Shown piece after piece: positions 1 through 34,907 of a stretch of 34,907 bases of DNA (positions are counted from its first letter, which is position 1; each line of letters begins with the position of its first letter). The notes below the pieces were generated by a model, which ran no database searches, was not told the origin of the DNA, and saw nothing but the letters and a program-made list of their open reading frames with translations. Made by a program: the position numbers and the translations under genes. The stretch is from Eubacteriales bacterium (GTDB taxonomy: Bacteria; Bacillota; Clostridia; Oscillospirales; CAG-382): positions 1 through 34,907 of the forward strand of contig JAQWDK010000021.1 in assembly GCA_028705495.1 (NCBI GenBank), read 5' to 3'.

Positions 1-414
1 GAACTCGCTCACATGGAGATTGTTTCAGCAATCGTTTATCAGCTTACAAGAAACATTAAAGCTGAGGACCTCGTAGGCACAGGCTTTGAGCCTTACTTTG
101 TCGATCACACAACGGGTATCTATCCCGTGGCTGCATCGGGCACTCCTTTCTCAGCGGAGACCTTCCAATCAACAGGAGATGTAATAGCTGACCTTAATGA
201 AGACCTCGCTGCTGAACAGAAGGCAAGACTCACCTATGACAATATCCTGCGTTTTGCGGATGATCCGGATGTCAGAGATGCGATAAAGTTCCTTCGTGCT
301 CGTGAAATCGTACACTACCAGCGTTTCGGCGAAGCTCTGCGCATTGTTGCCGACAAGCTTGACAGCAAGAATTTCTACGCTTTCAACCCTGCATTCGACA
401 AAAAGGCTGAGTAA
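1..414 (+). CDS. cotJC: CotJC-type spore coat protein / manganese catalase family, C-terminal part
   Basis: The reading frame is open from the first base, so the gene begins outside the window and about the last 137 codons are seen. The first visible residues, ELAHMEIV, are the family's metal-ligand helix (Glu and His). The conserved second half follows: DHTTGIYP, then DLNEDLAAEQKARLTYDNIL, then REIVHYQRFGEALR, which carries another Glu/His ligand pair. Known CotJC proteins are about 190 residues long, are made in the mother cell under sigma-E, sit in the inner coat and belong to the dimanganese catalase superfamily. Catalase activity of this protein is inferred. A strong bidirectional terminator follows at once. 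cotJA and cotJB, if present, would lie upstream. Confidence 0.92.
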   Translation, partial: ELAHMEIVSAIVYQLTRNIKAEDLVGTGFEPYFVDHTTGIYPVAASGTPFSAETFQSTGDVIADLNEDLAAEQKARLTYDNILRFADDPDVRDAIKFLRAREIVHYQRFGEALRIVADKLDSKNFYAFNPAFDKKAE

Positions 415-428
415 TAGAAAATAAGAAA

Positions 429-461
429 AAATTAAAGCGTCGTATTCCGACGCTTTAATTT
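429..461. terminator. Bidirectional Rho-independent terminator
   Basis: A 14-bp perfect stem (429-442 with 448-461) with the 5-base loop TATTC. The arms start with A and end with T runs, so it can end both cotJC from the left and the araC-type gene from the right. It overlaps the last codon of the latter. Confidence 0.85.
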
Positions 462-1344
462 ATTTACCGTTTCTTTTTTGTGCTTCTTTAACATAGTCAC
501 TCGGTTTGATGCCTGTACGCTTCTTGAACAATCTACTAAAATAAAGGGGGTCGTCATAACCCACTGATTCAGCTACTTCTCGAAGTGACATATTGCCGTC
601 TATAATAAGCTCCTTCGCTTTGTTAATGCGAAGTCTAATGATATAGTCAAGAGGTGCGCTTCCCATTCGCTCTTTGAAAATCGTCCTATATCTGCTAACA
701 CTGAGGCCTGCAAGATCTGACAGCATTTCAAGCGAGATATCACCGGAGTAATGATCATGGATAAAGTCAAGCGAAAGCGCAATTTTGCTACCATTTTCTG
801 AAGATGAATCAGCTTTTTCTGTTTTTGCAAGAGCTGTTTTATCAAACCTATTTCCACACAAAGCTACTATTATTGTTGTAAGCCTTGCAGCGGCGGATAT
901 TCTGAAACAGTATTCGGTATGAACTGATTCTTTTATCATGATCATAAACTCATTAACAGCGTTTTCATACACTCTTGTGTTAACGGGAGTAGAGTTCGGG
1001 AGATGGCATACATTGAGGATTGATTCAGCACCGAAACCTGTGAAACGCGCCCAGTATAGCGTTAGCGCCATCCCAGGGTCGGGTATCAGTGAAAGCGGTG
1101 TTCTGGGTTTGATTAGAGCCGCTTGAGATGTAACCATTATTTTTCCGTTAAGGTTTACAGAGCCGTCGTCAAGGTATAAGAAAAGATAGTCCTCGAAGCC
1201 GCCCGAACGGAGACTGTCGGAGGAGCTTATCATACCAGCAGCGTTGACAAGCTGGTATTCGTTCTTATTCGCGGCATAAGGTTTCAGTATTGCCGGTTCG
1301 CTTGGATTTGTCAGTGTAATCACCTCGACAGTTGAAAAGTCCAT
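460..1344 (-). CDS. AraC family transcriptional regulator
   Basis: A 294-residue protein with an N-terminal cupin-like ligand-binding half and a C-terminal pair of helix-turn-helix motifs at about residues 185-285. The C-terminal signature is SLREVAESVGYDDPLYFSRLFKKRTGIKPSDYV, split here as SLREVAESVGYDDPLYFSRL plus FKKRTGIKPSDYV, which is the classic AraC/XylS second HTH. The family usually senses a sugar or sugar derivative and activates neighbouring genes. It is divergent from the Gfo/Idh dehydrogenase gene, with about 115 bp between them, so that gene is the likely target (inference). The ATG at 1344 has no good SD, so the start is less certain than the frame. A sigma-A promoter is visible upstream. 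Confidence 0.88.
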   Translation of the reverse strand: MDFSTVEVITLTNPSEPAILKPYAANKNEYQLVNAAGMISSSDSLRSGGFEDYLFLYLDDGSVNLNGKIMVTSQAALIKPRTPLSLIPDPGMALTLYWARFTGFGAESILNVCHLPNSTPVNTRVYENAVNEFMIMIKESVHTEYCFRISAAARLTTIIVALCGNRFDKTALAKTEKADSSSENGSKIALSLDFIHDHYSGDISLEMLSDLAGLSVSRYRTIFKERMGSAPLDYIIRLRINKAKELIIDGNMSLREVAESVGYDDPLYFSRLFKKRTGIKPSDYVKEAQKRNGK

Positions 1345-1383
1345 AAAATTAGTTGTTTTGTATATTGTAAAAAATCCTTATTT

Positions 1384-1412
1384 ATTATACACTTTCACAT
1401 AGTGCGCGTCAA
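1384..1412 (-). promoter_or_regulatory. Sigma-A promoter of the AraC-type gene
   Basis: Read on the minus strand: TTGACG (1407-1412), a 17-base spacer, and TATAAT (1384-1389). On the plus strand a much weaker candidate for the divergent gene overlaps it: TTGTAA at 1365-1370, 17 bases, TACACT at 1388-1393. Regulator binding here could therefore control both directions. Confidence 0.7.
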
Positions 1413-1458
1413 TCATAATTTAGAGGTACCGCGTAAATAAAGGAAAACCAGTAACCCC

Positions 1459-2481
1459 ATGAACGGAATTGAAATGAAAAAATACGGAATATTGCTGATT
1501 GGCTGCGGTCATATCGGCACACAGCACATCGAAGGCATCTACTACAGAGACAACATTAATGTTTACGCTGTTGTTGACACTAATTTAGAAAAGGCTAAGC
1601 TTACAGCGAAAAAGTACAACGCAAAACATTTCGGTACTGATTACCATGAATTTATAAGCAGTCCAGAAGTTGATATCGTTATCATAGCTACCTATACATC
1701 AACCCATTTGCTGATTTTGAAGGATTCTCTTGCAAACGGCAAGCATGTACTTTGTGAAAAGCCAATAGCCGGAAATCTTGAGGATGGTATAGAATTTCGC
1801 GATCTTGTTAAAAACACAAAGCAGAAGGTTCTCGTAGCCCTTGTCCTCAGGCACAACACATCCTATAATACGATGAAAAAGCTTATAGACGATGGTGAAA
1901 TTGGCGAATTGAAGATCGTAAGGGTTTCACATAGTCATCATTCAACCGACTGGGAGAGGGATAAAGCGCTGCTTGCCGACTGCTCACCAGTTGTTGACTG
2001 CGGTGTTCACTACTTCGATGTTATGCAGTGGTTCACCGGCTCGAAAATTGTCGAAGTTAGCGGTTTCGGTAACAAAACTGAAGCAGATGCTCCGAGAAAC
2101 AACTACACTTTTTCTACGGTTAAGCTTGATAATGGATGTATCGGATTTTTTGAAGCTGGTTGGGGCAACACAATCGCCACCCTTAATGTAAAAGAGTTCA
2201 TCGGCACAAAGGGTAGAATAACGCTGACAATGCGGGATAACCGTGTTTCAGACCGTGAGGAAGGCGACCTTATCTCGATTTACTACCATGAGGGCAGGGA
2301 GTATAGAACACTCAATGTCGACTCTGAATATAAGAACATGTACGGTCAGATAGAAACCCTTATTGATATGATCGAAAATGACAGCCCCGGTTCTCCAACT
2401 ATGGATGAAGTATTCGAAGCGTTCTATGTGACGATCAAGGCTGACGAGGCTATTAACAACTCTACAGTAATAAAGCTGTAA
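1459..2481 (+). CDS. Gfo/Idh/MocA family NAD(P)-dependent dehydrogenase
   Basis: A 340-residue protein with the N-terminal Rossmann motif GCGHIG at about residues 15-20, the family EKP motif (CEKPIAG) at about residue 99, and the substrate-side motif DCGVHYFDVM with the catalytic His, as in inositol and sugar dehydrogenases. It is the usual length for the family (330-390). Substrate cannot be read from sequence; members oxidise or reduce inositols, sugars and amino-sugar derivatives. The ATG at 1459 is used; an in-frame ATG at 1474 (MKKYGILL) is equally possible because the Rossmann fold begins right after it. Divergent from the AraC regulator and followed by a strong terminator, so it is probably transcribed alone. 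Confidence 0.88.
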   Translation: MNGIEMKKYGILLIGCGHIGTQHIEGIYYRDNINVYAVVDTNLEKAKLTAKKYNAKHFGTDYHEFISSPEVDIVIIATYTSTHLLILKDSLANGKHVLCEKPIAGNLEDGIEFRDLVKNTKQKVLVALVLRHNTSYNTMKKLIDDGEIGELKIVRVSHSHHSTDWERDKALLADCSPVVDCGVHYFDVMQWFTGSKIVEVSGFGNKTEADAPRNNYTFSTVKLDNGCIGFFEAGWGNTIATLNVKEFIGTKGRITLTMRDNRVSDREEGDLISIYYHEGREYRTLNVDSEYKNMYGQIETLIDMIENDSPGSPTMDEVFEAFYVTIKADEAINNSTVIKL

Positions 2482-2538
2482 AACCGTACTTTTTCCGGAC
2501 GAAAAGATGGAAATAGAATGCTATAATGTAATCGTAAT

Positions 2539-2574
2539 AAAACATCCGCACCCGATAAAAGGTGCGGATGTTTT
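2539..2574. terminator. Bidirectional Rho-independent terminator
   Basis: A 14-bp perfect stem (2539-2552 with 2561-2574) whose arms begin AAAA and end TTTT, with an 8-base loop. It lies between two convergent genes, the dehydrogenase (plus) and nfnB (minus), and can serve both. Confidence 0.9.
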
Positions 2575-2582
2575 GATTTTTG

Positions 2583-3977
2583 TTAAGATTTTTTAAGTGC
2601 TTCGTCTATTTCTGCTGCAGCGTCTCTTCCTGCGCCCATCGCAAGGATTACTGTCGCAGCACCTGTAACAACGTCGCCGCCTGCGAAAACCATATCGCGG
2701 GTGGTCTGGGTTGAGCCCTCACGTACGACAAGGCAACCGTATTTATTAGTATCAAGACCCTCCGTTGTAGAGCGAATAAGCGGGTTGGGTGTTGTTCCAA
2801 CAGCGATTATTGCGGTGTCAACATCAAGTGTGAATTCACTGCCTGCTTTTTCGACCGGCCGTCTTCTTCCGCTTGCATCAGGTTCACCAAGCTCCATCTC
2901 GACGCATTCTGCACCGACTAAGCTACCTTTTTCGTCACCTATGAAACGCTTCGGGTTGCAAAGCAGTTTGAAGGTGATGCCTTCTTCTTTTGCGTGTTCG
3001 ATTTCCTCACGCCTTGCAGGCATTTCTTCTTCGCTTCTTCTATAAACTATGTAAACATTCTCTGCACCGAGTCTTTTAGCGCAGCGGGCTGCATCCATAG
3101 CCACGTTACCACCGCCTATAACAGCGACAGCTTTTGAACGGCGAATCGGTGTTACATAATTTTCATCATAGGCTTTCATCAAGTTTACACGAGTAAGGAA
3201 TTCGTTTGCGGAGTAAACGCCGACAAGGTCCTCACCATCAATACCCATAAAGTTTGGAAGACCTGCGCCGCTACCGATAAATATAGCGGAATAACCCATT
3301 TCGAATAGGTCATCTACAAGGAATGTTCTTCCGACAACTGCGTTTGTGCGTATCTCAACGCCGAGCTCTTTAAGTTCGTCAATCTCACGCTGAACGATGT
3401 CTTTAGGTAGTCTGAATTCGGGAATACCGTATACGAGAACACCACCAGCTTTGTGGAAAGCTTCGAATATTGTGACAGAATAGCCGCGTTTTGCAAGCTC
3501 GCCCGCACAGCTGAGTCCAGCAGGTCCGCTACCTACAACTGCGACACGCTTTGCATTTTTGGAAACGATTTTCTTTTCTTTTTCAGCGTTTTCTTTAGCT
3601 TTAGCTGCATAATCAGCGGCAAAGCGCTCAAGCCTTCCGATTGCAACGCTTTCGCCCTTTATGCCACGTACGCATTTTCCTTCGCACTGGGTTTCCTGGG
3701 GGCAGACTCTTCCGCATACTGACGGCAGGGCGTTTGTTTCTTTGATTTTCTCAGCGGATTCTATGTATTTACCTTCTGAGATAAGTTTTATAAATTCGGG
3801 TATCTGTACGCTTACCGGGCAGCCGTTCACACAAGGACGATGCTTGCAATGTAAACATCTCGATGCTTCAGCGATTGCTTCTTCCTCTGTGTAACCGAGG
3901 GATACTTCCTCAAAACTTGCCGCTCTTTCTTTCGGGTCAAGGAGTGGCATAGGAACTTTTTTTGTTTTATCTATCAT
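2583..3977 (-). CDS. nfnB: NfnB / GltD-like FAD subunit of ferredoxin-dependent NADPH:NAD+ transhydrogenase
   Basis: A 464-residue protein. The N-terminus carries the Cys pattern of two [4Fe-4S] clusters: CLHCKHRPCVNGCP at about residue 41 and CGRVCPQETQCEGKC at about residue 88. An FAD-binding GSGPAGLSCAGEL motif follows at about 149 and an NADP-binding GGGNVAMDAAR motif at about 290. On its own it resembles the glutamate synthase small subunit. The gene directly upstream encodes the partner NfnA, so the pair is best read as NfnAB (also called SudAB), which couples NADH and reduced ferredoxin oxidation to NADP+ reduction by flavin-based electron bifurcation/confurcation. There is a 19-base gap from nfnA and an AAGG-type SD before the ATG. 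A sulfide dehydrogenase role cannot be excluded. Cytoplasmic. Confidence 0.87.
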   Translation of the reverse strand: MIDKTKKVPMPLLDPKERAASFEEVSLGYTEEEAIAEASRCLHCKHRPCVNGCPVSVQIPEFIKLISEGKYIESAEKIKETNALPSVCGRVCPQETQCEGKCVRGIKGESVAIGRLERFAADYAAKAKENAEKEKKIVSKNAKRVAVVGSGPAGLSCAGELAKRGYSVTIFEAFHKAGGVLVYGIPEFRLPKDIVQREIDELKELGVEIRTNAVVGRTFLVDDLFEMGYSAIFIGSGAGLPNFMGIDGEDLVGVYSANEFLTRVNLMKAYDENYVTPIRRSKAVAVIGGGNVAMDAARCAKRLGAENVYIVYRRSEEEMPARREEIEHAKEEGITFKLLCNPKRFIGDEKGSLVGAECVEMELGEPDASGRRRPVEKAGSEFTLDVDTAIIAVGTTPNPLIRSTTEGLDTNKYGCLVVREGSTQTTRDMVFAGGDVVTGAATVILAMGAGRDAAAEIDEALKKS

Positions 3978-3996
3978 ATGAATCTACCTTCTATTG

Positions 3997-4848
3997 TTAT
4001 TGTTTGGACTGATCAGGTACTTTGTCAAACAGTTTGCAATTTTCCTCGCGGCTGCGTTCCTCGCCGAAATAAGCGCGGTTGCGCCTCATCAGTTCGTCGA
4101 AATCAACCTCGTGACCGTCAAAATCAGGACCGTCAACACAAGCAAACTTAATTTTACCACCGATTTTAACACGGCATCCGCCGCACATACCCGTTCCGTC
4201 TATCATTATCGGATTAAGGCTGACGACTGTTTTTATATTATACTGTTTTGTGAGCAAACAGACAAATTTCATCATTATAGGCGGTCCGATTGCGATAACA
4301 AGGTCATACTCCGCGCCTTCTTCTATGCGCTGTTTGAGTGTATCGGTGACAAGCGCTTTATTGCCGTTTGAACCGTCGTCAGTGCAGATGATGAGTTTAT
4401 CGGATACGGCCTTCATCTCATCTTCAAGAATAATTAAATCTTTATTGCGGAATCCTGCGATTACATCGACTCGGCAGTTAAGTTCATGGAGAGCTTTAGC
4501 CTGAGGATATGCTATCGCACAACCAAGACCGCCGCCGATAACGGCGACTTTTATACCGCTCTCAAGTTCAGACGGTTTTCCGAGAGGTCCGACAAGGTCG
4601 GCGATAAATTCACCTTCATTTTTTGAAGCGAGCATTTTTGTAGAATAGCCCACAGTCTGAGCGATAACAGTAATAGTTCCTTTTTCGCGGTCGTATCCTG
4701 CGATTGTAAGCGGTATGCGTTCGCCCTCCTCGTCGACACGAAAAATAATGAATTGTCCCGGCTGCGCTTTTTTTGCGATATCCGGAGCGTCAAAAACAAC
4801 TTCGACAATCGAGTCGTTTAAGAAGCGCTTTTTTAGAATCTTTGTCAT
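3997..4848 (-). CDS. nfnA: NfnA / sulfide-dihydroorotate dehydrogenase-like FAD/[2Fe-2S] subunit
   Basis: A 283-residue protein with a ferredoxin-NADP reductase fold like PyrK: the flavin-binding RIPLTIAGYD region, the nucleotide-binding VIGGGLGCA motif at about residue 100, and a C-terminal [2Fe-2S] Cys motif, GMCGGCRVKIGGKIKFAC, followed by VDGPDFDGHEVDFDEL. This C-terminal tail is the NfnA/SudB signature. The start at 4848 was chosen because GGAG sits 7 bases before it; an in-frame ATG at 4875 has no SD and would add nine residues. The partner gene nfnB follows after 19 bases. The lipoprotein gene upstream is on the same strand with a 62-base gap and no clear terminator, so read-through is possible. 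Confidence 0.87.
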   Translation of the reverse strand: MTKILKKRFLNDSIVEVVFDAPDIAKKAQPGQFIIFRVDEEGERIPLTIAGYDREKGTITVIAQTVGYSTKMLASKNEGEFIADLVGPLGKPSELESGIKVAVIGGGLGCAIAYPQAKALHELNCRVDVIAGFRNKDLIILEDEMKAVSDKLIICTDDGSNGNKALVTDTLKQRIEEGAEYDLVIAIGPPIMMKFVCLLTKQYNIKTVVSLNPIMIDGTGMCGGCRVKIGGKIKFACVDGPDFDGHEVDFDELMRRNRAYFGEERSREENCKLFDKVPDQSKQ

Positions 4849-4910
4849 TTTGTTCTCCGATCTGCCGATTTGCAATTTCAGACGGCATAGTTATATTTTT
4901 TTACAGGATG

Positions 4911-6188
4911 TTATTTTTCAAGTGCTTCCTTAAGCACGGGGAAGATGTGTTCAGCCATCATCCTAAAACCGAGGTCGGTTGGATGCAGACCATCAACAGT
5001 GTAATCGGCGGGGTTGTACTTACCGAAGAATTTACTGCCATCAACAAAGTAAACATTTTCATCGCCTGCTGCTTTTGCTTTTTCGTAATTCTTGATTATC
5101 AGAAGTCGGCATTTAACATCATTTGTGTTAGCTACATTGTAATTGCAGCGGGAAACAAATATAATCGGTATATCGGGATGAGCAGCACGAACGATTTCAT
5201 AGAACGGATAATGGGTTTCACCGAGCTTTTCGGGAGTGTCCGCATTGTAGTCGTAATCAAAGACAAAAGCGGAGATATCAACGGATGCAATGTATTCAGC
5301 TATTGCAGTTTCACCTAAAGCTGAACCGGAAAATCCGAGGTTTAGTGTGTTAGCGTCAAGCGCACGGCCGAGGATGTTGAAATATGTTGTTCCTGGACGG
5401 GAAGAACAACCGCCTTGGGTTATGGATGAGCCGTAAAAAGCAATAGGCTTTTCATAAGTAAAGGGAAGAGGTTCGGCGACCTTTGAATTGTCGGGGAAAC
5501 CTATCGACATCGACTTAACTCCTGAGTAAGTCGGAAGATTGATCATTACTTCTTTAACACCGGGTTGGAGATAGACTATACCGGAATAGGTTGGTTCTGA
5601 GGTGGGTTGAATAGTTGTGACATAAGTTCTTGCAGTTCCTGTTCCTACATAAACATCGATACCTAAAGCTCCAGTATCTGCGAAATGCTTCATTCCGGAG
5701 TTTGCTTTTTGGAGGGTGATACTAATGTTAAGTGTTGTAGCGTCGGTGCGGAATCTAACTTTACCGCCCGCCGTACTCCAAGCAAGCCAGTCGTTAGCGG
5801 AGGTGTATTTTGTCTTATCCGAAAGCCTTAGTCGGTAAAGCTGTCCGCCGTTTTCTTCAAGGCTGGGAAATCCGGTAATAGATATTTCCGGGCTGAAAAT
5901 ATTAAGGTAGGTGTTACCGCCGTTCTTTTTCACTATGTATTTTTCGTCAAAGTCTTTTACCGGTACATAGTTACCTGAATTAACATTAAGTTTCGATGAT
6001 ACAGGCTTTCCGAAGACATATTCATCTTCTTTTTCGCTTGTTTCACTGACAGCCTGACTGACAAGACTGCTCTCCGCACTGCTTATATCTGATATATCGG
6101 AGCCGTCAGGATTCTGAGTGCATGAGGAGATTGCGAGCGACAGGACTAAAATAGACGAGAAGAAAAGAGCGAGTTGACGTTTTAACAT
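4911..6188 (-). CDS. Lipoprotein SGNH/GDSL hydrolase with N-terminal GxDLY-type domain
   Basis: A 425-residue protein. Residues 1-23 are a lipoprotein signal ending in a lipobox (AISSC), so it is probably anchored outside the membrane, followed by a Ser-rich linker. A beta-rich domain at about 75-245 contains GIDVY, matching the GxDLY motif of the domain that precedes SGNH esterases (Pfam GxDLY / Lipase_GDSL_3 architecture). The hydrolase domain has block I YGSSITQGG (nucleophile Ser), block II Gly in GFSGSALGE, and block V DGLHPTDLGF (Asp and His). Such enzymes deacetylate or de-esterify polysaccharides; substrate unknown. GGAGG stands about ten bases before the ATG. Upstream is a long non-coding stretch. 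Confidence 0.87.
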   Translation of the reverse strand: MLKRQLALFFSSILVLSLAISSCTQNPDGSDISDISSAESSLVSQAVSETSEKEDEYVFGKPVSSKLNVNSGNYVPVKDFDEKYIVKKNGGNTYLNIFSPEISITGFPSLEENGGQLYRLRLSDKTKYTSANDWLAWSTAGGKVRFRTDATTLNISITLQKANSGMKHFADTGALGIDVYVGTGTARTYVTTIQPTSEPTYSGIVYLQPGVKEVMINLPTYSGVKSMSIGFPDNSKVAEPLPFTYEKPIAFYGSSITQGGCSSRPGTTYFNILGRALDANTLNLGFSGSALGETAIAEYIASVDISAFVFDYDYNADTPEKLGETHYPFYEIVRAAHPDIPIIFVSRCNYNVANTNDVKCRLLIIKNYEKAKAAGDENVYFVDGSKFFGKYNPADYTVDGLHPTDLGFRMMAEHIFPVLKEALEK

Positions 6189-6616
6189 TAAAAAAGTCCT
6201 CCGATGTAAAATATTAAAGACGATTCTTTCGTTTTTGTGTTATAATGTCTTCGATAAGAATATACACAAAAACTTATCAATTGGCAAGATGAAACACAAT
6301 GGCTCCAAGGAGTGGACCACTGTATTTTGATTATATATTTAGCCTAGGTTATTATACACTCTAACATATAGAAAATCAAGACGATAGCTTTTATATTTTA
6401 GCCTTCTAATAACAATATACAATGAATAGGATAGAGGAAAGTGATTAAAAAATTTGTCGAATAAAGGGTGACTATTGCTGTTTCGGCGCATATATTGGTA
6501 TTAGCTGTATAAAACTCCGTAAAGTAGATGTTTTCAAAGCGAAGACGGAAAAAAGACAGCAAAAATACAGCGGGAGAAAAATAATAATTCCCGAGCCGAA
6601 AGGATTGTTTTATAAA
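6189..6616. other. Intergenic region, about 430 bp, low GC
   Basis: No convincing gene. A TATAAT hexamer at 6241-6246 (plus) has no good -35, and there is a short palindrome (CTCCAAGGAG) around 6303. The plus frame used by the next gene is open back to about 6449 but has no ATG, GTG or TTG before 6605, and its translation is not clearly protein-like. A 90-codon minus-strand ORF here has no SD or family match and is probably chance. Confidence 0.5.
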
Positions 6617-7006
6617 TTGGAAAACATATACAGCCTGTCCTCTTACCCGACCACTCAAGTTCCACAGCACCCTACTCCCTGTACTCCCAAATGCCCTCCT
6701 CCCTGTCCGCCAAAAACAGAATGTCCTGCACTTGGTGTACAGAATGCTCTAGTCAGTGTACCGGTTACTATAGTGCCTTTCGCTAATAAAGGTCCTGTAA
6801 AGGTTACCTGCTGCGGCGCTCCTGTTATCAACTATAACACCGACCATTGCTGCGGTAAAGTAAACGAAGTTTGCAGATTTATCATCACTCAGCAGCTCAA
6901 GGTCGAAGTGCCTGTTGATTTTGGTGCAGATGTCTGCGTTGGCGATTCCTATGTCTGCTGTGAAGGCGCTGAAACAGTAACTCCGGGCGATCATTGCGGT
7001 TACTAA
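6617..7006 (+). CDS. Cys/Pro-rich probable spore surface protein (SPOCS/DUF3794-like tail)
   Basis: About 129 residues starting at TTG 6617 (MENIYSLSSYP). The N-terminus is a Pro/Cys-rich stretch (CTPKCPPPCPPKTEC). A beta-strand-rich part with 13 Cys in the whole protein and three CC pairs follows. The segment FIITQQLKVEVPVDFGADV resembles the strand pattern of SPOCS (DUF3794) domains found in clostridial spore-coat proteins; this is pattern recognition, not a search result. No signal peptide. The start is unusual: AAAGGA at 6599-6604 lies next to a TTG at 6605 (too close) and 12 bases before the TTG at 6617; there is no ATG or GTG. High Cys content fits cross-linked coat or exosporium proteins. 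Confidence 0.6.
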   Translation: MENIYSLSSYPTTQVPQHPTPCTPKCPPPCPPKTECPALGVQNALVSVPVTIVPFANKGPVKVTCCGAPVINYNTDHCCGKVNEVCRFIITQQLKVEVPVDFGADVCVGDSYVCCEGAETVTPGDHCGY

Positions 7007-7028
7007 TTATTAGTGGTCGGTAATATTA

Positions 7029-7059
7029 CTGCAAACGGTGTTTACGACACCGTTTGCAG
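7029..7059 (+). terminator. Perfect 13-bp hairpin after the Cys-rich gene
   Basis: CTGCAAACGGTGT (7029-7041) pairs fully with 7047-7059 around the loop TTACG. No T run follows, so it may act as a weak terminator or an mRNA stabiliser. It sits 23 bases after the Cys-rich gene and 25 bases before rlmA. A 10-bp palindrome, GTAATATTAC, adjoins it at 7020-7029. Confidence 0.6.
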
Positions 7060-7084
7060 GTACCTTATAATTCAGGAGAAAGCC

Positions 7085-7927
7085 ATGAATAATTTTATTT
7101 GTCCAGTATGCGGACAAGCTCTCGAAGATAATGGAAAGACACTTTTTTGCATAAATAAACATTCATTTGATAAAGCGAAAAGCGGTTATATAAACCTGCT
7201 TTTATCCTCCAGTCAAGGCAACCACGGCGATAGTGCAGAGATGATAAAAGCAAGAAGGAACTTTCTTGAAGCGGATTACTACCTGCCTTTAGCTAAGCTT
7301 TTATCAACAGTTGTCGCACATCATACTCCACAAAACTGTGTAATTGTTGATGCCGGATGCGGAGAAGGTTATTATACCGAGAAAATCACAAACCATCTTG
7401 TGGAACAAGGTAAAACCCCTGAGGTTTTCGGAGTTGATGTATCAAAACACGCAGCTGATTTTGCAGCAAAGAAGCATAAAAATATAAACTTTGCCGTCGC
7501 AAGCGTTGCCGATATGCCTTTCGCTGATGATTTTGCCGATGCGGTTATATCTGTTTTCGCACCTTTCGCTGCTGATGAATTTTTGAGAATTTTGAAACCG
7601 GAAGGTGTTGTAATCAGAGCTTTCCCGCTTGAACGACATCTATTTTCACTCAAAAAACTGCTTTATGAAAACCCTTATGAGAATGAAGTCGATGATATCC
7701 CACCGGAGTGCTTTGAGAAACTTGAAATGCGTGAACACAAAAGTGAAATAACAGTCGTTGGCAAAGAAATGATTTCCGCACTGTTTTCCATGACACCCTA
7801 TTTCCACCGGACAAGCCTTGAAGACAAGGAAAAGTTAACAGAAATCGAGAATTTGAAAACTGAGATATGCTTTGGAATAGATATCTATAAGAGAAAGGTG
7901 GCCGAAAATGAACTTAAAAAACGGTAG
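7085..7927 (+). CDS. rlmA: 23S rRNA (guanine-N1)-methyltransferase RlmA family
   Basis: A 280-residue protein. The N-terminus holds the RlmA zinc-binding motif CPVCGQAL...C..KHSFD. The family hallmark GYINLLL follows, then the SAM-binding motif VDAGCGEGYYTE at about residue 90 and a methyltransferase fold to the end. RlmA enzymes methylate G745 (Gram-negative) or G748 (RlmA-II, tylosin resistance) of 23S rRNA; which applies cannot be told here. The start at 7085 has GGAG 7 bases before it; a GTG at 7013 would add 24 residues across the hairpin. It overlaps nagA by 20 bases, so the two are likely translationally coupled. Confidence 0.88.
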   Translation: MNNFICPVCGQALEDNGKTLFCINKHSFDKAKSGYINLLLSSSQGNHGDSAEMIKARRNFLEADYYLPLAKLLSTVVAHHTPQNCVIVDAGCGEGYYTEKITNHLVEQGKTPEVFGVDVSKHAADFAAKKHKNINFAVASVADMPFADDFADAVISVFAPFAADEFLRILKPEGVVIRAFPLERHLFSLKKLLYENPYENEVDDIPPECFEKLEMREHKSEITVVGKEMISALFSMTPYFHRTSLEDKEKLTEIENLKTEICFGIDIYKRKVAENELKKR

Positions 7928-9032
7928 GGTGCTCGGTAGTGATTTTGTTTTTCGCCAAAAAGATTTGTGTTTTGAAGACGGGAAAATAATAGGAAACCAA
8001 ACTGACGGAGAGGTTTTTGATGCTTCAGGTATGTATGTTATTCCTGGTTTTATCGACACACATATCCATGGAGCGGCAGGATTTAGGTTCTCTGACGAAA
8101 ACCCTGATATTGATGCTATAACAATGTACGAAGCAAGTCAGGGGGTTACGGCGATTGCAGCAACGACAGCTTCTTCAGATATTTCAAGTTTGATAAAACA
8201 GTTATCCGCAATAAAAAAAGCTGCCGAAACAGGAACAAATGGTGCTCGTATAGAAGGAATCCATGCAGAAGGGCCATTTTTAAACAAAAAATACAAGGGT
8301 GCGATGACTGAGCAAAATATAATTGTACCTGACGAAGAAACATGCGAAATGCTCCTTGAGGCTGCGGGAGGATACTTAAAAATAATAACTGTTGCTCCGG
8401 AAACAGAAAAAGTCTCTGAAGCGATAAAATTCTTTGTCTCCCGTGGTGTAGTTGTTTCGGTGGGACACACAAACGCCACCTACGACGAAGCGCAGGCGGC
8501 GGTAGAACTTGGTGCTTCACAGTCAACCCATACTTTCAATGCAATGCGTGCCTTAGCCCATCGTGAACCGGGAGTTGTCGGAGTCGCGCTGACAAACGAA
8601 GCGGTTAAATGTGAGGTGATATGCGACTTTGTGCATCTTCATCCGGCGGTGGTGAAACTCATATACAACGCTAAAGGAGCGGGGCTCATAAATATTATAA
8701 GCGATACCGGTCATGCAGCAGGAGCGGGGCTGACTGAATTTATGGTGGATGGTGTTATGAGATATGTAAAAGACGGCGTTGTGCGCCTTGCTGATGGGAC
8801 GATTGCAGGCAGTGCGATAAGTCTTTTGGGAGGGGTTAAAAACCTTTATAGTCTGGGAATACCACTTGAGGAAATTTCCCGCATGGCATCACTCAACCCA
8901 GCTCGCACTCTTGGTATAGAAAACAGAACCGGAAGCCTTGAGGTTGGAAAAGAAGCTGATATAGTTGTGCTTGATAAAAACTTAGATGTTGTTATGACAA
9001 TCGTAAAGGGAAAAGTTGTATATAAGAGATAG
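7908..9032 (+). CDS. nagA: N-acetylglucosamine-6-phosphate deacetylase
   Basis: A 374-residue amidohydrolase that turns GlcNAc-6-P into GlcN-6-P plus acetate in the cytoplasm. Metal and catalytic residues are all present: H52 and H54 in GFIDTHIHG, E121 in HAEGPF, H187 in SVGHTNATY, H208 in STHTFNAM, and the catalytic Asp D266 in IISDTGHAAG. Length is standard. The ATG lies inside the end of rlmA (20-base overlap) with the SD AAAGGTGG, so expression is tied to rlmA. The next pathway step, NagB, is encoded 8 kb downstream in a separate amino-sugar operon. Transcription probably ends at a hairpin lying inside the 3' end of the opposing sigE gene. Confidence 0.95.
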   Translation: MNLKNGRVLGSDFVFRQKDLCFEDGKIIGNQTDGEVFDASGMYVIPGFIDTHIHGAAGFRFSDENPDIDAITMYEASQGVTAIAATTASSDISSLIKQLSAIKKAAETGTNGARIEGIHAEGPFLNKKYKGAMTEQNIIVPDEETCEMLLEAAGGYLKIITVAPETEKVSEAIKFFVSRGVVVSVGHTNATYDEAQAAVELGASQSTHTFNAMRALAHREPGVVGVALTNEAVKCEVICDFVHLHPAVVKLIYNAKGAGLINIISDTGHAAGAGLTEFMVDGVMRYVKDGVVRLADGTIAGSAISLLGGVKNLYSLGIPLEEISRMASLNPARTLGIENRTGSLEVGKEADIVVLDKNLDVVMTIVKGKVVYKR

Positions 9033-9043
9033 GTAACTTTAAA

Positions 9044-9766
9044 TTAAATTCCTCCGCAGGCGGTTAACTCCTCGCGGAGTTTTTTTATTATCTTCTTTTC
9101 AAGCCTTGAAATATAGGACTGAGAAATCCCGAGCATATCTGCAACCTCTTTTTGGGTAAGCTCCCTGCCCTTGGGATCGTTGAGTCCGAAGCGCAGTTCA
9201 ATGATTTCGCGATCCCTTCCGCATAGCTTGGAGAGTGCACGACGAATGAGCAGCTTTTCTTCTTCTTCTTCAAGGGGGAGCGAAACATAGTCAGTATCAG
9301 TGCCAAGAAGGTCTGAAAGAGACAGCTCGTTTCCGTCCCAATCGATACTAAGAGGTTCATCAATTGACATCTCATGTTTCTGGTTGGAGTTTTTTCGGAT
9401 GAACATCAAAATCTCGTTTTCGATGCAGCGTGAGGCATATGTTGCAAGCTTTATCTGCTTGTCTATTTTGAAGCTGCTAATCGCTTTCATAAGTCCGATT
9501 GTGCCGATACTGACAAGGTCCTCTATTCCAATACCGGTGTTCTCAAACTTTTTAGCAATATAAACGACAAGACGGAGGTTTCTTTCAACGAGCTTGTTCC
9601 GTGCTGAAACATCGCCGTCAAGCCTTTCGAGAAGGTACTGCTCTTCCTCCTTGTCCAGCGGCGGAGGGAGTGTTTGAGGACCGTTTATGTAGTATAGTTC
9701 GTCCTCTCTGCCTGTTATGCTAAGAAACAGTCTCCTAACTATAAGCTTAAATTCGTTTAATGTCAT
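9044..9766 (-). CDS. sigE: Sporulation sigma factor E (mother-cell)
   Basis: A 240-residue sigma-70 family protein matching SigE along its length: [20 protein letters not shown] then [14 protein letters not shown] (region 2), [15 protein letters not shown] (2.3-2.4), [21 protein letters not shown] (linker) and [16 protein letters not shown] (region 4.2). The N-terminal 25-30 residues precede [16 protein letters not shown] and correspond to the pro-sequence removed by SpoIIGA. It directs early mother-cell transcription. AAGGAG lies 7 bases before the ATG. It is 30 bases downstream of spoIIGA in the standard order. sigG, which often follows, is absent here: nagA converges instead with an 11-base gap. 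Confidence 0.97.
9052..9087 (+). terminator. nagA terminator embedded in the 3' end of sigE
   Basis: CTCCGC (9052-9057) pairs with GCGGAG (9074-9079), followed by eight T at 9080-9087. The last codons of sigE on the opposite strand are read through the same bases. Confidence 0.7.
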
Positions 9767-9793
9767 AACAATCTCCTTCTGCCGCGAAGCGGC
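9764..9793 (-). promoter_or_regulatory. Hairpin plus SD module in front of sigE
   Basis: Read on the minus strand, GCCGCTTCGCGGCAGAA (9777-9793; 5-bp stem with a 3-base loop) is followed by GGAGATTGTT and the ATG of sigE. It begins three bases after the spoIIGA stop. An almost identical module precedes the nucleotidyltransferase gene at 13785-13815. Confidence 0.75.
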
Positions 9794-9796
9794 CGC

Positions 9797-10561
9797 TCAA
9801 AAAATTTCAGATGGAATATTAGCATTGTATCCGCAGTAGGTTCCTGCGCTATCATCGACAGCGATTATTATCCGCTTCACTGACGGTTTTCCTATAAATG
9901 TTTTAAATTCAGCTATATCGGGCCGAAAACCTCTGAGCACCTTGCTGCCTGCTGCGGTCATCATAGGGATGTACCTAATTCCTACATCTGTGTCCCCCGG
10001 CACAGGTATCGACGAAAGCGCACCGCTTTTAACCAGCACAACATTATCACCGCTGACAGGGTCGCAGAGTTTGTTACCGCTGTCTATAAAGCCAGTAACA
10101 GACACCTCTGCGCCTTTGTAGGATAGCTTTATTTTCGCAGTTCGAACCGAAGCGCGTTTTTTTAGTAGTCTGCCATAGATGTATGATATAAGCGCAGCTG
10201 CTGGTAGTGCTGCTAAGATCACAGTACCGTTTGCGGATGCATGTATGTAAAGCGATGTAAAAAGCCCGCCGGTAAGCAGCGCTGTTAGTATAAACAAAAA
10301 CCAAAATTTCAAATAGGTGAAAATATCTGCTTTAACGGCGATAACACAAATTAGAAAAGCGGCAGCCAAATGAACGATTATATTGCTAAAATAAAATGCC
10401 GATAAGGCATAAAGTGCGCCGAAAAAAGAAGCGGCGGTTAATCTAAAAGCTTTTCTTTCTAACTTTAGAACGGAAGCGGATATATATATGCAGGTGAAGT
10501 CAACACAAAAGTTAATAATCAAGAAAATATCGGCATATATTACTGTGTCTGTTGTTTCCAA
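9797..10561 (-). CDS. spoIIGA: Sigma-E processing peptidase SpoIIGA
   Basis: A 254-residue membrane aspartic protease. About five transmembrane segments fill residues 5-135. The C-terminal cytoplasmic protease domain has GFIDSGNKLCDP, with catalytic Asp at residue 160, and ends as in the family with a KPSVKRIIIAV stretch. It cleaves the pro-sequence of sigma-E after a signal from the forespore (SpoIIR). Slightly shorter than the 309-residue Bacillus protein, as is usual in Clostridia. It starts with TTG at 10561, 8 bases after a strong GGAGG SD; no ATG is nearby. It forms an operon with sigE, and a spoIIG-like promoter is seen upstream. Confidence 0.93.
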   Translation of the reverse strand: METTDTVIYADIFLIINFCVDFTCIYISASVLKLERKAFRLTAASFFGALYALSAFYFSNIIVHLAAAFLICVIAVKADIFTYLKFWFLFILTALLTGGLFTSLYIHASANGTVILAALPAAALISYIYGRLLKKRASVRTAKIKLSYKGAEVSVTGFIDSGNKLCDPVSGDNVVLVKSGALSSIPVPGDTDVGIRYIPMMTAAGSKVLRGFRPDIAEFKTFIGKPSVKRIIIAVDDSAGTYCGYNANIPSEIF

Positions 10562-10592
10562 AGCAGATACCTCCGTGTCTTGTTCCGTAATT

Positions 10593-10626
10593 ATTGTAAT
10601 ACTGAATGTGCGGAAAATTTGTCAAT
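10593..10626 (-). promoter_or_regulatory. Candidate spoIIG promoter with Spo0A-like box
   Basis: Read on the minus strand: TTGACA (10620-10625), then TACAAT (10593-10598) after a 21-base spacer, or TATTAC (10596-10601) after 18. The Bacillus spoIIG promoter is known for an overlong spacer (22) and a Spo0A site over the -35. Here TTTGTCAAT (plus strand, 10618-10626), an 8/9 match to the 0A box TTTGTCRAA, covers the -35. Confidence 0.55.
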
Positions 10627-10757
10627 TCAGCGGTCAAAAGAATAGGAAATATGCTCGGTTTTTGAAAGTAGAAGGCAAGTATTGCGGTTATTGCAATACA
10701 ATGCCGAAAATGAAAAATATATTATTGTACTTTTTTAGAAAGGAACAAATTTCAATT

Positions 10758-10952
10758 ATGAAAAAATACTTTTTTGTTTCCATGCCTAAACCACTTTCAT
10801 TTATCATAACTATTGTGCTGATGGTTATTATAATAATCACAATCGGGAACTACATAGCAGAGAACCCAATTCCTGTCGGAGGCGGAACGGTAAATGTCAA
10901 CGCCACTCTTGAGGATTTGGCAGAAAAGTTCTATGAAGACATGAATAGATAA
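10758..10952 (+). CDS. Small single-pass membrane protein, unknown function
   Basis: A 64-residue protein starting at ATG 10758, with AAAGGA 13 bases upstream. A Lys-containing start (MKKYFFVSMPK) leads into one strongly hydrophobic helix at about residues 13-30. A short outward Gly/Pro part (NPIPVGGG) and an acidic tail (LEDLAEKFYEDMNR) follow. An in-frame ATG at 10701 would add 19 residues but lacks an SD. No family is recognised. It lies between the divergent spoIIGA-sigE operon and the SpoIVFB-like protease gene on its own strand, so a sporulation membrane role is possible but only by location. Confidence 0.55.
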   Translation: MKKYFFVSMPKPLSFIITIVLMVIIIITIGNYIAENPIPVGGGTVNVNATLEDLAEKFYEDMNR

Positions 10953-11038
10953 AAGGTTGATTTTGAAAGGGGGCGGACGTTATATATATCGTCCTTGCGG
11001 CGGGGAAGCTGCGAATTAATATTTTTACGCTTTGCGCT

Positions 11039-11611
11039 TTGATTTTGATTTTTTATCTTGAAAGTTATGTCAGTGCGGTTTTACTTATCGCTGCAGCGGT
11101 AGTCCACGAACTCGGGCATTTTATAGCTATGAAATGCTCAGGTTGCGGTTTTAAGCGAATTGACATCGAGCCTTTCGGAGCGACAATCGTCTATGACTCA
11201 GCAAAAGCTGGGTACCGCGCTGAATTTTTGACTGCAATCGGAGGACCTCTCGCAGGAATTACCACCGCTGCTTCAGGTTGGTTTTGCTTTTTGTATTTTC
11301 CTTCCCCACTTCTTTTAATGTTCATTCTCGCGAGCCTTGTATTTGCGGTAGTTAATCTATTGCCGCTTAGTACCCTTGACGGGGGAGTTGCACTTCGGTC
11401 ACTTCTGCTTCAAAAGGTGGAACCCGAAAGAGCAGAGTATATGCTAAAAACTATATCGCTTGTAACCGCGTCACTGCTCTGTGTGTTGTCGGTGATGCTG
11501 CTACAATTCACAGGTTATAATATTTCTCTAATGGCTTTGACAGCGTTTCAAATGGTCTTGATTTGCTCTGAACTTATAAGCGGTTCACGACCGAAGAAAA
11601 TTCCTGTATGA
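11039..11611 (+). CDS. M50 family membrane metalloprotease (SpoIVFB-like), start uncertain
   Basis: At least 190 residues. The zinc motif VVHELGHFIAM (HExxH) lies near the N-terminus and the second site NLLPLSTLDGG (NxxPxxxxDG) near residue 115, both in membrane segments; this is the intramembrane S2P/SpoIVFB layout. SpoIVFB cleaves pro-sigma-K in the mother cell; that role is inferred. The first canonical start, TTG 11039, has no SD and falls in the middle of a hydrophobic helix. The frame is open back to 10967 and reads GKLRINIFTLCALILIFYL, which looks like the true N-terminus. AAGGGGG at 10967-10973 is a perfect SD, but the codons after it are GTT ATA TAT ATC. A non-standard start or a sequence error is likely. 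Confidence 0.78.
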   Translation: MILIFYLESYVSAVLLIAAAVVHELGHFIAMKCSGCGFKRIDIEPFGATIVYDSAKAGYRAEFLTAIGGPLAGITTAASGWFCFLYFPSPLLLMFILASLVFAVVNLLPLSTLDGGVALRSLLLQKVEPERAEYMLKTISLVTASLLCVLSVMLLQFTGYNISLMALTAFQMVLICSELISGSRPKKIPV

Positions 11612-11656
11612 AGAAAAAAGCGTTGAAAAACAGCGAAATTTCAGGGCAAAAACTTT

Positions 11657-11683
11657 TTTTGTCGGTTTTCGTGCTTCGACATA
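11657..11683. promoter_or_regulatory. Two Spo0A-box-like sequences upstream of the Noc-like gene
   Basis: TTCGACATA (11675-11683) is, on the minus strand, TATGTCGAA, an 8/9 match to TTTGTCGAA. TTTGTCGGT (about 11657-11665, plus strand) is a 7/9 match. They lie about 80-105 bases before the ATG of the ParB-family gene. Short degenerate motifs like these can occur by chance. Confidence 0.35.
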
Positions 11684-11762
11684 ATGTTGCGAAAAGCGGT
11701 GTTATAGTACTACCATAAAATGGCATACAAGACTGGAACGAGGCGAAAGGACGACAAATCAG

Positions 11763-12620
11763 ATGAAAAAACAAAAAATTATTTTTATTGAAACCTGCGA
11801 TATTGCGCCCGGAGCTTTGCAGCCGAGGACGGAATTCGACAATGCGAAAATCGACGAGCTCGCCGAGAGCATCAGACTGCACGGAGTTATGCAACCTGTA
11901 ACAGTGAGAAAACGCAAAGATGTGCGAGTAATTGAGCTTAACGGTATTTCGATTAAAAGCGAAAAATATGAGCTTGTCGCTGGAGAAAGAAGATGGAGAG
12001 CAGCCAAGAAACTCGGTGTGAATAAAATCCCCTGCATTGTTTCCGATGCAGATGATAAATATGCTGCGCTGATGTCACTTGTGGAAAACCTGCAGAGGGA
12101 AGACCTTGAGTTTTTTGACTGCGCAGAAGCTCTCAAGAAGGTTCAGGATCAGTTCGGAATTCCCCAACATGAGCTTGCAAGAAAGCTCTCGATGTCACAG
12201 TCAAATCTCGCAAACAAGCTCAGACTGCTTAGGCTTTGCGGTGAGGAGAGGGCGATAATAAGAGAAGCAGGACTGAGCGAGAGGCATGCGAGAGAGTTTT
12301 TGCGCGTTGAAGACGATGAGCTGCGTCTTCTGCTACTAAAAAAAGCGGCGGCTGACAAATTGCCGGTCAGCTCATGCTGTGCGATGATTGATGCCGCTAT
12401 TGCTCCGAAGAACGAAGAAGAGCAGTCGAAAAAGAGAGGTCACGGAATTAAGTATGCGTTTATGATTAAAGATATACGCTTTTTTATAAATTCCGTCGAT
12501 CGATCTATAAAACTTCTATCCCAAGCCGGTGTTCCAGTGGAAAGACAGCAACAAGAAGATGGAGATTTTCTTGAGATAAGGCTTAGAATTCCCAAAACAT
12601 CAGTTGCAGCAAGATTTTAA
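11763..12620 (+). CDS. noc: ParB/Spo0J-family protein, Noc-like
   Basis: A 285-residue ParB-family protein. The N-terminal CTPase domain has LQPRTEFD, the phosphate-binding GERRWRAAKKLG (about residues 78-89) and ENLQREDLEFFDCAEAL. A helix-turn-helix region follows at about 130-165 (HELARKLSMSQSNLANKLRLL). ParB proteins bind parS near the origin; Noc, a paralogue, binds NBS sites and blocks division over the nucleoid. LQREDL and the smaller size favour Noc but do not settle it. No ParA partner is adjacent and no parS (TGTTTCACGTGAAACA) or NBS-like palindrome was seen nearby. The C-terminal third is less conserved. AAAGGA lies about 11 bases before the ATG. Monocistronic, with its own terminator. 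Confidence 0.82.
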   Translation: MKKQKIIFIETCDIAPGALQPRTEFDNAKIDELAESIRLHGVMQPVTVRKRKDVRVIELNGISIKSEKYELVAGERRWRAAKKLGVNKIPCIVSDADDKYAALMSLVENLQREDLEFFDCAEALKKVQDQFGIPQHELARKLSMSQSNLANKLRLLRLCGEERAIIREAGLSERHAREFLRVEDDELRLLLLKKAAADKLPVSSCCAMIDAAIAPKNEEEQSKKRGHGIKYAFMIKDIRFFINSVDRSIKLLSQAGVPVERQQQEDGDFLEIRLRIPKTSVAARF

Positions 12621-12642
12621 AATATAACTGAATAAGTTCAGA

Positions 12643-12685
12643 TGCGCTTTGAAACAGATAATTTCTGTTACAAAGCGCACTTTTT
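12643..12685 (+). terminator. Terminator of the Noc-like gene
   Basis: A 16-bp stem with one A-A mismatch: 12643-12658 pairs with 12664-12679 around a 5-base loop, followed after one C by five T. Confidence 0.85.
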
Positions 12686-12777
12686 ATGCTTTGATTTTTG
12701 AAAAACAAGGGTAAATTCACAACTAATATTAAGATTGCATATAAGAATAACAGGTCGGAAGAAAGGGATGGTTATAT

Positions 12778-13536
12778 ATGAAAACAGCAATAGGAAAGGG
12801 AATTGACGTTTCAAGATGGCAGGGAGATGTGGACTGGAAAAAGGTTGCGGCGACGGGTGTTGACTATGCGATGATTAAAGCGACTCAAGGTGAACTGCTA
12901 AGCTCAAGGGATGGTAAGATGATTACCGACTCAAAATTTGCATCAAATATTAACGGAGCACACAATGCCGGTTTACGTTGCGGTGTTTATCACTACGCTT
13001 GCTTCACCTCCGGCTCGGCAGCTCTCTCGGAATACACTTATTTCTTTAACACCATAAAACCGCACAAAGACAAGATCACAATGTACGCCGCACTTGATTT
13101 TGAGGATTCGGTTTTTCAGGATGCAACGAGAAAAAAGGCAAACACTGACCTTGTACTTCTATTCAAAGCGAGGGCAAAAACAAACGGTTATGTTCCAGCG
13201 CTATATACCAACAGGAATTTTCTCACCTATTACCTTGAAAAAGACAGGCTCGGTGATCTTGCAATCTGGCAGGCTCACTATTATACTCCCCGCAAGAACA
13301 GCCCCGTCCCTGAAGACAGTGCCAATCTTGTGATGTGGCAGTGGTCGGAGCAGGGTAAAGTGAATGGTATTAGCACTGATGTTGACTTGAACGAAATTTT
13401 TGCTCTACCTTATATTGACACAGGCGGCACGGGTACTCCGGGAACAGGTGGAAAGGTCTGTATCGAAAAAGCAAAGATAGACAGTGTAATCAAGAAGACT
13501 GAACAGCTGCTTGCGGATCTAAAAAAATTGTTATGA
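12778..13536 (+). CDS. GH25 family lysozyme (N-acetylmuramidase)
   Basis: A 252-residue protein with the GH25 fold from about residue 7 to 210: GIDVSRWQGDVDW (D10), then the catalytic ALDFED (D107, E109), then AIWQAHY and VMWQWSEQGKVNGISTDVDLN. It cleaves the MurNAc-GlcNAc bond of peptidoglycan. No signal peptide and no wall-binding repeats; after a Gly/Thr-rich linker (TGGTGTPGTGG) a short Lys/Leu-rich helix ends the protein. Lack of a signal is typical of phage endolysins, but no phage genes are near, so it may be a domesticated endolysin or a mother-cell lysozyme. SD AAAGGGATGG precedes the ATG, and a strong terminator follows. Confidence 0.92.
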   Translation: MKTAIGKGIDVSRWQGDVDWKKVAATGVDYAMIKATQGELLSSRDGKMITDSKFASNINGAHNAGLRCGVYHYACFTSGSAALSEYTYFFNTIKPHKDKITMYAALDFEDSVFQDATRKKANTDLVLLFKARAKTNGYVPALYTNRNFLTYYLEKDRLGDLAIWQAHYYTPRKNSPVPEDSANLVMWQWSEQGKVNGISTDVDLNEIFALPYIDTGGTGTPGTGGKVCIEKAKIDSVIKKTEQLLADLKKLL

Positions 13537-13548
13537 ATAAGTTTACTC

Positions 13549-13572
13549 AGCCGGCGAAAGCCGGCTTTTTTT
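13549..13572 (+). terminator. Rho-independent terminator after the GH25 gene
   Basis: AGCCGGC (13549-13555), loop GAAA, GCCGGCT (13560-13566), then a T run to 13572. Confidence 0.95.
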
Positions 13573-13632
13573 GTGCTAAAAATAAAAAACATATATTAGT
13601 GAAAACATTTTACCCTTAATGAGCCTAATTCC

Positions 13633-13662
13633 TTGACAATGCTGCTCTGATTGTGATAGAAT
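13633..13662 (+). promoter_or_regulatory. Sigma-A promoter of the amino-sugar operon
   Basis: TTGACA (13633-13638), 18-base spacer, TAGAAT (13657-13662). Transcription would begin near 13669, giving a leader of about 145 bases before the first enzyme gene. This leader holds a short ORF and two hairpins. Confidence 0.8.
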
Positions 13663-13700
13663 TTAATGAAATCAAAAGGAAAAATCTAAGGAGAACAAGC

Positions 13701-13763
13701 GTGAAGTTTAACTCAGATGGATTCCACTGTAATGCATTCACGCCTCGAAATTCAATAAATTGA
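13701..13763 (+). CDS. 20-codon leader ORF (uORF) of the amino-sugar operon
   Basis: GTG at 13701 stands 8 bases after the near-perfect SD AAGGAG (13687-13692) and opens 20 codons ending in TGA at 13761. The peptide begins MKFNSDGFHC and ends RNSIN; it shows no run of one amino acid and no known family. It lies 40 bases downstream of a sigma-A promoter and about 50 bases upstream of the first enzyme gene. Its stop codon falls in the right arm of a 9-bp hairpin (13747-13768). Placement and SD fit a translated leader peptide; function is inferred. Confidence 0.5.
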   Translation: MKFNSDGFHCNAFTPRNSIN

Positions 13764-13779
13764 ATTTCATGAATTTTTT
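13747..13779 (+). promoter_or_regulatory. Leader hairpin overlapping the uORF stop (possible attenuator)
   Basis: GAAATTCAA (13747-13755) pairs perfectly with TTGAATTTC (13760-13768) around TAAA. Five bases later comes a run of six T (13774-13779). A ribosome ending the uORF would melt this stem. It is AT-rich, so as a terminator it would be weak. Confidence 0.5.
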
Positions 13780-13784
13780 ATATA

Positions 13785-13815
13785 GCCGCTTCGCGGCAGA
13801 ATGGAGATTTTTATG
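13785..13815 (+). promoter_or_regulatory. Hairpin plus SD module in front of the nucleotidyltransferase gene
   Basis: GCCGCTTCGCGGCAGAA (13785-13801), then TGGAGATTTTT and the ATG at 13813. The first 17 bases are identical to those before sigE, and the SD and start region differ by only one inserted and one changed base. Confidence 0.75.
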
Positions 13816-14715
13816 ACACTTGTTATTCTCGCTGCGGGTATGGGCAGCAGGTTCGGAGGTCTAAAACAAATCGAACCGGTCGGAGCTGAAGGTGAATTTA
13901 TAATCGACTATTCGGTATATGATGCAAAGCGCGCAGGATTCGATAAAGTAGTTTTCATCATTAAAAGAGAATTCTTCGAATCCTTTAAAAATACAATCGG
14001 CGCAAGAATTTCCGGTATAGAAGTTGATTATGTTTTTCAAGATATGGACAATCTTCCGACAAAAGCGGGCAAAGATGTTGTCAGAGAAAAACCCTGGGGA
14101 ACAGCTCATGCACTTTACTGCTGTAAAGATGCCGTTAAAGAAAACTTTGCAGTCATAAACGCTGACGATTTCTACGGAAGACGCTCCTATGAACTTATGG
14201 CAAACTATCTTAAGAACATAAAGAGCGGCGACAAGAAGGACCATTATTCAATGGTCGGTTATATGCTGCGCAACACACTTACCGAAAACGGCCATGTGGC
14301 GCGCGGACTTTGCGTAGTAGAAAACAGTTATTTAAAAGCTATTGACGAACGTACGAAAATACAGCGCAACAACGGTGTTATCCAGTACTTCGAAGATGAA
14401 ACAGGCTGGACTAATGTCGCTGAAGACACAGTCGCATCAATGAATTTCTGGGGATTTACTCCATCTATATTCGAACATATCGCAAAAGGCTGGGACAGCT
14501 TTATAAAAGAAAGTTCTGCTAACCCGACAAAGGCTGAATATTACATTCCCGTTCTTGTAAAAAACCTGCTTGCTTCGGATAAATGCGATGTAAAGGTGAT
14601 TGAAACACCTGATAAATGGCAAGGCGTTACATATGCGAGTGACAAACATGGTGTCGTTGAGTATATAAAAACTCTTACCGTAAACGGTGAATATCCGGTC
14701 GGCCTTTGGAGTTAG
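13813..14715 (+). CDS. Sugar-phosphate nucleotidyltransferase (probable HexNAc-1-P uridylyltransferase)
   Basis: A 300-residue nucleotidyltransferase. The GT-A-like signature LAAGMGSRFGGLKQ lies at residues 5-18, WGTAHALYCC at about 93, and the metal-binding VINADDFYG at about 111. In the general family it would join NTP and a sugar-1-phosphate. The NahK-type 1-kinase two genes downstream supplies the obvious substrate, GalNAc-1-P or GlcNAc-1-P; the NTP is unproven. It is not a GlmU because the acetyltransferase beta-helix is missing. The start at 13813 was chosen over the ATG at 13801 because GGAG (13803-13806) lies between them. First enzyme gene of the six-gene operon, 34 bases before the next. 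Confidence 0.82.
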   Translation: MTLVILAAGMGSRFGGLKQIEPVGAEGEFIIDYSVYDAKRAGFDKVVFIIKREFFESFKNTIGARISGIEVDYVFQDMDNLPTKAGKDVVREKPWGTAHALYCCKDAVKENFAVINADDFYGRRSYELMANYLKNIKSGDKKDHYSMVGYMLRNTLTENGHVARGLCVVENSYLKAIDERTKIQRNNGVIQYFEDETGWTNVAEDTVASMNFWGFTPSIFEHIAKGWDSFIKESSANPTKAEYYIPVLVKNLLASDKCDVKVIETPDKWQGVTYASDKHGVVEYIKTLTVNGEYPVGLWS

Positions 14716-14749
14716 GCGTTAAATTTAATTAACGGGAATAGGTGTTGTT

Positions 14750-16012
14750 ATGAAAAAGGATAAAGTAAATATCGGTTTTATCGGACTTGGTTCAAGAGGT
14801 TACGGATATCTCGGTCTTCTTCTTTCGATGCCGGATGTTGAGGTTCTCGGTGTCTGTGATCTTTACGAAGACAGAGCAGAAGCAGGCAGAAAGCTCGTTC
14901 AGGAAAGAAAGGGCAACAATCCTGTTTGTACTTTGGATTACAAGGAGCTTCTCGAAATTGAGGAGATTGATGCGATCATTACCCCCTCATCTTGGACTGC
15001 ACATGGTGAGATCTGTATCAATTCGATGCTTGCCGGTAAATATGTCGGCACGGAAGTGGGCGGCGCTACTTCGATTCAACAGTGCTGGGATATAGTAAAA
15101 ACCTCAGAATTGACCGGTATGCCCTGTATGATGCTCGAAAACTGCTGTTATGGTAGGGAAGAGATGACCATCCTAAATATGGTAAAGCAAGGTCTGTTCG
15201 GTGAGCTTGTCCACGCCGAAGGCGGATACAGGCATGACCTTCGTGACGAGGTCGCTCTCGGCCGCGAAAAACGCCATTACAGACAGCTCAACTACCTTAA
15301 CCGCAACGGTGAGGTTTACCCGACACATGAAATCGGTCCTATCGCAAAGTATCTTAATCTCGGAAGAGGCAACAGAATGCTTTCGCTCACCTCAACTTCT
15401 TCAAAATCCGTCGGCATAAACGACTGGATAAAAAAGAACAAAGGTAAGGATTACGATCTTTATGAAAAGAAATTTGCTCTCGGCGATGTTGTAACAACAG
15501 TTATCAAATGCGCTCATGGTGAGACGATTGTGCTGTTCCACGACACATCACTGCCACGCCCCTATTCCCGCGGCAACTTGCTTCAGGGAACAAACGGTAT
15601 CTGGAGCGAAGACAAAGCGGCAGTTAGCATAGAAGGCATCACACCTGTGAAAAATACATGGGACCACCATGCATGGCAACCGCTTGAAGAGCTCTATCCT
15701 GAATATGAGCATCCGCTTTGGAAACAATATCGTGAAGCTGGAGTCAAAGCCGGACACGGCGGCATGGACTATCTTGTTATAAGAGCCTTTATAACAGCGG
15801 TTAAGAACGGCACGGACACTCCTATCAATGTTTATGACACAGCCGCTTGGATGGCGATTACGACACTCAGCGAAGACTCCATCGCAATGGGTAGCATGCC
15901 TGTGGCAATACCGGATTTCACCAACGGAAGATGGATTGATCCGAAACCCGCGATCAAAGGCAGATATTGCCTTGACGAGGTAAGCGGTGAATCCATGGAT
16001 GAAGAATGGTAA
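14750..16012 (+). CDS. GH109-like NAD-dependent glycosidase (alpha-N-acetylgalactosaminidase type)
   Basis: A 420-residue Gfo/Idh/MocA-fold protein with Rossmann motif GFIGLGSRG. It follows the GH109 pattern: MMLENCCYGREEM, NMVKQGLFGELVHAEGGYRHDLR, NYLNRNGEVYPTHEIGPIAK. The residues E130, Y160, Y190 and H193 keep the spacing of the Glu, Tyr, Tyr and His described for the Elizabethkingia enzyme. GH109 enzymes release terminal alpha-GalNAc (blood group A, mucin cores) with catalytic NAD+. Unlike many members it has no Tat or Sec signal, so it should act in the cytoplasm on imported sugars. An ordinary dehydrogenase is the main alternative. It stands between the nucleotidyltransferase and kinase genes, gaps 34 and 18 bases. 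Confidence 0.78.
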   Translation: MKKDKVNIGFIGLGSRGYGYLGLLLSMPDVEVLGVCDLYEDRAEAGRKLVQERKGNNPVCTLDYKELLEIEEIDAIITPSSWTAHGEICINSMLAGKYVGTEVGGATSIQQCWDIVKTSELTGMPCMMLENCCYGREEMTILNMVKQGLFGELVHAEGGYRHDLRDEVALGREKRHYRQLNYLNRNGEVYPTHEIGPIAKYLNLGRGNRMLSLTSTSSKSVGINDWIKKNKGKDYDLYEKKFALGDVVTTVIKCAHGETIVLFHDTSLPRPYSRGNLLQGTNGIWSEDKAAVSIEGITPVKNTWDHHAWQPLEELYPEYEHPLWKQYREAGVKAGHGGMDYLVIRAFITAVKNGTDTPINVYDTAAWMAITTLSEDSIAMGSMPVAIPDFTNGRWIDPKPAIKGRYCLDEVSGESMDEEW

Positions 16013-16030
16013 AAGGAAGGGTCCTATATA

Positions 16031-17116
16031 ATGGCGAATAATTATCTTTTAGATATAGCAAATAAGTTTTCTCTTATCGGAAATGCAGCCAGTGCCGAAA
16101 GCTATGGTTTCGGTCATATAAACGATACATATCTTGTTGTTGCGGACAGCGGAACAAGATACATCATGCAGCGTATCAACAACAAAGTTTTCCCGAATGT
16201 CGTCGGACTGATGAAAAACATAGAAGCTGTGACAAATTTTCTCTCAAAGAAAGTCTCCAACCCCGATGAATGCTTAAGGCTTGTACCGCTTAAAAGCGGT
16301 GGGGTGTTTCACCAAGATGAAAGCGGATATTATAGGGTATACTATTTTATTGAAGATGCAATGACTTATCAAAAGGTTGAAGAACCAATTCATTTCTACT
16401 TCTCCGGTGTTGCATTTGGCCGCTTCCAAAATCAGCTCTCAGACTTTCCGGCAGAAACACTCTGCGAGGTAATTCCGAATTTTCACAACACCGAAAGCCG
16501 CTTTGCTGACTTCAAAAAGGCCGTAGAGCTCGACGTTATGGGTAGAGCTGCATCAGTTAAAGAAGAGATTGAATTTGCGCTTGCTCGTGAAAAGGATGTA
16601 TCGGTGCTTGTCAATATGCAAAAGCGTGGTGAGCTTCCGCTACGTGTTACCCACAACGACACAAAGCTCAACAATGTCATGCTTGACGCAAAAACAGGTA
16701 AGCCGAAATGCGTTATAGACCTTGACACCGTAATGCCGGGTCTGTCACTATACGATTTTGGCGACAGCATTCGCTTTGGTTCAAACCCTGCAGCTGAGGA
16801 TGAAAAAGACCTCTCAAAAGTTTTCTGCGATCTCGATCTATTTGAACTATATACGAAGGGCTTCCTTAGTGAATGCAGAGAACAGCTTACCGGAAACGAA
16901 ATAAAAATGCTGCCGTTCTCTGCGAAGATGATGACTTATGAATGCGGTATTCGCTTTCTTGCCGACCATCTCTCGGGCGACACATATTTTAAAATACATC
17001 GTGAAAATCACAATCTTGACCGCTGCAGAACCCAGTTTAAGCTTGTAGAAGACATGGAACTGAAGATGGATAAAATGGCTGAGATAGTTGATAGACACTC
17101 AAAAAAAGGGAACTAG
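16031..17116 (+). CDS. nahK: N-acetylhexosamine 1-kinase (NahK type)
   Basis: A 361-residue aminoglycoside-phosphotransferase-fold kinase. Key motifs match bifidobacterial NahK: SYGFGHINDTY near the N-terminus, FGRFQNQLSDFP at about 129, PNFHNTESRF at about 149, the catalytic loop RVTHNDTKLNNVMLD (Asp at residue 210) and VIDLDTVMPG (Mg-binding Asp). NahK phosphorylates GlcNAc and GalNAc at C1 with ATP in the lacto-N-biose/galacto-N-biose pathway. The adjacent nucleotidyltransferase and GH109-like genes support this role. No lacto-N-biose phosphorylase is in the window, so free GalNAc/GlcNAc would come from other enzymes. Gap of 43 bases to nagB. Confidence 0.88.
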   Translation: MANNYLLDIANKFSLIGNAASAESYGFGHINDTYLVVADSGTRYIMQRINNKVFPNVVGLMKNIEAVTNFLSKKVSNPDECLRLVPLKSGGVFHQDESGYYRVYYFIEDAMTYQKVEEPIHFYFSGVAFGRFQNQLSDFPAETLCEVIPNFHNTESRFADFKKAVELDVMGRAASVKEEIEFALAREKDVSVLVNMQKRGELPLRVTHNDTKLNNVMLDAKTGKPKCVIDLDTVMPGLSLYDFGDSIRFGSNPAAEDEKDLSKVFCDLDLFELYTKGFLSECREQLTGNEIKMLPFSAKMMTYECGIRFLADHLSGDTYFKIHRENHNLDRCRTQFKLVEDMELKMDKMAEIVDRHSKKGN

Positions 17117-17159
17117 ATTGAAAGATAAAACTTTCAACAAAGAAAGGTAAGGTACAAAA

Positions 17160-17948
17160 ATGAAAACAGAAGTAAAACTTTACACAAACGGGAAGGATAA
17201 AAATATCCGTGTATATGTTTGCAAGGATTATGAAACTCTCAGCAAGAAAGCAGCTACAATTTTTGCTTCCCAAGTAAATTTAAAGCCTGAATCGGTGCTT
17301 GGACTTGCTACAGGCTCCTCGCCAATTGGTATGTATAAAGAGCTTATCAAGATGAACAAAGCTGGTGAGGTTGATTTTTCAAAAGTCAGCTCTTTCAACC
17401 TTGATGAATACTATCCGCTTGAAGAGACAAACGAACAGAGTTACCGCTATTTTATGAATCAGAACCTTTTTAAGGATATCAACATCGACATCAGCCGAAC
17501 TCATGTTCCAAACGGAAACGCAGCTGATATCGAAAAAGAAGCTGCAGATTACGACAAAGCAGTCGCTGATGCGGGCGGCATTGACCTTCAGGTTCTCGGT
17601 ATAGGAGGAAACGGTCATATTGGATTTAATGAACCTGACAGCACTTTTGTACTTCCCACTCATGTTGTCAACCTCAAAGAGGACACAATAAAAGCTAACT
17701 CAAGATTCTTCGCAACGATTGATGATGTTCCTAAGCGTGCAATCAGTATGGGTATAGGCACAATTTTCGCCGCTCGTTCGATTCTTCTTGTCGCTTCGGG
17801 TAAAGGTAAAGCTGAAGCTATCAAAGCAACCCTTGAAGGCAACCCCGATCCTATGGTGCCTGCTTCCGTTCTCAAGCTGCATTCAAATGTTTATTTTGTA
17901 ATCGACGAAGAAGCTGCATCCCTGCTTGAAGAATATAAACCCGAATAA
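17160..17948 (+). CDS. nagB: Glucosamine-6-phosphate deaminase
   Basis: A 262-residue protein with the substrate loop LGLATGSSPIGMY at about 47, the catalytic base in FNLDEYYPL (D82), and GIGGNGHIGFNEP (H153 and E158) as in E. coli NagB. It converts GlcN-6-P to fructose-6-P plus ammonia in the cytoplasm. It starts at ATG 17160 after AAAGGTAAGG. It lies between nahK and the 2-epimerase gene. The matching deacetylase nagA is at 7.9 kb, not in this operon. No GlcNAc 6-kinase is seen in the window, so entry of GlcNAc-6-P needs genes elsewhere. Allosteric control cannot be judged. Confidence 0.96.
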   Translation: MKTEVKLYTNGKDKNIRVYVCKDYETLSKKAATIFASQVNLKPESVLGLATGSSPIGMYKELIKMNKAGEVDFSKVSSFNLDEYYPLEETNEQSYRYFMNQNLFKDINIDISRTHVPNGNAADIEKEAADYDKAVADAGGIDLQVLGIGGNGHIGFNEPDSTFVLPTHVVNLKEDTIKANSRFFATIDDVPKRAISMGIGTIFAARSILLVASGKGKAEAIKATLEGNPDPMVPASVLKLHSNVYFVIDEEAASLLEEYKPE

Positions 17949-17971
17949 GATTGAAAGATATGGTTATAAAA

Positions 17972-19192
17972 ATGAAAAAACAAACTTATGAAAGCTTTCG
18001 CCAGTATTACAAGGATAAGCTCCTTGAGGATAGCATTCCTTTTTGGCTACAAAGCGATCTAATAGATAAAAAGTACGGCGGTTATATTTCTTCAGTAGAC
18101 AGATATGGTAAAAGCTACAACGACGATAAATCCGTCTGGTTCCAGGGCAGATGCCTTTGGACTTTCTCCGCTCTTTGCAACAGATACGGTAAAACAGATG
18201 AGTGGATGAAGGCTGCTGAAGCTGGTGTTGATTTTCTTGAAGAAAAGTGTATTGATACCGATGGCAGGATGTTCTTTCAAGTAACAAGAGAAGGAAAACC
18301 ACTCAGAAAACGCCGCTATATGTTTTCTGAGAGCTTCTATGTTGTTTCCATGGCTGAGTATGCATTGATGACGGGTAAGAAAGAATATCTGAAAAAAGCT
18401 GAAGAATGCTTTGAGCTTATGCTGAGGATGTTCTACGACTCTTCGAGCGACCCTTATAAAATAACACCAAAATCATATGCTGAAACACGCTCAGAACGTG
18501 CGGCTTCCGTTCCGATGGTGCTTATTAGCAGTGCGCAAGTGCTTCGCCGCTGTGACCCCGACAAGGCTGAGTATTATAGCAAAGTAGCCGATGAAATGGC
18601 TGAAGTTATAATTAATTGCCACTATAAACCCGAGCTCCAGTGCGTTCTCGAAACTGTCGCACAGGATGGAAGCAAAATCGACACACCCGCGGGAAGAACC
18701 GTCAATCCCGGACATTCTATGGAAAACGCTTGGTTCCTTATGAATCATGTAATCCATACTGGCAACAAAGAGCTCCTCCAAAAAGCACTTAACATCCTTG
18801 ACTGGTCGCTTGAACTTGGTTGGGATGATATGTTCGGTGGTTTCGTCTACTTCATCGATATCGACGGAAAGCCTTGCGAACAGCTTGAACATGATATGAA
18901 GCTCTGGTGGGTTCATAATGAAGCGCTTATTGCGACACTTATGGCACACCTTCTCACAGGTGAGAAAAAATACTGGGATTGGTTTGTCAGAATTCATGAC
19001 TATTCCTTCGGACATTTTCAGGACAACGAATACGGTGACTGGTACGGATATCTTCACAGAGACGGAACAGTTTCCCATACACAGAAAGGCTCAATGTGGA
19101 AGGGTCCTTTCCACCATCCGCGTTGTTTGATGATCTGTGAGGAACTGCTCGGTATGCTCTCAGAGGGTAAGAAACCTTCGGTAGTTTTATAA
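17972..19192 (+). CDS. N-acylglucosamine 2-epimerase (AGE family)
   Basis: A 406-residue (alpha/alpha)6-barrel protein with family motifs: VWFQGRCLWTFSAL at about 55, the NPGHSMENAWF motif (His 248), MKLWWVHNEALIATLM at about 315 and KGSMWKGPFHHPRCLM, with the second catalytic His at about 381-382. AGE interconverts GlcNAc and ManNAc; relatives act on cellobiose or mannose, but the amino-sugar neighbours favour GlcNAc/ManNAc. In some gut bacteria an AGE feeds sialic-acid-derived ManNAc into GlcNAc metabolism. The start was chosen by family alignment (YESFRQYYKDKLL near the N-terminus); ATG 17960 and TTG 17951 are also in frame, and none has an ideal SD. Confidence 0.9.
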   Translation: MKKQTYESFRQYYKDKLLEDSIPFWLQSDLIDKKYGGYISSVDRYGKSYNDDKSVWFQGRCLWTFSALCNRYGKTDEWMKAAEAGVDFLEEKCIDTDGRMFFQVTREGKPLRKRRYMFSESFYVVSMAEYALMTGKKEYLKKAEECFELMLRMFYDSSSDPYKITPKSYAETRSERAASVPMVLISSAQVLRRCDPDKAEYYSKVADEMAEVIINCHYKPELQCVLETVAQDGSKIDTPAGRTVNPGHSMENAWFLMNHVIHTGNKELLQKALNILDWSLELGWDDMFGGFVYFIDIDGKPCEQLEHDMKLWWVHNEALIATLMAHLLTGEKKYWDWFVRIHDYSFGHFQDNEYGDWYGYLHRDGTVSHTQKGSMWKGPFHHPRCLMICEELLGMLSEGKKPSVVL

Positions 19193-19214
19193 AGTTTAAG
19201 GAAAAATAAAAAAG

Positions 19215-20030
19215 ATGAAGATCAAAAAAATAACAGCAACATTTCTTGCTGTCCTCGCTCTCGCTTTGATTCCTCCGCTTTCAACATTTGCGGCAGAAAA
19301 AGAATATGTTTATATAACAGTCGAAAAATTTACTCTCGGACAGGGGTTTATCCTTGAGCCGACTCGTTTTGAGCTTGTTGAAGGAGAAACTGCCCAGAGC
19401 CTTTTGGAAAAGGCTATTGCATCGGATAAACTTGTGATTGTCAAAAGCCAGTACGGTGACTATATCGACGGTATCAAGGACGGAGATACAGCCGAAGCGG
19501 TTATTCCTCAGTATATTCTTGACGAAATAACGGGTGAGGAAGTGACTGGAAGAGCGGCTGAAGGTGTCCTGTCAGGGCTTGATTATACGAGCCAGGGCGG
19601 ATGGCTTTACGCTGTCAACAACGAAGCGGCCGTAATAGCTATGGGCGAATGTGAGTTGAAAGCTAACGATGTTGTCAGATTCTTTTTCAGCGTTTACGGT
19701 TACGGAACAGATGTCGGATTTGGTTTTGACTTCGAAACGAACCAGAGCGACGCTTCTTATATAGATATGGCAAATCGTGATGAGCTTATAAAGATAGTTG
19801 CAGATAAGAAAGCAGAAGATGACTCCGCAGACTTTAGCGATGAGCTTGCGCTGCTTGCAAATCTCGAAGCAACTCAAGCAGAACTTGACGAAGCAGCCGA
19901 TTCACTCAGTGGTGGGAATGTTATTACACCTCCTGCAACTGGGGATTGCCGTTTCTGCATTTTATTAATCACGCTTGCAGTAAGCGGGATTGGCGTTGTT
20001 GTTGCGGTTAAAAAGAAAGTAGTACGGTAG
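19215..20030 (+). CDS. DUF4430 surface protein with sortase-like C-terminus
   Basis: A 271-residue exported protein. The signal peptide ends at about residue 26 (STFAA). A DUF4430 domain (transcobalamin-C-terminal-like fold) spans about 35-165 with GETAQSLLEKAI, GGWLYAVNN and DVVRFFFSVYGYGTD. An Asp/Ala-rich helical spacer follows, then PPATGD, a hydrophobic segment and KKKVVR. This tail has the layout of an LPxTG-type wall anchor in an altered form, so sortase attachment is an inference; it could simply stay in the membrane. Such proteins bind corrinoids or act as adhesion or ligand-binding modules. Last gene of the operon, 22 bases after the epimerase gene, with a terminator 10 bases downstream. 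Confidence 0.82.
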   Translation: MKIKKITATFLAVLALALIPPLSTFAAEKEYVYITVEKFTLGQGFILEPTRFELVEGETAQSLLEKAIASDKLVIVKSQYGDYIDGIKDGDTAEAVIPQYILDEITGEEVTGRAAEGVLSGLDYTSQGGWLYAVNNEAAVIAMGECELKANDVVRFFFSVYGYGTDVGFGFDFETNQSDASYIDMANRDELIKIVADKKAEDDSADFSDELALLANLEATQAELDEAADSLSGGNVITPPATGDCRFCILLITLAVSGIGVVVAVKKKVVR

Positions 20031-20040
20031 ATATAAAACA

Positions 20041-20064
20041 GGCGCGCCCTTTGACGCGCCTTTT
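20041..20064 (+). terminator. Terminator ending the amino-sugar operon
   Basis: GGCGCG (20041-20046) pairs with CGCGCC (20055-20060), then TTTT. Its right arm, GACGCGCC, is the same word that opens each downstream 97-bp repeat. Confidence 0.75.
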
Positions 20065-20087
20065 ATATTATGATAATATATTTTTAT

Positions 20088-20330
20088 GTGACGCGCCAGC
20101 TAACGATAAATTTTTATCAAGGTAAGTGCGCGTCTATGGTATTATGTTTTTATTGCTTACAAACAAAAAAGCGAAGCTTTTTGAGTGACGCGCCAGCTAA
20201 CGATATATTTTTATCAAGGTAAGTGCGCGTCTATGGTATTATGTTTTTATTGCTTACAAACAAAAAAGCGAAGCTTTTTGAGTGACGCGCCAGCTAACGA
20301 TATATTTTTATCAAGGTAAGTGCGCGTCTA
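20088..20330. repeat. 97-bp tandem repeat: two full copies and one half copy
   Basis: Copies at 20088-20184 and 20185-20281 differ at one base; a third, at 20282-20330, contains only the first 49 bases. Each half-unit is bounded by GACGCGC and its complement GCGCGTC, so it can form a long hairpin with an inner GATA/TATC pair. The second half of each unit carries AAAAAGC-GAA-GCTTTTT, a terminator-like stem. The array fills most of the 325 bp between the DUF4430 and galM genes and ends 25 bases before the galM ATG. It has no ORF and no CRISPR-like spacers, since the spacers are identical. Confidence 0.92.
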
Positions 20331-20355
20331 AAACGCGGAATGTGAGGTTGTTAAA

Positions 20356-21390
20356 ATGAACAGCAAAAGGCTATTCGGTATGATTGGCGACAGAGAGATT
20401 CACGCGTACGCCTTGCAATGCGGCAGGATGGAAGCGGAAGTCCTCGATTACGGAGCAATAATTCGCAGACTCAGTTTCAAAGGCAGAGATATTGTTTTTG
20501 GTTTTGACGACCTTGAGAGCTATATCAAGACCAACGACTACCATGGCGCAGTCGTAGGCAGGGTTGCCAACCGAATCAAGGGTGGTAGATTTATGCTGGG
20601 TGGTAGAGAAGTTATTCTCGACCGCAACGACGGAAATAACCATCTCCATGGCGGCATTAAAGGGCTTGACAAGGCTATATGGAGGAGCTTCGGTACGGAT
20701 AAATACATATCACTCGAAAAATCCTCCGAGGATGGGGATCAGAAATACCCCGGTAATGTGGAGGTTACAGTCAACTACTTCCTCCAGTTCAATAGGCTCC
20801 TTTGCGTTATCGAAGCTGAAACCGATGAGGACACAGTATTCGGTCCTACACTCCACTGCTATTATAATCTTGCCGGTGTAAATAGCGGTGAAGATATCTT
20901 AAACCATAAGCTTACTTTGTATTGTGACAAATACAATGAAGTTGACGATGAGCTTATTCCAGTAGGAGAGGCTGCAGTTGTTGCTGGAACACCATTTGAT
21001 TTCAGAGATGGAAGGCTGATCGGTGAGAGGATCGGCGAAGACAATCAGCAGCTAAAATACGGTTCGGGCTATGACCATAATTACCATATACGCAAGGATA
21101 TCGAATCGTCCATTGAAATTTCGGGTATGACATGTTACCGTGCAGCAACGGCCGAGTACAGCGATATGACGATGGATTTATACACCAGCCAACCCTGTAT
21201 GCAGTTTTATTCTGGCAACTTCATGAATAAACCATATAAGTTTTCGGGCGGTGCAGACCAGCGTCCGAGATTAGGCTTTTGTCTTGAACCACAATTTGTT
21301 CCCAACTCTCCCAACCTTCCAAACTGCGGTAGAACGCTGTTGAAGAAGAATAAACTCTTCCGCTATATGCAGGTTTTAGAATTTAGGTAA
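20356..21390 (+). CDS. galM: Aldose 1-epimerase (mutarotase)
   Basis: A 344-residue protein with galactose mutarotase motifs: GRVANRIKGGRF at about residue 69, NNHLHGG with the first catalytic-site His at about 97, PTLHCYYNLAG with the second His, GYDHNYHI, and GFCLEPQFVPNSPN with the catalytic Glu. It speeds alpha/beta interconversion of galactose, glucose and related sugars in the cytoplasm. TLHCYYNL replaces the usual TNHxYFNL, a mild change. GAGG stands 9 bases before the ATG. Its promoter must lie in or next to the 97-bp repeats. The aldo/keto reductase gene follows after 46 bases, so galM probably heads a four-gene unit. Confidence 0.92.
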   Translation: MNSKRLFGMIGDREIHAYALQCGRMEAEVLDYGAIIRRLSFKGRDIVFGFDDLESYIKTNDYHGAVVGRVANRIKGGRFMLGGREVILDRNDGNNHLHGGIKGLDKAIWRSFGTDKYISLEKSSEDGDQKYPGNVEVTVNYFLQFNRLLCVIEAETDEDTVFGPTLHCYYNLAGVNSGEDILNHKLTLYCDKYNEVDDELIPVGEAAVVAGTPFDFRDGRLIGERIGEDNQQLKYGSGYDHNYHIRKDIESSIEISGMTCYRAATAEYSDMTMDLYTSQPCMQFYSGNFMNKPYKFSGGADQRPRLGFCLEPQFVPNSPNLPNCGRTLLKKNKLFRYMQVLEFR

Positions 21391-21436
21391 AGATTTAAAG
21401 ATAAATTTTTCGATTATGAAAGGAATGCTCATCTTT

Positions 21437-22573
21437 ATGGAATACAGAAAATTAGACAAACTTGGAGTATCTCTATCCCTTTTAGGCTTCGGGTGCATGA
21501 GACTTCCAACAAGACAGGACGGTAAAATTGATCGTGATGAAGCGACGAGATTAATTGACAAAGCATACAAAAACGGGGTCAATTATTACGATACCGCTTA
21601 TACATATCATAACAGTGAAAGCGAATCGTTTATAGGTTCTGCGCTTTCTGCTTACGACCGCGGCAGCTTTTATATTGCTACAAAACTACCATCCTGGGAG
21701 GTGAACAGCCTTGCAGATGCGGAACGCATATTCGCAGAACAGCAGGGGCGGTTACAAGTTTCGTATGTTGATTTCTATCTTTTACATGCTTTGAGCAAAA
21801 AGAGATGGGACAAAATGGTGGAGCTTGGTATTCTTGAATTTGTCGATAAACTCAAGAAAGAAGGCAAGATAAAATATTTAGGTTTTTCCTTCCATGATGA
21901 TTACCCTGTTTTTGAGGAAATCTTAAACAGCCGAGACTGGGATTTTTGTCAGATTCAGCTCAACTATATGGATGTTGACGAACAGGCAGGGATGAAAGGC
22001 TATGATTTAGCAACCGCAAAGGGCGTTCCGGTTTTTGTTATGGAACCGATAAAAGGCGGACTGTTAGCGCAACTTCCCGAGGAAATTTCCTCAGAATTTC
22101 ACTGTATTGCTCCGGAACGTTCGATGGCATCATGGGCCTTCCGTTGGGTTGCAAGTCTGCCTAATGTCAAGCTGATTCTCAGTGGTATGTCAACTATGGA
22201 ACAAGTCGAGGACAATCTTGAAACCTTTAGCGAAAAGAATGTATTTTCACCTGAAGAGGAAAAAGCAGTTTTAGATACAGCTGATGCTCTTAGAAATCGT
22301 GTATACAACGGCTGCACAGGTTGTAGCTACTGTATGCCTTGCCCTCACGGTGTAGACATACCGACGAATTTTTCGATCTGGAACAATTACGGTATTTACC
22401 GCAATATTAATACAACAAGATGGGAAATCGGAAGCTCGCTTAGCGAAGGCGAAAGAGCATCTAACTGCACGGAGTGCGGACTTTGTGAAAGTAGCTGCCC
22501 ACAGAAAATAGAGATTAGACAAGATTTAAAACGAGTACATATTGATTTTGAGAAAATAACAGCTAAGGAATAA
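21437..22573 (+). CDS. Ferredoxin-type aldo/keto reductase
   Basis: A 378-residue protein. The AKR barrel begins MEYRKLDKLGVSLSLLGFGC and has YYDTAYTYHNSESESFIG (catalytic Asp and Tyr), the active-site Lys in ATKLPSW and VDFYLLHAL with a His. The C-terminal 70 residues hold two Cys clusters, CTGCSYCMPCPHGVDIP and CTECGLCESSCPQKIEI, typical of two [4Fe-4S] centres in anaerobe AKRs. Substrate unknown. The start at 21437 was taken because GAAAGGA lies about 12 bases before it; ATGs at 21416 and 21425 are in frame. The ECF component gene follows after 7 bases, suggesting a joint role. Confidence 0.9.
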   Translation: MEYRKLDKLGVSLSLLGFGCMRLPTRQDGKIDRDEATRLIDKAYKNGVNYYDTAYTYHNSESESFIGSALSAYDRGSFYIATKLPSWEVNSLADAERIFAEQQGRLQVSYVDFYLLHALSKKRWDKMVELGILEFVDKLKKEGKIKYLGFSFHDDYPVFEEILNSRDWDFCQIQLNYMDVDEQAGMKGYDLATAKGVPVFVMEPIKGGLLAQLPEEISSEFHCIAPERSMASWAFRWVASLPNVKLILSGMSTMEQVEDNLETFSEKNVFSPEEEKAVLDTADALRNRVYNGCTGCSYCMPCPHGVDIPTNFSIWNNYGIYRNINTTRWEIGSSLSEGERASNCTECGLCESSCPQKIEIRQDLKRVHIDFEKITAKE

Positions 22574-22580
22574 AATTTAA

Positions 22581-23123
22581 ATGGTCTTGAATACAAGAAC
22601 TCGAAAAATTGCAGTCGGTGGTTTAATGATTGCTTTAGCTCTGCTACTGCCGCAAGTTATACATCTAATCGGTGGATCCGATCTTGGTAAATACCTTCTA
22701 CCTATGCACATACCGGTGCTTCTTGGTGGAATGCTGTTAGGTCCTGTGTATGGACTGGTTATCGGTCTTATATCACCGCTGCTCAGCTCGTTTCTAACAC
22801 AAATGCCGCCAGTCTTAATTTTGCCATTTATGGTGATAGAGCTTGCCGCTTACGGTTTTATGGGAGGTTTATTATACAAAACCTTCAATTTAAGAAAACG
22901 TAAGGCAGGAGCGGTAATTTGTTTGGTGCTGTCGATGTTGTTCGGGCGGCTGAGCAATATGCTTGCGCTATTTATAGCAACCGACTTTTTAAAAATCTCA
23001 AAGCTTGGCGCAGTATATGCTGTTAATGCGACCGTTAGTGGAGTTGTCGGAATTTTAATACAGCTTCTGTTAATTCCGGCACTACTTTATGTTCTTGAAA
23101 AGACGGGAAAGCGTGAAATATAA
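22581..23123 (+). CDS. ECF transporter S component (substrate-binding membrane subunit)
   Basis: A 180-residue protein with about six transmembrane helices. The family signature is LPMHIPVLLGGMLLGPVYGL followed by VIGLISPLLSS, as in S components of energy-coupling-factor vitamin/precursor importers (Pfam ECF transporter S component). It binds one small molecule and works with a shared EcfA-A'-T module encoded elsewhere. Substrate cannot be read; neighbours (AKR, DUF1893) give no firm hint. It starts at ATG 22581 after AAGGA, and its TAA overlaps the next ATG by one base (TAATG), so translation is coupled to the DUF1893 frame. Confidence 0.85.
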   Translation: MVLNTRTRKIAVGGLMIALALLLPQVIHLIGGSDLGKYLLPMHIPVLLGGMLLGPVYGLVIGLISPLLSSFLTQMPPVLILPFMVIELAAYGFMGGLLYKTFNLRKRKAGAVICLVLSMLFGRLSNMLALFIATDFLKISKLGAVYAVNATVSGVVGILIQLLLIPALLYVLEKTGKREI

Positions 23124-25705
23124 TGAGCGATTCACTCAAAAAAGCAAAAGAAGCCTTGGAAAGCGGCGGTCATTCATTGGTAATAATTCGTAATGGACAT
23201 CCTTTTTACTCGTCACTCGACGGAATCCGTCCCTTGCTGACATTACTTGCAGAGGATCCTGCGGCATTTACAGGTGCTTTTGCTGCGGACAAGGTGATCG
23301 GCAAGGCAGCGGCAATGCTGTTCGTCTACGGCGGGGTTCGCGAGGTCTATGGCAGCATTGTCAGTGAACACGCAAAAGCGGTGCTGGAAAAAGCTGGAGT
23401 AGCCTGCGAATACGGTCAGCTCGTGCCATACATCGTTAACCGTGCAGGGGACGGTATGTGTCCGATGGAAAAGCGAGTAATTGAGATAAATGAACCCGAA
23501 GAGGCATACCTAGTGCTAACAGAAAGGAATATTATGAAACAAATAAAACCTTGGGAAGAGCGATTCGGTTGGTACCATTACAATCTGGAGAGCGTTTATA
23601 ATTTCACTGAAAAGGATTATAATGCAGCTGCGAAGTCGTATTACGACTCTGGAATTACAAGTATAATTCTGTTCGGTGCGCATTTTCGCTTTTCATTTTG
23701 GGCATATTGGGACGATATTGTCAAGTTTATCACAAACTTTACAAAGGCCTGCCATCGCTACGGGATGAAGGTTATTGAGCACCATTCGAGCCATTTAACA
23801 TACGAACCCTTAGAGGAGAGCGACTGGGACAAGGGACTTGCGTTGTCGGCAGTCGGCGGTGAGTTTATTGCTGATTTCCGCAAAACCTCACAGGAAAATC
23901 CAGACTTTGACGGTGACAGGCTTGATGACTTTGCTCAAATTGATGGAAGTACAGGCAAAAAAGCGCTTTCTTCTTATATACATACCGAAGGTAAAAATGT
24001 CGAATGGATTTTCAAGCATTATAGCGGCAACGCTCACTGCTTCAACCATCCAGCATTTGAGAGGGTTTACTGGGAACATATCAAAGCGATAATTGAAGAG
24101 GCAAAAGTAGACGGAATGATGAACGACGATGTTCAGTGGTTCGGCGGCGGACATGCTTGTGCTTGTGAATATTGCCGTTCAAAGTTCAAGGCGGAAACTG
24201 GATACGAGCTTCCGCACCCGGATAAATGGGCTGATTTTTATGAGAATTACGATAGAGAAGACTATATAGCTTGGAAAAAGTTTAAGAAAAAGTCGAGCGG
24301 TGACTTCCATCGCCGTATGGATGAATACTATTCAAGTATAGGCTTCCATCCAATGCGTCCGGCATATTGCGCTGAGGTTCTGCCGTTTGACACAACTTGT
24401 TACGGTTTTGAATCAGCGGCGGAACTTTGGGACTATATCTTCCAAGAATGCTGCGGCATAATACACTATTCTTATATTTGTTTCGCAGGTGAGGCTGTAC
24501 ACCGCTATGCGATGGCGAAGCGCAGGGGCGTTCCGGCAATGGCGCTGCTCTACCCTGCGACAAAAGATTCAATGTACGCTTCTTGGGCGCTGTGCCGCTC
24601 CTGGGGGCAGATGTATACTGGTACTGGTGGTCTGGGTTCGGAGCTGTTCGATAAACCATACCGTGACTTTGAAAAAACATACGGCATTTATCTTGATGCT
24701 TCAGATAAAAAACCTGATATATCGTTCTTCTTCTCGGAGACAACGAGGGATTATACCGATAAAGACGCTCCGAAGAAATATATGAAACCGCTTATGAGCT
24801 ATTTGGAATCAGCTTATGTAAGCGGCTTGACATGCGACATGGTGTTCAGAGATGACAATGTGGAAGTTCTTTCAGAATCACCAGCGATAGCGGTTGTTTC
24901 AATTGTTATGATAAGTGACGAAGAAATAGCAAAGCTGCGTGAATATGCAAATTCTGGCGGACGGCTGCTTGTTATCGGCGATTTTGCATTGAAAGATGAA
25001 AACGGCGCAAAACGAAGGCTCGGAGAAGGACTTGAAAAGCTCGGACTACGATCCAATCTTGTAGAATGCGATTATAAAGGCGTGGAACATTTTAACTTTG
25101 AAGGCAAAAACCATAACTTTGAAAACGCAAAGAGCAAGTATAAAATTGATTCTCAAGGAATTGTCGTATCTCGTGGTAACGGCGGTGAGGTGCTTTGTGT
25201 CGCTGAAAAGGTCGGAAAGGGAATGGTAATACTACATCCCGGCGATGTTTCAGAAAATCCAATTCAGGCAGCTATCTGGCCGAGAGGTGAAACGCCTATT
25301 GACGCATCTGCTATCCCGGAGATGAAGTCGGGTAACGGTAAACTCCTGTCTCTTTGTATTTCAAACAAGAGCATTGAGCATGAAAAAGAAGACCTGCTGG
25401 CGACGGTGTATGAGGCTGGAGGTGCAACAACGATCCACCTTGTGAACACTGCCGGAATGCTACCTGAAAAGGATTCGGTCGGTACAACAAAAGACCCAAT
25501 ACCAGCTTTTTGTGATAATGCTGAAAAAGTCTCTGAGTTTGAGATAAAGCTAAACCGCTCATTTGGTAAAGAAGCGACAGCAGAGATTGTTTCACCGGAA
25601 TTTGAGGGCAGTGTGTCTGTGCCCTGTCATTTCGACAGCGACTCACTTCTTCTGACAGTTCCTGGAGGAATTTTTTCGGGTTATGCACTGATAATAATTC
25701 GATAA
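23123..25705 (+). CDS. DUF1893 domain fused in frame to a GHL6/GH42-like hydrolase
   Basis: An 860-codon ORF with two unrelated parts. Residues 1-135 are a complete DUF1893 domain (TM1506-like, deaminase-type fold): GVREVYGSIVSEHAKAVLEKAG, split as GVREVYGSIVSE and HAKAVLEKAG, plus ADKVIGKAAAM and NRAGDGMCPMEK. From M138 a TIM-barrel hydrolase of the GHL6/GH42 type begins, with CFNHPAFERVYWEHIK, DGMMNDD (D330-D336) and a Cys triad at C346, C348 and C351. A GATase-like beta-galactosidase trimerisation domain follows at about 530-625 and a beta-rich end. No signal peptide. At the junction GAAAGGA stands 7 bases before ATG 23534 (M138), and stops in both other frames lie just before it (TAG 23511, TAA 23517). 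Either a real fusion, a second protein (723 residues) from the internal start, or a lost stop. Confidence 0.8.
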   Translation: MSDSLKKAKEALESGGHSLVIIRNGHPFYSSLDGIRPLLTLLAEDPAAFTGAFAADKVIGKAAAMLFVYGGVREVYGSIVSEHAKAVLEKAGVACEYGQLVPYIVNRAGDGMCPMEKRVIEINEPEEAYLVLTERNIMKQIKPWEERFGWYHYNLESVYNFTEKDYNAAAKSYYDSGITSIILFGAHFRFSFWAYWDDIVKFITNFTKACHRYGMKVIEHHSSHLTYEPLEESDWDKGLALSAVGGEFIADFRKTSQENPDFDGDRLDDFAQIDGSTGKKALSSYIHTEGKNVEWIFKHYSGNAHCFNHPAFERVYWEHIKAIIEEAKVDGMMNDDVQWFGGGHACACEYCRSKFKAETGYELPHPDKWADFYENYDREDYIAWKKFKKKSSGDFHRRMDEYYSSIGFHPMRPAYCAEVLPFDTTCYGFESAAELWDYIFQECCGIIHYSYICFAGEAVHRYAMAKRRGVPAMALLYPATKDSMYASWALCRSWGQMYTGTGGLGSELFDKPYRDFEKTYGIYLDASDKKPDISFFFSETTRDYTDKDAPKKYMKPLMSYLESAYVSGLTCDMVFRDDNVEVLSESPAIAVVSIVMISDEEIAKLREYANSGGRLLVIGDFALKDENGAKRRLGEGLEKLGLRSNLVECDYKGVEHFNFEGKNHNFENAKSKYKIDSQGIVVSRGNGGEVLCVAEKVGKGMVILHPGDVSENPIQAAIWPRGETPIDASAIPEMKSGNGKLLSLCISNKSIEHEKEDLLATVYEAGGATTIHLVNTAGMLPEKDSVGTTKDPIPAFCDNAEKVSEFEIKLNRSFGKEATAEIVSPEFEGSVSVPCHFDSDSLLLTVPGGIFSGYALIIIR
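23522..23536 (+). promoter_or_regulatory. Internal SD and ATG at the DUF1893-hydrolase junction
   Basis: GAAAGGA (23522-23528 region), then a short AT-rich spacer and ATG at 23534. It lies exactly where a DUF1893 protein would normally end and the hydrolase begins, so an independent start of the hydrolase is probable. Confidence 0.65.
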
Positions 25706-25711
25706 AAACTA

Positions 25712-25745
25712 AAAACGCTGAACCATTTAGGTTCAGCGTTTTTTT
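25712..25745 (+). terminator. Strong terminator of the galM-hydrolase unit
   Basis: A 13-bp perfect stem (25712-25724 with 25730-25742), loop ATTTA, with a T run at 25739-25745. Confidence 0.95.
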
Positions 25746-25800
25746 GGTTACAATTAATCATATAATATCCATTCCTAAATAAAAAAGATGCCGTTCCGGC

Positions 25801-25963
25801 GCGTGTACAAACAAAAAAATCACGCACCATGAGGGTGCGCGAAATTGGGAGCGGGCACTGCCCATTGTAATCCCCTGACAAAAAAGATGTAGCGTATAAC
25901 GCGTGTACAAACAAAAAAATCACGCACCATGAAGGTGCGCGAAATTGGGAGCGGGCACTGCCC
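25801..25963 (-). repeat. Two copies of a 63-bp terminator module, 100 bp apart
   Basis: 25801-25863 and 25901-25963 are identical except one base. On the minus strand each reads: GGGCAGTGCCC stem, then CGCACC/GGTGCG stem with a 5-base loop, then TGATTTTTTTG. The first copy met lies right after the CCA end of tRNA-His, where the extended palindrome GCGGGC-ACT-GCCCGC (25951-25965) is complete. They form tandem terminators of the tRNA unit. The flanks (AAAAAAGATG before each copy) are also partly shared, so the unit was probably duplicated as about 100 bp. Confidence 0.88.
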
Positions 25964-25965
25964 GC

Positions 25966-26043
25966 TGGGGTGGATAACCGGACTCGAACCGGCGACCTTC
26001 AGGGCCACAACCTGACACTCTAACCACCTGAGCTATATCCACC
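25966..26043 (-). tRNA. tRNA-His (anticodon GTG)
   Basis: Cloverleaf read by eye on the minus strand: acceptor GTGGATA with TATCCAC, anticodon stem TCAGG/CCTGA with loop TTGTGGC, T arm GCCGG-TTCGAGT-CCGGT, encoded CCA. The extra G at 26043 faces a C at the discriminator position, the identity pair special to tRNA-His. Three bases downstream of tRNA-Arg. Confidence 0.96.
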
Positions 26044-26046
26044 ATA

Positions 26047-26123
26047 TGGCGTGCCTTGAGGGACTCGAACCCCCGACCTACTGCTTAGAAGGCAGTTGCT
26101 CTATCCTGCTGAGCTAAAAGCAC
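26047..26123 (-). tRNA. tRNA-Arg (anticodon TCT)
   Basis: Minus strand: acceptor GTGCTTT with AAGGCAC (one G-T pair), anticodon stem ACTGC/GCAGT with loop CTTCTAA, T loop TTCGAGT, discriminator G and encoded CCA. Reads AGA/AGG codons. Confidence 0.96.
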
Positions 26124-26133
26124 ATATTTTAAC

Positions 26134-26169
26134 AAAATAAAAACCGCGGCAGTATTCACTATTCCGCGG
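26134..26169 (-). terminator. CCGCGG hairpin between tRNA-Gly and tRNA-Arg
   Basis: On the minus strand CCGCGG (26164-26169) pairs with CCGCGG (26144-26149), then TTTTTATTTTG. It ends only about 10 bases before tRNA-Arg, which leaves little room for a separate promoter, so it may attenuate rather than stop read-through from tRNA-Gly. Confidence 0.6.
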
Positions 26170-26222
26170 AAACTGCGGTCACTGGAAGGGGACTATGAAA
26201 AAGATGTTGCCGCGCCGCGGGT

Positions 26223-26258
26223 AAAAAATAAAAATCATGCATCTGAAGATGCGCGATA
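26223..26258 (-). terminator. Terminator after tRNA-Gly, diverged copy of the tRNA-His terminator module
   Basis: On the minus strand: CGC-GCATC-TTCA-GATGC-ATGATTTTTATTTTTT. It shares the frame TCGCGCAYC...GRTGC.TGATTTTT with the 63-bp modules; one stem pair has changed on both sides (C-G to T-A), keeping the stem. Confidence 0.75.
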
Positions 26259-26279
26259 ATGTGTCCAGCATAAAACTGG

Positions 26280-26353
<74 letters not shown>

Positions 26354-26375
26354 ATATATCGTTTAGAGCTCAACT

Positions 26376-26404
26376 ATAATACCACATACCGGGATTTTTG
26401 TCAA
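26376..26404 (-). promoter_or_regulatory. Sigma-A promoter of the tRNA cluster
   Basis: Minus strand: TTGACA (26399-26404), 17-base spacer, TATTAT (26376-26381). Transcription would start about 15 bases before tRNA-Gly. Confidence 0.85.
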
Positions 26405-26451
26405 CACCAAAACAAACTTTATTTTCTTAGTTGCGAAAAAAAGCAACTCCT

Positions 26452-28212
26452 CTAAAGTTTTGTAAGCAGTGAATTTATCTTTTTAGCAATTCTGTCTCTT
26501 TCACGGTAAACCTCTGAAGGCTCAAATTCGACATTGAAGGTTTTACAGAACGAATAATAGAGGTTAAGTTTTTGGTAATAAGTTTCAAGACTCGATAAAT
26601 TGAACACACCTGTTTCGGGCGGTTTTGGCCGTCCGTTTTTCTTTTTGAAAAAGTCTTCAACAACGCTGAGAAAATACGCAGCAATTTCAAGGTTTCCCGC
26701 ATCAAACGGCAAGAGCATAAGCCTGTACTCCGTCTCCTCGGGTAGTGAAAAGCTCTTGATACTGTCGAGAATTAGGAGAAAGTCACGCACATCCATCTTC
26801 TTGTATATCGGTAGTTTTTCGCTTCTCATGCTCCACAACGCAAGTTTTTCTCTTAGCGGTAGCCCTTTGATACCCACAATAGCCTCACCGGGTCCAAGCG
26901 CTGCGCTTTCAAGGGGTGCATCGGGAACTTCAAGGTATTCGCTGATATATTCAGCTTCTTCCGTCATAGAGCCGACATAGCCGACATCGTAAATTCCTTT
27001 TCTACCCGCTCTACCGCCAATTTGTTTGACCTCTTGGGGTAATAGCAGTCTTGTTTCATCACCGTCAAATTTATGAAGACTTGTGAGTATAATACGTCTA
27101 ATAGGGAGGTTCACACCCATACCAACCGCATCAGTTGTGACGAGGATTTTATTTTTACCGCTTAAAAAGGCGTGAAACTGCATCCGCCTAACTTCAGGTG
27201 GAAGGTCGCCGTAAATAACACTGTTTGGCATTCCCCTCTCCAGACAGAATTTAGACAACTCAAGCACTCTCCGTTTTGAAAAAGCGACAAGGGCATCACC
27301 TTTTTCAAGTTTGGATAGTGTAAATGGTTTGTTTAACACTTTTAGAGGTGTGTCGCGCTTGTATTCTATGACCTCGTACTCCTCTTCGCAGTCATCGAGT
27401 ATAGCGCATACAAGTTCCTTGGCTGACAAGGCACCGCATAGGTGTACTTCAGCGCACCGCAAGCCAAGAACAGCCCTTGTCCATGCACTACCTCTGCGTG
27501 GGTCGGAGATCATCTGTATCTCATCTATTACAGCCACATCGAAGCTTTCCCCATATGGTAGCTTTTCGACCGTTGAACAGACATGAGAAGCACTGTCTGT
27601 TAAGAGCTCTTCTTCGCCCGTAATAAGATTGCAAGGAACACCATCACGGTTGAGCTTTTCATAGTTTTCAAGGGCAAGAATACGAAGCGGTGCAAGATAA
27701 ATTCCGCGATCTGCCTTTTTGAGCTTCTCCACAGCAGAATAAGTCTTCCCGGTATTGGTATCGCCGAGATGAAGGAAAAACTTCCTCTTCATAGCTCTTG
27801 CACGGGGATATTCATCTTTTGGATTTTGCGGAAATACTCTTGAAAATTCTTTGGATACAAGCTTTGGTATATGGCTTGTAACCAAAACTGACATAACACC
27901 GGAAGAGAGATAGCTTTTTCTATTTTTTGCGACAATATCAGCAAATTTGTAGTCTGTACCGTTTTTATGGTTATAATAATTTATGATTCTCTCAGAAACA
28001 TAGTCAAGCAGAGCAAGATAACCTTCGACCACAGAATCATAATCTGCAAATTCATGAAAATCATTATTTTTCAGAAATCGTAATTTTTTTCTGATACCGG
28101 ATTCGTGGTTCCAAAGGTTTCCGTCTTTTGTGCTTTTAACGATATCCGACAGCCCTTTGAGTTGATCGCGCAGCTTTTTAAAGTCTCGCGCAGTTCTTTG
28201 CGCTTTTTTCAT
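26452..28212 (-). CDS. SUV3-like DExH-box RNA helicase
   Basis: A 586-residue SF2 helicase. An N-terminal helical part of about 145 residues precedes the motor: Walker A GDTNTGKTYSA at 150, motif II DEIQ at 230-233, motif III CGALSA at about 259, TTDAVGMGVNLP at about 359 and motif VI QIGGRAGRKG at 397. The GxTNxGKT, DEIQ and QIxGRAGR set is that of SUV3, the helicase of the mitochondrial degradosome, also found in some bacteria. It probably unwinds RNA for decay. The start at 28212 has GGAG 8 bases before it; TTG 28233 would add seven residues. A short stem (26429-26434 with 26443-26448) follows the stop without a T run. Divergent from ldhA. Confidence 0.87.
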   Translation of the reverse strand: MKKAQRTARDFKKLRDQLKGLSDIVKSTKDGNLWNHESGIRKKLRFLKNNDFHEFADYDSVVEGYLALLDYVSERIINYYNHKNGTDYKFADIVAKNRKSYLSSGVMSVLVTSHIPKLVSKEFSRVFPQNPKDEYPRARAMKRKFFLHLGDTNTGKTYSAVEKLKKADRGIYLAPLRILALENYEKLNRDGVPCNLITGEEELLTDSASHVCSTVEKLPYGESFDVAVIDEIQMISDPRRGSAWTRAVLGLRCAEVHLCGALSAKELVCAILDDCEEEYEVIEYKRDTPLKVLNKPFTLSKLEKGDALVAFSKRRVLELSKFCLERGMPNSVIYGDLPPEVRRMQFHAFLSGKNKILVTTDAVGMGVNLPIRRIILTSLHKFDGDETRLLLPQEVKQIGGRAGRKGIYDVGYVGSMTEEAEYISEYLEVPDAPLESAALGPGEAIVGIKGLPLREKLALWSMRSEKLPIYKKMDVRDFLLILDSIKSFSLPEETEYRLMLLPFDAGNLEIAAYFLSVVEDFFKKKNGRPKPPETGVFNLSSLETYYQKLNLYYSFCKTFNVEFEPSEVYRERDRIAKKINSLLTKL

Positions 28213-28241
28213 ATATTTAACTCCCGCAAGCAATGTGGTTG

Positions 28242-28270
28242 TTGCGTATTTCGTTTTTTTATATTATAAT
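28242..28270 (+). promoter_or_regulatory. Candidate promoter of ldhA
   Basis: TTGCGT (28242-28247), 17-base spacer, TATAAT (28265-28270). Downstream in the leader a 7-bp inverted repeat, GCGTGAA (28299-28305) with TTCACGC (28329-28335), ends ten bases before the ATG. It does not match a Rex site well. Confidence 0.6.
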
Positions 28271-28345
28271 TATTATTAACCGTATAAGAAAGGATATTGC
28301 GTGAAAACTAAAAACTTATTTTGGTAAATTCACGCTGGTAATGAA

Positions 28346-29386
28346 ATGAGAAAAATCGCGTTTTTTGACACAAAACCTTACGACAGAACCTTTTTTGACA
28401 TTTACGGAAAAAACTATGAAATTAAATATTTCGAAAACAAATTAAATGCCGATACGGCAACCCTTGCTGCTGGATTTGACGGAGTTGTCGCATTCGTGAA
28501 TGACGATTTGTCAGGTGAGACAATAAACAAGCTCTATGAGGGTGGCGTTAGAGTCCTCGCTCTAAGGAGTGCGGGATTTAACAATGTCGACTTCAGAGCT
28601 GCATTTGAGAAGATCACCGTTGTACGTGTACCGGCTTACTCACCTCATGCGGTCGCAGAACACGCAATGGCGCTGCTCTTGGCGCTTAACCGCAAGATCC
28701 ATAAGGCTTATAACAGGACAAGGGAATTCGACTTCAGACTCTCCGGGCTAACCGGTTTTGATCTTTACGGAAAGACAATCGGCATTATCGGAACGGGCAA
28801 GATCGGAAGGATATTCGCAGATATTTGCAAAGGCTTTTCTATGAAAATACTTGCCAGTGACCCGTATCCGGCGAAGGACAGCGGTCTTGAATATGTATCC
28901 GTCGATAGAATACTCGCCGAAAGCGATATTATCTCACTGCATTGTCCGCTTACGGAAGACACTTACCACCTTATAGACAGCGCAGCCGTTTTTGCTATGA
29001 AGAGCGGTGTTTATATTATTAACACATCGAGAGGGCAGCTAATAGACAGCGCCGCACTGCTCTCAGCTTTGAAAAGCGGAAAAATAGGCGGTGCAGCGCT
29101 TGACGTTTATGAAGAAGAAGCTGAATTCTTTTTCGAAGATTTCTCCCAGTCAATTGTCAAGGACGATGTGCTGTCGCTACTGGTTTCGATGCCGAATGTA
29201 ATTGTGACATCCCATCAGGCATTCCTGACCCGTGAAGCACTTGATAGCATTGCTTCTACAACAATAAAAAACCTCGACGAATTTTTCAGCGGAGACAAGC
29301 TCACCAATGAAATCTGTTATCAGTGCAAAACAGGTGATGTAGGCACAAAGTGCGAAAAAAGAGCCGCCGGGGAGAGATGCTTTTGA
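28346..29386 (+). CDS. ldhA: D-lactate dehydrogenase (D-2-hydroxyacid dehydrogenase family)
   Basis: A 346-residue protein with the family layout: catalytic-domain start RKIAFFDTKPYD, hydrophobic SPHAVAEHAMALLLAL, NAD-binding IGIIGTGKIGR at about 147, the catalytic Arg in INTSRGQLID, Glu in LDVYEEEAEFFFEDFS and His in VTSHQAFLT. The VYEEE...FFEDFS segment is typical of D-LDH proper rather than other hydroxyacid dehydrogenases. It reduces pyruvate to D-lactate with NADH as a fermentation end step. The last 15 residues, rich in Cys and charge (CKTGDVGTKCEKR), are unusual. It converges on the HAD gene with only four bases between the stops and no clear terminator. Confidence 0.92.
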   Translation: MRKIAFFDTKPYDRTFFDIYGKNYEIKYFENKLNADTATLAAGFDGVVAFVNDDLSGETINKLYEGGVRVLALRSAGFNNVDFRAAFEKITVVRVPAYSPHAVAEHAMALLLALNRKIHKAYNRTREFDFRLSGLTGFDLYGKTIGIIGTGKIGRIFADICKGFSMKILASDPYPAKDSGLEYVSVDRILAESDIISLHCPLTEDTYHLIDSAAVFAMKSGVYIINTSRGQLIDSAALLSALKSGKIGGAALDVYEEEAEFFFEDFSQSIVKDDVLSLLVSMPNVIVTSHQAFLTREALDSIASTTIKNLDEFFSGDKLTNEICYQCKTGDVGTKCEKRAAGERCF

Positions 29387-29390
29387 TTTA

Positions 29391-29945
29391 TTATTCTAAA
29401 AGTTCTGAGTAATTAGTGATGTAATCGTCTGCGACTGCTCTAAGGGCGGCTTCGTCTTTCGCGCTTTGTTCGTCGTGGATTGCGACCACAGTGAATCCGG
29501 CGTTTTTAGCAGTTGTTGCAGCATAAAGTTGGTCTTCAAAAACAACAGTTTCGGAGACTTCAAGCCCTAAATTGTTCGCCGCTTCAAGATAAATATCGGG
29601 GTGTTGCTTGCTCTTCCCGACATCGTCGTTGCAGATGATGAATTCGATATATGGTGACAGACCCACTCGGTCAACGCAAGGACTGCAAACCGAAGACCTC
29701 GTAGCGGTAGCGATACAACATTTAATCCCAAGTTCGCTGAAGACTTGCAGCATGTCAAGAGAGTCGCGTTTTACGGGGATATGTTCTTTATACAATCCCC
29801 TCATCACATCGTAAACTTCTTCAAGTCCAACTTCACCCCACTTGAAACTCCGCCAGTGCATCATTGAATCTACAAGAGTGCCGTCAAGGTCGAAAATGAA
29901 TCCCTTTTTTCCTTTTAAATATTCCTTACTTTTATTTAAACGCAT
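29391..29945 (-). CDS. HAD-superfamily hydrolase (beta-phosphoglucomutase-like, small)
   Basis: A 184-residue protein with HAD motif I FDLDGTLVDS at about residue 18, motif II Thr/Ser in CIATATRSS, motif III Lys in GKSKQHPDIY and motif IV VFEDQLYA. The usual helical cap between motifs I and II is short. It is a phosphatase or mutase for a small phosphorylated metabolite; substrate unknown. It lacks one acidic residue of the common GDxxxD/EDSxxG motif IV form (EDQLYAATTAKNAG), but the Glu and Asp are there. GAAAGG lies 8 bases before the ATG, and a sigma-A promoter is seen upstream. Confidence 0.85.
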   Translation of the reverse strand: MRLNKSKEYLKGKKGFIFDLDGTLVDSMMHWRSFKWGEVGLEEVYDVMRGLYKEHIPVKRDSLDMLQVFSELGIKCCIATATRSSVCSPCVDRVGLSPYIEFIICNDDVGKSKQHPDIYLEAANNLGLEVSETVVFEDQLYAATTAKNAGFTVVAIHDEQSAKDEAALRAVADDYITNYSELLE

Positions 29946-29977
29946 TCTTATACCTTTCGCTTTTTAGTTATACTTAC

Positions 29978-30006
29978 ATTATAATATACAAAGTGATATT
30001 TTTCAA
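29978..30006 (-). promoter_or_regulatory. Sigma-A promoter of the HAD gene
   Basis: Minus strand: TTGAAA (30001-30006), 17-base spacer, TATAAT (29978-29983), about 33 bases before the ATG. The rest of the 276-bp divergent gap to asnS holds a TATAAT at 30118-30123 (plus) with a poor -35; no T-box core (AGGGTGGNACCGCG) was found before asnS. Confidence 0.75.
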
Positions 30007-30221
30007 TACTCAGTCATAGGTGTTAGATGACGGATTCGAAATTTCAAAACACCAAAATTGCAACATCGTCGGATGATTTTATTCAAATTTAGCGGTTTTT
30101 TACAAGAAAAAGTACTGTATAATGCAAATTTATACTATTTCACTATTGAAAAATGCAGGACAAAAGAATATAATATTCTTGTTTCCTGTAATCTTACCTT
30201 TATAAAGAGGAGTAAGCGGTT

Positions 30222-31625
30222 ATGAGAAACGATGCCATAACAAAAATATCAGCAATTTACAAAAACACCTCGGACTTTGACGGAAGGGAAATAACTGTTT
30301 GCGGTTGGGTACGCAATATACGCGCATCAAACGCATTTGGCTTTGCGGAGCTTAACGACGGTTCGTACTTTAACGGTCTTCAAGTTGTTTTCGAGGACGC
30401 AAAAATCAGCAATTACAAAGAAATCGCTTCACAAAATGTTGGAGCGGCGCTCTGTGTAAAAGGTATACTTGTGCTGACACCCGAATCAAAGCAGCCATTT
30501 GAGTTAAAAGCAGAAGCCATTGAGGTTGAAGGAACATCCACACCGGATTATCCTCTCCAGCCAAAGCGCCATTCTATGGAATTTCTGCGTTCGATCGCTC
30601 ACCTACGTTCAAGGACGAACACCTTCAGCGCAGTCTTCAGAATCAGATCTGCGGCAGCTCACGCAATTCATTCATTTTTTGCTGAGCGCGGATTTCTGTA
30701 TGTGAATACCCCAATCATCACCGCCAGTGACTGTGAGGGAGCGGGGGAGATGTTCAGAGTAACAACGCTTGACGCTGACAATCCGCCAAAGGATAAAGCG
30801 GGGAAAGTCGATTTTTCAGAGGACTTCTTCGGGAAGCACACCGGACTTACCGTCTCCGGTCAGCTTGAAGCGGAATGCTTCGCGCTTGCTTTCGGGGGTG
30901 TTTACACCTTCGGACCGACTTTTAGAGCGGAAAACTCCAACACACCACGCCACGCAGCTGAATTTTGGATGATTGAACCTGAAATTGCATTCGCTGAGCT
31001 TAGCGACGATATGGCACTCGCAGAGGATATGATCAAGTATGTCGTAACCTATGTACTTGAGAGCTGTAAAGCGGACATCGAGTTTTTAAACAAATTCGTC
31101 GATAAAGAGCTTCTCGGTCGACTTGAAGCACTTATAAAATCCGAATTCGCTCATGTGACATATACTGAAGCAATTGAACTACTCGAAAAGAGCGGAGCAG
31201 CTTTTGAATATCCTGTTAAATGGGGAATTGACCTTCAGACAGAGCATGAGAGATGGCTTACAGAAAAGCATTTTGGAAGCCCCGTGTTTGTAACTGATTA
31301 CCCAAAGGAAATCAAAGCGTTTTACATGCGTCAAAACGACGACGGAAAGACAGTCGCCGCTATGGATATGCTTGTTCCTGGTGTCGGTGAACTAATCGGC
31401 GGCTCTCAAAGAGAGGAACGGCTTGAGCTTCTCGAAAAAAGACTTGACGAGATGGAGCTTGAGAAGGAAGATTATTGGTGGTATCTTGAGCTTCGCAAAT
31501 ACGGTAGTGTAAAACATGCCGGATTCGGTCTTGGCTTTGAGAGACTTATTATGTACCTAACAGGAATAACAAACATCCGCGATGTCAGCGCGTTCCCAAG
31601 AACAGCAGGCAACGCAGAGTTTTAA
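30222..31625 (+). CDS. asnS: Asparaginyl-tRNA synthetase
   Basis: A 467-residue class IIb synthetase. An N-terminal OB-fold anticodon-binding domain ([20 protein letters not shown]) is followed by the catalytic core with motif 2 [20 protein letters not shown], then MIEPE, and motif 3 [20 protein letters not shown] ending [14 protein letters not shown]. The AsnRS-type end (FPRTPG/AGNAEF) separates it from AspRS and LysRS. It charges tRNA-Asn with Asn in the cytoplasm. SD GAGGAG precedes the ATG closely. Gap of 63 bases to the aminotransferase gene, with no terminator seen, so the two may share a transcript; an aspartate aminotransferase next to AsnRS fits Asp/Asn supply. Confidence 0.97.
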
Positions 31626-31688
31626 TAAACGGTTTTGCGGGAAGAATGAACGCAGAGCCGGTAAATCACAGATTTGGAGAAAACCGGA

Positions 31689-32936
31689 ATGGGTTCAAAA
31701 CTTAACCTTGCAGAATTAATAAAAGAATATGAGTCATATAAAGCGCTTGGGCTCAAGCTCGACATGTCGAGAGGAAAACCCGCACCTGAACAGCTTGGTC
31801 TGTCTGATGATGTGCTCGGCGCATTGAAAACAAGCGCGGATTGCTTTGCTTCCGACGGAACGGACTGCCGCAATTATGGCGGACTGAATGGCATTTCGGA
31901 AGCGAGACGCCTTTTCGCCCAAATGCTTGAAGTGCCGGAAGAATGTGTTATTATCGGAGGAAACTCTAGTCTTAACATGATGTTTGATACAGCTCTCAGA
32001 GCATATACACATGGTGTAAAAAAAGGTGCAAAACCTTGGTCAAAATACGATAAAGTTACCTTTCTTTGCCCAGCTCCAGGATATGACAGGCATTTTGCGA
32101 TAACCGAATATCTCGGTATCAATATGATTGCAATCCCGATGACCGACGAGGGTCCCGATATGGATGTTGTCGAATCCTATGTTAAAAACGACGAAACAGT
32201 TAAAGGTTTTTGGTGCGTTCCACGTTATTCAAATCCTACGGGTATTACATACTCTGACAGAGTAGTAAAACGCTTAGCAGCACTTAAACCTAAAGCGGAT
32301 GATTTCAGAGTGTTCTGGGATGACGCTTATGCTGTCCACACACTTGAGGACAAGAGAACAAAGCTCCTGAATGTGCTCGAGGAAGCGAAAAAACATGGCA
32401 ATGAAGATTTATTCTATGTCTTCACTTCAACTTCAAAAATAACATTTGCAGGTGCAGGAATTGCGGCTCTTGCCTGCTCGCCGAACAATGTAGCAGCTGT
32501 ACTTGACAGCTTAAAGTGGCAGACAATCGGATATGATAAGCTCAATCAGTTAAGACACGCTAAAGTTTTTCCTAATATGGAAGCCATTGAAACCCATATG
32601 AAAAAGCACGCAGCACTCATACGCCCGAAATTTGAAGCTGTACTCAAAGCGTTTAGCGAGAAGCTTACGGGGCTTGCTGAAGTCGAGTGGACGAAACCGA
32701 CGGGTGGATATTTTATCAGCCTTGACGTTCCTACAGGATGTGCGAAGCGAGTAGTAATGATGGCTAAGGAAGCTGGTGTAACCCTCACACCGGCAGGCGC
32801 AACTTACCCCTATGGTAAAGACCCAGTGGATAGAAATATCCGTATCGCGCCTACCTATCCGAGCCTTGCTGAGCTTGAAAAAGCCCTTGATGTACTTTGC
32901 TGCTGTGTAAAGATAGTCGTAGCAGAGAAACAGTAA
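31689..32936 (+). CDS. Type-Ic aspartate aminotransferase family (PLP)
   Basis: A 415-residue fold-type I PLP enzyme: RGKPAPEQLGLS near residue 28, CRNYGGLNGISEARRLFA (substrate/PLP region), PRYSNPTGITYS, the PLP-binding Asp in FWDDAYAVH and the Schiff-base Lys in TSTSKITFAGAG. RGKPxxEQLxLS and CRNYGG are hallmarks of the Asp_aminotransf (PF12897) group, subgroup Ic of aspartate aminotransferases. It likely exchanges aspartate/oxaloacetate with glutamate/2-oxoglutarate; other amino acids are possible. The start at 31689 has GGAG 9 bases before it; TTG 31674 lies before the SD. A strong terminator follows. Confidence 0.88.
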   Translation: MGSKLNLAELIKEYESYKALGLKLDMSRGKPAPEQLGLSDDVLGALKTSADCFASDGTDCRNYGGLNGISEARRLFAQMLEVPEECVIIGGNSSLNMMFDTALRAYTHGVKKGAKPWSKYDKVTFLCPAPGYDRHFAITEYLGINMIAIPMTDEGPDMDVVESYVKNDETVKGFWCVPRYSNPTGITYSDRVVKRLAALKPKADDFRVFWDDAYAVHTLEDKRTKLLNVLEEAKKHGNEDLFYVFTSTSKITFAGAGIAALACSPNNVAAVLDSLKWQTIGYDKLNQLRHAKVFPNMEAIETHMKKHAALIRPKFEAVLKAFSEKLTGLAEVEWTKPTGGYFISLDVPTGCAKRVVMMAKEAGVTLTPAGATYPYGKDPVDRNIRIAPTYPSLAELEKALDVLCCCVKIVVAEKQ

Positions 32937-32960
32937 TATAAAAACCAAATATTAATAAAC

Positions 32961-32994
32961 AAAAAGCGGGAATATGCATTATGACCGCTTTTTT
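32961..32994 (+). terminator. Terminator of the aminotransferase gene
   Basis: AAAAAGCGG (32961-32969) pairs with CCGCTTTTT (32985-32993); 15-base loop; T run to 32994. Confidence 0.85.
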
Positions 32995-33091
32995 CGTTTT
33001 TGAATATACCTGAGTTGTAATAGCTCCCAAATTATTCAGACGCATCAATAAGAATTAATAACAAGAGGCAAATAACCGAAAATTTAATACA

Positions 33092-33149
33092 CAATATGTT
33101 CAATTTTTTTATAAAACATATTGACATCTTAAAGTTTTAATGCTACAAT
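33092..33149 (+). promoter_or_regulatory. Strong sigma-A promoter with overlapping inverted repeat (possible operator)
   Basis: TTGACA (33121-33126), 17-base spacer, TACAAT (33144-33149). A perfect 9-bp inverted repeat, CAATATGTT (33092-33100) with AACATATTG (33115-33123), has its right arm over the -35. The 14-base gap gives half-sites 23 bases centre to centre, about two helix turns. Confidence 0.75.
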
Positions 33150-33181
33150 CAAAACAGAAAATCGAAAGGGGATTTTTATTA

Positions 33182-34522
33182 ATGAAAAAGTTTTTAGCGA
33201 TCTTTCTTGCGGCTTTAATGCTTGTATCAGTATCTGTACTGATGGGCTCTGCAGCCGGTGAATTACTTGATCGTGTAAACGGAACAGACCTTGACGGCAC
33301 AGCTCTTATGATTAAGGGCGACGATATTCACGCAGTAGCTGACGGTTCAAAACAACCTGTTTACATCAACAAGATGAACAAAGCAGGTGCGGCTGGTGAC
33401 GCTGTTATTCTTACCGGCGACATCTTCTCACTTATCGGAGAAACCGACGAAGACTTCAAAGACTTCGCAGGTATCGTTGCTACTTACAACAGAACTCAGT
33501 ACAGATATGTTGTCACTGAAGTTCTCGCTGGCGGTGCAGACAAGTCCGATGTTGAGATTCCCGCAGATGGCTTTGCTCTCCTCGTAAGCACAGGTGATTC
33601 TACTGTTGATACTTGGAAAACAAAAGCAGGCACAAACAAAACAAATATCGGTCAGTACAAAGCAAACGACACAGTTGCAGTCCAGGGTCTTCCTGTTGGC
33701 GACGTTAAGTTTGATTTCTACAAAACATCCACCGCTCCTACTCTTGACGGCATAATCGGCGTTAACGAATACGGCGATGCAGTTATGGAAATCAACGGTC
33801 AGAGCCAGTTCTGTGACTACAGACATTTCGAAGCAAATGACCAGTATGCAACAGGTAAATTCTACGCTACATACGACGCAGATTATATCTACCTCGGCTG
33901 GGAAATCGACTCTGAAAACCACTACTATCCTGTAGGTACAGAAGATAGTGGCATGTGGGCAGTTGACTGTGTTCAGATTAACATCTCCACAATCAATCCT
34001 CGCGCAATGGAAAACCTCGAGCATTTCGACCGCTGGGCTGATACATATGGCGATTCAAAGTATATGTATCAAATCGGTGTTGGCGTAAATGAAAACGGCG
34101 AAACCAAGAAAGTTACCTGGATCGGCGCAGCTGGCGAATGGGAAGGCAAAGCAACCCGTGACGACAACGCAGGCAAGACTATTTACGAAGCAAAGCTTCC
34201 TAAAGCTGCCTTCGCAGTTGAAGGTTATGAGCTTGACCTCACAGACGGCAACAAAATAGGTATATCCTTCACAATCAATACTCACGACGGCACAAAACAG
34301 AGAGTTATTCGTCTCCGTGACGGCGGCGGTATCTTCGGTTCAAACGACTATTCAAAACATCCTGAAGTAACACTTAAGGGAACATATGTTGAACCTGTTG
34401 AATCTGAAGAAGAAAGCAAAGACGGTACACCTATCACAAGCGATATGACAGTTACAGTTTTCTCTATAATTGCAGTTATCGCTATGGCGGGTACAGTTTT
34501 AGCTCTCAAGAGAGCTCGCTAA
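33182..34522 (+). CDS. Secreted, membrane-anchored CBM9-like protein, probably abundant
   Basis: A 446-residue protein. The signal peptide is residues 1-25 (ALMLVSVSVLMGSAAG). Residues 26-180 form a domain I do not recognise, rich in beta-prone runs. From about 186 to 400 there is a CBM9-type carbohydrate-binding/DOMON-like domain: APTLDGIIGVNEYGDA, FYATYDADYIYLGWEID, MWAVDCVQINI. An acidic Glu/Ser linker (VEPVESEEESKDG) and a C-terminal membrane helix ending KRAR anchor it to the cell. Codon choice is visibly narrower than in neighbours (AAC, GAC, TAC, TTC, GGC favoured), which suggests high expression; the promoter and SD (AAAGGGG) are strong too. It may be a surface glycan-binding or S-layer-like protein (inference). 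Confidence 0.8.
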   Translation: MKKFLAIFLAALMLVSVSVLMGSAAGELLDRVNGTDLDGTALMIKGDDIHAVADGSKQPVYINKMNKAGAAGDAVILTGDIFSLIGETDEDFKDFAGIVATYNRTQYRYVVTEVLAGGADKSDVEIPADGFALLVSTGDSTVDTWKTKAGTNKTNIGQYKANDTVAVQGLPVGDVKFDFYKTSTAPTLDGIIGVNEYGDAVMEINGQSQFCDYRHFEANDQYATGKFYATYDADYIYLGWEIDSENHYYPVGTEDSGMWAVDCVQINISTINPRAMENLEHFDRWADTYGDSKYMYQIGVGVNENGETKKVTWIGAAGEWEGKATRDDNAGKTIYEAKLPKAAFAVEGYELDLTDGNKIGISFTINTHDGTKQRVIRLRDGGGIFGSNDYSKHPEVTLKGTYVEPVESEEESKDGTPITSDMTVTVFSIIAVIAMAGTVLALKRAR

Positions 34523-34573
34523 TTAATTGATTCTAAATTCTCAGCTTAAATAGCTTGAGAGAAAATAGTAAAG

Positions 34574-34605
34574 AAGATGGCGGGATAATTTTATCCTGCC
34601 ATCTT
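34574..34605 (+). terminator. Long hairpin after the CBM9-like gene
   Basis: A 15-bp stem with one G-T pair (34574-34588 with 34591-34605) and a very short loop. Only TTT follows in the stem end, so it may end transcription weakly or protect the mRNA 3' end. Confidence 0.6.
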
Positions 34606-34662
34606 TCGTAAAGCGTGTATTTAGTCCAGCATCGTAGCGTTCAGAGTAAAAAAGGTGATTTT

Positions 34663-34907
34663 ATGAAAAAGACTTTACTTTTTATTTTATGTATAACCGC
34701 AATTCTTTTTAGTATATACTCATGTGAAAGAGATAATGCTGATAGTTTGCCCGATGTTACCGATGAGACAGAGTTTAGGCTAAACGGTAATAATTACGTC
34801 TTTGTAAAGAACACAAATTTCAAAAAAGACTTTGATATAACCCTAAAACCAACCGAATTTGCAGAGCAAACAAAAACAAAAATAAATTCAAAACTAAAAA
34901 AAGTAGA
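34663..34907 (+). CDS. Lipoprotein, N-terminal part (cut by window end)
   Basis: ATG 34663 follows AAAAAGGTG by 6 bases. The first 81 codons are in the window and the frame is still open. MKKTLLFILCITAILF is a signal sequence; the Cys in SIYSC at residue 21 is a fair lipobox. A charged, Asn/Lys-rich mature part follows (RLNGNNYVFVKNTNFKKDF). No domain is recognised. Base composition is more AT-rich than that of its neighbours. Same strand as the CBM9-like gene but separated by a hairpin. Confidence 0.75.
   Translation, partial: MKKTLLFILCITAILFSIYSCERDNADSLPDVTDETEFRLNGNNYVFVKNTNFKKDFDITLKPTEFAEQTKTKINSKLKKV

Follow-up and report, generated by a model that had tools for sequence, protein, structure and literature searches.

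The window, that is, the whole stretch of 34,907 nucleotides analyzed here, is one entire contig of a draft genome assembled in 63 contigs. A short operon-like run of genes on its forward strand ends in a single open frame of 860 codons that spans 23123-25705 without an internal stop and joins two proteins. The features of this region are the following:

21416..22573, + strand: aldo/keto reductase with a C-terminal 4Fe-4S domain (Pfam Aldo_ket_red, 134.4 bits, plus Fer4 models)
22581..23123, + strand: ECF transporter S component (Pfam ECF_trnsprt, 66.4 bits, and its coordinates)
23123..23533, + strand: DUF1893/TM1506 domain, residues 1-137, without a stop codon
23521..23528, + strand: predicted ribosome-binding site inside the frame, coding for part of Thr-Glu-Arg-Asn (8-base match, duplex energy -10.3 kcal/mol with an assumed 16S tail)
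23534..23536, + strand: in-frame internal ATG, M138 (16S match; aligned stand-alone relatives start nearby in alignment A1)
23534..25705, + strand: 723-residue protein, predicted GH42-type fold made up of a barrel and a trimerisation-like domain
25716..25745, + strand: terminator-like hairpin and T run directly 3' of the hydrolase (identified by eye)

The start codon of the DUF1893 domain and the stop codon of the ECF S gene share one base (TAATG), and the order reductase, ECF S, DUF1893, with the reductase first, recurs in three other genomes (G001, G008, and G017). The whole 860-residue protein, used as a query, matched one place only in the window's own genome. Farther upstream, positions 13801-21390 hold a gene run that resembles a set for amino-sugar use: a nucleotidyltransferase, a GH109-like oxidoreductase, an APH-like kinase, a glucosamine-6-phosphate isomerase-like protein, an N-acylglucosamine 2-epimerase, a DUF4430 protein, and an aldose 1-epimerase.

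The N-terminal part of the frame matches DUF1893/TM1506 (PF08973) over residues 8-133, scoring 143.1 bits where the cut-off is 27, and the original prediction of a DUF1893 domain joined in frame to a hydrolase-like protein is thus confirmed by this match and the open frame. When modelled alone, the domain adopts the TM1506 fold, and the residues invariant among its relatives in a 17-row alignment (Ala55-Asp56, Gly60, Cys113-Pro114, and Glu116) are all present. Zinc-dependent deaminases carry the motifs His/Cys-x-Glu and Pro-Cys-x-x-Cys. The deaminase-like fold was found here, but these motifs were not found in residues 1-137, where the second is impossible because Cys95 and Cys113 are the only cysteines. 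Among 17 loci of relatives, chosen by likeness to the window DUF1893 and in some cases ending at contig ends, an ECF S gene lies directly upstream of DUF1893 in 12 (the four ECF S queries included three taken from loci within the count), and a 4Fe-4S aldo/keto reductase is a neighbor in 9; with these as the recurrent neighbors of the domain, the functional reading first proposed, which tied DUF1893 to sugar hydrolysis if the fusion is real, is too narrow. The solved structures of TM1506 (PDB 1vk9) and of a Borrelia DUF1893 protein (PDB 9e9a) are chains of about 150 residues without a fused partner, unlike the domain in the window. Auto-ADP-ribosylation of the Thermotoga DUF1893 protein is reported in a review (PMC8946771).

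Residues 138-860 form a complete second protein, in which no Pfam domain exceeds its cut-off. Its predicted structure has the barrel and the trimerisation-domain fold of GH42, and the label "GHL6/GH42-like hydrolase" therefore holds in its second half at the level of predicted fold, while its first half is barely supported, the GHL6 model matching 1 of 46 family members (E 0.0095). The GH42 catalytic Pfam model matches 0 of the same 46 at E<=0.01, which sets the family apart from GH42 enzymes; the window part is 10-14% identical to these enzymes and their relatives (5xb7, GH164, beta-1,2-glucosyltransferase, and exo-glucosaminidase). In GH42, the catalytic pair of glutamates sits on barrel strands 4 and 7. 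As placed by alignment and model, the invariant acids after the strand at 331-334 are Asp335 and Asp336, and no invariant Glu lies just after the strand at 472-476. The hydrolase may serve the amino-sugar cluster at 13801-21390. Copies of the family also occur side by side in other genomes, three in a row at L006, L024, and L026 (G038:C10) and two at L046.

The joint itself was examined by a search with the window protein (P0001), in which scoring covered the 7994 candidates with the most shared words and 45 proteins were listed. One of these, P0002, comes from another assembly and was seen as a protein; it has 860 residues, of which 840 are identical to the window protein (98%) and 20 are substituted, and its joint is the same. 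The other 44 listed proteins are 645-754 aa long and none carries DUF1893, and in alignment A1 the N-termini of 23 of them fall no more than about ten residues from M138. Because P0002 derives from a different assembly and has the same 860-residue frame, a chance base error at the joint appears unlikely, and a single-base error that erased a stop, one of three options raised at the outset, is largely ruled out; the check proposed with it, a search for the joined frame in related genomes, found that frame in P0002. DUF1893 homology runs in frame through residue 133 and hydrolase homology from near residue 138, so that no frameshift is visible inside either part. No linker has been added, and the final DUF1893 codons overlap the predicted ribosome-binding site of the hydrolase. 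The stop codons TAG (23511) and TAA (23517) do lie just before the joint as originally described, but both are in the same other frame (+1) rather than in two; the stops preceding the joint in the third frame are TGA 23482 and TGA 23491.

The start signal at the joint consists of AGAAAGGA at 23521-23528 followed, after five bases, by ATG 23534. All duplex energies given here were computed with a generic Bacillota 16S tail, which was assumed because a 16S gene was not found in the window's assembly. As a control, we collected 1305 internal in-frame ATGs from 219 other long frames in the window and 20 further stretches (305,087 bases in all). A 16S match as strong as or stronger than that of 23534 was found at 22 of these ATGs (1.7%), and a match of 8 bases or more at one; among the frame starts, taking the best start codon within the first 30 codons, 24% of the 219 reach -10.3 kcal/mol. 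The claim of a strong start signal at the joint is borne out by these figures. The fused frame has other strong start codons, for example ATG 24539 at -11.2 kcal/mol and TTG 23177 at -12.5 kcal/mol, with exact 16S matches of 5 bases or fewer. ATG 23534 is thus a second in-frame start with its own predicted ribosome-binding site. Judged from the sequence, a free 723-residue product besides the 860-residue fusion is likely, and the DUF1893 part, having no stop of its own, could be freed only after proteolysis. The two remaining options of the original prediction both appear compatible with these data: a fusion enzyme, with a fused frame shared by P0002, and two nested products of 860 and 723 residues, with a start near the N-termini of stand-alone relatives and a signal like that of many real starts.

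Comparison with related genomes bears on how the joint arose. In G001, a genome of the same genus, the reductase and the ECF S component are accompanied by a separate DUF1893 gene that ends within one residue of the equivalent of I137, and no hydrolase match was found. Among 63 genomes of the family, both parts were found in the window's genome (G000) alone, five others gave the hydrolase only, and twelve gave DUF1893 only (one of them cut at a contig end). No DUF1893 was seen in the flanks (up to 8 kb) of 29 hydrolase loci obtained by scanning species genomes with two peptide patterns. A wider pairing of DUF1893 with this hydrolase was accordingly rejected, no further case having turned up in a set of 60 genomes (the window's own included), in the 63 family genomes, or in the 29 scanned loci. 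Read-through upstream of the hydrolases at L002-L005 was also discarded as chance extension rather than DUF1893; one hit there, for example, starts at query residue 98 and contains a TAA. The pairing is thus seen in the window lineage only among the genomes searched, and the claim that DUF1893 is tied to sugar hydrolysis finds no support beyond that lineage (1 of 63 family genomes and 0 of 29 loci): the gene is no evidence that DUF1893 belongs to sugar hydrolysis. P0003-P0009, the closest among the matches listed, share 70-76% identity with the window hydrolase, and the hydrolases found in its own family share 54-60%; the sequence comparison suggests that the hydrolase gene arrived by transfer behind DUF1893.

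Substitutions between P0001 and P0002 are unevenly distributed, with 15 in the 137 residues before the joint and 5 in the 723 after it (Fisher p 4e-9). Between the window genome and G001, DUF1893 is 46% identical, ECF S 47%, and the reductase 56%, and the somewhat faster evolution of DUF1893 hardly explains the contrast between 15/137 and 5/723. The uneven pattern suggests recombination or relaxed constraint on DUF1893, recombination near the joint being a possible cause.

To place the fusion in context, DUF1893 was surveyed in 295 genomes of the order (51 with matches) and 392 of the class (61 with matches), ten of the positive genomes being shared, which gives 102 distinct genomes; some of these matches are partial (e.g., G101, G576, G591, and G005). 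In 13 of the 102, the window included, DUF1893 lies in an open frame of at least 300 aa together with a second protein; twelve were counted by a second Pfam domain over its cut-off, and the window, whose second part has none, was counted apart. DUF1893 precedes an aldo/keto reductase in G201 and G229 and a TetR-family regulator in G531 (L094:932-2038) and G666 (L095:938-2020), which belong to a single genus. It follows a glycerate kinase in G167 (L089:629-2422), a pyroglutamyl peptidase in G284 (L090:1260-2291), and an ECF S component in six genomes (G008, G312, G686, G428, G364, and G333), which may represent one event or several. A second match in G008 (C46) was dropped; it scores 20.6 bits, short of the cut-off, and two stops interrupt its open frame of 1092. 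Frames of at least 220 aa were inspected, and those of 220-271 aa in G193, G541, G330, G353, G382, and G098 were, by eye, not counted, since their extra length is a C-terminal tail in G541 and read-through from upstream in the others; G047 (220 aa) was also left out of the fusion count. In the G541 protein (L097:1637-2449), inspection by eye shows, besides DUF1893, a charged tail rich in Ala and Lys and a zinc-ribbon-like C-terminal cysteine pattern. In the same 295 order genomes, frames of at least 300 aa number 7 for DUF1893, one among the listed RidA rows (G086, 319 aa), and none among the listed HIT rows, a control that is weak and indicative only because the RidA and HIT lists hold just the best-scoring rows.

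With the window DUF1893 as the query, proteins of 473-1505 aa yielded matches only to P0002 and to P0047 and P0048, in which ECF S, DUF1893, and biotin ligase are joined in this order. A further 19 diverse fusions of DUF1893 with an aldo/keto reductase (P0049-P0067, 498-516 aa) came from a search with the DUF1893 part of the fusion at L088, so that this set leans to the reductase type. As in the window, DUF1893 comes first in these proteins, the partner follows in frame, and a Met stands at the partner's start (18 of 20 aligned rows); unlike in the window, the partner is the kind of reductase that neighbors the window DUF1893 and is found fused in 19 diverse proteins, whereas the GH42-fold protein was seen fused to DUF1893 only in the window and P0002. 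At all five joints with a partner on the C-side for which DNA was read, the in-frame start of the partner is kept, with 16S matches of -9.3 to -11.5 kcal/mol; at the two TetR joints, about 15 bases separate the matching site from the ATG downstream of it, more than usual. The ECF S fusions (L010, L091, L093, L096, L098, and L099) and P0047/P0048 resemble the window in joining DUF1893 in frame to an operon neighbor, but in these proteins DUF1893 is C-terminal or in the middle rather than N-terminal, and the six ECF S loci, again unlike the window, have no start codon better than -3.0 kcal/mol near the DUF1893 start. The glycerate kinase and peptidase fusions have in-frame start codons near DUF1893, at -7.1 to -9.8 kcal/mol. 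The recurring pattern is DUF1893 in frame with its operon neighbors, with the start of a C-side partner kept where DNA was read; the window gene and the other joins together are evidence that the domain tolerates, and perhaps exploits, being tethered to them.

We consider it probable, at roughly three chances in four, that loss of a stop codon fused a complete DUF1893 to a newly acquired gene for a GH42-fold hydrolase, and that the kept start still gives a free 723-residue protein. The hydrolase gene would have arrived horizontally behind DUF1893, and the DUF1893 stop codon would then have been lost beside it, leaving what appear to be the hydrolase's old ribosome-binding site and ATG inside the fused frame. 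Translation from both starts would yield the 860-residue fusion and the free 723-residue protein; the hydrolase would be made in excess, and all DUF1893 in the cell would be tethered, because the frame has no stop to release it. An error of sequencing or assembly at the joint, whether by removal of a stop or by a frameshift, is very improbable: the assembly is a draft in 63 contigs, but the identical joint in P0002, despite 20 substitutions and a separate assembly, and the continuous in-frame homology of each part speak against it.

The remaining alternatives concern what the fusion does. A neutral accident, in which the stop was lost in one lineage, the two domains keep their old jobs, and the hydrolase is made mostly from the internal start, is less likely than not; the detection of the hydrolase fusion only in the window lineage, the seemingly intact ancestral start, and the lack of an added linker favor it, but the fusion persists in two lineages whose proteins differ by 2%, and DUF1893 joins recur (13 of 102 genomes, and 7 in the order genomes against one for RidA and none for HIT among the listed rows of that weak control). 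Functional coupling, which seems rather unlikely, would make the 860-residue form the working protein; selection would have favored the fusion for an effect of DUF1893 on the hydrolase or on its position, for example next to the ECF S component. In favor of this, the frame has stayed open through 15 changes among the 137 residues on the DUF1893 side; DUF1893 is fused elsewhere, to ECF S in six genomes without a good DUF1893 start, in the biotin ligase triple, and to the reductase; and the one-base overlap of ECF S and DUF1893 is a layout in which, according to PMC10666635, genes for complex subunits are overrepresented in E. coli and Haloferax. Against coupling, no other searched genome pairs DUF1893 with a GH42-fold hydrolase, the partners of DUF1893 have no evident common pathway, and residues 1-140 of the full-length model are mostly at pLDDT <50, because only two alignment rows covered them, so no DUF1893-hydrolase interface is readable. 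A bolder idea, which we regard as a long shot, is that DUF1893 is a portable control module, welded by stop loss to a succession of transport or metabolic proteins. If so, the kept start of a C-side partner would let tethered and free forms coexist, and the domain, which is reported to ADP-ribosylate itself, might act in cis on the protein it is joined to, here the GH42-fold hydrolase, and so link NAD status to that protein's activity or to where it sits relative to the ECF transporter.

Under the favored reading of stop loss with a kept start, the closest known parallel is that of bacterial genes with in-frame dual starts, which, according to PMC11005335, give N-terminal proteoforms. Like these, the window gene has one frame and two likely starts; unlike in these, its putative starts mark two formerly separate genes. 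The window gene resembles a pair of genes partway through merging, its old internal start not yet lost, and this makes the order of events, stop loss first and start loss later, testable across the DUF1893 series. In one large paper collection that was searched, the name "DUF1893" is absent and "TM1506" almost absent. For a domain whose structure is solved and on which that collection holds so little, the fusions provide a list of partner proteins to test, foremost among them ECF S and the 4Fe-4S reductase.
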